IMG/VR virus record: IMGVR_UViG_3300020596_000030 | Span: 1 to 51,691 of that record | Length of the DNA: 51,691 nucleotides | Source: a virus | Reading direction: 5' to 3' (one strand) | Part shown: one piece after another, positions 1 to 51,691 of the stretch | Numbering within the stretch: position 1 is the stretch's first letter | Layout: every line of letters begins with the position of its first letter | The notes under the pieces: model-generated | The model's database searches: none | What the model was told of the DNA's origin: nothing | The model's input: the letters and a program-made list of their open reading frames with translations, nothing else | Made by a program: the position numbers and the translations under genes

Positions 1-2
1 AC

Positions 3-638
3 ATGACTTCTGAAGTACGCAAACCTACATTTTTCACCTCAGACCTACATATCGGGCATAAAAGCGTACTGGAGTTTGATAGGCGGCCCTTTAGGGACCT
101 GGAACACATGCACGATGTTCTTATTAGTAACTACAACGCAACCGTACCTGAAAGAGGTATTTGCTACTTTCTCGGTGATATTGGACTAGGTAGTAGTAGT
201 TTAACTAGAGAAGTGGTTACACAAATGAACGGGGTTAAAGTTCTAGTAGTGGGGAACCATGACCGTGGCTACAATAGTTGCTACGAAATGGGGTTTGATG
301 TTGTAATGCACGGCGCAACTATCTATTTAGGTGAGAATAGAATTACAATGAGTCATTGCCCATTGGCCGGCGTGTTTAGAGAAGACACCAACGGTATGAG
401 AAATTCAACAGGTGACGAATGCTGGCACGGTGACATTAAGAATCGTAAATATAGCGTGGCGGACGAAGGACAATTCCATTTATCTGGTCACATACACTCC
501 GGGCCCCACAACGATAAAAAACGCGAACTTGGACGACAATATGACGTTGGTGTGGCTGCAAACAACTATGCACCGGTATCTATTTCACAAATTGAAAAAT
601 GGATAGCCAGGGTACTGAGTGCTACTAGCAAGGTGTAG
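3..638 (+). CDS. Calcineurin-like metallophosphoesterase (canonical order)
   Basis: A 211-residue metal-dependent phosphoesterase. The family's motifs occur in the usual order: D-x-H (SDLHIGH, residues 13-19), GDIG (58-61), GNHD (84-87), a lone His in SHCP (117-120), and GHIH (162-165). These bind two metal ions and cleave phosphomono- or diesters; the natural substrate is not evident. Small phage homologues of this kind are common. The ATG is at the window edge, so its ribosome site cannot be seen, but the distance to the first motif suits a complete N-terminus. It is the useful contrast to the second phosphoesterase at 44057-44770, in which the same motifs are rotated. Confidence 0.85.
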   Translation: MTSEVRKPTFFTSDLHIGHKSVLEFDRRPFRDLEHMHDVLISNYNATVPERGICYFLGDIGLGSSSLTREVVTQMNGVKVLVVGNHDRGYNSCYEMGFDVVMHGATIYLGENRITMSHCPLAGVFREDTNGMRNSTGDECWHGDIKNRKYSVADEGQFHLSGHIHSGPHNDKKRELGRQYDVGVAANNYAPVSISQIEKWIARVLSATSKV

Positions 639-639
639 T

Positions 640-702
640 ATGGATCATACATTCAATGAGTTTCTAGTTGCCAAGGGCCTGAACGGGATTTTCTGGGGAT
701 AA
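640..702 (+). CDS. Possible 20-residue peptide
   Basis: A very short frame that begins one base after the stop of the phosphoesterase gene and ends in an aromatic/Gly tail (GIFWG). The close spacing suits translational coupling, but there is no clear ribosome site and the length is too small to judge. It could be chance. Confidence 0.2.
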   Translation: MDHTFNEFLVAKGLNGIFWG

Positions 703-711
703 ACAATAAGC

Positions 712-740
712 TTGCAACAAACCCTCCCATGTGGTATTGT
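712..740 (+). promoter_or_regulatory. Sigma70-like promoter with extended -10
   Basis: TTGCAA at 712-717, a 17-base spacer, then TATTGT at 735-740 preceded by GTGG. It is a variant of the promoter word GTGGTATTATAA that recurs through the window, and here it also has a fair -35 box. The AAGGAG ribosome site and ATG of the next gene follow within about 20 bases. Confidence 0.6.
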
Positions 741-757
741 GTGTTTAAGGAGATTTT

Positions 758-1084
758 ATGACACAAATTGCAAACATCCTTAAGATTAAATGTAAAGCCC
801 CGGAAGTAGGTGATGGTGCCACAGTCTATCTATATACGGATCGACACGCTGCAACCGTAGTTAGAGTGTCTAAATCAGGGCGGACAGCGTGGATTCAGCC
901 GGATTCAGCGAAACGTATAGATAATAACGGTATGAGTGAGAGTCAGGATTACGAATATAGCGCAAATACAGATGCTCAGCTAATTCGAGTTTCTATCAGA
1001 AAAGACGGTCAGTGGCGCAAATCTGGTGAATACACAAAAGTAGCTTTTGGAATTCGTAACGCTTATCATGATTATTCTTTTTAA
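758..1084 (+). CDS. Unknown 108-residue phage protein
   Basis: Starts behind AAGGAG and a promoter. The N-terminal half looks like a small beta barrel (repeated Val/Thr-rich strands with VRVSKSGRTAWIQ) and the protein ends in YHDYSF, a tail I associate with small conserved phage proteins. No catalytic motif is visible. First gene of a tightly packed run of small genes up to 3158. Function unknown. Confidence 0.75.
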   Translation: MTQIANILKIKCKAPEVGDGATVYLYTDRHAATVVRVSKSGRTAWIQPDSAKRIDNNGMSESQDYEYSANTDAQLIRVSIRKDGQWRKSGEYTKVAFGIRNAYHDYSF

Positions 1085-1096
1085 CGGGGGTTAACA

Positions 1097-1267
1097 GTGA
1101 AACTACAATACATATCACCAAAAAGGTGTGTCTCAATTAGACACTGGGCCTTTCTTACCTGGGAATGTTTTGACGGGGAATACAAGAGGGCGTTTAGAAT
1201 ACTCGGGTTTGCCTGGGATTGTAATGACTGGCAATATAGGATGATGCATCGGAGAGGTATAAAGTGA
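1097..1267 (+). CDS. Unknown 56-residue Trp/Arg-rich protein
   Basis: GTG start behind GGGGGTTAACA; four Trp and many Arg/Lys in 56 residues. Its stop overlaps the GTG of the next gene (GTGA), the coupling style seen all through this window. No recognised domain. Confidence 0.5.
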   Translation: MKLQYISPKRCVSIRHWAFLTWECFDGEYKRAFRILGFAWDCNDWQYRMMHRRGIK

Positions 1268-1431
1268 AACTCATTTCCATATTACACCCAGCTATCACTG
1301 GTCTATTGAGTGGTTTTATTTTCATATACAATCTAGAAAAGATAGGCAAAAAAAAGGCACTAGGAATCTTGCTTATCTGTTTTACGGTTTCTATCTTGAG
1401 TGGTTTTTATTGGGGAATCCTATCCATTTAG
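1264..1431 (+). CDS. Small membrane protein, two TM segments
   Basis: 55 residues with two hydrophobic stretches (about residues 4-23 and 33-55) around a Lys-rich loop (GKKKA), so a hairpin inner-membrane protein is likely. GTG start overlaps the previous stop by four bases. Could be a host-takeover or lysis-related peptide; nothing in the sequence decides this. Confidence 0.5.
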   Translation: MKLISILHPAITGLLSGFIFIYNLEKIGKKKALGILLICFTVSILSGFYWGILSI

Positions 1432-1469
1432 GACTAGTAGGTTTCTATGTAGAGCTTAGGGGGTTATAA

Positions 1470-1793
1470 ATGAACATGTGTCCGCTGTGCAATTCACTAA
1501 TAGAAATAGACATTGCTTGGGCTAAAAAGAACGGTAGGGTTTTTTGCGGTACGTGCTGTAAAAGTTTTGACGTAATAATTAAGCAAGAGCCAGAGCCAGA
1601 GCCAGAGCCAGAGAAGAGTACCATTCCTCCAGTTCCAGAAAAATTGTGCGATGTATTTGGGTGTGACGGATGTAATAAAAATTCAGACCCGTATGGGGTG
1701 GATCACGATAAGAGATGTTCACACTGTAAGGAAAAGCATGAGGAAGATCATTCGGAGTTCCTTATGCAAGTTAATGAAGACTTCTTTGAATAG
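1470..1793 (+). CDS. Cys-rich zinc-ribbon-like protein with Glu-Pro repeat
   Basis: 107 residues. An N-terminal CPLC...CGTC pair (residues 4-7 and 27-30) forms a likely zinc ribbon; a linker of Glu-Pro repeats follows; then CDVFGCDGC and CSHC give a second probable metal site. The C-terminus is acidic. The linker comes from a short run of GAGCCA units near 1588-1614, which could vary in copy number. Ribosome site AGGGGG precedes the ATG. Function unknown; the architecture suits a nucleic-acid or protein adaptor. Confidence 0.65.
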   Translation: MNMCPLCNSLIEIDIAWAKKNGRVFCGTCCKSFDVIIKQEPEPEPEPEKSTIPPVPEKLCDVFGCDGCNKNSDPYGVDHDKRCSHCKEKHEEDHSEFLMQVNEDFFE

Positions 1794-1829
1794 CTATGTG
1801 GTCTTTAGAGTAGATCTAATAGGTACAAA

Positions 1830-1913
1830 ATGAGCCCTGAAATCAAACTGCTTTTGCTTGCTATTATCGTCTGGGCATGGTATGCTTATGAGTGTTTCAG
1901 GAGGTTAAAGTGA
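1830..1913 (+). CDS. 27-residue single-span membrane peptide
   Basis: One hydrophobic span (LLLLAIIVWAWYA) with a basic C-terminal tail (RRLK). Its stop TGA overlaps the GTG of the next gene, whose AGGAGG ribosome site lies inside this frame. Plausible small phage membrane peptide. Confidence 0.4.
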   Translation: MSPEIKLLLLAIIVWAWYAYECFRRLK

Positions 1914-2308
1914 CCAGAATAAATGTAATAGATCCAAGTAAATTGATTAGACAACATCTTGTTGCCGAGTATCGTGAAATCACACGCTTACCTGGCAATC
2001 TTGAAAAATCTCTAAAGCGCAAAAAACCATTTAGTGTTGATGAAATTCCGCAAAATTACACCCTAGGCAAGGGGCATGTTAAGTTCTTCTATAATAAAAT
2101 GTTGTTTTTACAGAAAAGATTTGAAATGCTAGTTAAGGAGATGATCTATCGTGGGTATAGCCCAAAATTTACAGATATTACTATTTTCGAGCGTTGTCCA
2201 GATGGATTTTTTAGGGACTATGTTCCCACTGAAGAAGCTGTTAATATAAACAATATCAGGATTAACGAGAGAATTGACGCTAGTAAAAAGGAAGTTAAAA
2301 ATGTCTAG
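1910..2308 (+). CDS. Unknown 132-residue protein
   Basis: The GTG at 1910 is chosen because AGGAGG sits five bases ahead of it; a longer reading from 1892 has no such site. The protein is basic and predicted mostly helical, without a motif I can name. It overlaps the cupredoxin gene by eight bases, so the two are probably co-translated. Confidence 0.65.
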   Translation: MTRINVIDPSKLIRQHLVAEYREITRLPGNLEKSLKRKKPFSVDEIPQNYTLGKGHVKFFYNKMLFLQKRFEMLVKEMIYRGYSPKFTDITIFERCPDGFFRDYVPTEEAVNINNIRINERIDASKKEVKNV

Positions 2309-2579
2309 TCTACTGCTTTACATTATGTTAAACTCGCAAGTTGTTGAAATCAAGAACATGAAGTTTAACCCCTCTACTATTACGGTTTCTAAGGGGGAAA
2401 CAATAACATTCATCAATAAAGACTCGATGCTTCACAATGTAGTGTCAGAAGACGGCAAGATTGAATCAAAGATGTTAAAGAAAGATCAGGTTTTTACGGT
2501 AAAGGTAGACAAGGGGTTTAAATACTACTGTCAGCCTCACAAGGCTATGATGAAGGGTGAGGTTAAAGTTAAACAATGA
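2301..2579 (+). CDS. Cupredoxin (plastocyanin/amicyanin-like blue copper protein)
   Basis: 92 residues, nearly all one cupredoxin domain. A complete type-1 copper site is visible: His45 in SMLHNVV, then Cys77, His80 and Met83 in YYCQPHKAM, the C-x2-H-x2-M spacing of plastocyanin and amicyanin. Such proteins shuttle single electrons in the periplasm. The N-terminus (SSLLLYIML) is a short hydrophobic stretch lacking the usual basic residues, so export is plausible but not sure. The ATG at 2301 follows AAGGAAG. It sits among small Cys-rich and membrane genes. Plastocyanin is known from some cyanophages; here nothing else points to a photosynthetic host. Confidence 0.8.
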   Translation: MSSLLLYIMLNSQVVEIKNMKFNPSTITVSKGETITFINKDSMLHNVVSEDGKIESKMLKKDQVFTVKVDKGFKYYCQPHKAMMKGEVKVKQ

Positions 2580-2677
2580 ATTGCCATGAATGCAATAAAC
2601 ACCTAATGGGTGGTTTTGGTTTAGGAAATAAACCATATAGAGGGAAGAGGTATGAGAAGTTGCCCTATTTGTTCTAA
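2576..2677 (+). CDS. Possible 33-residue CxxC peptide
   Basis: Starts by ATGA overlap with the cupredoxin stop and overlaps the start of the next gene. Holds one CHEC pair. Position and coupling support it; size makes it uncertain. Confidence 0.35.
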   Translation: MNCHECNKHLMGGFGLGNKPYRGKRYEKLPYLF

Positions 2678-2927
2678 AAAAATAAAGGAAGACGGCAGGT
2701 GCACCAACGTGGTTTGCAAGGGGTATTCAAGTAGGGTTTTGGATGCAATTGAAGATGGTTCCTTGGAGTGTATTTGTTGCGGAAACAACAATGCCACCAA
2801 TAGACTGCAGAACACTAGATACGAAGAAGAAAGCCGTAACTGGTGTGTTTTATGTCCTACTTGCCAAGAAAGTCAGGATGAGTACTGGAGCGATATGTGG
2901 TTTGATTACTATAGTGGGTGTATGTGA
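2652..2927 (+). CDS. Cys-rich zinc-binding protein
   Basis: 91 residues with four Cys pairs: CPIC near the start, a looser C-x4-C, CICC in the middle and CVLCPTC near residues 65-71, the pattern of paired treble-clef or ribbon zinc sites. Strong ribosome site (GAGGGAAGAGG) ahead of the ATG. The C-terminus is acidic and aromatic. Likely a small zinc-stabilised adaptor; function unknown. Confidence 0.65.
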   Translation: MRSCPICSKKIKEDGRCTNVVCKGYSSRVLDAIEDGSLECICCGNNNATNRLQNTRYEEESRNWCVLCPTCQESQDEYWSDMWFDYYSGCM

Positions 2928-2978
2928 TTTTTTACGATTTTATTGTTTATAATATCAATTCACTCTATGGAGGCGGTA

Positions 2979-3158
2979 ATGATTAAGCAAATTCCCTATC
3001 TACTTGTAATTGCACTGTTTCTCTTGATTATCGCATCGTGTACACACGATTATGTTGATTTTTCAGGAGATAACTGCACTTTAATAGACCACAAACTGAT
3101 TGATGGTAATATATATCAACAGTATCATTGTGAATTAGAGGAAAGAATCAACCCTTAA
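2979..3158 (+). CDS. Small lipoprotein
   Basis: 59 residues. A lipoprotein signal peptide (hydrophobic core, then LIIASC with lipobox Cys21) is followed by about 38 residues with two further Cys. The ATG at 2979 is preceded by GGAGG. The mature part would sit on the periplasmic face of a Gram-negative envelope. An outer-membrane spanin is one option, but no inner-membrane partner is seen nearby. Confidence 0.6.
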   Translation: MIKQIPYLLVIALFLLIIASCTHDYVDFSGDNCTLIDHKLIDGNIYQQYHCELEERINP

Positions 3159-3275
3159 CCGTTTAAAATGACAATCTTTAAGCTATTCCTGCCTATCAAC
3201 TCCTTAAAAATCAACCATTTACCTTTAATTTCAGTGGGTTAGGCTAACTGGTAAATATCGATCCTAGGTAACAAA
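3159..3275 (+). promoter_or_regulatory. Intergenic leader of the tail operon with CAATCTTT element
   Basis: 117 bases without a gene before the tape measure gene. CAATCTTTA at 3172-3180 matches the same word ahead of three other structural units (16967, 19295, 30853). No clear sigma70 promoter and only a weak AGG ahead of the ATG. Confidence 0.3.
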
Positions 3276-5621
3276 ATGTCAGACGGTAAGTCAATAAAAA
3301 TAAGAGCACAGCTAGATACTTCATCTTTTGATCAAGATATTCAAAAGATGACTGCGCGTCTTCAACAATTGCAGAAAACTAACAATCAAATAACCAACAT
3401 GGCCAGTTCCGGCTCCACACTGTCTCCAGCAGCTTCCTATGCCCAGGGTAAATATAACCAATCATCTGAGAGTATTCTAAGAAAACAAAGTCAGGAGATT
3501 GAGTCTGAACAGCGTAAAGAAGCAATTGCTCTGGGACGAAAACAAGCTCAATTGGATAAGATTAAAACCTCTGAAGGTGGTATAACTGCTGAAAAACAAA
3601 AGCAAATCGACCTATTAAATAGAGAAGTCAATCTAATGTCTAGAAAAGTTATAGGAATGGAGAGCACTAGACAAGATATCAATTCAAGGATTGGCGATAT
3701 TCAGTCGGGAGGATATCGCCCGGCAAAAATGGGCACTCCAGACGAACAAAGCAAGGGTGTTACGGCGTTTACAGGAATTCTAAAGTCAATCGGCGTTGGT
3801 GCAATCATAAACGGCGCTTTAAACATTGCATCAGGTCGTATTGAAAACGAGAGAAACGTTTTGGCTTCTCAAGGGATCACTGCCAGGATATCTGGTCGCG
3901 GAATTCAAGAACAGTTTTCCGGTCAAGGATCTAAGGGGTTGTTTTTTGCAGAAGAGCGCCAAAGAGCTATGGGATTGGCTGCTAAAGAACAGAAAAACGA
4001 AGCAAGACTTGATTGGGCTAAAATCGGAGCATCTATGCTCACCGGTGCTGTAGCTGGCTCTGTACTTCCAGGAGCGGGAACATTAGCGGGAGCAGCAGCG
4101 GGAGCAGCAACGGGAGCGGGCGTGGGTTTTGGTGCTGCTATGGTGTCAAGCCCGAAGCTATTAAACCGTGTTTTTGATAAAGACTCTTACCGACAGATGA
4201 TGACTAAAGAAGGTATGGAGAAATACGAGCAAAACCTCGCAATGGAGGAGCTTAAAAATCCACAAAAATCAATGGCTTATAGCTCAATGCAGGGGTCTAT
4301 GGATAGAAACAAAGGACTTGAACGTTCTTTGGGGATTACCGGTAGAGGGTTATACGGAGAGTCTGGAAAAGAGGGGTGGATGGCAAACGCCATGAACCCC
4401 TATGGTACCAAGATTGGATTTACACAGGACGAGGTTTCAGCATCGTCACAATCGCTGATAGGCGCAGGAGCCACGTCGCAGGGTGCAAGGGCTATGGCCG
4501 GCTCGGCTCTTCAATTCCAGCGCAATTTGAGGTTAGGAAACTCTCAAGAGGTTATGGGACAACTGTCAGGTACCGGCATGGAGTCCAGTCAGACAGACCA
4601 GGCTGTAATTAAATTAATGTCAGAGGCTATGAAGCTTGGTATTAACTCTTCTACTATGCCTCAGGAAATGAAACGCATGGTTAGCATCACCGCAGAATTG
4701 GCTAGCTCCGGCGGCGGTTTTAGTGAAACAGCTTTATCTAATTTCGGCGCAGGTGTAACTAGTCTAACCCAGTCCGGTATGCAGGGTGCTAGGGATACCT
4801 ATGGAGAAATGATTGACAGGTCAAAATCGGCTAGTGGGCTTGAAGGACAGATGGGAATGGGTTTCCTTCAAGGCGCGGGCGGTAAAAAAGCATTCGGTAA
4901 AGGTTTTGACAAAATAAAGTCTGATTCCAAATTAATGAACGCCCTTAACCAATACTCAGCAGAGGATTTAGAAAAAGATCCAGAACTGGCAAGGGGTTTG
5001 GCTGATAAGATGGGTATCACCACTGGCGAATTAATTTCAGGAATGAGACAAAAAGATGAGTTTAAACAAACCAGAACCTCCTCTCAAGCTGAAGCAACAG
5101 CCGCCCTTGGGGAGGGAATAAGGGGAATGACCCCAAATAAGATTGCAGAGTTTCTAAAGACGGCAGAAGGAGCTTCTCTTTTTACCGATGCCTCTATTGA
5201 GGATATCAATTCCTTTGGCACGGCTGAATCAAGCAAGGGTGCGGATAGCCGTAGGTCAGCAACAGTCGGTAGAGCTAGGCGCATGAGCGGCGAGGGGGTT
5301 GATGCCAATTTCTCATCTAGACTAGCAGGACAACTCGGGTCTGATGATGGTGCAAATATAACACCAACAGAACGGATAGCAGGATCGGCAGCTATCGGCG
5401 ATGCCGCCAAATTGTCTGCAGTTAATAAACATTTAGATGGACTAGTGGCGGCAGCTTCTAAGCATACCCAAGCTGCTGAAATGTATAACGTACAGTTTGA
5501 TTTTTTCGTAAAAGCAGCCAAGAGTTCTGGAGACGCATTACAACAAATGAATGGACAGCTAGAGCAGGTGGTTAAGATGATGGAACAAAACGGTATTCCT
5601 GCCTCTCAACCAAAAGATTAA
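3276..5621 (+). CDS. Tail tape measure protein
   Basis: 781 residues. The N-terminus (KIRAQLDTSSFDQDIQ) is the kind of opening seen in tape measure proteins, then long Gln/Lys/Glu-rich helices (about 15-130), then a Gly/Ala-rich hydrophobic stretch around 249-292 expected to cross or perturb membrane, then helical, low-complexity sequence to the end. It sets tail length and may help DNA cross the inner membrane. Place in the order (ahead of hub and spike) fits. By the usual 0.15 nm per residue this would be a tail near 115 nm; that is an inference. Confidence 0.75.
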   Translation: MSDGKSIKIRAQLDTSSFDQDIQKMTARLQQLQKTNNQITNMASSGSTLSPAASYAQGKYNQSSESILRKQSQEIESEQRKEAIALGRKQAQLDKIKTSEGGITAEKQKQIDLLNREVNLMSRKVIGMESTRQDINSRIGDIQSGGYRPAKMGTPDEQSKGVTAFTGILKSIGVGAIINGALNIASGRIENERNVLASQGITARISGRGIQEQFSGQGSKGLFFAEERQRAMGLAAKEQKNEARLDWAKIGASMLTGAVAGSVLPGAGTLAGAAAGAATGAGVGFGAAMVSSPKLLNRVFDKDSYRQMMTKEGMEKYEQNLAMEELKNPQKSMAYSSMQGSMDRNKGLERSLGITGRGLYGESGKEGWMANAMNPYGTKIGFTQDEVSASSQSLIGAGATSQGARAMAGSALQFQRNLRLGNSQEVMGQLSGTGMESSQTDQAVIKLMSEAMKLGINSSTMPQEMKRMVSITAELASSGGGFSETALSNFGAGVTSLTQSGMQGARDTYGEMIDRSKSASGLEGQMGMGFLQGAGGKKAFGKGFDKIKSDSKLMNALNQYSAEDLEKDPELARGLADKMGITTGELISGMRQKDEFKQTRTSSQAEATAALGEGIRGMTPNKIAEFLKTAEGASLFTDASIEDINSFGTAESSKGADSRRSATVGRARRMSGEGVDANFSSRLAGQLGSDDGANITPTERIAGSAAIGDAAKLSAVNKHLDGLVAAASKHTQAAEMYNVQFDFFVKAAKSSGDALQQMNGQLEQVVKMMEQNGIPASQPKD

Positions 5622-5622
5622 G

Positions 5623-7443
5623 ATGGGATTTGTTAAACCAATCACACAGAATACAGGCGATTCTCACCAAACGAGCCCTGGTTACGTGCTTACTTTTTGT
5701 CGTTGGGAAAATAGGAGTTCATATAATTACGAATCTCAAGACCCTCTCGATGTTAGGAAACCGATGGTTGTTTATTCAGACGCAATCAATGTGTCTGTCA
5801 GCAACACTAAGGGTAGCCTAAGTCCAACTTTAAGCGCAACCTTAAAGGGCGGAGACATTAACTACAGTACCGCAGTTCATCCTGGAGATTTTGTTCTAGT
5901 AAACCTTTTAAATTGGGAAACCGATGCTCAAAAAATTAGAGACAGGGTGGGGAATAACCAGTCAATTAATAGATATGAAGACGGGTTTAAGGGTGTTTTT
6001 AAGATTCAAACCGTAAGGAAAAATCTTCAAATGGCAGGAGATAAGAAAATCCTAACCTACACCATCCATGCCGCCGGTTTTACTGAATTTAATAACGTTA
6101 TCTATTTTAATCCAGCAATTGCCGCAGCTTTTAGGGAAGCTGGCACACTCATGTTCCCCACACTGGTTGGAGATTACTATTCAGATAATATTAAAACCAA
6201 TTCAGATGTACAGATAATTATGAAAGATCTGTTTGAGATTTTAATAGGCAAAAACCGTAGATCAAACAATGTTAAAGTAAAAAACTTTGGAGCTGTTCAC
6301 TTTAGACTTCCTAAAACACTAAGCACACTGCTCGGTAGAAAAATGGAATTCGCTACAGAATTATTTAACTACTATATTGGTGGGTGGGGAAATTCTAAGG
6401 AAGTACCAACTGATGCTAAGAATTTGGGTATATTGTTTAATCCCGGATTTTCTAAAACGGAAAAACCCGGAACATATATAGGGAAATACCCTATACAGGG
6501 CAACAAGGAAATATTGCCAGAATCTTGGAACAACGTTACCGCGTGGTCTATTCTTCAAAGCAACATGAACTCTACGATGAATGAAATGTACACTTGTTTT
6601 AGGGTAGACCAAAACAACAATGTTATGCCAACTATTATTTTAAGACAAAAACCCTTCACTACAGAACATTTTAACGCACCTGCTGGATACTCCACTACTA
6701 AGTTTTTCGATATACCTAGGTGGAAGGTATCTCCTACACTCCTTTATTCGCTTGATCTAGGAAAAGACGAAGCGGCTAGAATGAACTTTGTACAGGTATT
6801 CACCAACAATCAAATACTAGGCTCTGAAGGAGACGCTGCACAGCAAATAGCGGCTGGTAACTTTATAGTAGACGACGGAGACATACAGAGGAATGGGCTT
6901 AGACCATATGTTGTAACCTCTAACTTTGATTTTCCAACTAAAACTAATAAAAAGCTTAGAGCCAATGACTGGGCAAAAATAGTCTCTGATTGGGTTATAG
7001 ACGGCCATCTTAAGGAATCTGGAACGTTCGTATTTCAGGGAATACAGGAGCCCATTTGTGTTGGGGATAATCTGGAGTTTGATAACGTTGTATATCATAT
7101 TGAAAGCGTTAGGGATATGATGTCTGTTGGAGCTAACGGCATTAAAACATGGCGCACAACTATACGGGTATCATCTGGAGTAGATCTAAGGTCAAACAGT
7201 AAACGCCCTGTTTATCCTCAAATGGAAAATACAGATCAACTAAGAGAAGATATTGAAGACTGGAAAAACCAAAGAATCCTTCCAGGATTTTCAGATACAC
7301 AGGATGTACGTGGTAGGGTAAGTGGAGAAGAGCTTACCAATACCAAACAAGACTCTTTCACTTTAAACCCGAAAAACAAGAAAGCTACTAAAAGTTCAAC
7401 ACTACCTACCGGAGAGGAAAAAAAGCCCTCTAAGGATAGCTGA
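5623..7443 (+). CDS. Baseplate hub-like protein
   Basis: 606 residues, starting one base after the tape measure stop. It is rich in beta strands, with GDFVLVNLLNW and later GTFVFQGIQEPICVGDNLEF, the strand-and-loop style of hub proteins related to T4 gp27 or the phage D protein that hold the spike. The C-terminal 80 residues are polar and Lys-rich, likely disordered. The assignment rests on size, composition and its place between tape measure and spike; there is no single diagnostic motif. Confidence 0.55.
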   Translation: MGFVKPITQNTGDSHQTSPGYVLTFCRWENRSSYNYESQDPLDVRKPMVVYSDAINVSVSNTKGSLSPTLSATLKGGDINYSTAVHPGDFVLVNLLNWETDAQKIRDRVGNNQSINRYEDGFKGVFKIQTVRKNLQMAGDKKILTYTIHAAGFTEFNNVIYFNPAIAAAFREAGTLMFPTLVGDYYSDNIKTNSDVQIIMKDLFEILIGKNRRSNNVKVKNFGAVHFRLPKTLSTLLGRKMEFATELFNYYIGGWGNSKEVPTDAKNLGILFNPGFSKTEKPGTYIGKYPIQGNKEILPESWNNVTAWSILQSNMNSTMNEMYTCFRVDQNNNVMPTIILRQKPFTTEHFNAPAGYSTTKFFDIPRWKVSPTLLYSLDLGKDEAARMNFVQVFTNNQILGSEGDAAQQIAAGNFIVDDGDIQRNGLRPYVVTSNFDFPTKTNKKLRANDWAKIVSDWVIDGHLKESGTFVFQGIQEPICVGDNLEFDNVVYHIESVRDMMSVGANGIKTWRTTIRVSSGVDLRSNSKRPVYPQMENTDQLREDIEDWKNQRILPGFSDTQDVRGRVSGEELTNTKQDSFTLNPKNKKATKSSTLPTGEEKKPSKDS

Positions 7444-7448
7444 GAAAA

Positions 7449-7532
7449 ATGAAAAAAATAGAGATTTACATAGAAACCTACGACGAACTAACTCCAAAAA
7501 CAGAAAGTAAAAAATGTATAGACCAACTTTAA
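7449..7532 (+). CDS. Possible 27-residue peptide
   Basis: Lies in the 70-base gap between hub and spike genes and overlaps the start of the latter by 19 bases. Lys/Glu-rich. It may simply carry ribosomes to the spike gene start. Confidence 0.25.
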   Translation: MKKIEIYIETYDELTPKTESKKCIDQL

Positions 7533-8704
7533 ACTCCTCACTACTTTCATCTAGAGATGAGAGCAGTACTCTCCAGGGTAGGAAAATATTTGACAATACA
7601 GGTCTTAAGTTGGGGGTTGTATTAGAAACCATTGAAACTACAGACGAAAGGAATGTATCAAAACTAGGCCCTGAATACGACGTAATGTGTATTGAACAGG
7701 CCGAAACAAATGGTATCAATTCGAGTATTTATAAGAGTTGCCTAGCCTTTGACTCATTTGGCGGAGTAGCCGATTATTTTCAGTTTAAGCTTAGACCAAC
7801 AAAAAATCCCAAAAAAGTAAAGACCCAGCTATCTTTTAAAGACCAAAATGGCACTCTTGCACTAATCCTATGTTTAGATAAAAACTCCGAAAAGGCTGTA
7901 ATTGTTGGGTTTATGCCAAACCCCAATAAGCGTGTAACCCTAACGGATCTTGAAAAAAATCACGCAGAGGGAGAGTTTAACGGTCTTAGATTTGAAGTAA
8001 ACAACGACGGGGCATTCACGCTAACCTATCGTTCGGCTACAGACGATACAGGAAAGCCGTCTAATCTAACCGCTGGTGGAACTCAAATTAAAATAGAAAA
8101 GGATGGATCTTTTCAAGTACATAATGATATTTTAAGAGGAGAGCTGTCTCAGTCTAATCTAGCATCTGAAAAGATTAAAGCCGCCGAAGCCGCTCCAGAG
8201 GGTATTCAATATGAAGGCATTAGGCTTGATAAGACAAAGAAAACAGTGGATGTTCAGTCTAGAGATAGCACCTCCTTCAAAACAGACAAGTCTTTCAACA
8301 TAACAGCTAAAGAGTCAATGAACGCTAAGATAACTAAAGACTGGTTAGTAGAGGCTACAGGCAAAGCTTTATACATGGTGAAACAAACATTCGACATCAA
8401 AAACGAAGGTAAGATGGGGGTTGAAACACAGGGGTTTAAGCTAAACTCTAAATCAATGATAGAAATGCAGGCTCAAAGCATGGTTAAAATAATCGGGCAG
8501 AGCATGGTAGATGTTAAATCAGACGGACTAATACAGCTAGTGTCAGGTGGATCGATGATTTTGAAGGGGTCTACGGTTTTAATAGGTCCCGCCCCACTAC
8601 CTGCCGTCAACATGTTGACCAAGTTTATCGGTATTGGAAACCTGGGCGGACCCGTTATTTCGACTTCTCTCGGGCCCTTTTCAAGTTCTGTTTTAATAAG
8701 CTAG
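7514..8704 (+). CDS. Baseplate central spike protein (gp5/VgrG-like)
   Basis: 396 residues. The first 150 residues suggest an OB-fold-like barrel; from about 240 onward short polar/hydrophobic alternations (such as MIEMQAQSMVKIIGQSM and LIQLVSGGSMILKGS) give the repeating pattern of a trimeric beta-helix needle, as in T4 gp5 C-terminal domain, gpV and VgrG. No lysozyme domain is evident. It should puncture the outer membrane on tail contraction. It follows the hub gene, as in many myoviruses. Confidence 0.65.
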   Translation: MYRPTLNSSLLSSRDESSTLQGRKIFDNTGLKLGVVLETIETTDERNVSKLGPEYDVMCIEQAETNGINSSIYKSCLAFDSFGGVADYFQFKLRPTKNPKKVKTQLSFKDQNGTLALILCLDKNSEKAVIVGFMPNPNKRVTLTDLEKNHAEGEFNGLRFEVNNDGAFTLTYRSATDDTGKPSNLTAGGTQIKIEKDGSFQVHNDILRGELSQSNLASEKIKAAEAAPEGIQYEGIRLDKTKKTVDVQSRDSTSFKTDKSFNITAKESMNAKITKDWLVEATGKALYMVKQTFDIKNEGKMGVETQGFKLNSKSMIEMQAQSMVKIIGQSMVDVKSDGLIQLVSGGSMILKGSTVLIGPAPLPAVNMLTKFIGIGNLGGPVISTSLGPFSSSVLIS

Positions 8705-8710
8705 GCTGCT

Positions 8711-8854
8711 ATGACTGCACAATACAAGCGCAAGCGTCTGAAAGAAGAGCAATCCATCGACAAAAAACCAACCAAAATCAGAAAAAATCTGAACTCTTCA
8801 GAGCGCCAAAGAGCCAAGAGAGAAGTAAGGAGACAGTTAAAAGAGTCAAAATAA
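8711..8854 (+). CDS. 47-residue highly basic protein
   Basis: Almost half the residues are Lys or Arg, with no hydrophobic core, so a nucleic-acid-binding or ribosomal-type peptide is likely. The ATG lies seven bases after the spike stop and the frame ends just before the promoter at 8858. No ribosome site is obvious, so it may depend on reinitiation. Confidence 0.45.
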   Translation: MTAQYKRKRLKEEQSIDKKPTKIRKNLNSSERQRAKREVRRQLKESK

Positions 8855-8857
8855 TAC

Positions 8858-8870
8858 GTGGTACTATAGA
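8858..8870 (+). promoter_or_regulatory. Extended -10 promoter GTGGTACTATAGA
   Basis: One-base variant of the repeated GTGGTATTATAA word. No -35 box. It would start transcription about 15 bases before the small membrane gene at 8892. Confidence 0.5.
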
Positions 8871-8891
8871 GAAACACTATAGGGACTATTT

Positions 8892-9014
8892 TTGAGATTT
8901 TTATACTGGACAATCATTTTATACATTTTTTTGAGTTTTGTTTTTTTTATAACTGAACTTTTACACCACTGGTTTTACATATCATACGAAATCCTAAACT
9001 CATTTTTAGTATGA
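8892..9014 (+). CDS. 40-residue membrane peptide (TTG start)
   Basis: A very hydrophobic stretch (about residues 4-24, Phe/Ile/Leu-rich) spans the membrane once. The TTG follows AGGG by eight bases, and the stop overlaps the next ATG (ATGA at 9011-9014), which supports a real coupled gene. Function unknown. Confidence 0.4.
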   Translation: MRFLYWTIILYIFLSFVFFITELLHHWFYISYEILNSFLV

Positions 9015-9418
9015 ATTTAGGAAGGGTTTTTAAACACGAAGACAGACTGATTATTGATGCTGAGCCTCACGTTATGGCTAGAATTCGCATTCTATTCACA
9101 CAAGGCTGGAATTACGGCTCTCAAGGCCTCTTTACACATAAACCAATATCCCTACCCAATACCCTAAGCGTTTGCAGGGACATTCTATGGATTTCCGAAC
9201 GCTACCCTGTTGATTTTATAGACAATCTATATGTCCAGATAGTCGAAAAATCTAAAGAATACGACAGAATTCTAGCAGACGTATACAGGCAGGTACGTAG
9301 GTATGTTGAAGAAGGAGTCACTTCTGTAGTGATTCTAGCTCCTTGGAACGGAATTAACTCGTTTTCAGTAGATGGCACAAGGGTTATTGTGGTTGATACC
9401 TGTTTATCTGCAATTTAA
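9011..9418 (+). CDS. Unknown 135-residue protein
   Basis: Soluble alpha/beta protein: amphipathic N-terminal part, a central helical region (residues 60-100) and two C-terminal hydrophobic strands (SVVILAPW and RVIVVDTC). No motif I recognise. Its start overlaps the upstream membrane peptide, and the pair has its own promoter. Confidence 0.65.
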   Translation: MNLGRVFKHEDRLIIDAEPHVMARIRILFTQGWNYGSQGLFTHKPISLPNTLSVCRDILWISERYPVDFIDNLYVQIVEKSKEYDRILADVYRQVRRYVEEGVTSVVILAPWNGINSFSVDGTRVIVVDTCLSAI

Positions 9419-9421
9419 AGC

Positions 9422-9450
9422 TTGACATACCCTCAGTGATCATTTAATAT
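9422..9450 (+). promoter_or_regulatory. Canonical sigma70 promoter
   Basis: TTGACA at 9422-9427, 17-base spacer, TAATAT at 9445-9450. This is the best host-type promoter in the window and has a -35 box, unlike most GTGGTATTATAA sites. It heads the small-gene run 9468-12075 and may act early in infection. Confidence 0.7.
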
Positions 9451-9467
9451 AGTAATAAGGGGTAACT

Positions 9468-9593
9468 ATGAAGTATGGAAAATTTATTGATGACCTTGAA
9501 ACAGAAGAATGTGACACCTTTTCAGAAGACGAAAAAGACGATCAAATTTACGATGAATTTGAATCTGATTCAGAAATAAACTATAACCGCTAA
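9468..9593 (+). CDS. 41-residue acidic protein
   Basis: Nearly half Asp/Glu. First gene after the TTGACA promoter, with AGGGG ahead of the ATG. Very acidic small early proteins in phages often mimic DNA or bind host proteins; that is only a suggestion here. Confidence 0.5.
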   Translation: MKYGKFIDDLETEECDTFSEDEKDDQIYDEFESDSEINYNR

Positions 9594-9601
9594 GGAAAAA
9601 A

Positions 9602-9778
9602 ATGGCCAAGTATACGCTTAAAAAAGAGCCTAGTAATCCACTTGAAATTTCTACAGTTGAAGTTTCTTTTGAGACAACAACTCTAACGACTGTGTTGGAA
9701 GAACTGGAAACCTTTCTAAGGGCTTCTGATTTTGACTTCCAAGGCTCTTTGGATTTTGTTGATGAAAACGATGAGTAG
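9602..9778 (+). CDS. Small conserved-type phage protein, 58 residues
   Basis: The layout (KYTLKKEP... VSFET...TLTTVLEELETFLRASDFDFQGSLDFVDEN) resembles a small protein I have seen in many tailed phages, with a helix followed by a LDFV strand and acidic tail. Ribosome site AAGGAAAA. Function unknown. The next gene overlaps its end. Confidence 0.55.
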   Translation: MAKYTLKKEPSNPLEISTVEVSFETTTLTTVLEELETFLRASDFDFQGSLDFVDENDE

Positions 9779-9989
9779 CTTAGGCATCGGATACTGGGTA
9801 CACATCGCTGCAAATGCAGATCTTTACCTGCATATATTGGCAGTTTACCCATGCTCTACTGGCCTTAAATGCAAGGTGCGCTATCTGAGGAAGAAGGATA
9901 ATGTAGAGCAGCATATAGGTAAGCCTTTTATGCAAATAGAATACGTAGTTATTAAAACTGAAGATTTTAAGTGGTGGAGAAGGAAATGA
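9762..9989 (+). CDS. Unknown 75-residue protein
   Basis: Start could be the ATG at 9762 or the one at 9771 (overlapping the upstream TAG); neither has a strong ribosome site. The middle is hydrophobic (DLYLHILAVYP), the end basic and aromatic (FKWWRRK). Ends by ATGA overlap with the lipoprotein gene. No recognised family. Confidence 0.55.
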   Translation: MKTMSSLGIGYWVHIAANADLYLHILAVYPCSTGLKCKVRYLRKKDNVEQHIGKPFMQIEYVVIKTEDFKWWRRK

Positions 9990-10333
9990 ATTGTAAAATG
10001 CTAGTTGTCTTGATTCTTACATCTGCGTGCGGAATTGATTTCAAAATTAAAGAAAGCCTTCCTAGGAAGATTGAAACCTTTGTCGGCCCTGACTTTGAAA
10101 AAGCTGCACTATTTTGTGATAACCGATACGGCTATAAGACACTGGAATCAGAGAAATGTTTTAAAGATTATCGCAATTTCCTGCAAGTAAAGGTGGGTGT
10201 TGACGCCGATGCTGTTGCAAACTACTGCAGTGATAGATTCCCAAATGATCAACAGGCTCTAGATCAGTGCGAGGATGACATTAACGACTTGATTATAGGA
10301 GAACAGGGTGGACAACCTACTACAACTCCCTAA
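9986..10333 (+). CDS. Lipoprotein with four Cys
   Basis: 115 residues. Signal peptide with lipobox LTSAC (Cys15), then a mature part with paired Cys (FCDNRYG...CFKDY, YCSDRF...QCEDD) in two similar segments of about 40 residues, suggesting an internally duplicated disulphide-stabilised helical hairpin facing the periplasm. ATG at 9986 follows GGAGAAGGAA. Such a protein could alter host surface or block superinfection; not shown by sequence. Confidence 0.6.
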   Translation: MNCKMLVVLILTSACGIDFKIKESLPRKIETFVGPDFEKAALFCDNRYGYKTLESEKCFKDYRNFLQVKVGVDADAVANYCSDRFPNDQQALDQCEDDINDLIIGEQGGQPTTTP

Positions 10334-10625
10334 AAGGAACGTAAAGGATAGGATTACTCATATTAGGAATTCAATGCTAATTCAAGATCCGTTTCCAGAG
10401 CAAACACTTGAGAAGTCTAGAAACCGTTTTTTTGCAATGCTTAGTGCAAAGTCTAGCCTATGGAGTAAACTTCTACTTAAAAACGCAGAAACAGTGGCAA
10501 AACATGGACACAAAGTAAAGCAAGTAGAGGAGATCAGCATCTGGAAGGCTTACAGAATGGGATACCAACAAGCATATAAAGAAATTCTTGAAAACGTAGG
10601 TGATTGCTGGGAGGAGAGGAAATGA
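10308..10625 (+). CDS. Unknown 105-residue protein
   Basis: GTG start behind AGGAGAACAGG, inside the end of the lipoprotein gene. Basic and helical, with no membrane span. Ends by ATGA overlap with the next gene. Confidence 0.6.
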   Translation: MDNLLQLPKRNVKDRITHIRNSMLIQDPFPEQTLEKSRNRFFAMLSAKSSLWSKLLLKNAETVAKHGHKVKQVEEISIWKAYRMGYQQAYKEILENVGDCWEERK

Positions 10626-10789
10626 ACAGAAGGATAGGGAGTTACTATGTGTCTACCAATAAACCAGCCTTTGGTAAGTTATTGAAATTTAAAAAGGTTA
10701 ATTTTTATTGCATGTGGCAGTTGACTGTAGAGCTACTTGGGTATAGAATTAAAGTTAATAAGATTCATAAACATGCGGAGAAAAAGTGA
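10622..10789 (+). CDS. Unknown 55-residue basic protein
   Basis: ATG at 10622 behind GGAGGAGAGGAA, one of the strongest ribosome sites in the cluster. Lys-rich with an aromatic middle (FYCMW). Function unknown. Confidence 0.55.
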   Translation: MNRRIGSYYVSTNKPAFGKLLKFKKVNFYCMWQLTVELLGYRIKVNKIHKHAEKK

Positions 10790-11160
10790 GACTTAAGGTA
10801 TTGATTTTAGATGATAATTTTACTGACTTAAATGGAGATATGTTGCCTGAAAATGCAAGTATCGAAGTTAACGATACTATTTGTATCTTTCAGGACTTTA
10901 AAGGCGATTTACCCAACTTGCTTGGGAACGCTACGGTGGTAAAAGAAGGGAGCGAGCTTTTTATTGAAAACATTGATATGTTTCAAGAAAATATGAAAGC
11001 TTATAGATACTTGACTCCCATTGTTGAGTGCGTAATTAAAAATAAAGAAGGCAATAGAATCACTTCTTTTGAGATTCGTTCGGTTTCATTCTGTTCTGTT
11101 ATTAATTCGGACGAAAGAATAAAAACAATTGGAGAGCAGCTATATGGAAAAGGGGTTTGA
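10786..11160 (+). CDS. Unknown 124-residue protein
   Basis: GTG start overlaps the previous stop (GTGA). Predicted mostly beta in the first 80 residues; no known motif. Overlaps the next gene by 17 bases. Confidence 0.6.
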   Translation: MRLKVLILDDNFTDLNGDMLPENASIEVNDTICIFQDFKGDLPNLLGNATVVKEGSELFIENIDMFQENMKAYRYLTPIVECVIKNKEGNRITSFEIRSVSFCSVINSDERIKTIGEQLYGKGV

Positions 11161-11455
11161 GGTAGGTGACGCAGTTTTTATATCTAAGGACTGCGTTGTT
11201 CCTCACAATATTGACGAAAGTATGACTTACATTATTGAGTCAATTCGCAGAGATGTGTATTATAATAACTCAGGTAACTACTTTGACTACTCTATAATTA
11301 CACTAGAGGGAGTGTTCGGGGAATGCCCGATGGTGTTATTTACAAAAATACCTAAAGTAATCAGCAACGACAGTGTGTCTTGCATTTGCGGAGCTAGGTA
11401 TACCAGCAGACCTAGTTATCACCTTGATTACTGTAAAAACAGGAAGTTGTCTTGA
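11144..11455 (+). CDS. Unknown protein with C-terminal Cys/His cluster
   Basis: 103 residues from the ATG at 11144 (GGAGAG seven bases upstream). The first 70 residues look like a small SH3-like barrel (GDAVFISKDCVV...); the end has CICGARY...HLDYC, a probable zinc knuckle. Possibly an RNA- or DNA-binding regulator, unproven. Confidence 0.6.
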   Translation: MEKGFEVGDAVFISKDCVVPHNIDESMTYIIESIRRDVYYNNSGNYFDYSIITLEGVFGECPMVLFTKIPKVISNDSVSCICGARYTSRPSYHLDYCKNRKLS

Positions 11456-11619
11456 TTTTAACAAACCAAACCATCCATGTAATGAAATATAAAATTCTTT
11501 CAAACAAATGGGAAGAGCTGTCCTTTAAAGATCAAGCGACACTATTAGAGATGATTGATTTGAAATTTGACGCCAAGAGTGTTATTTTTATTAACACTAT
11601 CTACGAAAGGTATCGGTAA
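11452..11619 (+). CDS. Unknown 55-residue protein (TTG start)
   Basis: TTG start overlaps the upstream TGA (TTGA) and has AGGAAG six bases ahead. Its stop overlaps the next ATG (TAATG). Mixed helix/strand, soluble. The coupling on both sides makes it likely real. Confidence 0.5.
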   Translation: MILTNQTIHVMKYKILSNKWEELSFKDQATLLEMIDLKFDAKSVIFINTIYERYR

Positions 11620-11834
11620 TGAGTTGTCCAGTATGTAAACAAAAATCCTGTGGTGACGACAAACACACCCGCTCTAACTATAAGCTAGAAAAGCGTTGTG
11701 GAGACAGGCTGAAGGTTATACTTTTACAGATTTATGATTTAACTTTTGTTGATAATCTTCAGAAATCGGAAATTAAAGCACTGATTAACAATCTTATTGA
11801 CGAACATATTTATGAGGAAGACGATAATGAATAG
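11619..11834 (+). CDS. Unknown 71-residue protein with CxxC
   Basis: Begins CPVCKQKSCG, a small Cys cluster, followed by a helical acidic domain. Start overlaps the upstream stop. No named family. Confidence 0.6.
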   Translation: MSCPVCKQKSCGDDKHTRSNYKLEKRCGDRLKVILLQIYDLTFVDNLQKSEIKALINNLIDEHIYEEDDNE

Positions 11835-12075
11835 AGATCTAACAGAATCAATTAAACTAGCAATGAACAGTCTAAACCCAAGGGAAGCTGTAGAAAGTTA
11901 TTTGTTTAAAATTAACGAGAAAATGGGCTTTAACAACAGAGTAACGGTTGAGCTAATACTAATGCAAGACGTTAAAATCGTTAGGTTTTATGATAAAGAC
12001 GGGCATCAACTAAAAACCACTGGTGAAATGGTATTCTACATGGAAACTGGTGAAAACATCGGTATTACACAATAG
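11827..12075 (+). CDS. Unknown 82-residue protein
   Basis: ATG at 11827 behind GAGGAAG, inside the end of the preceding gene. N-terminal helix then a beta-rich half. Last gene of the 9468-12075 run, followed at once by a new promoter. Confidence 0.6.
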   Translation: MNRDLTESIKLAMNSLNPREAVESYLFKINEKMGFNNRVTVELILMQDVKIVRFYDKDGHQLKTTGEMVFYMETGENIGITQ

Positions 12076-12076
12076 C

Positions 12077-12088
12077 GTGGTATTATAA
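12077..12088 (+). promoter_or_regulatory. Extended -10 promoter GTGGTATTATAA
   Basis: Exact match to the consensus. No -35 box at 17 bases. The likely start point is only a few bases before a terminator-like hairpin. Confidence 0.6.
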
Positions 12089-12098
12089 AAATAGCAAC

Positions 12099-12121
12099 AA
12101 AAGCCAATTAAGGCTTTTTTT
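12099..12121 (+). terminator. Rho-independent terminator or attenuator
   Basis: Seven-base stem AAAAGCC / GGCTTTT with a six-base loop, then further T residues. It lies between the promoter at 12077 and the gene at 12135, so it would also end nascent transcripts from that promoter unless bypassed. Confidence 0.55.
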
Positions 12122-12134
12122 ATAGGAGAGAATC

Positions 12135-12314
12135 ATGTCTAAGCCCACCCAAGTTCGTAACGCTGGAAAGCCTTTTACAAAAGCTGCAGTTAATTTTATC
12201 TTCAGCAATGCCGGTAAAATGACTAGCAAGAAAATTGCCGCCCGCCTAGGTCGTACTGTTAAATCCGTTAGTCGCAAAGCCGAAAAGCTATCCTTGTCCT
12301 TGTCGGTTCGTTAA
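12135..12314 (+). CDS. Small HTH DNA-binding protein
   Basis: 59 residues, very basic. Residues 26-55 (MTSKKIAARLGRTVKSVSRK) match the Myb/SANT-like or GcrA-type helix-turn-helix in which a helix IAxxLGRT is followed by KSVxxKAEKL. The strong AGGAG ribosome site and private promoter suggest high expression; the attenuator ahead of it hints at control, perhaps by its own product. Likely a regulator of phage or host transcription. Confidence 0.65.
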   Translation: MSKPTQVRNAGKPFTKAAVNFIFSNAGKMTSKKIAARLGRTVKSVSRKAEKLSLSLSVR

Positions 12315-12338
12315 AATAGTAACGCGATTACTAATACT

Positions 12339-12388
12339 CACCTACAATTTTTGTTGGTAGGTGGGGTGACAGCCAGGAATAGACTGGC
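12339..12388 (+). promoter_or_regulatory. Two adjacent hairpins in the leader of the next gene
   Basis: CACCTAC/GTAGGTG (12339-12345 with 12357-12363) and GCCAG/CTGGC (12372-12376 with 12384-12388). Neither has a T tract, so a structured leader or RNA-protection element is more likely than a terminator. Confidence 0.3.
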
Positions 12389-12405
12389 AATTTTAAGGTA
12401 TTCCA

Positions 12406-12660
12406 ATGAAATCAAAGCTTGAGTTTGACCTAGATAGTTCAGAAGACCGGGCAAACCTAAACCGTTGCCTAAAATCTCAAGACCTTGTTTTTGCTTTAAA
12501 CGAAATACGTCTTCAGGTATTTCGTCCGGCTAGGAAGCACGGTTATTCAGAAGACGGGCTTCAAAACCTAGACGAAAAAACAGCGGCAATTATCGGACTG
12601 TTGGAGGATAAGTTTCACGACATCCTTAAAGATTATTCAATTGATTTAGAGGATCTATGA
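12406..12660 (+). CDS. Small phage protein, 84 residues
   Basis: Starts KSKLEFDLDSSEDR and continues as a helical acidic protein; this opening resembles a widespread small phage family with a KLEFDLPED start. Function not known. Ribosome site AAGG. Ends by ATGA overlap. Confidence 0.6.
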   Translation: MKSKLEFDLDSSEDRANLNRCLKSQDLVFALNEIRLQVFRPARKHGYSEDGLQNLDEKTAAIIGLLEDKFHDILKDYSIDLEDL

Positions 12661-12863
12661 AATATGAAATACACGCTGACGGAGTTAAGGAAGTAGAGGA
12701 AGAGTCTTCTGAAGGTAAAGGCGACTTCTTTCAAAACTCAGCATCTTTGGGTGATTCACTACACAGGACGTACAAAAATACTCCAGTAGAAGAAAACAAG
12801 CCAGATCCTGGGTATAAGAAGGTTTGTAGTAAAATCATGAGAATATTTGGGAAAAAGAGATGA
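12657..12863 (+). CDS. Unknown 68-residue protein
   Basis: Polar and charged, probably largely disordered, with a basic C-terminus (FGKKR). ATGA overlap at both ends. No recognised domain. Confidence 0.55.
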   Translation: MKYEIHADGVKEVEEESSEGKGDFFQNSASLGDSLHRTYKNTPVEENKPDPGYKKVCSKIMRIFGKKR

Positions 12864-13072
12864 ACTTAGTAGATATATATCTTCAAATAAACGGCTGTAG
12901 GCGTGATAAATCAAACAAGGTTTACTTTGGTACGGGCGATAAGGAAGAGCTAGTAGGCGTTTTAAAAAAACATTACATTGAAAACGGTACACTATATATT
13001 GAGTTTGAATCTTATAGTCCTATTAAATTCCTAAATATTCAAGCAACATTTAAAGTAAATGACTCGTTTTGA
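12860..13072 (+). CDS. Unknown 70-residue protein
   Basis: Alternating strands suggest a small beta protein. ATGA overlap with the upstream gene; the next small frame overlaps its end. Confidence 0.55.
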   Translation: MNLVDIYLQINGCRRDKSNKVYFGTGDKEELVGVLKKHYIENGTLYIEFESYSPIKFLNIQATFKVNDSF

Positions 13073-13151
13073 CTGGATTCTACTTCTATGGTCACCTGTA
13101 ATTGTGCTGGTGGCTTGTATAGTTAGTTTGATGCTTGATGGTGATGAATGA
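13059..13151 (+). CDS. 30-residue single-span membrane peptide
   Basis: One hydrophobic span (WILLLWSPVIVLVACIVSL) between a basic N-terminus and an acidic C-terminus. Its stop overlaps the next ATG (ATGA). Confidence 0.4.
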   Translation: MTRFDWILLLWSPVIVLVACIVSLMLDGDE

Positions 13152-13381
13152 GTATTAAGTGTGTTTTAAAGATTAAAGATAAAATTAAAAAGAATTTCCC
13201 TGAAATTAATCTAGTTGATTTCAGTATTCCGCTAGACAACGGAATACCGACACCAAGGTTGATGGATATCTTAGAAGTTGATGTTAATGAAAAATATTAC
13301 CTTAAAAATGAGGTAGTAGAGAAGATTATAAAAGAATCTAAATTTCAAGAGCGTATGGTTTCGTTCAGGAAGGATAAGTGA
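13148..13381 (+). CDS. Unknown 77-residue protein
   Basis: Lys-rich alpha/beta protein without a named motif. Its stop overlaps the GTG of the methyltransferase gene, so the two are coupled. Confidence 0.55.
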   Translation: MSIKCVLKIKDKIKKNFPEINLVDFSIPLDNGIPTPRLMDILEVDVNEKYYLKNEVVEKIIKESKFQERMVSFRKDK

Positions 13382-13860
13382 GGGTAGAGTCAAAAGCATT
13401 GACCGAAACCAGAACAGATGAGGCTAAAAAAGTAAGAAAACAATCTATGAAAGACGGCAAAGATTTTTGTCCAAGAAGAGGTAAGGTGCTGGTTCCAAGA
13501 AATGATGAAGTTTCAAACTGCATAAGTGCTAATATATCGAAAGAAGCTTATATTGTGCAAACCGTAGCCTATTCTAAATCAACTAGAGATAAACATGTAG
13601 ACGTTAGAGGTAAGGTAAATGGTGAGGCCAACACACTTAGTACGGGTGATGGATGTAGTAACCAGAGTACTCAAAATTTTGTAGCCAGGGTAGTGATAGC
13701 CGGAACAGTTGACCTAAGACACGGCGATGAAGACCTGAACTGGAACGGGTATAGAGACGGATACCAGGTCTATGATAAGAACAATCTAGCTCCAGCGTTA
13801 AAGGTCTGTCAAAAAGCATTAAAAATCAACACACTACGTATCACGGCGATGAAGACCTGA
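13378..13860 (+). CDS. DNA cytosine-C5 methyltransferase, 5' part (target-recognition region), frameshifted
   Basis: This 160-residue frame holds what is normally the C-terminal third of a C5 methyltransferase: target-recognition segments such as EVSNCISA and EANTLSTGDGCSNQST. It ends out of frame because the 122 bases at 13720-13841 are repeated at 13842-13963. With one copy removed, this frame runs without a stop through 14648, giving one 382-residue protein in which recognition domain and motifs IX-X precede motifs I-VIII. GTG start coupled to the upstream gene. As sequenced it would not be active alone. Confidence 0.75.
   Translation: MRVESKALTETRTDEAKKVRKQSMKDGKDFCPRRGKVLVPRNDEVSNCISANISKEAYIVQTVAYSKSTRDKHVDVRGKVNGEANTLSTGDGCSNQSTQNFVARVVIAGTVDLRHGDEDLNWNGYRDGYQVYDKNNLAPALKVCQKALKINTLRITAMKT
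13720..13841 (+). repeat. 122-bp tandem repeat, copy 1
   Basis: Identical over all 122 bases to the adjoining copy. The unit is not a multiple of three, so the duplication shifts the reading frame of the methyltransferase gene. Confidence 0.97.
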
Positions 13861-13963
13861 ACTGGAACGGGTATAGAGACGGATACCAGGTCTATGATAA
13901 GAACAATCTAGCTCCAGCGTTAAAGGTCTGTCAAAAAGCATTAAAAATCAACACACTACGTAT
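13842..13963 (+). repeat. 122-bp tandem repeat, copy 2
   Basis: Direct head-to-tail copy of 13720-13841 with no mismatch. Lack of any divergence means the event is recent, under active exchange, or an assembly error. Confidence 0.97.
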
Positions 13964-14081
13964 CCGCAAACTTACACCTACCGAATGCTGTAGGCTTCAG
14001 GGTTACCCTGATAACCATCTAGATAGTGGCATTGATCAAAAAGGTGAAGTAGTTAAAATTTCGGATAATCAAAAATATAAA

Positions 14082-14648
14082 ATGGCAGGTAATGGCGTAT
14101 CCAGCCCCGTATCTGCCCACATACTAAAAACCATGTTCCCTTCTAATGAGGAAATAAGAGTTATGTCTCTTTTCTCTGGGTGCGGCGGGACTGAGCTAGG
14201 CTTTACAGATAGATTCAAGGTAGTTGGGCACTGTGAATTTGATAAACATGCCAGTAGTGTGTTAAAATACCACTATCCAAACATTCCCAATTTTCACGAT
14301 GCAACCAAGTTAGTAGAAAGGGATGATGTACCACAGTTTGATCTTTTAACGTTCGGATTTCCCTGTCAGGCCTTTTCAATTTCCGGTCTACGTAAGGGGT
14401 TTGGGGATGAGAAGAAGGGCAAGCTTATCTTCAATGTCTTTGATATTATTGAAAAACATAAGCCAAAATACATTTTAGCTGAAAACGTTAAAGGACTGCT
14501 AAACCATAATAAGGGTGAAACCTTCATTGAAATATTGAAGGGTTTGAGTAGCTTGGGATATGATGTAGATTTTGAAGTGGTAAATAGTAAAAACTTCGGA
14601 CTAGCTCAAAACAGGGAGAGGGTATTCATCTTTGGAAAGCTTAAGTGA
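14082..14648 (+). CDS. DNA cytosine-C5 methyltransferase, 3' part (catalytic domain)
   Basis: Carries motif X (GNGVSSPV, residues 3-10), then motif I for AdoMet binding (FSGCGG, 31-36), catalytic motif IV (PCQ, 94-96), motif VI (ENV, 134-136) and motif VIII (QNRER, 176-180). The frame is open from 13779; motif IX (RKLTPTECCRLQGYPD) lies in frame just upstream, but the first ATG, at 14082, is past it and has no ribosome site. In canonical enzymes motifs IX-X come last, so this enzyme is circularly permuted. The intact form would methylate C5 of cytosine, probably to hide phage DNA from restriction. Confidence 0.85.
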   Translation: MAGNGVSSPVSAHILKTMFPSNEEIRVMSLFSGCGGTELGFTDRFKVVGHCEFDKHASSVLKYHYPNIPNFHDATKLVERDDVPQFDLLTFGFPCQAFSISGLRKGFGDEKKGKLIFNVFDIIEKHKPKYILAENVKGLLNHNKGETFIEILKGLSSLGYDVDFEVVNSKNFGLAQNRERVFIFGKLK

Positions 14649-14672
14649 AGCTGAGCCCAGTATCTAAAAACC

Positions 14673-14686
14673 GTGGTATTATTAGG
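14673..14686 (+). promoter_or_regulatory. Extended -10 promoter GTGGTATTATTAGG
   Basis: Matches the recurring promoter word for its first ten bases. No -35 box. It heads the MgtC-CYTH-kinase-dUTPase run. Confidence 0.55.
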
Positions 14687-14713
14687 TAAAGACTACTTGT
14701 GAGACTGTAGTAA

Positions 14714-15115
14714 ATGAATGACTTCGTATTGCCTATATTGACATCGCTATTTTGTGGAACTCTGATAGGGGTGGAGCGTGAGTATAAGCAAAAAGACGCA
14801 GGATTAAAGACTTCTGCACTAATCTGTGTTGGAGCTGCTCTTTTTACGCTGATGGGAGTTCAGGTTTTTGACGCAGGAAGGGTTATTTCTCAAATAGTAA
14901 GTGGTGTTGGGTTTGTTGGCGGTGGAGCTATTATACTTGACAGAAATAAAGTCAAGGGCCTTAATTCAGCGGCAATAATCTGGATATGCGCTGCTATAGG
15001 CTGTCTATGTGCTCTTAATATGTATTTTGAAGCTGTTTTTACTAGCGTTATGATTATAATTATTGAGGTATTGGAAAATGGATTCAAAAGAGTTATTGAA
15101 AAATTTAGAAAATGA
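14714..15115 (+). CDS. MgtC/SapB-family membrane protein
   Basis: 133 residues with four or five hydrophobic spans. The family signatures are plain: GTLIGVEREYKQKDAGLKTS, then LICVGAALFTLM, then QIVSGVGFVGGGAI and LNSAAIIWICAAIGCLCA. This is the N-terminal membrane domain; the C-terminal ACT-like domain of Salmonella MgtC is missing, as in many short members. MgtC supports growth at low magnesium and inside phagocytes, and Salmonella MgtC is reported to act on the F1Fo ATP synthase. In a phage it may tune host energy or Mg2+ state. The CYTH gene overlaps its end by 38 bases. Confidence 0.85.
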   Translation: MNDFVLPILTSLFCGTLIGVEREYKQKDAGLKTSALICVGAALFTLMGVQVFDAGRVISQIVSGVGFVGGGAIILDRNKVKGLNSAAIIWICAAIGCLCALNMYFEAVFTSVMIIIIEVLENGFKRVIEKFRK

Positions 15116-15734
15116 ATTGCTTCCACATCACACCGAGTTTGAAGCAAAATACAAAGTAACTGGTGATAGTCAGTACAGGTTTAAGGCTATCGTAAGCGAA
15201 TTAGACTATAAAACATTTACCTACTGTGAAGGGCCGGATATCTATTTCACTAAGCCAGACGGATCTTTCCTACGCTTTAGAAAGGCTACAACTGAAAAGC
15301 GTGCAGAAGTGACTATGAAAGAGAAACCCATAGGTGCTAAGTCTAACATTAAACGTAAAGAAGTCAACTGGAGAGTAGATGGAACTCCCGCTGAAACTAT
15401 TTTCGCAGGTGCGGAGATGATGGGGTATCAGCGCAACTTCTCGATCTGGAAGGCCTGCCATATCTATAAGATGAAGGACGACACTACCTTGGTATTCTAC
15501 ACAGTTAGGGGTGAAGATAACTCTGTACAGCATTTTATTGAGATTGAGGTTGACGAGAAAACCATTAGTAAGTTAACATTAAAGGAAGCAATGAATGTAA
15601 TTCGTAAATACGAAGACATACTACAGCCTATGGGGATTACTTATAGAAATCGTTTAAAATCAAGCCTTTATGAGATGTACGTACAGCCTTTTAAGAATAG
15701 TGTTGAAGTAGAAACGGTTATACAAAGCGCATGA
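15078..15734 (+). CDS. CYTH-domain enzyme (CyaB / thiamine-triphosphatase-like)
   Basis: 218 residues. The defining E-x-E-x-K motif is EFEAK at residues 20-24, followed by the family's paired basic strands (FLRFRKA, KEKP, RKEVNW) and the acidic EIEVDE strand, which together line the triphosphate tunnel. Members hydrolyse tri- or polyphosphate, thiamine triphosphate, or make cAMP. Which of these applies is not decidable. The ATG at 15078 has TGAGG nine bases ahead. It overlaps the MgtC gene, so the two are translated together. Confidence 0.8.
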   Translation: MDSKELLKNLENELLPHHTEFEAKYKVTGDSQYRFKAIVSELDYKTFTYCEGPDIYFTKPDGSFLRFRKATTEKRAEVTMKEKPIGAKSNIKRKEVNWRVDGTPAETIFAGAEMMGYQRNFSIWKACHIYKMKDDTTLVFYTVRGEDNSVQHFIEIEVDEKTISKLTLKEAMNVIRKYEDILQPMGITYRNRLKSSLYEMYVQPFKNSVEVETVIQSA

Positions 15735-15784
15735 TGATTAGATGGATTGTCCTAGTCTGGTGGGGCATTGCAATAAGATACTGA
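15731..15784 (+). CDS. Possible 17-residue membrane peptide
   Basis: Trp/Ile-rich hydrophobic peptide whose ATG overlaps the CYTH stop (ATGA). Resembles the other tiny membrane peptides in the window but is too short for confidence. Confidence 0.22.
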   Translation: MMIRWIVLVWWGIAIRY

Positions 15785-15797
15785 GAAGGGAGGATAG

Positions 15798-16451
15798 ATG
15801 AACACTTTTGTTATTGGTTTGGTGGGTGTAAAAACTTCTGGAAAGTCTACAGTTTCACATATGATTCACGAGTTTGAGCCTGAGGCTACAGAAACAGCCC
15901 TTGCAAATAAGCTTAAAAATACATGCTGCTTAGTCTTTGGTCTAGAGCGCAATCAGTTTGACAAGCAAGAGCTTAAGGAAATTCCGTTTGAAATCCCTAA
16001 GATTCTTACTAACGAGGATATTCAGTGTGTTCTAGAGGAGTTTCATATCTATATGACAAAAGTAGAAATTGACTCTAAATATGACTTTATTGGTATGAGT
16101 CTAAACTCACCTCGCCATATCGCTCAGATTGTAGGCACAGAAGTTCTAAGGGTGGGTGGTGATCAAGACATCCACTGCAGGCAAATAAAGATTAAAAAGC
16201 ATGGGGTCACCATTGTCTCTGACTGTAGGTTCCCTAATGAGTTTGATTATTTTTATAAAATGCCTGATATTAAATTCATTCCTATTTATATCCAACGCGA
16301 TGAAGCTGAAAAGGTAATTACAGAAAACTCCCATCCGTCTGAGCGATGTGTTTTTGAGTTTAGAGACAGGTGCTTTAAGGTAGATAACAATGGAACTTTG
16401 AGTGAAACAGAAAGACAGGTTAAAGCAATTTTAGACAGGGAGATAGTATGA
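15798..16451 (+). CDS. Deoxynucleoside monophosphate kinase (T4 gp1-like)
   Basis: 217 residues. P-loop GVKTSGKST at residues 10-18, SPRHIAQIVGTEVLR (about 104-118), the SDCRFPNE strand-loop (about 139-146) and NSHPSE near the end are typical of the phage dNMP kinase family. It turns dNMPs into dNDPs with ATP for phage DNA synthesis. Strong ribosome site (GGGAGG). Ends by ATGA overlap with dUTPase, a logical pairing: dUTPase makes dUMP and the kinase and ThyX handle its products. Confidence 0.8.
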   Translation: MNTFVIGLVGVKTSGKSTVSHMIHEFEPEATETALANKLKNTCCLVFGLERNQFDKQELKEIPFEIPKILTNEDIQCVLEEFHIYMTKVEIDSKYDFIGMSLNSPRHIAQIVGTEVLRVGGDQDIHCRQIKIKKHGVTIVSDCRFPNEFDYFYKMPDIKFIPIYIQRDEAEKVITENSHPSERCVFEFRDRCFKVDNNGTLSETERQVKAILDREIV

Positions 16452-16963
16452 AGCTAAAGGTAAAAAAAATGTCAGATACGGCTATCTTGCCTACCGCAGG
16501 TTCCAAAGAGGCAGCGGGATTAGACCTATATGCAGACAAGGTGGAGGAGTTTTCAGATCACTTTAAGGTCTACACCGGCATTTCAGTACAGCCTGACGCT
16601 GGTCATTTCAGCTTTTTGCTTGCAAGATCTTCCCTGCACAAGAAAGGGCTAATGTTGTTCAATTCAGTAGGTTTGATTGATCGTGACTATTCAGGAGAGG
16701 TGATTGGGCTTCTTTATAAGACTAATAGCTATAAAGAAGAAAACAAACCCGCTATCGGTGAACGTTTATTTCAATTGGTAGTACAAAAACAGCCAGAAGT
16801 CACAATTGAAGTTGTAAACAGCCTAGATGACACTGACCGTGGTGGTGGCGGTTTCGGCTCCTCGGGCCTCAAAGAGCAGGCAAGCCCTATCCTGAATAAA
16901 GACGCTAAAGAGATAGCCGGATGGCCTAGCTGGAACAAAGACAGCTTCCTGTCAGGCTCATAA
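16448..16963 (+). CDS. dut: dUTPase
   Basis: 171 residues. All five trimeric-dUTPase motifs are visible: AGLDLYA, ARSSLHKKG, VGLIDRDYSGEV, GERLFQLVV and the C-terminal RGGGGFGSSGL. It hydrolyses dUTP to dUMP and pyrophosphate, keeping uracil out of DNA and feeding ThyX. About 30 residues follow motif five, an unusual C-terminal extension (QASPILNKDAKEIAGW...). The start overlaps the kinase stop. Confidence 0.92.
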   Translation: MKLKVKKMSDTAILPTAGSKEAAGLDLYADKVEEFSDHFKVYTGISVQPDAGHFSFLLARSSLHKKGLMLFNSVGLIDRDYSGEVIGLLYKTNSYKEENKPAIGERLFQLVVQKQPEVTIEVVNSLDDTDRGGGGFGSSGLKEQASPILNKDAKEIAGWPSWNKDSFLSGS

Positions 16964-16966
16964 GGG

Positions 16967-16974
16967 CAATCTTT
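16967..16974 (+). promoter_or_regulatory. CAATCTTT element ahead of a possible structural gene
   Basis: Same eight bases as at 3172, 19295 and 30853. Here it lies 25 bases ahead of the ATG at 16993. Role unknown. Confidence 0.3.
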
Positions 16975-16992
16975 GAGGTATAAGGACTTACA

Positions 16993-18297
16993 ATGCCATT
17001 GACTCAATCAGATAGAATAGCCATTTCTAGGAAAATCATCGATATTCCCGTTGAAAACACATCTGCTTCTATGATTAAGGACCAGATTGAATTAGAGAGG
17101 GCTAAGGCTATAGTCAAAGATAATGCCAACAAGTCAATAGCCGACGACATTACTCCTATTATTAATGCGTATCAATCAGAACGTTCCTTTCTAACAGGTG
17201 AGGTGTATACTACACTGCTTGAACAGGATTTTATTGATTCAGCAAGAAAAATCCTCAACAATTTCTTCTTTCCGAACAACTTTCAGGTAGTTCTGCCGAG
17301 TATCGCTGACGGGGTTTGGAAGTTTTTCCCTTCCTTCAGTGGCTCTAAAGCAAAGGGTTTAACCTACATAGAGGCAACCACCTCTACAGCAAAAGAAGAT
17401 GACCATTTAACTCCAATTTTTAATGATTTTGCGACAGTTGATGGGTATCCTGTTCCTGAAAGATCTACTGGACAGAAGACTACGGTTGACGGGGTTTATA
17501 CGCCATATGCCCCAATACAGACACTGGCACCTTTGTTTATTACAAAAATAAACGATTTAAGGGCATTCTTAATACTAGAACAGGCTCAGATATTGGCCTC
17601 AGACCCAGATATTGCTAGACAGTCTCAAAACAATATTGCCATTGCGGATATTGCCAACACAATAGCTATTTTAGATGCCTGGATAGCTTATCCGACATTT
17701 GACACCACTACGGTATTGCCAGCAACAGTGGCAGCCTATAACGCCTTAATTGCTTCAGATTTCACTTCTTCTAAGTTTAGAAGTAATGAGTTTAACGTTC
17801 TTAAAACTGAAATCATTGCAAGACAAGCCTATATCATTACCAGAGCATCTCAGTTGAGCCCCAATCTAGGAACTATTGGTCAAAACCTTACAACAGGTGT
17901 TATTAACAACACAGGTAGTGGGCTTTATGATAGGAGATTTAAAGCTATTGATTTACGATTGAATCTTTTGACTGGAACGCTTAACAATGTAGTCAGCCTA
18001 GAACTTGGAAAAACAGTTCAAGATGAGCTAATAGCATCTAACGATAACGCTCTAGAGGTGTATGGGTTAGTATTAAAATCTTCAAAATTTAGGGCTCCTG
18101 CTTTGAATTCCACCACAATCCATGTAACAGATGGCTCTTTATTTAGCGTATCGGACAATATCTATGTTGTTGCTGAAAGACAGGAAGAAATAGCAGGAAG
18201 TATTGTGGCTATTGCTGGTAATTCTATTACTTTAAATGTAAAGATACCGGCTAAATATACAAATGAAAACCACGCTAGGATTTACAAAACTCTCTAG
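16993..18297 (+). CDS. Unknown, possibly structural protein, 434 residues
   Basis: The first 60 residues and the centre (about 180-330) are helical; a beta-rich C-terminal domain (TTIHVTDGSLFSVSDNIYVV, from about 375) resembles a short beta-sandwich found in this phage's baseplate-J protein (IKVSEASLFSATGSIYIG), which suggests a shared structural module. AAGGAC ribosome site. Probably a virion or baseplate component. Its stop overlaps the convergent leftward gene. Confidence 0.55.
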   Translation: MPLTQSDRIAISRKIIDIPVENTSASMIKDQIELERAKAIVKDNANKSIADDITPIINAYQSERSFLTGEVYTTLLEQDFIDSARKILNNFFFPNNFQVVLPSIADGVWKFFPSFSGSKAKGLTYIEATTSTAKEDDHLTPIFNDFATVDGYPVPERSTGQKTTVDGVYTPYAPIQTLAPLFITKINDLRAFLILEQAQILASDPDIARQSQNNIAIADIANTIAILDAWIAYPTFDTTTVLPATVAAYNALIASDFTSSKFRSNEFNVLKTEIIARQAYIITRASQLSPNLGTIGQNLTTGVINNTGSGLYDRRFKAIDLRLNLLTGTLNNVVSLELGKTVQDELIASNDNALEVYGLVLKSSKFRAPALNSTTIHVTDGSLFSVSDNIYVVAERQEEIAGSIVAIAGNSITLNVKIPAKYTNENHARIYKTL

Positions 18298-18587
18298 TCT
18301 TCGTAGTAGTAATCACACTTTTCAGTTCCATTCCTTGCCATCTCACTTGAGATATCAGAGATAAAGTCTTGAATAGTGGCAATTTTTTGTTTGTAGATAT
18401 GGATTATGTCGGGATTATTTATATCTACGTCAGTTCCTAGCTCTTTAAGCTTTCCCATATACTCGTTTTTAAGATGCAAAAGAATACGTCTTTCAACTTC
18501 ATCTGTGGAGATTTCAAAATAATGAGTAACAGACTCTAGGCTGGTCATTATTACATCAACGTGAGTGTTAAAGTCAATTATTGACAC
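18294..18587 (-). CDS. Unknown 97-residue protein
   Basis: Helical acidic protein with no named motif. GTG at 18587 is the likely start, inside the end of the protease gene; a TTG at 18602 is the alternative. Last gene of the leftward island; its stop shares two bases with the stop of the rightward gene. Confidence 0.55.
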   Translation of the reverse strand: MSIIDFNTHVDVIMTSLESVTHYFEISTDEVERRILLHLKNEYMGKLKELGTDVDINNPDIIHIYKQKIATIQDFISDISSEMARNGTEKCDYYYED

Positions 18588-19116
18588 TTGTTTCTCTTTC
18601 AAATAGCTCTTCTATGTAATGAGATAGATGTCTGTCAAGACACTGTTCGTCTATAGAATACGGGTGCATTAAAGATGCAGGACAGCCGTCCTCTAGAGAG
18701 GGGGTTGTTTTGCAAAAACCAAAATAAAAACATGTTCTTTCCAGCCATCCACCAATGGATTCGTAACCAGTACCACTAGTGTGTCCTCTTTTAAGAACAG
18801 CGTGGCCTATTTCGTGAGCTATTAACTCAAACCTTTTTGTTTGAGAAGGGGTGTTAATCCACCAGTCAATGTTGATATCAATTTCGTAAGATGTGAGCTT
18901 ATACAGACCTATGACGTTGTCATTCGAATCAAACTTTTTAAAACCCATTGTAAGACCTTGAAGATGTATAGGTCTTATCCTACCCTTAGACATCATTACG
19001 ATTTCCTCTACATATGGTCTTAATTCAGGGTGAATGTCTGGGTGTTGTTTGTCAATGCTAAGTACAACACATGCAGAATGGAAAAACGTGATAAGGATTA
19101 AAATAACTGTTCTCAT
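18574..19116 (-). CDS. Lipoprotein zinc metalloprotease
   Basis: 180 residues. Lipoprotein signal peptide ending FFHSAC (Cys16) means the enzyme is anchored in the host envelope. Zinc site HEIGH at 101-105 with Glu102 as general base, a further His at 112 (HAVLKRGH) as likely third ligand, and SLMHP at 148-152, which looks like the Met-turn of metzincins. The spacing is one residue longer than the classic metzincin HExxHxxGxxH, so the subfamily is uncertain. Extra Cys (FCKT, GCPAS, QCLD) suggest disulphides. Substrate unknown: envelope protein, a rival phage receptor or peptidoglycan-linked protein. Confidence 0.7.
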   Translation of the reverse strand: MRTVILILITFFHSACVVLSIDKQHPDIHPELRPYVEEIVMMSKGRIRPIHLQGLTMGFKKFDSNDNVIGLYKLTSYEIDINIDWWINTPSQTKRFELIAHEIGHAVLKRGHTSGTGYESIGGWLERTCFYFGFCKTTPSLEDGCPASLMHPYSIDEQCLDRHLSHYIEELFERETSVNN

Positions 19117-19253
19117 TGCCTGTTGTACTGGTTTTGTACGATTTTTAGTCGTGACTTCTTTTCTTTAGCTAGGATGGCTTTTTTTGTGTTATAAATTACA
19201 CTAATGATAGTGCCAAGGACTATAAGGGAGCCGAATAGAAAGTTGAAATTCAT
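19113..19253 (-). CDS. 46-residue membrane-anchored protein
   Basis: One N-terminal span (FLFGSLIVLGTIISVIY) then a basic tail (KKAILAKEKKSR). ATGA overlap with the protease gene. First gene of the leftward island, behind the promoter at 19304-19316. Confidence 0.5.
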   Translation of the reverse strand: MNFNFLFGSLIVLGTIISVIYNTKKAILAKEKKSRLKIVQNQYNRQ

Positions 19254-19275
19254 ACAGCCTTTTATATGGTTTATC

Positions 19276-19303
19276 TAAAGATTGCTTTAAATCTCAATCT
19301 TTA
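19276..19303. repeat. Inverted repeat in divergent intergenic region
   Basis: TAAAGATTG (19276-19284) and CAATCTTTA (19295-19303) form a nine-base palindrome with a ten-base loop, between a leftward promoter and a rightward structural gene. Could be an operator or RNA hairpin. Confidence 0.45.
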
Positions 19304-19316
19304 CCTATAATACCAC
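19304..19316 (-). promoter_or_regulatory. Leftward extended -10 promoter GTGGTATTATAGG
   Basis: Reads GTGGTATTATAGG on the minus strand. It drives the small leftward island (19253 to 18294) lying between structural genes on the other strand. Confidence 0.6.
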
Positions 19317-19354
19317 TTCTTTTCCCTTCTTTTAAACCCCGAGAATTCAACCAC

Positions 19355-22021
19355 ATGGCATCCAATAGCCTGATAAAAAACGGACAGAATTTCGTATCCA
19401 AACAATTAGGGTTGGGTAGTGATAAAGTCAGTAATTCCACCGGAATACAGCCTTCTGCTTGGAAATTAAACGAACCAGAAGAGGCCTTTTTTAAGCCGTT
19501 AGATATTGATCCTTCTAGGTGGGACAAGCTATACCCATACCGACTATTGGTTATAGACATCACTAAACCTAATAAAATACTAGGAGGAGGCTCTTCTCGC
19601 GGTACTTTAACTCAAGGAAAAACCTCCAGACCACAGGAAAACGGTGGTTTTGAGTATGTTTTAACCCAAGAAATCCGAAATGGATCTTGGGAGCTTAACC
19701 TACCAATAACCCCTCAAATGCTTAGAATTGCTGATGAATTTGCAATCAACACCAGCGCTACAATGAGGGGTATTGTAGAAGAACACGGCGGTGTAAGGTT
19801 TAAGACCATTACAGCTCAGGGTACCACGGGTATATGGCCCCAAAAGCCCTCTATAGGCGGTATTCCCAGGTCGCCCTCTTCTTTGGGCAGTATATTCGCA
19901 GGAAGCCTTAGTCAGTTTAACAATATTCTAGGTGATTCTAAGAGAATTGCTAGGGCATTTTCTGGATCGTATCCAGCTACCACTACAGATGCGGTTGAGC
20001 CATTTAATGATGGGTCTACAGTGTTTTCAACAGGTTACTACCAGGCACTCCTTCTTGGTCAGTTCCTTGAAAGGTATGTTGTCGCAAAAAGAAACCCAAA
20101 AAACAAGAATTGGCGTTTAGTTTTCGATATTCCTAAGCAAAATCAAGCATTTATCGTTACTCCACAGGGTTTTTCTCTTGAGCAAAACAAAGAGAAACCC
20201 ATGGAAATGCTGTGGAATCTACAGCTTAAGGCTTGGAAAAGAATTAAACTAGAGGCACCTGCCGCCGGGTCACAGCTACTACCCGAGCTAGATGCTAACG
20301 TATTTCAACGAGTTATGGGCACTGTTAAAGAAAGTCGCAGGCTTGTTGGGAATAGTATTAATCTGATTAAAGCCGTTAGAACAGATTTTCAAGCTCCTTT
20401 GAACGTTCTAAGGCAAACAGCTTTGTTGATAAAGGATGTGTCGGGAGCGGTAATAAGTGTTGCCGACCTACCTAGACAGATTATCAGTGACTATAGGTCT
20501 TCAATAAGGGACTCTCTAAACATCATTGGAAGTTCGTTTCAAAGAGGCCCTGGAGGCAGTTCTGGAAGCTCTTCAGGCAGTTTATTTACAGCAGGAGCCA
20601 TTCGGGCAGATAGCCAGGAAATCAAGGCTGGACTAGCTTACAATCAGATAAGGTTTGAAAGTCTATATAGTGAAGGTCTAAGTAACGATGCTGTTTCTGG
20701 CGGCGCATTGGGGCTAGGGGCGTCTCAGTCTCAAAGAACTAGTGCTACTAATGAGTTTTTTGAAAATCCAGAGACTTATTTTGATTTATTTGATGCCGTA
20801 GACATTGATAGTTTGTCTATTTCTCCAGAGCAGCGGCAATCTATTGATGACGAAATAGACAGTACTAGGTTGATTACTAGTAATGACTTAAGAAATTTTA
20901 GACAGGAAATATTGACACTTGCCCTTGATTTGTCAAACGTATTTGGAGCAGGAAGCCAAGTGTATTCGGACGTTTACGGTCGTCCAGACCCAAGAGCAAG
21001 AACATTGCCGATGTCTATTGAAGAAAACGAACTATTAGCATCATTGTTTGACACGATTCAAATGTATGACCTACTAACTTCCACAAAAGCCTTCGATGAT
21101 TTGTCTATACAAGACCCGATGGAATACGTTGGCGGATTGGCTGGCGAAGCTGGTATTGATTTTGATCAATCAGAGTCAAAACTACTAGTTCCCATTCCAT
21201 TTGGATTAACAATTGAAGCCATTGCGGCTAGATATTTAGGAAACCCTGACAAGTGGGTAGAAATAGCTACCTTAAACAAGCTAACTTCTCCCTACATAGA
21301 TGAAGTCGGATTTATATATAGCTTGCTATCCAATGGAGACGGTAGGCAGATAAATGTAGATGACACCGAACGTAGGTTTTATATAGGTCAGAAAATAACC
21401 CTAAAAAGTGACACTGTGCCTGCTTTTACTAGAAAAATCATCAATATCGAGAAGATAGGTGAAGGCAATTTTTTAATTAGTTTTGATGGGTTGGATAACC
21501 TTTCCCTTCTAACTACCGCTGGCAATGCAAAGATTCAGGGGTATTTACCGGGAACTGTAAATAGTCAGAATCAAATTTATATCCCAGTAGATGCCCCGTC
21601 CGACCCAGATGACAGAATAAGAACACCTAGTCATTTAGACGAAGACAATCTAAGCAAAGTATCCAAGGTCGATTTCTTGCTAGACGACAATGGCGATTTG
21701 GCTATAAATGATATTGGAGAGTTTCAACTAGCTAACGGTCTTACAAACCTAATTCAAGCCCTTAAGCTTAAAATTAGGACAAAAAAGGGCACCCTACTAA
21801 GACACCTTGAGTTTGGACTAGGGTTGTCTGTGGGTATTTCACTAGCAGACATAGAAAGCGGCGAAATAATCAGTGCTTTGAATAAAATGGTTCAAGACGA
21901 TCCCAGATTTGATGCTATTGACAGTATCAGTATCAGGTTAAACGGCCCCACTTTATTTATTGATATGTCTGTAAAGATTGCTGGTGGAAGTGGAATAGTC
22001 CCTATAACGTTCGAAGTATAA
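19355..22021 (+). CDS. Baseplate protein with LysM-like and gp25-like domains
   Basis: 888 residues. N-terminal ~300 residues are beta-rich. Around 610-660 a LysM-like fold is visible (PFGLTIEAIAARYLGNPDKW, then EIATLNKL), as in T4 gp53 and XkdP-type proteins. From about 795 to the end (LIQALKLKIRTKKGTLLRH, then LEFGLG) the sequence matches the gp25/GPW baseplate wedge fold. In T4 these are separate proteins, so this looks like a fusion. It should form part of the wedge next to the baseplate-J protein encoded just downstream. Confidence 0.65.
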   Translation: MASNSLIKNGQNFVSKQLGLGSDKVSNSTGIQPSAWKLNEPEEAFFKPLDIDPSRWDKLYPYRLLVIDITKPNKILGGGSSRGTLTQGKTSRPQENGGFEYVLTQEIRNGSWELNLPITPQMLRIADEFAINTSATMRGIVEEHGGVRFKTITAQGTTGIWPQKPSIGGIPRSPSSLGSIFAGSLSQFNNILGDSKRIARAFSGSYPATTTDAVEPFNDGSTVFSTGYYQALLLGQFLERYVVAKRNPKNKNWRLVFDIPKQNQAFIVTPQGFSLEQNKEKPMEMLWNLQLKAWKRIKLEAPAAGSQLLPELDANVFQRVMGTVKESRRLVGNSINLIKAVRTDFQAPLNVLRQTALLIKDVSGAVISVADLPRQIISDYRSSIRDSLNIIGSSFQRGPGGSSGSSSGSLFTAGAIRADSQEIKAGLAYNQIRFESLYSEGLSNDAVSGGALGLGASQSQRTSATNEFFENPETYFDLFDAVDIDSLSISPEQRQSIDDEIDSTRLITSNDLRNFRQEILTLALDLSNVFGAGSQVYSDVYGRPDPRARTLPMSIEENELLASLFDTIQMYDLLTSTKAFDDLSIQDPMEYVGGLAGEAGIDFDQSESKLLVPIPFGLTIEAIAARYLGNPDKWVEIATLNKLTSPYIDEVGFIYSLLSNGDGRQINVDDTERRFYIGQKITLKSDTVPAFTRKIINIEKIGEGNFLISFDGLDNLSLLTTAGNAKIQGYLPGTVNSQNQIYIPVDAPSDPDDRIRTPSHLDEDNLSKVSKVDFLLDDNGDLAINDIGEFQLANGLTNLIQALKLKIRTKKGTLLRHLEFGLGLSVGISLADIESGEIISALNKMVQDDPRFDAIDSISIRLNGPTLFIDMSVKIAGGSGIVPITFEV

Positions 22022-22024
22022 TCT

Positions 22025-22036
22025 GTGGTATTATAA
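22025..22036 (+). promoter_or_regulatory. Extended -10 promoter GTGGTATTATAA
   Basis: Exact consensus, four bases after the previous stop, with TAAGG ribosome site and ATG close behind. It gives the giant baseplate gene its own start point. Confidence 0.6.
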
Positions 22037-22051
22037 AAGATAAGGATTTTT

Positions 22052-25000
22052 ATGGCCAGTGTACCCTTACCCAAAAGTTACGAGCAGATACTCTCAGACA
22101 TGTTAGCCTCCTACATGGCTTCCAGAGGTATTTCAGACCTAAATACAGGTTCTGCTGTAACTTCGTTTTTTGAAGCAATGGCTCAGGCAGTATATAGGGC
22201 TTCAGCCGACAACTTTTCTATCTTGAGGGATTTCAACGTAGACAGGGCTTCTGGTGAAAAACTAAAAAGAATAGCCCGCGAAGAATTCGTAAAAGTAGAC
22301 GGAGACAGGGTAGCCATAGGAACTGTTACTATTAGGGACACATCTTTTGATAAGATTTCTACTAAAATCTATGCAGGCGGCAATCCTCCCAATATTGGCT
22401 CTAACGTTATTAAGGTTTCCGAAGCTTCCTTGTTTAGTGCCACCGGATCAATCTATATCGGCCGAGGTACCCCAAACGTCGAGGGACCGCTAGCTTACAG
22501 CTCTATAACAACTGTTGGTGGATATTACGAGATTAACCTAACATCTATTACCTCTAAATTTCACAATATTTCAGAGTCTGTTATTTTAGCTCAAGGCGGA
22601 GTCCGTACTGTTGCGGCTGGTCAAGTGGTGGTATCACCTACTTCAGGCGTTTCTGGAGATGTTAATTTCACACTTACTCAACAAGCCGTTATTCTAGACG
22701 GAGAAAATTCAATCACCAGTGTTCCTGTTGCCGCCCAAGATCCTGGTTCGGATGGAAACGTACCTAGAAATGGAATTAAGAAGTTTTCCTCTAACCCGTT
22801 TTCGGGAGCTAGTGTAACCAACGATAGTCCCTTTACTACTGGAAAAAATGCAGACACCGATCCTGAAATTAGGACTAGAATTAAGCTAGCCAGAATTTCT
22901 AGAGGGTTGGGGACTGCTATTGCTGTAAAATCAGCAGTGTTGGGAGCAAAGGCTCCAGATGAAAACGCCGTAATTAAGTCTAATGAGATTTTCTCAGACG
23001 GCGTTACCACTACAATGTTTATTGATGATGGTGAAGGTTACGAAGAAAAAACAGATGGTGTGGGTCTTGAGTTTATCATCGACTCCGCTCTAGGTGGCGA
23101 AAAGTATTTTCAACTAGCCACCGGCGGAAGACAAACTTCTGTAGCTAAGGCTTTTCTAGTATCCAACGCTACCGCACCGTTTCAGATTACTGGCGGAGAT
23201 AGGTTGGCCATTCTTGTTGGTGGGGAAATATCCCAACATACGTTTGAAAATGAAGACTTTAGATCTCCAGGAAATGCTACTGCCGATGAGGTTATATCTT
23301 CTATCAATGCAAACCCAACGTCTAGCTATTCAGCTAGTACTATAGAGAATAGAACTAGAGTGGTTATTTTTTCTAGAGAAGAAGAGAGTGAGTTTCTAGA
23401 GAAAACAGTCCCTACTTTTGGAAACGATGCCGGTGAACTACTAGGGTTGCCGGTTGGAGAAATCCAGACATTGCGGCTATATAAGAACAAAAAAGCCCTA
23501 AACAGAAACGGCCGTCCAGCTAAGATCACTACAGAAAACCAGTCTAATTGGTCTAACGCCATTACAACTGGTGACACTATTCTATTGTCTGTAGATGGTA
23601 CTCAAGAAATCACCTATACCTTTACAAATTCTGATTTCCTTGAAGAGGGTAGCTATACCTCTGTATCTAAAAACAACAGTCTTGAGTCTTGGGTTAATGT
23701 TTTCAATACAAAAATAACAGGTGTTACGGCATCCATTAACGGCAATCAAATCTTTATTTCTTCAAATTTAGGATCAAGCTCTAGGGCAAGTCTTTCTATT
23801 AACCCCACTTCAACACTAGTAGTCAAGGGTTTATTTACCGCCCTAATCGGTCTTGAAGCAAGTGGTCTTGAGGCTGACTTCATTCTGTCTAGAAACACTG
23901 CTCAGTTTAAACTAATAGAGCCGCTTGAGGCTGGAGATAGCTTAACTGCCGGAACTGAATTTACAAAAGGCAGCATCGTAAGTAGCCCCTTTGTTAGTAA
24001 TACAGTAACACTGATCAACGACGCATACCTATGGTTTTTGATTGACAATAAAGACGCTTCTTATATAAACACTGGTGTGATTTCCGACACTACAATTTCT
24101 GTAACCAAGCCAGCAGTCAATGTCATTAGATATACATCAAACGATGCCACTGCTTTTGATAACGTTGAAGTAGGAGACTGGGTAATTCTATGGTCTACAG
24201 ACTTGTCTACGGCAAACAGGCTTGAGGCTAAAGTATACGCCAATGCAGCTAATTATATTGAACTTAAGGTAACTCCTTCAGAATACGGCTCTGCAGTAAT
24301 CGAGGGTCCAATTGTTTGGGGCGAAGGTATTGCAGTAGTTAGAACTAAAAAAGCTATTCAGAAAGTAAAAATAGCTTCAGGTTCTTATAACATAAACAGC
24401 ATTGCCGCTTCATTGTCCGAGAATATCATTGGGGCTACTTCTGTTGCTGAAAATGATGAATTCATCTCTGTCACAACACAGACAGAGGGGTTAGATGGCG
24501 AAGTTTTCGTAATAACCTTTGACGAGTCCGGTAAATTGATTAACTTCGAAGAAAACACTCGTCAATCCAGCCAAGTTTCCTTGTTTGCATTCCAAGTTAG
24601 TGAAGCGTCTGATAACGAGTTTCCGTTGTTTATTCACGAAAAGATTACAGACGATAGCTTTTCAGACCCACCAAACTCTACTGTTTCGGACTTTGATTCT
24701 GCCGCCGACATATCCTCACTTGGAATAAATCCAAACGCACAGGTTACTATGGAAGAGCCGTTTGGGTTAATACCAGACAACATCTCTTCTGGAGAGTCTG
24801 TTCAGATTGACGCAATTACGGCAAACAATATTGAAATTGATTCCAGTCAATTAATCCGCAGATTGAGGGTAGCTGATAGATTCCATGTTGCGGATACCTA
24901 TCAGTTTGGGGCAAACGATGGTTTAACTGTTATTTTAGACTCAAATTCTTCTGACAAGACGTTTTCTATTCCTCTATATAGAAGAGCCATAACCAACAAC

Positions 25001-27964
25001 ACTACTGGGATAAACTCTAACAATTTTAGAGCGTATGACACCGCTTCAGGAGCTACTACTCAATTTGAAGAGTTTTTTGGTGCAGAATTTGCATTCAAAA
25101 ACTACCGCGCATTGATGCAGGCTAGAAATGTACTGCACCCCACAAACCCAATGGCAAACCAAGACGCAGTTATATTTAGGTCTGTAGATTGGGGATACGA
25201 CGGAGAGAGATATAACGTAGGGTATATCTATCCAACATCTGACAATCAGCCCATGACACATGTCGTTTCTGTGGGTACTAGCGTTAACATTCGTATAGCA
25301 CTAAAATCCGGCAACGCTGTTCTTAATGCTATTGATGGAACTACCGAGTGGGATGTTACAGTTACAAACATGGGCGCATATGATGCCGTAACATATACAT
25401 GGAATGCAACTGGAACTAACCCTAGCATTGATTCAGCACTTTCTTCTGGTGGTTATGCAACCGTTATCCCAGAAGGTGAATTTGCCCTGGAAAATACAGG
25501 TACATTTAGAGTTTCCAGCTCTACTTCCAGTTCTTTTACCACTATCAGAGAGGTTGGGGCTGCTACTGCAGAGTCTAACAAGGCTACCCTAACTAATAAC
25601 ACTATTAGGCTATATCTAGCCGACAATACAACTGCCGCTGAAGTAGTGGCCTATTGTTCTAGTAATTTGGCTGATTACTTAACTTCAGTATTGGTAGATG
25701 ACAGTGGCACAACTGGAGCTGGTGTTATTTCTAAATCCACAGAAGAAGATTCTGACTTTGCATATGTCGGTATTAACCTTCTAGACGGCATTAATTGGAT
25801 TGAAATATCAGACCTAGACGCTGCCGCTCCTACTTATCAGTTTAGGTTTAAGAAGGCGTTGTCTATTCCTTCGTTCAATACTTCTACAGCTAATGCATAC
25901 GCCTTCAATACTGGTGAAGAAGTCAGGCTAATCCCAACAACTGCAAAACAACTCTCTGAATTCCTAAATGTCCTAGCAGTTACGGGATTTACCACGCTCG
26001 GAGATATTAACACTTCTTCTAGAGACAGAAAGATACAGCTAAGAACTAATATCCTAGGATCTAACGGAGCCGTCCAGATTGCTGGTGGCAGAGGGAATAG
26101 CTCTCAGGCACCACTACTGCAGTCAGCCTCTAAGGTTGAAGACTCTGACATGATGAAGGCAATTATATTGCGTTCTGCCTCTGAAGGGCTATATTCAAAC
26201 CAGTGGGTTAAACTAGAAGCATTAAGGGCTCAGAAGAAAGACACTGGGATGGGGTTTGCAACCGTTGTAGATATTACAGCAAACGCACCTACAGCCGGTC
26301 AGTCTACAATTGAACTTTCTAGCCGAACCTCTGCCGACCTTTACTTTGGAGAGCCTAGAAATTTCTTTAGGGACAGAAACAGAACATTCCAGGTAGAAAA
26401 GCACGGTAAACTAGTCTGTATCTCATGGACAGAAGTCGGATCAAGTCCCGTTTTTTCTAAAACTGTAGAGATTAATGATGCATCTTCTACTGTTGCTGTT
26501 AACTATAACGAAGCCACTGGGTATACGGAATACACGGTTTCTTCTGGAGTCGTAAACTTTTTAGAGTCTCAGAGAAGTGATGTTGCTGTTATTACTAACT
26601 TCACAAATGCTGAAAACAACGGAACATTCCCAGTAGTAGGTGTTTCGGACGATGGAAGTGTACTTGTTGTTGATAATCCAGACGGCATCGATGCCGTCGG
26701 TCAAGTCGTAGCGGCTGGATCTTTTGTTATCTCAGCTAAAATTAGAGAGGGAGATAGCGTAGTTATAGACGATTCTTTTGCTACTCTAAACAGGGGTACC
26801 TTTAGGGTTATTAGACCATATAGCAATAGTTTTTATATTGAAAATATCAATGCCGTAGAAGAAGTTGTCACTGTTGCAAGTAACCTGCGTTCATTGGGTT
26901 TCAGTGGAACAACAGAGTTTGATGTTGTAGTGTCCAGCGGCGTTATGCGTGTTGAGTGGAACTCTGTAGGTACACAGCCAACCCTTAGCCTTGCTAAGTT
27001 TGGAGACGTGGCTACTTTTGGTACCGACTTTGACGCCGACAATCAGGGTAATTTCATGGTTTTGAAATCAGGGGTTAACTACATTGAGGTTGCCAACTCA
27101 AAGGCCGTAGTAGAAACCAACCTAACCATAACAGACGTATTTGAAGCCCACAACCCTTCTGTTGTTTTTTCTGATTACGACGCAACCGTTGTCGGAGATA
27201 GATTCATCAATTCAGGCGATGTATTTGATGGGGATAACGTTGGAGATTATTCAGTAGTAGCAGTTTTAGATAGAAACACTATTGTAGTCGGATCTATTTT
27301 GGCTTCTAAAACAGCCGTTCAACTAGCTGATAAATTTATTCAAGTATATATTGAAGAGTTTCTCAAGTATGTTGGGTATAAACAAATCTACAGTAAGGCT
27401 GTTGATCCTGGAAATTCAAGCAGGACAGATCTTATATTCACCACAAACGATCAGTATTTGAAGTCAAACAGAGACGCAGGTGAAGTGTCTGTTTATGCCA
27501 TAGGAAAGTTGAATTTCTCTACTAGCGTTAAACTAGGGTTAGATTCCTATAAATTCAACACTGGATTAATCGCAGAGGCAAACAGGATTACCTACGGAGA
27601 TCCTAGAGATAATGCAAGCTATCCAGGAACATCGGCCGCCGGTGCTGAAATCTTTATTAAGTCTTCTCTAAAGAGACGGATAAGGGTTGGAGTTGGAGTT
27701 AGGGTAAATACAGGAATACCCTTCAGTAAAATCGCAGAACAGGTTAGGAATAACGTCTCTTCTTTGATTAACTCTTCTGGAGTTGGTGTTAGTATTGCCA
27801 TTTCAGACATTGTGTCTGTTGTAAACAGCATTCCCGGTGTAAAAGCGGTTAGTATTACCTCTCCATCTTACAACATTACAAACGATGTAATAGCTGTAAA
27901 TCCTTCAGAAAAAGCGTTTATTATAGACCCTATTAACGACATTCAAATCTCGAAAGTTGGATAG
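22052..27964 (+). CDS. Giant baseplate-J (gp6-like) wedge protein
   Basis: 1970 residues, several times the normal 350-650. The N-terminus (LNTGSAVTSFFEAMAQAVYR...VDRASGEKLKRIA) and the segment VPVAAQDPGSDGNVPRNGIK to TDPEIRTRIKL are typical baseplate-J; the C-terminus (FSKIAEQVRNNVSSLINSSG, then SDIVSVVNSIPGVKAVS) closes the same domain. Between them lie about 1400 residues of beta-sandwich-like inserts, several sharing the phrase GTFRV or GNFMV. T4 gp6 forms the wedge ring that rearranges on contraction. The inserts may be surface decorations or receptor-facing modules. Confidence 0.75.
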   Translation: MASVPLPKSYEQILSDMLASYMASRGISDLNTGSAVTSFFEAMAQAVYRASADNFSILRDFNVDRASGEKLKRIAREEFVKVDGDRVAIGTVTIRDTSFDKISTKIYAGGNPPNIGSNVIKVSEASLFSATGSIYIGRGTPNVEGPLAYSSITTVGGYYEINLTSITSKFHNISESVILAQGGVRTVAAGQVVVSPTSGVSGDVNFTLTQQAVILDGENSITSVPVAAQDPGSDGNVPRNGIKKFSSNPFSGASVTNDSPFTTGKNADTDPEIRTRIKLARISRGLGTAIAVKSAVLGAKAPDENAVIKSNEIFSDGVTTTMFIDDGEGYEEKTDGVGLEFIIDSALGGEKYFQLATGGRQTSVAKAFLVSNATAPFQITGGDRLAILVGGEISQHTFENEDFRSPGNATADEVISSINANPTSSYSASTIENRTRVVIFSREEESEFLEKTVPTFGNDAGELLGLPVGEIQTLRLYKNKKALNRNGRPAKITTENQSNWSNAITTGDTILLSVDGTQEITYTFTNSDFLEEGSYTSVSKNNSLESWVNVFNTKITGVTASINGNQIFISSNLGSSSRASLSINPTSTLVVKGLFTALIGLEASGLEADFILSRNTAQFKLIEPLEAGDSLTAGTEFTKGSIVSSPFVSNTVTLINDAYLWFLIDNKDASYINTGVISDTTISVTKPAVNVIRYTSNDATAFDNVEVGDWVILWSTDLSTANRLEAKVYANAANYIELKVTPSEYGSAVIEGPIVWGEGIAVVRTKKAIQKVKIASGSYNINSIAASLSENIIGATSVAENDEFISVTTQTEGLDGEVFVITFDESGKLINFEENTRQSSQVSLFAFQVSEASDNEFPLFIHEKITDDSFSDPPNSTVSDFDSAADISSLGINPNAQVTMEEPFGLIPDNISSGESVQIDAITANNIEIDSSQLIRRLRVADRFHVADTYQFGANDGLTVILDSNSSDKTFSIPLYRRAITNNTTGINSNNFRAYDTASGATTQFEEFFGAEFAFKNYRALMQARNVLHPTNPMANQDAVIFRSVDWGYDGERYNVGYIYPTSDNQPMTHVVSVGTSVNIRIALKSGNAVLNAIDGTTEWDVTVTNMGAYDAVTYTWNATGTNPSIDSALSSGGYATVIPEGEFALENTGTFRVSSSTSSSFTTIREVGAATAESNKATLTNNTIRLYLADNTTAAEVVAYCSSNLADYLTSVLVDDSGTTGAGVISKSTEEDSDFAYVGINLLDGINWIEISDLDAAAPTYQFRFKKALSIPSFNTSTANAYAFNTGEEVRLIPTTAKQLSEFLNVLAVTGFTTLGDINTSSRDRKIQLRTNILGSNGAVQIAGGRGNSSQAPLLQSASKVEDSDMMKAIILRSASEGLYSNQWVKLEALRAQKKDTGMGFATVVDITANAPTAGQSTIELSSRTSADLYFGEPRNFFRDRNRTFQVEKHGKLVCISWTEVGSSPVFSKTVEINDASSTVAVNYNEATGYTEYTVSSGVVNFLESQRSDVAVITNFTNAENNGTFPVVGVSDDGSVLVVDNPDGIDAVGQVVAAGSFVISAKIREGDSVVIDDSFATLNRGTFRVIRPYSNSFYIENINAVEEVVTVASNLRSLGFSGTTEFDVVVSSGVMRVEWNSVGTQPTLSLAKFGDVATFGTDFDADNQGNFMVLKSGVNYIEVANSKAVVETNLTITDVFEAHNPSVVFSDYDATVVGDRFINSGDVFDGDNVGDYSVVAVLDRNTIVVGSILASKTAVQLADKFIQVYIEEFLKYVGYKQIYSKAVDPGNSSRTDLIFTTNDQYLKSNRDAGEVSVYAIGKLNFSTSVKLGLDSYKFNTGLIAEANRITYGDPRDNASYPGTSAAGAEIFIKSSLKRRIRVGVGVRVNTGIPFSKIAEQVRNNVSSLINSSGVGVSIAISDIVSVVNSIPGVKAVSITSPSYNITNDVIAVNPSEKAFIIDPINDIQISKVG

Positions 27965-27965
27965 A

Positions 27966-29570
27966 ATGAGTATTGAAGACGAACAAAAGCGATTAAGAAG
28001 CTATCTAAACCCTAGCATTAGAGGCCCAGGAACTGACGCAGTTCTAAACGCTCTATCTACGGGTGCTTCCTACCTCATTAACAATGTAGAGCAAATCAAT
28101 GACATGCTTTATGTAGTTACCGCTGAAGGGCAGTATCTAGACCAACTGTTAGCTGGAAGAAACATTACAAGGCCAGACAACGTAGGTCTGGCAGATGAAG
28201 CGTTTAGGGAAATTGGGATAGCCATTTCTACTAGGAAACAGGTTAGGGACTTGGTTCATGAAATTTTACGTATCGTATATGGAGAAGATTTTGTAAGGGC
28301 TTCAATACAGGCTGAAGAGCTAGAAACGTATGCATTAGAAAATGGTGATAACTTAATCGTTAGCTTTGATGACCAACCACCCGTAACAATAGTCTTTAAA
28401 GCCTCTCAGTTTTCTAACATAAATTCAGCTACAGCCCAAGAAGTGTCAGACGCTATTACTAAAGAAACTAGAAGACTAGGAAGAAGGGGCTCTGCAATAG
28501 CCAAAGACGACGGTATTGGTGGGTATCCCGTCTTAATATCTGAAACTAACGGACCCAGCTCTTCAGTAAGAGTGTTGGGAGGTAAGGCTCAAAATAAATT
28601 AAGGTTTGCCGAGATAAGGCAAACTACCGGACTAGCCGCGACTCAGTGGACTATCAGTATTGAAAACGGCGGTATCATTAGAGCCACATGGTCTGGCGGA
28701 CCAGACCCCTCTGTAGGTAAGGTCAATAAAGATGACTACGTAAATATATATGGAACTGCTTTTAGCGCAGTAAACAGAGGCACTTTTACAATAACAAACT
28801 CTCATGGCGGAGTCTCAGGAGAAGCCTATGTTGAGTGGGAAAACCCAACAGGTGTTTCTGAAACAACAGCTCAGGGAAATGATGAGGGTATTTTATTTTT
28901 TAGCCCAGAAAGAAAGACTCTTGTTTCTAAAAACACTTTTGCAGCGGCTTTTCAAACAGAAAACAGACTTTTAGAGGTATTCATGCCAGCTACCACCAAG
29001 GTAGTTAGGAGAAACAGAATAGGATCTACACACTTTGTAACGTCTGGCTCTGGACTACCGGACGAACTAGGCCCGTATATTTACGATATCACCAAGGCTT
29101 ACGTTATTGGTGGAGAAGAGTGCGAAACAACTCAATTAGTAGATGGAAATGCAGAATTATTGATTACAGTAAACAATGCCTCTGATATTCCAGACAAGCA
29201 GGGACACTTGGTGTTTGGGTTTGGGACTAGCAGAGAAGAAGGGCCCGTTCCATACACCGCACGTCCTTCTAGCACTCAGTTGTTGCTAAACCCTTCTTAT
29301 GTGTTTGAGAATTCACACCCATCTGGGACAAACATTTCTTTGATTTCTCAAAACTTCCCATTTGATCCAGCTACGGATGGGACTTCATATCAGTCGTATA
29401 TTACAGACGTAGTGGCAGGACGTTTGTACGCTGAAGAGCTTATTCGATTAGTAGCTGCTACAGGTATTCAGCTAGTGTTTTATATTCTTTATCCCGGAGA
29501 CACAGGACTTGGTCATTGGGGAACTGTTAACTCTGAAATCACAAAGATATTCGGACCAGACCCAGTATAG
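27966..29570 (+). CDS. Baseplate/tail protein (tail protein I region)
   Basis: 534 residues from the ATG at 27966, one base after the baseplate-J stop. The N-terminus (LLAGRNITRPDNVGLADEAF and VRDLVHEILRIVYGEDF) is helical and suits the wedge protein that usually follows baseplate J. The centre repeats the NRGTFTITN strand pattern seen in the baseplate-J inserts, so the two share a module. Likely links wedge and fibres. Confidence 0.55.
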   Translation: MSIEDEQKRLRSYLNPSIRGPGTDAVLNALSTGASYLINNVEQINDMLYVVTAEGQYLDQLLAGRNITRPDNVGLADEAFREIGIAISTRKQVRDLVHEILRIVYGEDFVRASIQAEELETYALENGDNLIVSFDDQPPVTIVFKASQFSNINSATAQEVSDAITKETRRLGRRGSAIAKDDGIGGYPVLISETNGPSSSVRVLGGKAQNKLRFAEIRQTTGLAATQWTISIENGGIIRATWSGGPDPSVGKVNKDDYVNIYGTAFSAVNRGTFTITNSHGGVSGEAYVEWENPTGVSETTAQGNDEGILFFSPERKTLVSKNTFAAAFQTENRLLEVFMPATTKVVRRNRIGSTHFVTSGSGLPDELGPYIYDITKAYVIGGEECETTQLVDGNAELLITVNNASDIPDKQGHLVFGFGTSREEGPVPYTARPSSTQLLLNPSYVFENSHPSGTNISLISQNFPFDPATDGTSYQSYITDVVAGRLYAEELIRLVAATGIQLVFYILYPGDTGLGHWGTVNSEITKIFGPDPV

Positions 29571-29578
29571 GGAACAGT

Positions 29579-30036
29579 ATGATTTTTTACAAAAATACAG
29601 GTGGTGGGTTATCAGTCAATCAATAGTACTAAAAGGGGCCGAGTGCAGTTTGTATATCGGCGGTAAGCTTTACCCAGAGGCTCAAAGCATTTCTTACACG
29701 GTTGATTACGGTCAAGATTTCATATATGGAATTGACTCTTTTTTTCCACAAGAAATCGCTATCACTAAAGTGTCAGTTCAGGGCTCTGTTTCTGGTATTT
29801 TTGTAAAGCTATCTGGCGGACTTCAAGGCCACGATGCGCTGACAAAGATTAATCAAAAGCTTTTTGCTCCGTATGTTTCATTTGAAATAAGAGAGCGCCA
29901 GTCTGACACTAAGATTATATTTATCCCACAGTGTGTTGTTAGCGCAGAAACAATGAGTATCCAAGCAAAGGGAACCGTTAAACTTTCTTTTACGTTTAAG
30001 GGGATTATTCCCTATTCTCCGGTTGACATGAGCTAG
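29579..30036 (+). CDS. Tail-tube-like or baseplate protein with apparent frameshift
   Basis: The ATG at 29579 has AGGGA six bases ahead and gives MIFYKNTGGGLSVNQ, then a stop at 29624-29626. The rest of the protein (SIVLKGAECSLYIGG... to SFTFKGIIPYSP) is one frame away, about 140 residues, beta-rich, like tail-tube-fold proteins. The break lies in TCAATCAA (29616-29623); one more TCAA would join both parts into a single 153-residue protein. Otherwise the long frame can only start from a TTG at 29509 inside the upstream gene. Confidence 0.6.
29616..29623 (+). repeat. Tetranucleotide repeat TCAATCAA at frame break
   Basis: Two TCAA units directly before the premature TAG. Three units would restore frame. 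Either a slipped-strand contraction or a read error. Confidence 0.5.
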
Positions 30037-30145
30037 TATTGTCGTTTTTTGTTGGGTTTTCATCCCCATAAACGTCATTCTCTGGCAACGCATCACGTTC
30101 TGTCCATTCGTCTTTGTAAGTGCTTGATTTTACGTTTTCTTTCAT
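30005..30145 (-). CDS. 46-residue polar protein
   Basis: Asp/Glu/Asn-rich, hydrophilic. ATG behind TAGGAG. Overlaps the end of the rightward tail gene by 31 bases. Downstream of the Imm5-like gene in the same direction, so probably cotranscribed. Confidence 0.45.
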   Translation of the reverse strand: MKENVKSSTYKDEWTERDALPENDVYGDENPTKNDNTSSCQPENRE

Positions 30146-30159
30146 AAATAACTCCTATT

Positions 30160-30780
30160 TTACAAACTAATCACTTGCTTAAGAAACTTAATGTTAAGAG
30201 CTTCTTGATTTTGTTGAGCAGCGTCATCATCTTTACCGGCATCCTTGGCAGATTCGGTGGCATAGGTGGCAGCTTCGATGGCATAATGGGCGGTATAGGC
30301 TGCAGCATAGTCAGCTTCGGTGGCATAGGTAGCATAGGCATAGTTGGCGGCATAGACGGCAAAATAGACGGCAAGGGCAGCGCTGGCGGAATCACTGGAA
30401 ACACAGGCAGCACTGGAAACAAAGCGGGCACTATTGGTAGCGCTTATATGCCTCCTAACCTCTAATAGTTGAGCATATGTCAAGATATTGAAATTATTAA
30501 CGGTTTTAAGAAAATTGATGCAATCACTAAGGCGTTTGTCACCTGGATGCTTATCTTCAAACATATGTAATACACTTTCAGCGCATAGCGTTGCCCATTT
30601 AACCAGTTGATTCCTGATTAATACCTTCCTTGCAATCCAAATTTTATCGTCGTAGTCAAGATCAGGTAAGTCCAGGAAATCATTAAGACTTCCGCTAAAA
30701 TCAGCATGGTGTTCTAGAAAAACCTTATACCTGTCAGCACAGGGTTTAAGGCTTTTCAAGAATTCTTTGTTAATTTGCAT
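30160..30780 (-). CDS. Ala/Tyr-rich Imm5-like protein, intact copy
   Basis: 206 residues. Residues 1-110 are a helical domain with KWATLCAESVLHMFEDKHPG (about 61-80), the core I associate with the putative Imm5 immunity-protein family; residues 115-185 are a low-complexity helical run of Ala/Tyr/Ser; the end is LNIKFLKQV. In bacteria relatives occur near polymorphic toxins and in phages; the function is unproven. Two paralogues lie at 50912-51527 and from 51586. AGGAG ribosome site; own promoter at 30802-30829. Embedded leftward between rightward tail genes, like a moron. Confidence 0.65.
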   Translation of the reverse strand: MQINKEFLKSLKPCADRYKVFLEHHADFSGSLNDFLDLPDLDYDDKIWIARKVLIRNQLVKWATLCAESVLHMFEDKHPGDKRLSDCINFLKTVNNFNILTYAQLLEVRRHISATNSARFVSSAACVSSDSASAALAVYFAVYAANYAYATYATEADYAAAYTAHYAIEAATYATESAKDAGKDDDAAQQNQEALNIKFLKQVISL

Positions 30781-30796
30781 AAACTGTCTCCTGTTA

Positions 30797-30808
30797 GTGG
30801 TATTATAA
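30797..30808 (+). promoter_or_regulatory. Extended -10 promoter for the tail fibre genes
   Basis: GTGGTATTATAA, 124 bases ahead of the fibre ATG. Its core GGTATTATAACC is a palindrome, so the same bases form the -10 of the opposite promoter. Confidence 0.6.
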
Positions 30809-30829
30809 CCTATACAGAAAAATAGTCAA
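30802..30829 (-). promoter_or_regulatory. Leftward sigma70 promoter TTGACT-16-TATAAT
   Basis: On the minus strand TTGACT (30824-30829), 16-base spacer, TATAAT (30802-30807). Drives the Imm5-like gene with a short leader. It overlaps the rightward promoter face to face, so both cannot be used at once. Confidence 0.65.
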
Positions 30830-30852
30830 ACAATAGATAAACATATAAAAAC

Positions 30853-30861
30853 GCAATCTTT
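30853..30861 (+). promoter_or_regulatory. CAATCTTTA element upstream of tail fibre genes
   Basis: CAATCTTTA, with a second AATCTTTA at 30879-30886. Same word as ahead of three other structural units. Confidence 0.3.
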
Positions 30862-30931
30862 ACCATATCGTTCATTATAATCTTTAAATAACTTCTAATA
30901 CAAAAAACCAACAATATCAAAGACTTATAGC

Positions 30932-33900
30932 ATGATTCGTTCCAGAGTAAATTTTTTAGGACAAATGAGGTTGGACGTTCCCCACATGAGGGCTATTGAG
31001 TCTGGAGGTTCTAACGATTTCGATGAGTTACTCTCCTCACTCATTACTAACGAAAATAAATCTTATGTAATTCGCGGTTTTGAGCTAGAAATGGCAGGCT
31101 CTATTGGGGCGTCTGCTTCCAATCTACAGATGATTGTGTCTGGTTCTGCCATGTTGCATGGACAATCCAATACTTCCGGTACATTCTTTCAAGTAAGAGA
31201 GGGAACTGCGAATGAAACCCTATCGTCCACCACTAATTCTAAAATTGTAGGTGCGTTTACGCCCAGTGCTCTAAACTATGTGGGGCTTGAGTTTATTCGT
31301 CAAGTTGACGACTCTACTGCTATTCAAACCTACTTGTGGAATCCTACCGTAGGCGCTGAAATAGTAAAAACCCTTCCCTTCCTTGAGACTCTTGATTTTC
31401 AAATCATAATCTCCTCTACCTTGTTCGCATCTAACGTTATCCCTATCTCTATAGTAGAAACTGACACTGCAAACAACGTACTATCTGTCCAAGATCGTCG
31501 CCCTATGCTATTCAGATTGGGAACTGCAGGTGTAAGCACTCCAGACCCCTTTTATGATTATCCATGGACTAACGATTCAGAGGGCAGAGTAGAAAACTAC
31601 TGGCAAAGTTCGTCTTCCTTGAATTCTCCCTTTAGAGGTGGAGATAAGCAGATTCTTTCTTTCAAAGAAAACGACGACGCTCTTAAGACAGAAATAAAAC
31701 TACTCAAGGGTACTAATTATTGGTATTCTCCTGCTATTGGTGGCTCTATTTCGGGGCTTCGTTACGATGTAGCCAATACTCTCATGACAGGTGAAGGAAC
31801 TATCACCCATAGCTCATCCGTCGCTGGCCAGATGAATTGGGATGAGAATATTTTCCTTACGGTTATTTCCTCTCGTCTTAAGTATAAGCTAGAGGCATAT
31901 GCCGCCGGTACTAATCTAACACTAGCAGACGGCCAAGCTGCCTATATTAATATTATTCGTAATCAAGACATAACTCCACAGCTTATTTTCACAAACGGCT
32001 CTGGAGTAGTAACATCTGTAGGCTCAGTCTCCTGGACCACCCTACTAGAGGCAGATGATTTTATTAAGGTTGGCTCTGATGAAGATACGGAATACTATCA
32101 GATTTTAAGTATTGACTCTACAAGTCAAGTTACCCTTAAGACAGTATTCACTGGAACATCTACCGGTATCAACGGTATTGACGCTAAATACGCATACGGC
32201 AATTATCGCACAAACGCAGCTCCATCAACTGACCGACACATCAAGATTGCAGCAAGACAAGATGTTCCATTTGATGCAAATACTTACTGGCTAATGTTCA
32301 GAGACGACAATGGCGGTATCCCAAGGGTATATGTACGTTTCCTAGGTGCAGAGCTAGAACAGGGCGAGAGCCTTCATATTTCAGACGGAGTACCTCTAGC
32401 GGTACTTCAATACACTGGAAGTTCAGGAGACGGCGACAGTACTCCAGATTACACAAACGCTACTGTTGTTCCTGAAGTTAATCACTACCTAACTGACGGT
32501 GATAACCTAACTAAAGGGATTAAATCTCTAGACAAGTCTCTTTACAGCGTTGCCACTGCTGCCGCTGCTTCTTTGTCTCAATTGCGCATCACTCCTCATG
32601 AAACCCTAAGCGACTCCGTTCGTATTAGCGGTGCAGACGCGATTCTTGCTAGCGGCATCACACTTACCCAGTCAATGAAGAACTTGGTACTCTCCTTTGA
32701 GGGTGCTGTTGTTGATTTTACAACTGGTGATGTATTCAAGTCAGACGGGGTAACCGCTTTAGGTGTAAACTTTACTCCGTTCGCCTTGCCCGCAGGAGAA
32801 TCGATTTGGTACGCAGTCACCCTTACCTCAAGCATTTCAAATTCAGAAAACGAAATAACAGCTACTATTTCTGTAGTTCCAGCCTCCACGTCTGAAGCCG
32901 TTGTAGCCAATGCTCCTAAAGCTAAATACACCAAAGGGATTGCTCTTGGTCAGGTTCTAATCACTGATACCGCTGGTGTGATGGATGATATTGAATCTGA
33001 TCACATTCTTCAACTAGGTGTTATAGGCGGCTCCGGCGGCTCCGGCTCCGGCTCAGGCGAAGCTAAGGTAAATCTCATTGACCCTGTCTCCACCACCCTT
33101 CCCGCAGGTGTAAGTGCTGTAATTGATGACGTGACGATTGCCGACGATGATATTGTGTTGTTTACTAATCTAGCTGTAAATAACAACCGTGCTTATAAAG
33201 TCTCAGGAGTTGGTGTTGCTCTTGCGTGGGCCGCTCAAGATATCTTTGAAAACGGAATAGACCCGGTAGGTGGTGAGATTGTTAGGGCTACCGAAGGTGC
33301 TGGGTTTGAAGGAACTGCGGGTGTTTATAACGATTCAACATCTTCCTTTAATTTTAACGACTATGTTCGCTACTTCAGCGGCGCTAATTATTACGAACAA
33401 TCTTCTTTAAAATCCTCTACCATTGCAAATAATACAATAGGTACCCTGTTCACAGTAGCCTCGGCTGGCTCTGAGAACATGATTGTAGACTTTTCTATCG
33501 TTCGTAACGGTATTAAAGAAACAGGCACAGTAGTTATCACGACCAACGGTACAGACATTAGCTCACCTAAAACAGGTGCCGGTACTGGTATTACTGGCGT
33601 TGATCTTTACGCCGAGATTTCCGGCTCTGATGTTCTATTCCGTTATAATGCAGACGCATCCGGTTCTAATGGATTGGTTAAGTACTCCGTTAAGCGTTGG
33701 TCAGACTCAGTAGGCGGCCCCGCTGGACTTCCTAACTACTCAGGCTCTGGTATCTCAGGAACCTTGGCTGGCGGTGCAATTACCGAAATCCAATTCCACG
33801 GTGCGGGTGGGCTTCTAGACGGCGACGCTAACATGCGTTGGGATAATTCCGAAAAACAAATCAATTTAAATGGTTATTATATTGGTAAACTCTCCTCTCC

Positions 33901-34213
33901 GTTTACAATTGCTGACAATCAAACTACGTCCGCTACTGTAATCTCTTATGCAGCTGCTACTTATCGCAATGCTGTTATTGAGTACTCTATTGAACGTAAT
34001 GGCGAGAACAGATTGGGTACGTTATTTGTTGTTAATAATGGCACCGCGGCATCTATCAGAGACGAGAACGGGGATACCGGGGGCGTTGGAATTGACGATA
34101 TCGCAATTCCTTTTACCGCAACTATTTCAGCAGGAAACGTCTTGATTCAATATACTTCCAGCAACACTGGATTTACCGGCGTCTTTAAAGCTTCAATGCG
34201 CAGGTGGTCATAA
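30932..34213 (+). CDS. Large tail fibre / baseplate-attached protein
   Basis: 1093 residues. The N-terminal ~200 residues (RSRVNFLGQMRLDVPHMRAI...SVQDRRPMLFRLG) look like a baseplate attachment domain, followed by repeated beta-rich modules and a Gly/Ser hinge (GGSGGSGSGSG, near 700). The last 100 residues and an earlier segment near 830-930 are copies of one domain (IEYSIERNGENRLGTLFVVNNGT and VDFSIVRNGIKETGTVVITTNGT), which recurs at the end of the next gene. Likely a trimeric side or long tail fibre. Confidence 0.65.
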   Translation: MIRSRVNFLGQMRLDVPHMRAIESGGSNDFDELLSSLITNENKSYVIRGFELEMAGSIGASASNLQMIVSGSAMLHGQSNTSGTFFQVREGTANETLSSTTNSKIVGAFTPSALNYVGLEFIRQVDDSTAIQTYLWNPTVGAEIVKTLPFLETLDFQIIISSTLFASNVIPISIVETDTANNVLSVQDRRPMLFRLGTAGVSTPDPFYDYPWTNDSEGRVENYWQSSSSLNSPFRGGDKQILSFKENDDALKTEIKLLKGTNYWYSPAIGGSISGLRYDVANTLMTGEGTITHSSSVAGQMNWDENIFLTVISSRLKYKLEAYAAGTNLTLADGQAAYINIIRNQDITPQLIFTNGSGVVTSVGSVSWTTLLEADDFIKVGSDEDTEYYQILSIDSTSQVTLKTVFTGTSTGINGIDAKYAYGNYRTNAAPSTDRHIKIAARQDVPFDANTYWLMFRDDNGGIPRVYVRFLGAELEQGESLHISDGVPLAVLQYTGSSGDGDSTPDYTNATVVPEVNHYLTDGDNLTKGIKSLDKSLYSVATAAAASLSQLRITPHETLSDSVRISGADAILASGITLTQSMKNLVLSFEGAVVDFTTGDVFKSDGVTALGVNFTPFALPAGESIWYAVTLTSSISNSENEITATISVVPASTSEAVVANAPKAKYTKGIALGQVLITDTAGVMDDIESDHILQLGVIGGSGGSGSGSGEAKVNLIDPVSTTLPAGVSAVIDDVTIADDDIVLFTNLAVNNNRAYKVSGVGVALAWAAQDIFENGIDPVGGEIVRATEGAGFEGTAGVYNDSTSSFNFNDYVRYFSGANYYEQSSLKSSTIANNTIGTLFTVASAGSENMIVDFSIVRNGIKETGTVVITTNGTDISSPKTGAGTGITGVDLYAEISGSDVLFRYNADASGSNGLVKYSVKRWSDSVGGPAGLPNYSGSGISGTLAGGAITEIQFHGAGGLLDGDANMRWDNSEKQINLNGYYIGKLSSPFTIADNQTTSATVISYAAATYRNAVIEYSIERNGENRLGTLFVVNNGTAASIRDENGDTGGVGIDDIAIPFTATISAGNVLIQYTSSNTGFTGVFKASMRRWS

Positions 34214-35742
34214 TGATTAATACAACTAAATTTAGTGGTCCAGTTAGGCCTGGCATTTTGTCAAGTGATCCAGTTGATCCCAAAAACGGCGATATCTATT
34301 ATAATAGTTCTTTGGAGGTATTTCGCATATACCAGGCCGGCACATTTAAAACAGTTGCTGATACTTCTGCTATTATCTCAGAATTTATTGACTCAGGATT
34401 TAGGATTCAAAATAGCAGTGACTCTACAAAGAAGATTGCTTTTGACGCCGCAGCTATTGCTACCTCCACAACGAGGACCTTAACTCTTCCCAATGCGAAC
34501 GTTAACCTAGGCGAAGTAAACTCAAGCATACAGACTGACGGATCACGGCCATTTGCAGCCGATCAATCCGTCGGTGGTTTTAAACTAACCAACCTGGCTT
34601 CTGGTACCGCTTCTGGTGATGCTATAACTAAAGCACAGCTTGATGCGATCTCTTCAATCATTCAAAACTTCGAATGGCAAGAATCCGCAATAAGTGTGGA
34701 ACTAGATTCCACGACAATTGTGGCCCCGTCTCTGGGCGACCGATACCTTGTTGCCGGAACAGGAACAAATGCTTTTGCCACCCATGACAACACTATTGCC
34801 GAGTGGGATGGTGCGGCATGGGTATTTACTGTACCTACTACTGGAACTTTTATCTCAGTGGATGATGAAAGCGACGGCTTATATCAGTTCGGCGGCGTGT
34901 CTTGGACGAAAAAATACTTTGAAGCCACTACTGCAAGCACTGGACTTGTTAAAGTTGGATTTGATGTTCGGCTGGATACCAGCTCTGCCGGTGACGGTTT
35001 GGGTTTCGCTGGCGGTACGTTAAGCGTAAATGTAGATAGCTCAACAATTGAGATTAATGCCGATATCCTTAGAGTAAAAGACGCGGGTATTACCTCTGCA
35101 AAGCTAGCTCCCTCATTAGATCTAGGGACTCCATCCGTTCTGGTCGGTACCTACATTACCGGAACTGCCTCAGGACTAACCGCTGGAAATGTAACTACTA
35201 ACGCTAACCTAACAGGACCAATCACTTCAGTAGGTAACGCAACCTCTGTAGCTAGTCAGACCGGCACCGGTAGCACCTTTGTAATGAACACGTCTCCCAC
35301 ACTAGTTACTCCGAATATCGGGGCGGCTACTTTAGGTGGGGACATGACTCTTGGGACAAACGTTCTAATCCACGGATCTGGCGGATTAAAGCGAGGCACG
35401 TCAACTAGTAATTTTGTACAGGAAGAGTATTTTCACAGTATTGCGCTATCTGCATCCCAGACAAATATTACGATTACTGAACTTACTTTTGCCCACGCGA
35501 CTTACGCTGCCTTAAAAATGACCTATTATATTAAGGAAGCTACGTCTAATGACGTTCGTATAGGGGATTTGCTTGTCGTAAGTAATGGTACGGCAATCGA
35601 CTTTGTGGATACTGGCGCACAAACAGATCCTACTGGAATTACATTTTCAGCAGTAATTAGCGGTTCAGATGTTATTATTCGTTATTCTTCTGGTTCAAAC
35701 GGAGCTACACTAAGAGCAGATGTGAAAAGATTCTTAGCTTAA
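34213..35742 (+). CDS. Tail fibre protein
   Basis: 509 residues; ATG overlaps the previous stop (TAATG). Starts with a short domain shared in style with the three following genes (DPKNGDIYYNSSL). The centre has GDRYLVAGTGTNAF...IAEWDGAAWVFTVP, the DUF2793-like fibre motif. The C-terminal ~95 residues (MTYYIKEATSNDVRIGDLLV) match the duplicated end domain of the upstream fibre. Probably a distal fibre segment or adaptor. Confidence 0.65.
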   Translation: MINTTKFSGPVRPGILSSDPVDPKNGDIYYNSSLEVFRIYQAGTFKTVADTSAIISEFIDSGFRIQNSSDSTKKIAFDAAAIATSTTRTLTLPNANVNLGEVNSSIQTDGSRPFAADQSVGGFKLTNLASGTASGDAITKAQLDAISSIIQNFEWQESAISVELDSTTIVAPSLGDRYLVAGTGTNAFATHDNTIAEWDGAAWVFTVPTTGTFISVDDESDGLYQFGGVSWTKKYFEATTASTGLVKVGFDVRLDTSSAGDGLGFAGGTLSVNVDSSTIEINADILRVKDAGITSAKLAPSLDLGTPSVLVGTYITGTASGLTAGNVTTNANLTGPITSVGNATSVASQTGTGSTFVMNTSPTLVTPNIGAATLGGDMTLGTNVLIHGSGGLKRGTSTSNFVQEEYFHSIALSASQTNITITELTFAHATYAALKMTYYIKEATSNDVRIGDLLVVSNGTAIDFVDTGAQTDPTGITFSAVISGSDVIIRYSSGSNGATLRADVKRFLA

Positions 35743-35787
35743 TTCACATATTCTCTTTAAGGATTGATGGAATTAAAGAGGTGTTAA

Positions 35788-37563
35788 ATGTCAGATAATT
35801 TCAAGCAAATTTCTAAAGGGATTGATCTTAGTCCCCAATCCGCGGACCCTACTAGTCCTGTTGATGGCGATTTCTATTTTTCAGATGGAACTGCACGCGC
35901 AATTGGTCTTTGGCAATATAAAGATGCTGTATGGGCAGCTATTGCTGGTACTGGCGGCGTAGGCTCTGGAGGCTCAAGCAGCTTAAAAAATCTAACTATT
36001 TTAGGATATACTCTAAGTGATGAAACTGTATTTAATAGTACCTTCACTACAGATCTAAGTGGCTGGACAGTAGGTGCGGGCAATACGCAGGTAGCTCCTG
36101 GATATTTACAACAGACTTATAGCGGCGGTGGTGGTCCAGCCAGTCAAGTAGTTGCTACTATAACGGGCCGCACGTATTCTTTTTCTGGTACTTCCAGAAT
36201 GACAAGCGGAAGCGGTACTGCTTTTATACGGATTTACAACGGCACCGACAGTTCTGGAACTTTGTTACTACAAACTAGCAACACCACTACAAGTTGGGTA
36301 GTGCAGACTGGAAGTTTTGTAGCCACATCAGGGACCGTATTCATACAGCTATATAACGGGGGCGACCCTGTTACTATGCAGTTCGACGATATTTCGCTAA
36401 AAGAAAGAGTCCCGAACGCATATACGGTAATCAATCCAGACGATCACGGGAAAGTAATTAACATTGACAGTTATTCCGGCAACGTACCCGTAATTCTACC
36501 GGCTCCTAGTGCTGGTTTTATCGTAACAATTAAAGATTACACGGGCAACGCTTCAATCGGTAAAATATCAGTTTCAATGACCGGCAATCTAGATGGTGCT
36601 CCCAGTGTCGAAACCCTCCGTACAAATTACACGGCTGCTACTTTTATTTCAAACGGTACAAATTGGTTTAGGATTGGAAGATTTTACGGAAACGGTATTC
36701 TAGCTAGAGGTATCTTTGGCGGTGGACTACCTAGTAACTCGGCAGTTATTGATTATATATCCATACCTACGGCTTCAAATGCTACTTCATTTGGATCTTT
36801 GTCAGTCGGCCGAATACAATTGGGCGCGTACTCCAGTGCTGTGCGCGGACTATTTGTGGGCGGCTCTACTGGTTCAGATTCAAACCTAATAGACTATGTC
36901 TCTTTTTTAACACTAGCGAACGCGACTTCATTCGGTACTCTTACAGTTGCCAGATTGTATGTAGCCGGATGTGGTAGTGCTACACGAGGTGTAGCGGCTG
37001 GCGGCGACCAAGCTACTGTTCTTAAAAACACAATCGACTATGTAACATTTGCGACAACTGGGAATGCTATTAATTTCGGAAACCTTACTGTAGCTAGATC
37101 CGGTACGGGTGCCCTATCTTCCCCAACTCGCGGGGTTTGGGCTGGCGGTAATGACGGAGCGGAAACTGCGCTCATGGATTACGTAACCATAGCATCTACC
37201 GGAAACGCGACAAACTTTGGTAACTTAACAGCCGCTAGAAACTATGAGTGCGGCGCTTCTAGTTCAACTAGAGGTTTGTTTGCCGGTGGAGGCGCTGCCG
37301 GTGTAGTCAACGTAGATTACATTACAATCGCTACTGCGGCAAATGCCATCAATTTTGGCAGTTTGGCAGCAGCACGAACTCAACTAGCCGGGTGCTCTAG
37401 TCCTTTAAGGGCCGTATTTGCCGGTGGTTATGATGGCGCGGGTGCAGCATTAAATATGGTTTACTTCACTATCGCGTCTCTAGGAAACTCAACAACTTTT
37501 GGTAACTTAACCGTTGCCAGACGAGCTTTCGGCGGCTGTTCTAACGTACATGGAGGCCTCTAA
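35788..37563 (+). CDS. Receptor-binding fibre: CBM-like domain plus six-repeat propeller
   Basis: 591 residues. N-terminal attachment domain (about 1-55, FKQISKGIDLSPQSADP), then a jelly-roll-like insert (about 75-210) ending FDDISLKE, the style of CBM4/9 sugar-binding domains, then a short strand domain, then six repeats of about 48 residues from about 308 (RG-[IVL]-F-x-GG ... DYVTIATTGNA ... FGNLTVAR), ending CSNVHGGL. Six repeats suggest a beta-propeller or kelch-like disc. The N-terminus is nearly shared with the next two genes. Likely binds host surface glycans. AGAGG ribosome site. Confidence 0.7.
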   Translation: MSDNFKQISKGIDLSPQSADPTSPVDGDFYFSDGTARAIGLWQYKDAVWAAIAGTGGVGSGGSSSLKNLTILGYTLSDETVFNSTFTTDLSGWTVGAGNTQVAPGYLQQTYSGGGGPASQVVATITGRTYSFSGTSRMTSGSGTAFIRIYNGTDSSGTLLLQTSNTTTSWVVQTGSFVATSGTVFIQLYNGGDPVTMQFDDISLKERVPNAYTVINPDDHGKVINIDSYSGNVPVILPAPSAGFIVTIKDYTGNASIGKISVSMTGNLDGAPSVETLRTNYTAATFISNGTNWFRIGRFYGNGILARGIFGGGLPSNSAVIDYISIPTASNATSFGSLSVGRIQLGAYSSAVRGLFVGGSTGSDSNLIDYVSFLTLANATSFGTLTVARLYVAGCGSATRGVAAGGDQATVLKNTIDYVTFATTGNAINFGNLTVARSGTGALSSPTRGVWAGGNDGAETALMDYVTIASTGNATNFGNLTAARNYECGASSSTRGLFAGGGAAGVVNVDYITIATAANAINFGSLAAARTQLAGCSSPLRAVFAGGYDGAGAALNMVYFTIASLGNSTTFGNLTVARRAFGGCSNVHGGL

Positions 37564-38954
37564 TGGCTGATAATTTTTGGAATATTAGCAAAGGAATCAG
37601 CCTTAATCCTCAGGCTAGCGACCCGCTAAACCCTACTGATGGCGACGTTTACTATTCTGATGGTACGTTCAGAGCCAAAGGTGTCTGGCAATATAAAGAC
37701 GCAGCTTGGGTAGTAGGCGGCTCTGGAACTGGAGGTATGGCTTCTGGAAGTACTACTTCTGTAAAAACAGCAGACTACACTATTGTTGATTCAGATAAGG
37801 GCAAGATTGTTTTAGTAGACTCAACTACTGGACCTATCGATATCACATTGCCCGCACCTACTGCCGGATTTGTCGTAACCGTTAAAGATTCGGTCGGACT
37901 AGCTGCTACCAATAATATAGTTGTTCTTCCTGTTTCTCCAGCCACGCTAGATACTACCGATGGTCTTGATGTTTTAAATCTAGGATACCAAGCGGTCACT
38001 TATTTGGCAGACGGGACGAATTGGGCCCGTATATCTTATTTTGAAGGTGCGTCTCCAGGGCAGCGTGCCATATTAGGTCTAGGATTTTCAGTTTCGTTAG
38101 GTAGCATTTCTGTCAACAGCATGGATTATTTCAATATCTCGGTATTGGGGAATGCCGCTGATTTTGGAGATTTAACAGTAGCCAGGTACTCAGTAGGTGC
38201 GGTATCGTCCTCTACTCGCGGGGTTTGGGCATCAGGAGATACTGCCGGAGGCGGTTCTGGTGTTGCTACTATGGACTACGTGACAATTGCCACACTCGGA
38301 AATGGCATTAACTTTGGTAATATTTCAGTAACTAGAAACGCACTTTCAGGATGCGGGTCTTCCACCCGTGGGGTTTTTGGAGGCGGTTTAACGTCTGGTG
38401 TTGGTACATACCGCAACACTATTGATTACATTACAATCGCTACTACTGGAAATGCCGTAAACTTTGGCATTTTAACATTAGCTCGCGGACAGTCGACAGC
38501 TTGCTCTAATTCAACCAGAGGAATTTGGGCTGGTGGTAATACTCCTACTAAACAGACTACAATCGACTATATCACAATCGCTACTACTGGGAATGCCACA
38601 AGTTTTGGTGCCCTTGTAGAGGCAAAGACCGAACAGTTTTCGTGCTCAAGTAATACACGCGGAGTCTTTGCCGGTGGAAACGGAGCCGTAAACTATAAAA
38701 CGGTTATCGAATATGTGACTATCGCTACCACAGGGAATACTACAAATTTTGGAAGTTTAACAGTAGGAAGATCCTCTGCTGGAGGCACTTCAAGCACCAT
38801 TAGAGGCGTGTTTATTGGTGGTAACACTGGTGCCGATTCTAACGTCATCGACTACGTAACAATTGCTACTACAGGTAATGCTATTGATTTTGGCGATATG
38901 TTTCAAGCAAGATATTTCGGCGCAGCGGTTTCTGATTGTCACGGCGGCATATAA
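37563..38954 (+). CDS. Receptor-binding fibre paralogue 2 with six repeats
   Basis: 463 residues. Same N-terminal domain (FWNISKGISLNPQASDP), same strand domain (PTAGFVVTVKDSV) and about six 48-residue repeats from residue ~168; the first is divergent (RAILGLG). Lacks the CBM-like insert. Ends DCHGGI. The ATG shares one base with the previous stop (TAATG). Tandem copies may form mixed trimers or give a choice of receptors. Confidence 0.7.
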   Translation: MADNFWNISKGISLNPQASDPLNPTDGDVYYSDGTFRAKGVWQYKDAAWVVGGSGTGGMASGSTTSVKTADYTIVDSDKGKIVLVDSTTGPIDITLPAPTAGFVVTVKDSVGLAATNNIVVLPVSPATLDTTDGLDVLNLGYQAVTYLADGTNWARISYFEGASPGQRAILGLGFSVSLGSISVNSMDYFNISVLGNAADFGDLTVARYSVGAVSSSTRGVWASGDTAGGGSGVATMDYVTIATLGNGINFGNISVTRNALSGCGSSTRGVFGGGLTSGVGTYRNTIDYITIATTGNAVNFGILTLARGQSTACSNSTRGIWAGGNTPTKQTTIDYITIATTGNATSFGALVEAKTEQFSCSSNTRGVFAGGNGAVNYKTVIEYVTIATTGNTTNFGSLTVGRSSAGGTSSTIRGVFIGGNTGADSNVIDYVTIATTGNAIDFGDMFQARYFGAAVSDCHGGI

Positions 38955-38956
38955 TT

Positions 38957-38968
38957 GTGGTATTATAA
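38957..38968 (+). promoter_or_regulatory. Extended -10 promoter GTGGTATTATAA
   Basis: Exact consensus between fibre paralogues 2 and 3, 13 bases ahead of the GTG start, allowing paralogue 3 to be expressed separately. Confidence 0.6.
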
Positions 38969-38980
38969 TAAGAGGTTAAT

Positions 38981-40333
38981 GTGTCAAAGAATTTTTTCAA
39001 AATAAATCAGGGAATTAACCTTAATCCCCAATCTACAGACCCGGCGAATCCTATCGAGGGTTCTTTTTACTATTCTGACGGTACTGTTAGAGCTAAGGGA
39101 TTGTGGCAATATAAGAGCAGTGTTTGGACGATAGTAGGTACTGCCGGTGGATTAGCTTCTGCTGGTGCTAGTTCTATAAAAACAGCAGATTACACTGTCG
39201 TATCTACGGATAACGGCTCTGTTATTGAAGTTAATTCAACCTCAAATGACATTACCATAACCCTACCGACTGGACTTGTTACCGGATTTATAGTAACCGT
39301 AAAAGATCTATACGGGACGGCTGCGACTAAAAAGATTTTTGTCAATCCAAGCTCAGCCCAAATTGACGGAGCCAGCGGAATTGACGTTATTGATGTAGCT
39401 TTTAACTCTGTTAGCTACATTTACGACGGTACGTCCTGGTCTAGATTTGCAAATTTTGCAGGAGATAGTACCTCTGTTAGGGGTTTGTTTGGCGGTGGCG
39501 ATGCGCCTTCATCTGCTATTGAATATATATCAGTAGCAACAACAGGTAACGCTATTAGTTTTGGAAATTTGACTCGCACCGGTTATTTTGTCGCCTCTAT
39601 GGGAAATAGAACGCGAGGTTTGTGGGCGGGATCGTCTGCGTCAAATATTATTGACTACGTGACCTTCTCCACTCTTGGGAACGCCATTGACTTTGGTGAC
39701 CTTACAGTTGCTAGGTCTGAGACATCTGCCACAGCTAATAACACACGCGGGTTGGTGGTCGCGGGTACTAATGCCGGAAGGAGAGACATAATAGACTATG
39801 TGACTATTGCTACCTTAGGTAACGCTGTGGATTTTGGAGATTTAACAGGTCTAAGGACTGGTGTTGCAGCATGTGCCTCCACCACACGCGCTATCTTTTC
39901 TGGTGGTAACACACCTTCTGTTTTGAATCTCATCGACTACGTGACCATTGCGACTATCGGAAATGCCACAAGTTTTGGCACTTTGGCCAACTCTAGGGAA
40001 TACTCTGCCGCATGTTCGTCTTCTACCAGGGCAATGATTGGCGGCGGTGACGATGGCCCCGTAGTTCTTGCCGCAGAATATTTGACAATAGCCACTCTTG
40101 GAAACGGAACAACTTTTGGTAACTTGACCCTTGGACGGTGGGGTTTAGCTTCCTGCTCTAGTCAGGTCAGAGGCGTTTGGGCTGGAGGTTTCAATGCCGC
40201 TGCATCTTTGTCTTACAACACAATAGACTACGTAACTATAGCTACTACTGGCGCAGCAACAAGCTTTGGTACTTTAACAGTAACAAAAGCCGGTTTAGCT
40301 GGTTGCTCTAACGGACACGGTGGCCTAACCTAA
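38981..40333 (+). CDS. Receptor-binding fibre paralogue 3 with six repeats
   Basis: 450 residues, GTG start behind AAGAGG. N-terminal domain FFKINQGINLNPQSTDP, strand domain, then six repeats from about residue 167 (RGLFGGG, RGLWAGS, RGLVVAG, RAIFSGG, RAMIGGG, RGVWAGG) ending CSNGHGGL. No CBM-like insert. Its separate promoter is the only regulatory difference seen from the other two. Confidence 0.7.
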   Translation: MSKNFFKINQGINLNPQSTDPANPIEGSFYYSDGTVRAKGLWQYKSSVWTIVGTAGGLASAGASSIKTADYTVVSTDNGSVIEVNSTSNDITITLPTGLVTGFIVTVKDLYGTAATKKIFVNPSSAQIDGASGIDVIDVAFNSVSYIYDGTSWSRFANFAGDSTSVRGLFGGGDAPSSAIEYISVATTGNAISFGNLTRTGYFVASMGNRTRGLWAGSSASNIIDYVTFSTLGNAIDFGDLTVARSETSATANNTRGLVVAGTNAGRRDIIDYVTIATLGNAVDFGDLTGLRTGVAACASTTRAIFSGGNTPSVLNLIDYVTIATIGNATSFGTLANSREYSAACSSSTRAMIGGGDDGPVVLAAEYLTIATLGNGTTFGNLTLGRWGLASCSSQVRGVWAGGFNAAASLSYNTIDYVTIATTGAATSFGTLTVTKAGLAGCSNGHGGLT

Positions 40334-40344
40334 AGCTTAAAAAC

Positions 40345-40356
40345 GTGGTATTATAA
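40345..40356 (+). promoter_or_regulatory. Extended -10 promoter GTGGTATTATAA
   Basis: Exact consensus with AGGAG ribosome site close behind, heading the two-gene unit 40371-41637. Confidence 0.6.
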
Positions 40357-40370
40357 ACATAGGAGATAAT

Positions 40371-40673
40371 ATGAAAAGAGTAGTCAGGTATTTGCTAGAA
40401 GGTGATGGATCTGTACCAACATTTGTGGTGTCTGGTGGATTCTTTATGGTCGGACCAGAGCTTGTGGGTGTTTCAGTAGATGAGTCTGAAAGACACGTAC
40501 CACTTAGTGTCGCTAGGTTGACAAAACAACAACTCGTTGATCGTTTCACTTCAATGTCACCAAACAGGGTAACCTCTCCCGGCAATGAAGAGATTGTACC
40601 GATGAACGCTCAGGACATTGCAGACTACGTTGACGCTTGGTTGACTTCACAAGGAATTCCAGATTATGTCTAA
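40371..40673 (+). CDS. Unknown 100-residue protein
   Basis: Beta-rich N-terminus, helical acidic C-terminus. AGGAG ribosome site seven bases ahead. Overlaps the next gene by eight bases. No recognised family. Confidence 0.6.
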   Translation: MKRVVRYLLEGDGSVPTFVVSGGFFMVGPELVGVSVDESERHVPLSVARLTKQQLVDRFTSMSPNRVTSPGNEEIVPMNAQDIADYVDAWLTSQGIPDYV

Positions 40674-41637
40674 AGACCTAGAAAATCAGTCTCAAAACAA
40701 TGAAATTCAACTAGTAAACGAATCTTCGTTGAAGTCTATTATCTCTTATGCCCCTGAGCATAAGGAAATGGTAGAGATTATTCAAGCTAACCTGCCTGAA
40801 TTACAGCGTGCAACGTCATTGTTTGGAAAAGCCCAGTCCCAGTTCATGGATAACATGCTCACAGTGACGCATACCACTCCATTGAGGAATTTGAGGCAAA
40901 TTCTAGCCGAGATTGAAAAAACCAAAAGTGCCTTGAAAGAGGCTCACTTTAGGACTCAAAAGAAATCAGTAGAAGTAAGAATGAAGCAACGTGAGTTGGA
41001 AAACGAAAAAGACGAACTAAAAAAAGAGCTTCTAGACATTGAAGTGTCAGAGTTGAGGTCCCAGGCATATGACTCCGGTCTTTATATCTCTGGCGCGGTT
41101 CGTGCTCTAACCAATCATATTGAACAGTACAATTCAATCATGAAAGCCCACGGCATTAAGGACTTTAATGAGATCGACTTTGAGTTAGAAGAAGAAAAAT
41201 ATCATATCCAAAAGGCATTTGAACAAGGATTGTGTGCCGCCCGCTCGCATCAAGGGTTTATTGATGAAGGCAATATGATCTATTTTACCCAATTAGGTAT
41301 AAATGGCTCTATGGCGCAAGCTGAAGTATCTGGATACCTCGAAGCCGAAAAGAGAATGATTCAAGAGAGTAGCACTATTCAATCGCTCTTAAACAACCCG
41401 GTAGAGTTTGATAAGTTTAAAAAAGAACGACCTCAAGACGTGCAATTCATCAAAAAAGAGAATGTTCAGTATCCCACCCATCAGATGTTCCTGAGTTTCT
41501 TAGAAGCTATGTCTTCAAAATACGCAGGTTCCGCTAAATCTTATGCTGAATACAAGGGTATGACTGGGACTATTACAGAGTCAGCGTCTCTTTTGACCGG
41601 CGATATGCGATTGCTTTTGAACGAAAAAACTACCTGA
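40666..41637 (+). CDS. Coiled-coil phage protein, 323 residues
   Basis: A long charged heptad-like helix (about residues 75-130, RTQKKSVEVRMKQRELENEK) is followed by helical domains. No enzymatic motif. May be a scaffold or a regulator; similar-looking proteins occur in other large phages without known role. Last rightward gene in the window. Confidence 0.6.
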   Translation: MSKDLENQSQNNEIQLVNESSLKSIISYAPEHKEMVEIIQANLPELQRATSLFGKAQSQFMDNMLTVTHTTPLRNLRQILAEIEKTKSALKEAHFRTQKKSVEVRMKQRELENEKDELKKELLDIEVSELRSQAYDSGLYISGAVRALTNHIEQYNSIMKAHGIKDFNEIDFELEEEKYHIQKAFEQGLCAARSHQGFIDEGNMIYFTQLGINGSMAQAEVSGYLEAEKRMIQESSTIQSLLNNPVEFDKFKKERPQDVQFIKKENVQYPTHQMFLSFLEAMSSKYAGSAKSYAEYKGMTGTITESASLLTGDMRLLLNEKTT

Positions 41638-41785
41638 TCATATCAGATTCGACTTTTCTATGGTGGGAAGATTTTGAATCATAGTTACTCAAACAGGTTT
41701 CCTTGTCTAGCCCAAACATGTTGTCGCAAGCATGTTTGGAGGTAGAAATACAGCTACACAATAAGAGCAGAATAATCAACTTCAT
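41630..41785 (-). CDS. 51-residue lipoprotein
   Basis: Signal peptide KLIILLLLCSC with lipobox Cys at 10 or 12, then a short polar tail with His pair and two Cys. AAAGGA ribosome site. Its stop overlaps the end of the rightward coiled-coil gene. An Rz1-like outer-membrane spanin is possible, but no paired inner-membrane spanin was found. Confidence 0.5.
   Translation of the reverse strand: MKLIILLLLCSCISTSKHACDNMFGLDKETCLSNYDSKSSHHRKVESDMIR
41712..41739. repeat. Strong hairpin at convergent gene ends
   Basis: CCAAACATG/CATGTTTGG nine-base stem, extended by TTG/CAA around a three-base loop with one bulged G. It falls inside the small lipoprotein gene, close after the end of the rightward genes. 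No T tract, so it is not a standard terminator; it may still slow convergent transcription. Confidence 0.35.
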
Positions 41786-41851
41786 TAAGAAATCCTTTGT
41801 TTAAAACCTTCTACTTTCGATACTCTCTCAATTTAAATCCGCAAAGATAAA

Positions 41852-42850
41852 TCACTTTAAAGTCCCATTCTCAATCTTGGTTCCTGAGGAAGCCTCAACA
41901 AATTTAGCTTTTGCTTGAAGATCTTTGATGTTTTTCGCACCACTGTAGGTGAGTCCAGAGCGCAATCCGCCTACAATATTAAGTACGATTTTTTCGGTTT
42001 CGGCTTCGCATTTATAGGGAACAGTTACACTAACACCCTCGGGGCATTTGTAGTTGCCAGCCTTAGAATACTCTTCGTATACATCTTCTGAAGCCATCCC
42101 ACGGTATGTTTTATACGCCAAAAAATTAACGGTGGAAACCCTACCTGGTGTGTAGTAACTACCAGCAAACATAGAACCAAGCATAACGAAGTCAGCACCG
42201 GCGGCTAAAGCTTTAACAATGTCTCCTGGGTGTTTTAACCCTCCATCGGCAATGACACTGTTGTTCGGAATAGCACTAGAACACTCCATAACAGCACTTA
42301 ATTGTGGATACCCGTGGCCTGTCTTATCTCTAGTAGTGCAAACACTACCTGGACCAACGCCGACTTTCACTATGTCCGCACCTTGATCTACTAAAAACGC
42401 CGCTCCATCTGCTGTACACACGTTCCCGGCTACTATTACAATGTCATTAGCCTTGTTTTTAAGCCATTTAAGGGCATCTGACATCATACTAGAGTGTCCA
42501 TGAGCAAGGTCTAGCATGTACCGTCTACAACCCGCCATGTACAGCTCTTCAAAGCGTTTTTGATCATTAAGACCTAAAGAACAGAAGGTATTCTCAGGAC
42601 TTTGTAGGTATTGTTCAACATTCTCTTCAACTGTCATAAACCTATGCAAAGAGCCAATTCCGCCCTTTCTGTTGATGTATTGCATCATGTCTACTGAGGA
42701 AATTGAGTCCATGTTAGCGGAAAAAACGGGCAGTTCAGCCGTAACCTTACCGCATTTAGACGTAATCTGAGTGGACACGTTAGCACGAGATTTAATTTCA
42801 GAATATTGCGGAATCAAAAGAACGTCTGAATAAGTTAGGGCTTTTTTCAC
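41852..42850 (-). CDS. guaC: GMP reductase
   Basis: 332 residues. TIM-barrel IMPDH/GMPR family with catalytic Cys in GPGSVCTTRDKTGHGYPQ (near 171). GMP reductase rather than IMP dehydrogenase is favoured by TGHGYPQLSAVMEC, YRGMASE, EGVSVTVPYK and the GGLRSGLTYSGA ending, and by the lack of CBS domains. It turns GMP into IMP with NADPH, shifting purines from G toward A. A GTG at 42850 overlaps the ThyX stop (GTGA) with AAGGGG ahead; a GTG at 42856 is the alternative. Next to ThyX, part of nucleotide supply. Confidence 0.8.
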   Translation of the reverse strand: MKKALTYSDVLLIPQYSEIKSRANVSTQITSKCGKVTAELPVFSANMDSISSVDMMQYINRKGGIGSLHRFMTVEENVEQYLQSPENTFCSLGLNDQKRFEELYMAGCRRYMLDLAHGHSSMMSDALKWLKNKANDIVIVAGNVCTADGAAFLVDQGADIVKVGVGPGSVCTTRDKTGHGYPQLSAVMECSSAIPNNSVIADGGLKHPGDIVKALAAGADFVMLGSMFAGSYYTPGRVSTVNFLAYKTYRGMASEDVYEEYSKAGNYKCPEGVSVTVPYKCEAETEKIVLNIVGGLRSGLTYSGAKNIKDLQAKAKFVEASSGTKIENGTLK

Positions 42851-43503
42851 AGCCACCCCTTAGACTTTGCGATAGTAGGAAACTGTTCACAAAAAATCTG
42901 CTTAATTTCATCGGCAACTTCTTTGTGTTCTAATTGAGTTCCGTTTTTAGTCCTTAGATCGATGTAATGCATCCAATTTCTAATATTATTAGTCATATAG
43001 ATAGTGGTTTGAGTAGACAGCGGCAATAGAAAACGGGCCTGCTCTTTTGCAATACCCCTAGAAAGAGCCTCTTTGTAGTCCTTAAAAGACCTTTCCCAGT
43101 TTTCCCTCTGAACATTATTAAACCACTCCTTATCTTCATCATGCATGTCGTCTACAGAGTTTTGGCGATTTTTCAAGTCCTGCCTACGTGCTGGATAAAA
43201 CTCGTTATTGGTAACACCTGAATATCGTTGGGAAAATTCCTGAAATACCGCACTCCTGTGTCTAAGAATTTGAGCAGCTATACCCCTGGATGTTTTGATT
43301 TCAACAGTAAAACTAACATGTTCAAATACGCTCCAGTGATTTTTTTTGATGCAATAGGTTAGCAGCTTAGGAGCGGTTTCATTGTTCATCTGGTTTGATG
43401 GGTTTGAAACTCGGGCTACGTAAGCTGTTAATTCTTCAGCAGATAGTGATTCAACTTCACTCCCAACAGCCTTGGTTATTGAGATTAGCTTAACCTTTTT
43501 CAT
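42847..43503 (-). CDS. thyX: Flavin-dependent thymidylate synthase
   Basis: 218 residues. The ThyX signature RHR-x7-S is complete (RHRSAVFQEFSQRY, residues 81-94), with HWSVFEHVSFT for flavin binding and the C-terminal RNWMHYIDLR block. Makes dTMP from dUMP using FAD, NADPH and methylene-tetrahydrofolate, so it completes the dUTPase path encoded at 16448. Immediately upstream of and coupled with the GMP reductase gene. Confidence 0.92.
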   Translation of the reverse strand: MKKVKLISITKAVGSEVESLSAEELTAYVARVSNPSNQMNNETAPKLLTYCIKKNHWSVFEHVSFTVEIKTSRGIAAQILRHRSAVFQEFSQRYSGVTNNEFYPARRQDLKNRQNSVDDMHDEDKEWFNNVQRENWERSFKDYKEALSRGIAKEQARFLLPLSTQTTIYMTNNIRNWMHYIDLRTKNGTQLEHKEVADEIKQIFCEQFPTIAKSKGWL

Positions 43504-43818
43504 CTAACATACTCCATTCATACTACGTTGTTCTGACTCTTCTTCGTACATTTCCTTCGTTCGTTCGTATTCGGATTTGCTGATAGGGTTTGGGTGATCA
43601 ACCACTAGGAACTCTTGACCGTGGTCGCACCAGTGAACTCTCTTTACAACAACGCTACCACCAACCTGGTTCATTGTTTTATGGGTTTTGATAAGCTTAC
43701 CGTCAACCATACCGATGGCGTAATACGTGTTTTCATCCATTTCACCCTGTCCAGGCATATGCTGACGATAGGGTTTTAGGGAATCCATTGACTTCATTTT
43801 GACTTTTTTAGTCTTCAT
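43504..43818 (-). CDS. Unknown 104-residue protein
   Basis: ATG at 43818 behind AGAGGAAT; longer readings run into the upstream gene. Basic N-terminus, a beta-rich centre (GGSVVVKRVHWCDHGQEFLVVD) and an acidic helical end. No named family. Ends one base before ThyX. Confidence 0.55.
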   Translation of the reverse strand: MKTKKVKMKSMDSLKPYRQHMPGQGEMDENTYYAIGMVDGKLIKTHKTMNQVGGSVVVKRVHWCDHGQEFLVVDHPNPISKSEYERTKEMYEEESEQRSMNGVC

Positions 43819-44032
43819 ATTCCTCTTCCCTGTCTTCAAAATCTTGTTCAATCGCCTTGAGCCCCAATAGCAGCCCATCTTTATCAAACTTAAAGACAAT
43901 GCCGTTTTCTGTAGTAACACTCTGGTTGCTTTTGTTTGAAACAATATTGTACTCAACTTCAGCGTTAATCAGGGCTCGTTCAATGCTTTCTAGGTCTGAA
44001 ATTTCAATAAAATCATCTGTAATTTTAGCCAT
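43808..44032 (-). CDS. Unknown 74-residue acidic protein
   Basis: Acidic, alpha/beta; overlaps the next gene by 11 bases. AGGAG ribosome site and its own promoter at 44043-44057. Confidence 0.55.
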   Translation of the reverse strand: MAKITDDFIEISDLESIERALINAEVEYNIVSNKSNQSVTTENGIVFKFDKDGLLLGLKAIEQDFEDREEEYED

Positions 44033-44042
44033 ATATCTCCTG

Positions 44043-44057
44043 TTTATATTGTACCAC
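44043..44057 (-). promoter_or_regulatory. Leftward extended -10 promoter variant GTGGTACAATATAAA
   Basis: TG-G-TACAAT on the minus strand; overlaps the stop of the permuted phosphoesterase. Heads 44032 down to the GMP reductase. Confidence 0.5.
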
Positions 44058-44770
44058 TAGTAATCAAACACGCTTTTTATAGTTCCCAAGTGCAAATCAG
44101 ACACAAACCATAGGTCAATTTCCTCCACATATACAGGGTTAAACTTCTTACCGTGTAGGGAAGATCCGCAGTTAATAACTCGGTATTTCTTATTTTTATA
44201 TATGATTTTCTCATCAAAAGACAAATGTGTATGCCCAGTTATTACGATATCTACATCTTCTGACAACATGTTTCTTTTGTCAATTCCCTCTAGGGTAGAA
44301 AGAGCCTGCGCATAGGCTCGTTTCCCGTGCAAGGAAAAAAACTTGTTAAAAACGCTGAATACAAACTCTTCAATATCGTGCATAATACTGTCTTCGCTAA
44401 ACTGTACATCCCAGTACTTCTCATACTCCATAATCTTGGCTTGGTTAAACGTGAATTTAAGCTGATGCCCGTGAAGTGCTAAGACGTTTTTGTTTTTGTA
44501 AAATTCCTGGCTATCGCTAAAGTTACGCCTTAATAGTGCGGCATCGTGGTTTCCAACTACAAAAGAAACAATGTGTTTCCACCACTTTTCTGTTCTTTTT
44601 AGATAGTCACGTTCCGATTCGCCTACAATTGCACTTCTTTTTAGGTCAAATATATCTCCTACTCCGACAATTTTACCGCTGTACTTATTAAGAAAATGCT
44701 CTGGGCTATGAATGGTAGTCTGGAGTCTTTTATAGGAGTTTTTAGTTTCCCTAAGCAGTCTTGATAGCAT
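44057..44770 (-). CDS. Circularly permuted calcineurin-like metallophosphoesterase
   Basis: 237 residues. All five metal-site motifs of the family are present but rotated: GDIFD (38-42), GNHD (73-76), LHGHQ (99-103), GHTH (179-182), and only then D-x-H in FVSDLHLG (223-229), which normally opens the protein. Joining the C-terminal SDLHLGTIKSVFDY to the N-terminal 37 residues rebuilds the usual spacing to GDxxD, so the fold can be whole with its ends moved to the loop after the first helix. The start at 44770 lies inside the upstream gene. Catalytic residues look intact; substrate unknown. Confidence 0.75.
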   Translation of the reverse strand: MLSRLLRETKNSYKRLQTTIHSPEHFLNKYSGKIVGVGDIFDLKRSAIVGESERDYLKRTEKWWKHIVSFVVGNHDAALLRRNFSDSQEFYKNKNVLALHGHQLKFTFNQAKIMEYEKYWDVQFSEDSIMHDIEEFVFSVFNKFFSLHGKRAYAQALSTLEGIDKRNMLSEDVDIVITGHTHLSFDEKIIYKNKKYRVINCGSSLHGKKFNPVYVEEIDLWFVSDLHLGTIKSVFDY

Positions 44771-44966
44771 CTTTAAATCCCAGAAGTTCGTGCAGTTGTT
44801 CAACCGTAAGCTCTTGATTTTGCAAAGCCATTTCAACCCTAGACATAGCAGAAGTGTACTCCAGTAGATCAATCATGTTCTTATTGACTACAACACTACC
44901 GTCAACACCCATCTTTAGGCACTGCTTAAGTCTTTGAATTGATACATTTAATTGGATACCACTCAT
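44751..44966 (-). CDS. Unknown 71-residue helical protein
   Basis: Mostly helical, Leu/Glu-rich. ATG at 44966 behind GGGGAG. Overlaps the phosphoesterase start by 20 bases, so translation is probably coupled. No known domain. Confidence 0.55.
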   Translation of the reverse strand: MSGIQLNVSIQRLKQCLKMGVDGSVVVNKNMIDLLEYTSAMSRVEMALQNQELTVEQLHELLGFKDAIKTA

Positions 44967-44988
44967 CTTACTCCCCACTATTTATATC

Positions 44989-45582
44989 TTATAGTGCTTT
45001 GTCTGAATTGTCTACTATTACTTTGTGAACAATTCCTATTTCCTTAGCCATTACGGCTCTGTAAAAACGGTCGTTTGTCTTAATCAAATGATCCCATTGT
45101 TTTTCGGTCTTATTGGTGTGTTTTGCATAAATAGCACATAATTGCTTATGTATGCGCTTACACTCTTCAGCTTCGTCAACTAAATCCAAAAACACCTTGC
45201 CCTTGGCAGAACTGCTAACCGAGTGAAACATGAATACACAGTTTTCGTACATGTAGCGGTTATCACCGGCTAGAAAGATAATAGACGCACCAGACATAGC
45301 GCAACCAATGTTGTATGTGTTGATTACAACGCCAGATAGTGAGTGAATAAAGTCGTATAATCCAATACTTGAATAAGGATCGCCGCCGGTGCTGTTAATG
45401 TAGATGTCAATCGGCTTTTCTAGGGTCTTAGCCATCATTAGCTGGATACCCTTGATAACAACACCAGCACTTTCTGGGTCAATGTCGGTAAACAAGTGAA
45501 TAATCCTGTCATCAACATTAACACCTGAGTTTATGAAGTTGTCAGTGTTGTCTGTATTAAGGCGCTTTGCTGTGCGTTTCAT
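44989..45582 (-). CDS. clpP: ClpP-family serine protease
   Basis: 197 residues, ClpP-sized. Catalytic triad visible: Ser97 in GCAMSGAS, His120 in FMFHSV, Asp171 in TNDRFY; the oxyanion loop STGGDPYSSIGLYD is typical. ClpP degrades proteins with a partner ATPase, or in phages can act as prohead protease. Its place between primase and small genes, not beside capsid genes, favours a role in host or phage protein turnover. ATGA overlap with the primase gene. Confidence 0.85.
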   Translation of the reverse strand: MKRTAKRLNTDNTDNFINSGVNVDDRIIHLFTDIDPESAGVVIKGIQLMMAKTLEKPIDIYINSTGGDPYSSIGLYDFIHSLSGVVINTYNIGCAMSGASIIFLAGDNRYMYENCVFMFHSVSSSAKGKVFLDLVDEAEECKRIHKQLCAIYAKHTNKTEKQWDHLIKTNDRFYRAVMAKEIGIVHKVIVDNSDKAL

Positions 45583-46448
45583 GTTTTCCTCAGTGCTCTT
45601 CTATATGCATGTTGCATGATTGACTTCCACTCTTTAACAGTAAAATCCCTTTCGGGAACAAAAAACTCCTGAGCATAGTCAATAATCTCCTGGTCATTAA
45701 AACCAGACTTGGCTAGCTCCATACCGATAGAGAACCACTCATTGTTTCGCCCTCTAGACTCATCAATTCCGTAGCTTAGTTTATTCAAAACCCATTCGGG
45801 AATTCCGTTAATGGTCTTGGGGATCGATGTTCTTACGTATTTTCTAATCTCAGCAGGGTTTAGTTTTGGGTGTTTTTGAAGCCATTTAGCTAAATCTGCG
45901 TATTTAACCTTTCCTTTAATTTCAATAAGTTTCTGAATCTCTTTCTTACCTGTCAGTCTTATATTACCAGGGAATCTGATCGACCTAGTGGGGTTTTTAG
46001 CAACCTGGTCTGCCTTGCTGGCAATATTTAAAATCCACTCAGCAACATCGCGCCACATCCCTTCACTAGGAAGATCTTCGTCTAAAACTATTCCAAAGTG
46101 CAGGGACTTATTCCCCGAAAATACACAAATGCTATAGGGCATGTCTAAACCTTTAATATAATCCATTTGCTCTTTAGCTGTACCGTCGTCTAATTCCACC
46201 ATAAAACTACGCCATGCCGTTACGTTTTCATCCCGTCTAAAGCCATTAACTGGATTAATTGAAATCAAGTTAATCTGGCTTTCCTTGATGTGTTTAATCC
46301 TTACATTTTCATTTGGCGATAACATCTCAATATCACCATTCAAACTACCCTGTTCAACGCTTTTATAACCATAGCCGTCGTGGGAAACGCAAACCTGCTC
46401 TCCTGGCTTAAAAAATAGGTCTAAAAACTGCTGACTAGTTGATTTCAT
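45579..46448 (-). CDS. AEP-type primase-like protein
   Basis: 289 residues. The core SFMVELDDGT...GLDMPYSICVFSGNKSLHFGIVLDED is the acidic-strand plus SGNKSLH signature of small archaeo-eukaryotic-type primases carried by plasmids and phages. The C-terminal 70 residues (NNEWFSIGMELAKSGFNDQE...) resemble a PriCT-type domain. It should lay primers for phage replication with the helicase encoded upstream. Confidence 0.7.
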   Translation of the reverse strand: MKSTSQQFLDLFFKPGEQVCVSHDGYGYKSVEQGSLNGDIEMLSPNENVRIKHIKESQINLISINPVNGFRRDENVTAWRSFMVELDDGTAKEQMDYIKGLDMPYSICVFSGNKSLHFGIVLDEDLPSEGMWRDVAEWILNIASKADQVAKNPTRSIRFPGNIRLTGKKEIQKLIEIKGKVKYADLAKWLQKHPKLNPAEIRKYVRTSIPKTINGIPEWVLNKLSYGIDESRGRNNEWFSIGMELAKSGFNDQEIIDYAQEFFVPERDFTVKEWKSIMQHAYRRALRKT

Positions 46449-46753
46449 AGGGAAATGTTTAAAATCAAATTGCTTTTAAAGGCACTAATCGCACTTTTGT
46501 GTAGTTTTTCTTTGTTTTTAAGTTCCTTGAACAGAACGCTAACCACCATGTCGGCATGTCTAACGGCGGCTAGTTCAAATTCAACACCACCTTCTTCTGC
46601 ACTTTCCATAATCTCTTTTTTAAAGTATAGCTTGAAATGAAGAGATGTTAGGTAGTAATACAGCCTGTTATTGTGTAAAGAAAGTGTCTTTACTTGTAGA
46701 AAAGTCAATAACTTAAGGGTAGATACTAGAAAAAATTCTTTAATTTTCAACAT
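46445..46753 (-). CDS. Unknown 102-residue protein
   Basis: First half basic and hydrophobic, second half helical. AAGGAATAAC ahead of the ATG; ATGA overlap with the primase. Possibly a replication accessory by position only. Confidence 0.55.
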   Translation of the reverse strand: MLKIKEFFLVSTLKLLTFLQVKTLSLHNNRLYYYLTSLHFKLYFKKEIMESAEEGGVEFELAAVRHADMVVSVLFKELKNKEKLHKSAISAFKSNLILNISL

Positions 46754-46754
46754 G

Positions 46755-47843
46755 TTATTCCTTTTTATTAAAAGTCTTACTTAACAGTTCTTTGTGCTTT
46801 TTTGCGTCGTTTTTGAGGCGAACCACATTCATAAATTCCTGATTGTATTCCACGTACCTACCTCTATCGTACCCTGTAATCACAGAAATACCAACAGCAT
46901 CTTTGAATCTATTTTTTCTAAATATCCACTCAGTTCTAAGGTTTTCTCTGTCCATTTTAACCTCCATTGCCGTAGTGGCATGGTTAGAAATGGCCTTATA
47001 GCCCTCGATCCTTTCTTTGTATGAGCCGTTTGCCTCTGTAGCTGCCTTTAACTGAGAGAAAAGAATGGTAGGCGCGTTGTACTCACCCTTAAAATTATCA
47101 ATAAAAGAGCCAAGTCTTTGCAAAACCTGCCACTGTGCAAGTGACGGGGCATCTACGCTAGTTCTAATATTTTGAATGTAATCAATTAAAACAGCGTCGT
47201 AGGGCTTTTCACCTGCAGCGGCTTGTTCTTTCAGAGTCTTATAGATGCTTACTATCCCCTCTAGAGTAGTGGTAGTTCCTCCTATGCCGTTAAACATATC
47301 GTCAATAATTTCAATACGTTGCATTAGGATGGGATATAGTCGCTTACACTCCACCAACTGTTCTTCCGTAATCTCGTCGTGGTTTGAGTAAACCCACCCC
47401 TTATTGAGGAATATAACCCTATTTAAAATGTCTGTCCTGTTTTCCTCATTTGTGACAATGAGTACTCGCCTACCTTCTTTTAAATAGCTACGAATAAAGT
47501 TGGCACATGTTGTGCTTTTTCCAGTACCAGTCTCAGCACCTATGAGGATAATGTTTCTTGGAAACAGTGCTACTTTGTCTTTAAATACATCCATGCCCAA
47601 AAAGGTAACAGCACCCTTGGCTAGCTTGATATACTCTTCGTTTTCTATAATTAATTTGTCGGATCTTTCCCTGATGTTCTTACCAATGGGAAGAGAGCCA
47701 AAGGCTTTTTTCTTGGCTAATCGTTCGGTAAGCTCCTGATGTTGAATGTCTACTTTATTTTTACGAATCTCGTATTCGCGTTCCTTTAGTAGAGCACTTT
47801 CCTCAATTGCCTGCTGAATGGGGTTTAGAGTAGACTCACTCAT
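46755..47843 (-). CDS. Replicative DNA helicase (DnaB-type RecA core)
   Basis: 362 residues. Walker A GAETGTGKST at 102-111, Walker B VLIDYIQNI, polar switch ILFSQLKAA, and a basic FRKNRF segment, in the order of DnaB/gp41-like helicases. The N-terminal ~100 residues are a short helical domain, less than the DnaB primase-binding domain. Unwinds DNA at the fork. ATG at 47843 overlaps the upstream gene; a GTG at 47849 is possible. Confidence 0.8.
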   Translation of the reverse strand: MSESTLNPIQQAIEESALLKEREYEIRKNKVDIQHQELTERLAKKKAFGSLPIGKNIRERSDKLIIENEEYIKLAKGAVTFLGMDVFKDKVALFPRNIILIGAETGTGKSTTCANFIRSYLKEGRRVLIVTNEENRTDILNRVIFLNKGWVYSNHDEITEEQLVECKRLYPILMQRIEIIDDMFNGIGGTTTTLEGIVSIYKTLKEQAAAGEKPYDAVLIDYIQNIRTSVDAPSLAQWQVLQRLGSFIDNFKGEYNAPTILFSQLKAATEANGSYKERIEGYKAISNHATTAMEVKMDRENLRTEWIFRKNRFKDAVGISVITGYDRGRYVEYNQEFMNVVRLKNDAKKHKELLSKTFNKKE

Positions 47844-48252
47844 CTTCACAGCCCATTAGTTTCATATATTCATAATCCAGGACTATTGGCTTGTCTTTAA
47901 GGGAACTTAGGTCTACTACAGGCTCTTCGTTATCGTATGGAATGATATCACCATCTGTTATTTCGCTCACTATATTTATCTCTACACTGTCTTCTTCTAT
48001 CTCTGCAATATCTCTATAAACAGCAGTAAATGCATAGTTAATCTTCTCAGCTAGGTATCTCTCGTAAGAGAGAGAAACACCCTCGTCCTTGAATTTTCTA
48101 TTAAATCTTTGAATTATTTTAATTGCAAATTCTTCAAGGTGTTCTTTTTTGAATTCATTCCTCTTTAATTCCTGAAACAGGTCAATTAAATTGAACAACA
48201 GGTCGGGCGACCTAGGCTTACCCTTACCGATAATGTCGTTGAAGATAATCAT
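47836..48252 (-). CDS. Unknown 138-residue acidic protein
   Basis: Helical N-terminal half (LIDLFQELKRNEFKKEHLEEF) and acidic C-terminal half. Directly upstream of and overlapping the helicase gene, with its own promoter, so a helicase loader or partner is a reasonable guess; there is no motif to prove it. Confidence 0.55.
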   Translation of the reverse strand: MIIFNDIIGKGKPRSPDLLFNLIDLFQELKRNEFKKEHLEEFAIKIIQRFNRKFKDEGVSLSYERYLAEKINYAFTAVYRDIAEIEEDSVEINIVSEITDGDIIPYDNEEPVVDLSSLKDKPIVLDYEYMKLMGCEDE

Positions 48253-48258
48253 GATTAA

Positions 48259-48271
48259 CCTATAATACCAC
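48259..48271 (-). promoter_or_regulatory. Leftward extended -10 promoter GTGGTATTATAGG
   Basis: Minus-strand match overlapping the stop of the upstream gene. Heads the helicase-primase-ClpP group. Confidence 0.6.
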
Positions 48272-49180
48272 GGCTTTTAAATCTCTTAGCATTTTCCTAG
48301 CAGTCTTTATTTCTTCCTTGTACCTTGGTTTTTCTTTATTAACCGTTACAAAATCCCTTAGCCTGTGTTTCTTTTCGTTATGGTTCATCTTTTCAAAGTC
48401 TTCGCTGTTCTCATATAGGCTCATCCTATCCTCAAAGAGACTAAAGCTTTCTTCAGGATTTAGGTGATAGATGTCTTCGTTGTTTTCTGAAAACAAACAT
48501 CTGTAGTCTTGTGCTTTAATTCCCTTGTTAGGGAGGTTTATTTCAATTATCTTAAATCCTTGAACATCGTATAGCTCTTTCTTGCTAGCATCTCTAGACA
48601 GCTTTTTAGCCTCCTTTAGCTCTGGCTTTGTTACCTTCCTGTAACCCATTTTCCTAGGGTTTTCTAGGATAGCCTCACTGGAAGCCGCCACTGACTCATT
48701 GGTAAAGGCAAAGGCAACCTTAATGTCCTTGCCTACTGTGATATTTCGTGCTTTTCGACCACAAACGGCTGAAGTGTTATACAGCCTTTGACGCAAGAAG
48801 CTAATCAGGTTGTTCCTGTCTTTTCTTTTCATCTCTATTTCGTCTGGAATTTCGTTGTTTTTGAGCTTATGTTTATCCACGGCTTTTTGGTTGGCCTCTT
48901 TGTTGTTCCTGAGTGAATAGATACTCATGTAGCTAATCATGTAAACATTAGTAACCGCAATGATATCGTCTAACCCGTATCCGACTTTTTCAAAGTTGGG
49001 TTTTAGTTTGTCGTACATAATACGGGCTGTTTGTTTTACGATAGGCTCAAACTCTGCAATCCATGTTGGGTCTGGGTTTTCTACTTTTTCGAGATACTCA
49101 TGTCTAAGTATGAGCATTTCAAAATCATCCTTGTACGTGTATCTTTTTTTCTCAATAGGCAATTCATTATCAAAATCCAT
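48260..49180 (-). CDS. Unknown 306-residue protein, possibly sigma-factor-like
   Basis: ATG at 49180 behind GAGGAAT. Residues ~50-160 are helical with VGYGLDDIIAVTNVYMISYM and NNLISFLRQRLYNTS, which recalls the ordering of sigma70 region 2 (EDLxQ helix, then a F-xx-YA/R-x-L helix). The rest is basic, with no clear region 4. A phage sigma factor could explain the repeated promoter word, but the likeness is weak and other helical proteins fit as well. Confidence 0.5.
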   Translation of the reverse strand: MDFDNELPIEKKRYTYKDDFEMLILRHEYLEKVENPDPTWIAEFEPIVKQTARIMYDKLKPNFEKVGYGLDDIIAVTNVYMISYMSIYSLRNNKEANQKAVDKHKLKNNEIPDEIEMKRKDRNNLISFLRQRLYNTSAVCGRKARNITVGKDIKVAFAFTNESVAASSEAILENPRKMGYRKVTKPELKEAKKLSRDASKKELYDVQGFKIIEINLPNKGIKAQDYRCLFSENNEDIYHLNPEESFSLFEDRMSLYENSEDFEKMNHNEKKHRLRDFVTVNKEKPRYKEEIKTARKMLRDLKAVVL

Positions 49181-49181
49181 A

Positions 49182-49391
49182 CTATTCCTCGTTAGAGTCT
49201 TCTTTTTTAACAGAATTAACAAACCATGCAGCGTAGATATGATTGTAACAAATAAAACACATATAACTAGACACAAGAAACCTAATAAAAGCAAAGGGAT
49301 ACATGCCGAACTTATCAAGTGATATTAAACTCATTAGGGTTTCGTATACTCCTAATGTGAACAGAATTACATTTAAAACTAGTCTTAGCAT
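49182..49391 (-). CDS. Small membrane protein, two TM segments
   Basis: 69 residues with spans at about 2-24 and 32-57 and an acidic tail. Sits one base ahead of the next gene. Function unknown. Confidence 0.55.
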   Translation of the reverse strand: MLRLVLNVILFTLGVYETLMSLISLDKFGMYPFAFIRFLVSSYMCFICYNHIYAAWFVNSVKKEDSNEE

Positions 49392-49401
49392 GTATAGCCT
49401 T

Positions 49402-50445
49402 TTAGACTACGCCTTGTTTGCTGTAGATTTGTTTTAGTAGTTTTTCAGCCATTTCATGGTTATTTTTAATTGCATCGATGTATTCGTTTTTAGAAGTAAA
49501 GCTTTGTCCATCGTAGTTGTATGTCCTATTGTTAGGACGTTCTACCAGGCTGAGCATTTTAGATAGCTCAAAAATCTCTTCTTCCATGTTCGTAATACCA
49601 GCGTTGTAATCAAAAGTAATTTGACCAGACCTACCGGCAGCACCGCGAGTGCTTTCGGTCATTTCAATATAGATTTTGTGACCAGAGAGCTGCGATTTGC
49701 CCTTAAAGTCTTTCATTTCGGTTTCTAGGCTTTCACCCGTAGCGGTTTTTTTGCCGTCGGCTGAATTATCCCTAGTGATTTTGACGAAGTACTCGTAAGT
49801 GTGTTTCTGAGCCCAACCGCCAGCCATTTTTTCTTTGGGGCCGTAAGATCCAGCTTCCATGTTGCCGCGAATGTGCGCGGTACTGATCAGGGCGATCTTA
49901 TTGCGTCGTATAAAAGGCATAATAGCCTTTAGACCGTCCTGGATAGTTTTGGCATGATCACCCATCAAATGGTTAGTGATACTGTCCCTATTGGACTCCT
50001 TGACGCCTTGGATACCGGTTAATGAGTCAATGATAATGAGTTTAAGAGGCATTCCCTGCTCTACCATGGGGAAAATGTCTTTCTTAAGACGATCAAAAAT
50101 AAATTCAGGCTCGTTTACGTTTTGAACGGCAAATCTATTCTCATCAATTCCCCAAAAGGGTTCAATCTTACCCATTTCACGCATTTCTGTATCAAACTTT
50201 AGTGCCATGTAGTCTTTATCCATGGAGTGAAGACCGGCAACAAAGGAGTTAGTCACTACAGACTTACCGGCTTTAGGTGGCCCCCAAAGTAGCATGAATT
50301 CCCCGAAAGGAAGTCCTGCGCTTTTGCTGAAAATCCAATTAAGGCTTGGGGACTTGGTTTTGATAGTGTTTTCAGGTAGATACGGGTTGTATTCCCTGTC
50401 AACAGCACCTTCCATTTTATTCAACTGAGTCATCCATTTAGACAT
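49402..50445 (-). CDS. RecA/UvsX-like recombinase
   Basis: 347 residues. Walker A GPPKAGKS (55-62), Walker B LIIIDSLTGI, a loop with MGDHAKTIQDGLKAIMP and ISTAHIRGNMEAG are arranged as in RecA/UvsX. ATP-dependent strand exchange for recombination, repair and recombination-primed replication. The ATG at 50445 has AAAGGTG ahead. The only recombinase seen here, and thus a candidate to act on the tandem repeats. Confidence 0.85.
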   Translation of the reverse strand: MSKWMTQLNKMEGAVDREYNPYLPENTIKTKSPSLNWIFSKSAGLPFGEFMLLWGPPKAGKSVVTNSFVAGLHSMDKDYMALKFDTEMREMGKIEPFWGIDENRFAVQNVNEPEFIFDRLKKDIFPMVEQGMPLKLIIIDSLTGIQGVKESNRDSITNHLMGDHAKTIQDGLKAIMPFIRRNKIALISTAHIRGNMEAGSYGPKEKMAGGWAQKHTYEYFVKITRDNSADGKKTATGESLETEMKDFKGKSQLSGHKIYIEMTESTRGAAGRSGQITFDYNAGITNMEEEIFELSKMLSLVERPNNRTYNYDGQSFTSKNEYIDAIKNNHEMAEKLLKQIYSKQGVV

Positions 50446-50456
50446 CTTTACACCTT

Positions 50457-50690
50457 TCAAAATTGATTAGTACGAGAAATAACTTTTTTAATAGCGCGAT
50501 ACTGATTTTTAGCAGCGTTTACAATACTAATTCGCTCCACAGGAGTAGTTGTGACGATTTCCTTACCTTCAGCGTCGGTAGTGAGATTGTAGGTTAGCTT
50601 AGTCACTTTATTGCTAACACGATAGTCAGGCACTACAGGTAGTTTAAGTTTAAGTGCTTTGCGAATTTTCTTGGCTTTTTTTGCGTTCAT
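50457..50690 (-). CDS. Unknown 77-residue basic protein
   Basis: Lys/Arg-rich, especially at the N-terminus (NAKKAKKIRKALKLK), suggesting nucleic-acid binding. Directly upstream of the recombinase gene. No known family. Confidence 0.55.
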   Translation of the reverse strand: MNAKKAKKIRKALKLKLPVVPDYRVSNKVTKLTYNLTTDAEGKEIVTTTPVERISIVNAAKNQYRAIKKVISRTNQF

Positions 50691-50691
50691 A

Positions 50692-50898
50692 TTAAAATCC
50701 TTTGTTTTGTTTAATGGCCCATTGAGGAATAGAGCGAAGTTTATAGTCAGGTACTAGTTCTTCTTTACCCAAAAGATCGAAGTCATATGCTTGAAGGTGA
50801 CCACCCTTGCAATACATATAGTTGCTACAGATTTTTAGACCATCTCCATGTTTTTCCACTATTTCTTTCAGAGAATAGAACAGAATAATTGTTTCCAT
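50692..50898 (-). CDS. Unknown 68-residue protein
   Basis: ATG at 50898 has AAGGAG six bases ahead; an ATG two codons earlier is too close to that site. Mixed alpha/beta with CSNYMYCKGGH, a possible metal or disulphide pair. Confidence 0.55.
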   Translation of the reverse strand: METIILFYSLKEIVEKHGDGLKICSNYMYCKGGHLQAYDFDLLGKEELVPDYKLRSIPQWAIKQNKGF

Positions 50899-50911
50899 AA
50901 GCATCTCCTTT

Positions 50912-51322
50912 TTAAGCACCAGTTACTTGTTTAAGAAATTTAATATTTAAGGCTTGTTGTTGTTTAACACCATCATAGGTGTCACCGTATACTATAGCAA
51001 AATTGGTAGCATGGGCAGAGGTGGAAGTGCTGGCAGCACCGGCAGCATAGAAAGCAGAATGGTCAGCGGCAGCAAGGGCAGCATGGGCCGCATAGCGGGC
51101 AGCAAGGGCAGCATATTCGGCACCACTAGAGTCATATACTGTACTGTAGGCAGCATCATAGGCATCATAGGCAGCGGCAGCATAACTCTCAACCCCTAAC
51201 CTTTCAGTATCAGTCAAACTATTGAAATCATTAACAGATTTAAGAAAATCGATGCAATTACTAAGACATTTATTGCCTGGGCACTGTTCTTCAAACATAT
51301 GTACAACACATATGAACAACAC
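50912..51322 (-). CDS. Imm5-like paralogue 2, 3' part after frameshift
   Basis: Holds HMFEEQCPGNKCLSNCIDFL and the Ala/Tyr-rich helix, ending LNIKFLKQV like the intact copy at 30160. In frame only from a GTG at 51322 or the ATG at 51298. Removing one 13-base unit at 51296-51321 joins it to the 5' part, giving a 200-residue protein close in length to the intact copy. Confidence 0.6.
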   Translation of the reverse strand: MLFICVVHMFEEQCPGNKCLSNCIDFLKSVNDFNSLTDTERLGVESYAAAAYDAYDAAYSTVYDSSGAEYAALAARYAAHAALAAADHSAFYAAGAASTSTSAHATNFAIVYGDTYDGVKQQQALNIKFLKQVTGA

Positions 51323-51527
51323 TTTCAGCGCATAGCGTTGCCCACTTAACAGCTTGATTCTTGGTTAAAACCTTTTCTGCAACCCAAACTTTATCGTCGT
51401 AGTCAAGATTAGGTAAGTCTAGGAATTCACTAAAGCTTCCATCAAAATCTCCACTATGCCTTAGAAAACGCTTATAAATTCCAACACAAGGTCTAAGACT
51501 TTTCAGGAATTCTTTGTTAATTTGCAT
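51291..51527 (-). CDS. Imm5-like paralogue 2, 5' part, frameshifted
   Basis: Begins QINKEFLKSLRPC and runs to KWATLCAESVVHM exactly as the copy at 30160, then leaves frame within a 13-base tandem repeat and stops. The N-terminal ten residues are identical between the two paralogues, so the copies are fairly recent relatives. Confidence 0.65.
   Translation of the reverse strand: MQINKEFLKSLRPCVGIYKRFLRHSGDFDGSFSEFLDLPNLDYDDKVWVAEKVLTKNQAVKWATLCAESVVHMCCTYV
51296..51321. repeat. 13-bp tandem repeat causing frameshift
   Basis: Two units, CATATGTACAACA (51296-51308) and CATATGAACAACA (51309-51321), 12 of 13 identical. The intact paralogue has one unit at this place. 13 is not a multiple of three, so the frame breaks. 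Confidence 0.75.
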
Positions 51528-51560
51528 AAATATATCCCAGCCTCTCTTAACCTATTGTTA

Positions 51561-51573
51561 CATATAATACCAG
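51561..51573 (-). promoter_or_regulatory. Leftward extended -10 promoter CTGGTATTATATG
   Basis: Minus-strand TGGTATTATA, 34 bases ahead of the Imm5-like paralogue 2 start. A weak -35 (TTTGTA) lies 17 bases upstream. Confidence 0.55.
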
Positions 51574-51585
51574 ACATGTCAGCCC

Positions 51586-51691
51586 TTACAAACTAGAAGC
51601 CATTCTCAAAAACTGAAGATTCAAGGCTTGTTGATTTTGCCAAGCGTCATCATTAATAGAATTACTGGCAGAGCGGACAGCATTGGCAGCA
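51586..51691 (-). CDS. Imm5-like paralogue 3, C-terminal end, cut by window edge
   Basis: The last 34 residues of a third family member: Ala/Ser-rich helix, then DAWQNQQALNLQFLRM, matching the QALNIKFLKQV ends of the other two. The rest lies beyond the window. Confidence 0.5.
   Translation of the reverse strand, partial: AANAVRSASNSINDDAWQNQQALNLQFLRMASSL

Follow-up and report, generated by a model that had tools for sequence, protein, structure and literature searches.

A putative naturally circularly permuted LpxH-like metallo-phosphoesterase encoded by a virus

The DNA analyzed here (the window) is the entire IMG/VR virus record IMGVR_UViG_3300020596_000030, 51,691 bases in length. Among annotated phage records, Myxococcus phage Mx1 matches it best, with RecA-like and baseplate proteins 37-39% identical. 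A series of minus-strand genes in the window encodes a RecA-like protein, a DnaB-like helicase (PF03796), proteins of unknown families, a ClpP-like protein (PF00574), a 75-aa protein and a 237-aa phosphoesterase, designated here as P0001; after the P0001 gene, the series goes on with two small proteins, ThyX (PF02511) and an IMPDH/GMP-reductase-like enzyme (PF00478). The ClpP-like protease adjoins replication genes both in the window (44989-45582, minus strand) and in Mx1 (L002:19702-20265, minus strand), the two proteins being 25% identical. In the Mx1 region that matches via the RecA-like neighbor, no metallo-phosphoesterase (MPE) gene was found beside the ClpP-like gene, and the phosphatase annotated in Mx1 has the ordinary motif order.

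Several other genes of the window deserve mention. At 3-638 (plus strand), the window encodes another calcineurin-like phosphoesterase, which has the ordinary motif order (PF00149, 22.0 bits, cut-off 21.5). Two proteins rich in Ala and Tyr, encoded on the minus strand at 30160-30780 and 50912-51322, resemble each other at their ends (ALNIKFLKQV) and look like paralogues; the first of them matches PF21805 (Imm5_like) with 29.1 bits (cut-off 25). Three successive paralogous genes with WAGG / IDYVTIATxGNA-like repeat units (35788-40333, plus strand) look like a cluster of Kelch-like tail proteins. Furthermore, a C5-cytosine DNA methyltransferase (13378-14648, plus strand) also looks circularly permuted: a sequence resembling motifs IX/X (RKLTPTECCRLQGYPD...MAGNGVSSPVSAHIL) comes ahead of motif I (FSGCGGTELGF), and the PF00145 match is divided into two stretches. 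Circularly permuted C5 methyltransferases are an already known kind. The methyltransferase region contains an exact 122-base tandem duplication (13720-13963, copies 100% identical), which shifts the upstream part to another frame and so splits the methyltransferase into two ORFs; given its exact length, it could be an assembler k-mer artefact.

The MPE superfamily is a large group of hydrolases, including Mre11, LpxH, PP1/calcineurin and ApaH, and a DxH motif standing first is taken as its hallmark. The P0001 gene is an open frame at 44057-44770, the coordinates given in the sequence-only reading of this DNA; it lies on the minus strand, with ATG at 44770, and its product matches PF12850 and PF00149. 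Its motifs follow in the order GDIFD (residues 38-42, 44645-44659; metal ligand D39), GNHD (residues 73-76, 44543-44554; ligand N74 and general acid H75), HGH (residues 100-102, 44465-44473; ligand H100), GHTH (residues 179-182, 44225-44236; ligands H180 and H182) and, at the extreme C-terminus, SDLHLG (residues 224-229, 44084-44101; D225 and H227), all on the minus strand, with 8 more residues before the stop. The 237-aa frame thus bears out the earlier claim that the DxH motif comes after GDIFD, GNHD and GHTH. SDLHLG corresponds to what is ordinarily the first motif, as judged from its match to profile positions 2-16, from a second protein (P0002) and from a predicted strand, all described below. 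In an alignment of 11 sequences (P0001, P0002 and nine ordinary LpxH-like proteins), G38, D39, the whole GNHD motif, H100, G101, G179, H180 and H182 are invariant. The new N-terminus (residues 1-10, 44741-44770, minus strand) lies just past the place of the ordinary DxH, residue 9 of the structural model falling on LpxH residue 12.

All motifs characteristic of the superfamily (GDxxD, GNHD, H, GHxH and DxH) are therefore present in P0001, but not in the canonical order with DxH first; as DxH is the last motif, the protein is classed as a permuted variant and not as a canonical superfamily member. An N-terminal DxH is not regained from any in-frame start further upstream: the extension by 34 codons up to a TTG at 44872 lacks a D-x-H and overlaps the upstream gene. 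By a rough composition estimate, a 50-residue tail would contain [ST]D[LIFT]H[LIVFM]G by chance with a probability of ~9e-5. The earlier statement that rejoining the ends gives normal motif spacing proved inexact. The distance from D225 to D39 in the rejoined protein is 51 residues, versus roughly 30-39 in the ordinary relatives counted, because the new N- and C-terminal tails add residues.

The protein was compared with profiles both as it stands and rotated. Native P0001 matches PF12850 with 31.9 bits (cut-off 27) and PF00149 with 25.5 bits (cut-off 21.5), with alignments that do not begin before profile positions 30 and 37. If the last 19 residues are put in front, the PF00149 score rises from 25.5 to 32.5 bits and the match starts from profile position 4. 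A home-made profile, built from 21 ordinary-order LpxH-like relatives only, aligns with native P0001 in swapped halves: positions 31-217 match residues 29-202, and positions 2-16 match residues 217-231. Two such segments in swapped order are, at the level of sequence, the signature of a circular permutation. With this profile, the whole native protein scores 41.4 bits, whereas 1000 versions with a shuffled tail average 34.7 bits and do not exceed 36.4, and the tail alone (the last 25 residues) scores 13.9 bits, the maximum in 1000 shuffles being 5.0. Rotation raises the total from 41.4 to 48.4 bits. With the larger home-made profile, the two pieces of rotated P0001 stay separate, owing to the extra residues that separate DxH from helix 1 after rejoining, and the best single stretch scores no higher; an earlier profile with fewer relatives gave only a small rotation gain (from 9.8 to 13.1 bits).

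A scan of IMG/VR looked for HTH and, 35-45 residues further on in one frame, [S/T-like]DLHxG, in two histidine codon versions. One of the 30 stretches obtained from both versions encodes an MPE; there is no MPE among the matches of the CAC-codon version. The corresponding protein, P0002, is encoded by a different virus (L017:7372-8085, contig IMGVR_UViG_3300002097_000354), and consists of 237 residues with GDIKE, GNHD, HGHQFD, GHTH and the terminal SDLHLGDKGKADDFWTI. P0001 and P0002 share 25-27% identity and have an equal cut, an equal length and, by direct count, the same rejoined spacing of 51 between the DxH aspartate and the GD aspartate. Both proteins keep intact metal-ligand motifs, and the motifs following DxH do not vary among the ordinary relatives. 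When P0002 is rotated, its profile stretch gains in score (79.5 to 88.2 bits), which no shuffle of the tail equalled (0 of 500), and its pieces merge into one profile stretch, unlike those of P0001. Genes for tail-type proteins, small membrane proteins and a DNA methylase-like protein (read by eye) surround P0002; as the neighbors of the two proteins differ, the gene context is not conserved.

The presence of the same rearrangement in another virus makes the permutation of P0001 look real and selected. It also bears on whether the gene might be a decayed or misassembled one, i.e., an ordinary copy that lost its start, with the start of a truncated neighbor as its tail and without a function. 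The exact 122-base repeat described above, which splits another gene, shows that local duplication or assembly error occurs in this contig. However, a second virus contig carries a protein with equal cut, length and intact ligands, and the P0001 frame is intact and packed between its neighbors, with no direct repeats around it; we consider decay or misassembly very improbable.

P0001 and P0002 are the two permuted members found. Relatives of P0002 are present in 61 of the 892 genomes searched, which were taken from three groups; all relatives fetched and read have DxH before GNHD. The permutant pattern scans were limited to GHTH-type and SDLHxG-type motifs at near-equal spacing. Within this scope, no permuted MPE was found in 84,980 species genomes (CAT-codon motif version; matching genomes partly read), the matches being ordinary MPEs, unrelated proteins or chance matches only. 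Likewise, tblastn, which is weak at this divergence, revealed no permuted MPE in INPHARED or PLSDB; with P0001 as a query, it gave nothing in INPHARED (native and rotated) or in PLSDB (native). Phmmer searches against PDB sequences gave nothing for native P0001, rotated P0001 or P0002, and related-locus searches with P0001, its ClpP-like and DnaB-like neighbors and a P0001/MPE1 alignment revealed no relatives. No description of a natural permutant of the MPE superfamily was found in the literature searched, subscription journals being largely outside it. The sequence-only reading had suggested that the arrangement may be new, and no known member already in this order turned up in IMG/VR (besides the P0002 contig), the 84,980 genomes, INPHARED, PLSDB or this literature. 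The permuted MPE is a rearranged form of a very common superfamily, and the permutation itself is apparently undescribed.

In a tree built on core columns only, without DxH, P0001 and P0002 group together (support 84/79), with P0001 as a long branch; at this support and 25-27% identity, the two proteins are only weakly linked. This grouping suggests a single permutation event for both proteins; because of the long branch, one origin is suggested rather than shown. An ordinary copy was probably tandemly duplicated, fused and trimmed. We would only tentatively extend this to a distinct viral family of permuted MPEs that arose once by duplication, fusion and trimming, spread between unrelated phages, and profits from the C-terminal position of the strand; in that case, the advantage might be, e.g., a regulated completion of the active site.

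The structure of P0001 was predicted with AlphaFold2 from the 11 sequences, nine of which, from ordinary LpxH-like proteins, had been truncated behind their DxH, so that only P0002 informed the tail. An alignment that lays N-terminal fragments of ordinary MPEs on the P0001 tail was left out of the folding, as it would have hinted at the answer. Prediction from the single sequence gave a pLDDT of 32, and the 11-sequence model reached a pTM of 0.61 and a mean pLDDT of 58.5. In this model, residues 171-200 have a pLDDT of 75-83 and residues 211-230, which include the DxH strand (residues 220-224), of 71-82; the lid or helical insertion (about 106-150) is below 50. Foldseek ranked LpxH first. In VIA-align, residues 9..220 of the model were superposed on residues 12..233 of E. 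coli LpxH (Z 9.9, rmsd 3.5, 156 residues), and LpxH occupies most of the top structural-match rows (Z 9.0-9.9). The DxH of E. coli LpxH is at residues 8-10; the P0001 model therefore starts right behind the position of the LpxH DxH, and its own DxH comes at the point where the LpxH chain stops. With moderate confidence, the model assigns P0001 an alpha-beta-beta-alpha MPE fold, and the tail is likely to extend to the metal site.

Vps29 chains are also among the structural matches, and some MPE-fold proteins, e.g., Vps29, have been described as lacking catalysis. It could be argued from these matches that SDLHLG occurs at the C-terminus by chance and that P0001 is a regulatory or inactive MPE without strand beta-1. 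Yet the tail scores far above all 1000 shuffles and recurs in P0002, and every other metal ligand is retained in P0001; a chance motif thus appears the least credible explanation of those considered here. The circular permutation proposed from the sequence gains support from the split profile match, the rotation gain, the same break point in P0002 and the predicted LpxH-like fold. We conclude that P0001 is very probably a naturally circularly permuted LpxH-like MPE.

At the sequence level, strand beta-1 with its D-x-H metal pair has been moved from the N-terminus to a position immediately after the final strand of the domain; the chain thus begins at helix alpha-1 and ends 8 residues past SDLHLG. 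Judging from the fold, motif conservation and the model, the DxH strand (DLWFVSD) probably pairs with this final strand (PVYVEE) in a hairpin. This hairpin would place D225 and H227 beside D39, N74, H100, H180 and H182, with H75 as a proton donor, and would rebuild the two-metal site within a single chain. Instead, the DxH strand, which lies at the chain end behind a short link, might be swapped between subunits and complete the site of a second one, the enzyme being active as a dimer only; sequence alone does not separate completion within a chain from completion between chains. Nevertheless, the monomer model already forms the DxH strand with fair confidence, and a tight turn (EID in P0001, DNNN in P0002) precedes this strand and favors a hairpin within the chain; a domain swap is improbable.

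The permuted P0001 shares with LpxH the four later motifs, the helical insertion between HGH and GHTH, and an NxG segment after GHTH. It differs from LpxH in having DxH at the C-terminus and not first, and rotated P0001 scores 13.8 bits with the LpxH NCBIfam equivalog, versus a cut-off of 134. By this score, P0001 is not an LpxH orthologue, and there is no reason to assume lipid X as its substrate. E. coli LpxH has GNRD where P0001 has GNHD. The nearest ordinary relatives of P0002 found by sequence are LpxH-like phosphoesterases of bacteria with GNHD and either HGHQFD or HGDVFD (e.g., L123, L104, L106, L061, L120 and L122), L104 being 31% identical to it and L123 possessing NSGCW and HGHQFD as in P0002. 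The P0001 C-terminus (IDLWFVSDLHLGTIKS) is very similar to the N-terminus of L061 (IDILVISDLHLGTYGS). In all fetched members of this group DxH comes first, unlike in P0001 and P0002.

The substrate of P0001 is most likely a phosphomonoester or phosphodiester, hydrolyzed with the help of Mn2+ or a similar metal. Its neighbors (ThyX, the IMPDH/GMP-reductase-like enzyme, and the ClpP-like, DnaB-like and RecA-like proteins) weakly hint at a nucleotide or nucleic acid as the substrate.

Other circularly permuted enzymes include DNA methyltransferases and YjeQ/YloQ GTPases (cited in PMC2213659); their active site is kept, as is predicted for P0001, but they belong to unrelated superfamilies. Many non-sequential alignments have been noted within the metallo-dependent phosphatase fold d.159 (PMC2213659), which we read as internal symmetry of the fold and not as described permutants.

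A natural permutant whose first metal-binding strand comes last implies that a two-metal site need not be complete until the end of synthesis. The permuted MPE offers a natural test case for folding order, as well as a template from which split or switchable phosphatases may be built. Searches that depend on motif order may miss such proteins. Furthermore, as two permutants with one cut occur in different viruses, single versus repeated origin of the permutation becomes testable.

What the first reader, a model, noticed from the sequence alone, without database searches (positions are those of the whole stretch)
50912..51527. 13-bp tandem duplication breaks a second gene, the Imm5-like paralogue
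The paralogue at 30160 shows the undisturbed sequence. In this copy a 13-base unit (CATATG-A/T-ACAACA) appears twice, shifting frame in the middle of the helical core. Removing one unit gives a 200-residue protein. It is the same kind of lesion as in the methyltransferase gene. One mismatch between units means it is older or arose with a point change.
Basis: seen in the sequence. Interest (0 to 1): 0.6.

Follow-up and report, generated by a model that had tools for sequence, protein, structure and literature searches.

The report
Broken copy in phage immunity-gene array
A bacterial virus carries at least thirteen similar genes for proteins that resemble toxin antidotes, these genes appear to copy pieces from one another, and the copy at this spot has been broken by a short misplaced join.

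Summary
A 13-base unit occurs twice, with one mismatch, at 51296-51321. It splits a minus-strand Imm5-like gene (51527-50912) into a 78-codon and a 136-codon frame. None of 12 paralogues compared has the insertion.

The wider context was not in the finding. The window belongs to a phage known from near-identical IMG/VR contigs, which together carry at least 13 Imm5_like (PF21805) paralogues: one solitary, a 7-gene tandem array, a 3-gene array and copies near recA. Related phages have none, or one to three. Between two otherwise near-identical contigs, 34 of 41 differences lie in these genes (10.9% of the aligned length), in clustered tracts that mostly match sibling alleles, as gene conversion would give. 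In the broken copy, a 49-base run identical to one paralogue ends exactly where the duplication starts; unit 1 carries that paralogue's base and unit 2 matches another paralogue exactly.

Best reading: an out-of-register join between paralogues destroyed one redundant copy. Slippage plus a point change, or an assembly error, remain possible; no reads and no orthologue were available. The methyltransferase lesion is different: an exact 122-bp duplication, single in both relatives.

The parts
51296..51308 (-). 13-base unit 2 in gene order (plus strand CATATGTACAACA); this version is identical to paralogue G1_46571 at the site
51309..51321 (-). 13-base unit 1 in gene order (plus strand CATATGAACAACA); carries the distinguishing base found in paralogue G1_47298
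51291..51527 (-). first piece of the broken Imm5-like gene, 78 codons; residues 1-73 align with intact paralogues
50912..51322 (-). second piece of the broken gene, 136 codons; aligns with positions 69-211 of the family profile, including the C-terminal motif
51323..51371 (-). 49-base run identical to paralogue G1_47298 (gene bases 157-205), ending where the duplication begins
51554..51582 (-). promoter-like site (CTGACA, 17 nt, AACAAT) upstream of the broken copy; several sibling copies have TTGACA
51586..51690 (-). C-terminal 34 codons of another Imm5-like paralogue, cut by the window end
30160..30780 (-). solitary intact Imm5-like paralogue, 206 aa
49402..50460 (-). UvsX/RecA-like recombinase downstream of the broken copy; anchors synteny to related phages

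Best explanation
This is one member of a lineage-specific, recombining family of at least 13 Imm5_like genes in a large contractile-tailed phage. It was broken when sequence from a sibling gene was joined out of register inside the conserved block that encodes SVVHMFE. The join doubled 13 bases and shifted the frame in a core helix. The copy still has a promoter-like site but most likely yields only a truncated, non-functional N-terminal fragment. The phage can tolerate this because the family is redundant (11 other gene positions are complete in the sister contigs). Shown: the duplication, the frame split, the paralogue family, clustered tracts between strains, and the paralogue-identical tract abutting the lesion. 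Inferred: that the join was a conversion or template-switch event, and that the product is inactive. Inferred from family names only: that the proteins neutralise toxins.
For: Copy counts and map. G001 v G002 over 45.7 kb: 34 of 41 differences, or 6 of 13 clusters, lie in the paralogues, which make up 10.9% of the length (binomial p 0.0015). In copy G2_7474 v G1_10388, 21 of 23 changes in bases 1-333 go to alleles present in siblings at the same position (null mean 9.0; 0 of 5000 draws reach 21). Broken copy v G1_47298: 29 consecutive variable sites identical over bases 157-204, although overall only 74 of 124 variable sites match; permutation p 2.5e-5 (none of 40,000), about 3e-4 after choosing among 12 paralogues. 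Unit 1 has G1_47298's base at the mismatch; unit 2 is identical to G1_46571. A second length error (an extra T) changes the C-terminus of G1_48627 within a tract of clustered differences from G2_45723.
Against: The paralogues compared come from sister contigs, not from the window's own genome, whose main array lies outside the window. On the 3' side no single donor stands out (best p 0.011 of 12 tested), so the second parent is unproven. No exact donor for the G002 tracts was found among the copies at hand. Between G001 and G003 only one of 12 differences lies in a copy. Signs of decay are weak: two private changes at otherwise invariant columns (R17I before and E107G after the lesion), against up to five in an intact copy. 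Reads were not available.
Confidence: 0.52

Rival explanations
1. Ordinary replication slippage duplicated 13 bases within the gene; a later point change made the units differ.
For: The units are adjacent and 12 of 13 bases are identical; small tandem indels also occur in the Ala-rich tails (two 12-bp indels between G001 and G002).
Against: Does not explain why the lesion lies exactly at the end of a 49-base paralogue-identical tract, or why both bases at the mismatch are paralogue alleles. The phage contigs differ at few sites outside these genes (7 differences in about 40.7 kb between G001 and G002), so a chance change within 26 bases is unlikely if the event is recent.
Confidence: 0.25
2. 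Assembly artefact: reads from two paralogues or strains were stitched out of register, so no real genome carries both units.
For: The window is a virus record of the IMG/VR kind, classed linear and probably a fragment; the same contig holds an exact 122-bp duplication that is single in both relatives.
Against: De Bruijn joins need exact shared words far longer than 13 bases and would be in register (general knowledge, not tested). The frames on both sides are otherwise unbroken.
Confidence: 0.14
3. The frame change is used: a +1 shift at the end of the first frame (which ends GTT TGA, where +1 reads TTT GAA), or a hop between the duplicated ATG codons, makes some full-length protein; or changes in unit number switch the gene on and off.
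For: The second frame stays open to the family's C-terminus; the first frame's stop falls in a GTT TGA context (read).
Against: None of 12 paralogues has the duplication and no other viral contig matched both units exactly; no Shine-Dalgarno-like stimulator is seen by eye; only two units are present.
Confidence: 0.05

Closest known systems
Imm5_like family, Pfam PF21805 ('Imm-5 like putative immunity protein')
   Same: The intact window paralogue scores 29.1 bits against a cut-off of 25; all 14 members of alignment A2 match at E <= 0.01. BFVD's top structural match is an 'Imm-5-like domain-containing protein' of an uncultured Caudovirales phage (TM 0.67, E 1.5e-3).
   Different: The phage copies have about 50 conserved N-terminal residues outside the Pfam match and very variable Ala/Tyr-rich helical tails; immunity function has not been shown.
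Homogeneous polyimmunity loci of bacteria (Zhang et al. 2012, PMC3482391; passages read)
   Same: Tandem arrays of four or more paralogues of one immunity-protein type; gene sets that differ between strains; no toxin gene recognised in the few neighbours examined here.
   Different: Here they are on a phage, in several arrays on both strands, many with their own promoter-like site, and Imm5 is not among the types that the passage names as forming prominent homogeneous loci.
Other IMG/VR phage records with Imm5_like genes (G009-G023)
   Same: Related N-terminal domain; 13 of 15 records match the A3 profile.
   Different: One to three copies per matching record against at least 13 here (the records may be fragments).

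Membership tests
PF21805 Imm5_like | Profile score above Pfam's curated cut-off | tested here: met
   Intact copy 30160-30780: 29.1 bits v 25; 14 of 14 aligned family members match at E <= 0.01. The two pieces of the broken copy, scanned apart, do not match it.
PF21805 Imm5_like | Neutralises a cognate toxin | not testable with these tools
   No toxin recognised next to the copies examined; a dCMP/MafB19-type deaminase near array B may simply be nucleotide metabolism.
Homogeneous polyimmunity locus | Four or more tandem genes of one immunity type | tested here: met
   Seven copies in tandem on one strand at G001 about 44.66-49.32 kb.
Homogeneous polyimmunity locus | Probably one polycistronic transcript | tested here: inconclusive
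   The seven are on one strand, but many copies have their own promoter-like site (read by eye).
Homogeneous polyimmunity locus | Genes are true immunity genes | not testable with these tools
   Rests on the family name only.
Pseudogene by frameshift | Interrupted frame where homologues are open | tested here: met
Pseudogene by frameshift | Relaxed constraint after the lesion | tested here: inconclusive
   Private changes R17I and E107G at otherwise invariant columns; an intact sibling has five.

The most novel reading that the evidence does not exclude
The phage keeps a library of at least 13 Imm5-like antidote genes and reshuffles them by gene conversion and tail-repeat changes, so that it can meet changing host toxins or abortive-infection systems. 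Broken copies such as this one are the by-product of that shuffling and may still serve as donor segments.
Probability: 0.27. Interest if true: 0.75.

Novelty: new variant of a known kind. Interest (0 to 1): 0.42.

Why it matters
A frameshifted gene copy is ordinary. A phage lineage that has multiplied a predicted immunity-protein gene at least 13-fold, and whose strain differences concentrate in those genes, is not. It resembles bacterial polyimmunity loci and antigenic-variation families moved into a virus. If the proteins neutralise host toxins, this would be a direct way to study how a phage builds a diverse anti-defence repertoire.

Tried and rejected
Tried without result: tblastn of the intact window paralogue, and of the N-domain of another, against 50,697 phage records gave no match. 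An exact scan of viral contigs for both units gave none. A scan with the second piece of the broken gene gave none. Two scans of genome contigs gave no relative, so no host homologue was identified. PDB gave no significant sequence or fold match. Four paper searches on the family or on phage arrays: Imm5 with phage and immunity protein held two papers; tandem paralogs with gene conversion held 21, of which the 10 listed looked unrelated; 'polyimmunity loci' with 'phage' held three; a search for expanded paralogue arrays in phage genomes and one for Imm5-like or PF21805 held none. Of all these I read passages of PMC3482391 only; the others I saw as listings. The library covers open-licence PMC papers only, so absence there is weak.

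Considered and rejected: decay evidence from invariant columns (too weak); a named 3' donor (not supported); re-initiation of the second frame (no ribosome-binding site seen by eye); mis-assembly between paralogues through shared words as the source of the 13 bases (would be in register; general knowledge).

Full report
What is there. The duplication is in the sequence as described. On the plus strand 51296-51308 and 51309-51321 differ at one base of 13. Read on the minus strand, the gene that starts at 51527 runs for 78 codons and stops at 51291, and a second frame from 51322 to 50912 carries the rest. The solitary paralogue at 30780-30160 is open for 206 codons. A profile of the family places the two pieces at positions 1-73 and 69-211. 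Such an imperfect tandem pair is not expected by chance: mean 0.03 per simulated sequence in 30 simulations for units of 13 to 30.

Where it lies. The window is a virus record, probably a fragment. Scans brought in G001 (124,069 bp), G002 (46,345), G003 (59,232) and G004 (7,446). Window 1-33,411 matches G001 and G002 at about 99.8-99.9% identity, in reverse. Window 40.4-51.7 kb is in none of the four, except for paralogue-level matches. So the broken gene has no orthologue to compare with. The closest named recombinase match is Myxococcus phage Mx1, at 37.7% identity; the host is unknown.

The family. G001 alone has 11 copies: one at 10,388, seven in tandem at about 44.7-49.3 kb, and three at about 122.2-124.1 kb, the last cut by the contig end and complete in G003. 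G003 adds a copy at 58,762, cut by its end. The window adds the broken copy and the last 34 codons of another. The cut copies of G003 and of the window may be two ends of one gene, so the count is at least 13 (inference). The 11 positions that can be read in full are open frames; one of them, G1_48627, has an altered C-terminus. All 14 aligned proteins match PF21805. Complete paralogues share on average 64% identity over the first 111 residues and 39% over the Ala/Tyr-rich remainder (55 pairs). The predicted fold is mostly helix (mean pLDDT 80), with the lesion in helix 56-77. Four related records with a 57-67% identical recombinase, G005-G008, have no copy; 13 of 15 other IMG/VR records tested have one to three.

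The family recombines. G001 and G002 differ at 41 places over 45.7 kb; 34 of these, or 6 of 13 clusters, lie in the paralogues, which are 10.9% of that length. In the solitary gene, 23 differences fall in two tracts. The window agrees with G001 at all 23, and 21 of the G002 bases are found in siblings at that position (null mean 9.0, none of 5000 draws as high). Two 12-bp indels change tail repeats, and a tract at the end of G1_48627 includes an extra T that alters its C-terminus. Against this, no exact donor was found among the copies at hand, chimeric assembly between paralogues cannot be fully excluded, and between G001 and G003 only one of 12 differences lies in a copy. A run-length test over 66 pairs of paralogues gave 3 pairs at p <= 0.01, only modest support.

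The lesion as a join. In the broken copy, bases 157-205 are identical to G1_47298 for 49 bases, although that paralogue is among the less similar overall (74 of 124 variable sites). A run of 29 variable sites was reached in none of 40,000 permutations; allowing for 12 paralogues tried, p is about 3e-4. The run stops at the base where the duplication starts. Unit 1 has the base of G1_47298 at the mismatch, with one other difference; unit 2 equals G1_46571. A join from one paralogue into another, 13 bases out of register, explains both duplication and mismatch in one step. The 3' partner is not identified: the best of 12 tests gave p 0.011.

Surroundings. In the related phage locus L055 the order is ssb-like gene, p168, p76, p75, recA. 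In G001 the 7-gene array follows the p168 homologue directly; in the window the broken copy precedes two small genes and recA. The array therefore sits where this block has been split, and the two halves lie on opposite strands of the composite map (inference). Nine of 13 distinct copies, the broken one included, have a promoter-like site close upstream (counted by eye); the broken copy's first hexamer reads CTGACA.

The comparison with the methyltransferase gene fails. That lesion is an exact 122-bp repeat, single in G001 and G002, where the frame is open over 374 codons. It may be an assembly error.

Known relatives. The nearest concept is the homogeneous polyimmunity locus (PMC3482391, passages read). 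Tandem copies of one immunity type are met; immunity function is not shown. The finding itself is an ordinary broken copy; the recombining phage family around it is the more interesting result.

Noticed in passing
window 13720-13964: Exact 122-bp tandem duplication in a DNA methyltransferase gene; single copy and open 374-codon frame in G001 and G002. A one-base homopolymer difference lies upstream at 13431.
   Followed up: partly
L043 8058-8627 (G001 48058-48627): Imm5-like copy whose C-terminus is altered by an extra T relative to the G002 copy, inside a tract of clustered differences.
   Followed up: partly
window 33411-40361: Tail-fibre region where the near-identical phages part: G001 shares only about 0.9 kb at 89% identity here.
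   Followed up: no
L043 9336-10918 and window 49402-50919: A replication block contiguous in related phage L055 is split here, with Imm5-like genes at both broken ends, possibly by recombination between inverted arrays.
   Followed up: partly
L053 14803-15162: A dCMP/MafB19-type deaminase gene near the 3-copy Imm5-like array; PMC3482391 links Imm5 in bacteria to deaminase toxins, but this may be nucleotide metabolism.
   Followed up: partly
window 1582-1613: A 6-base repeat (AGCCAG) that differs in number between the window and G001.
   Followed up: no
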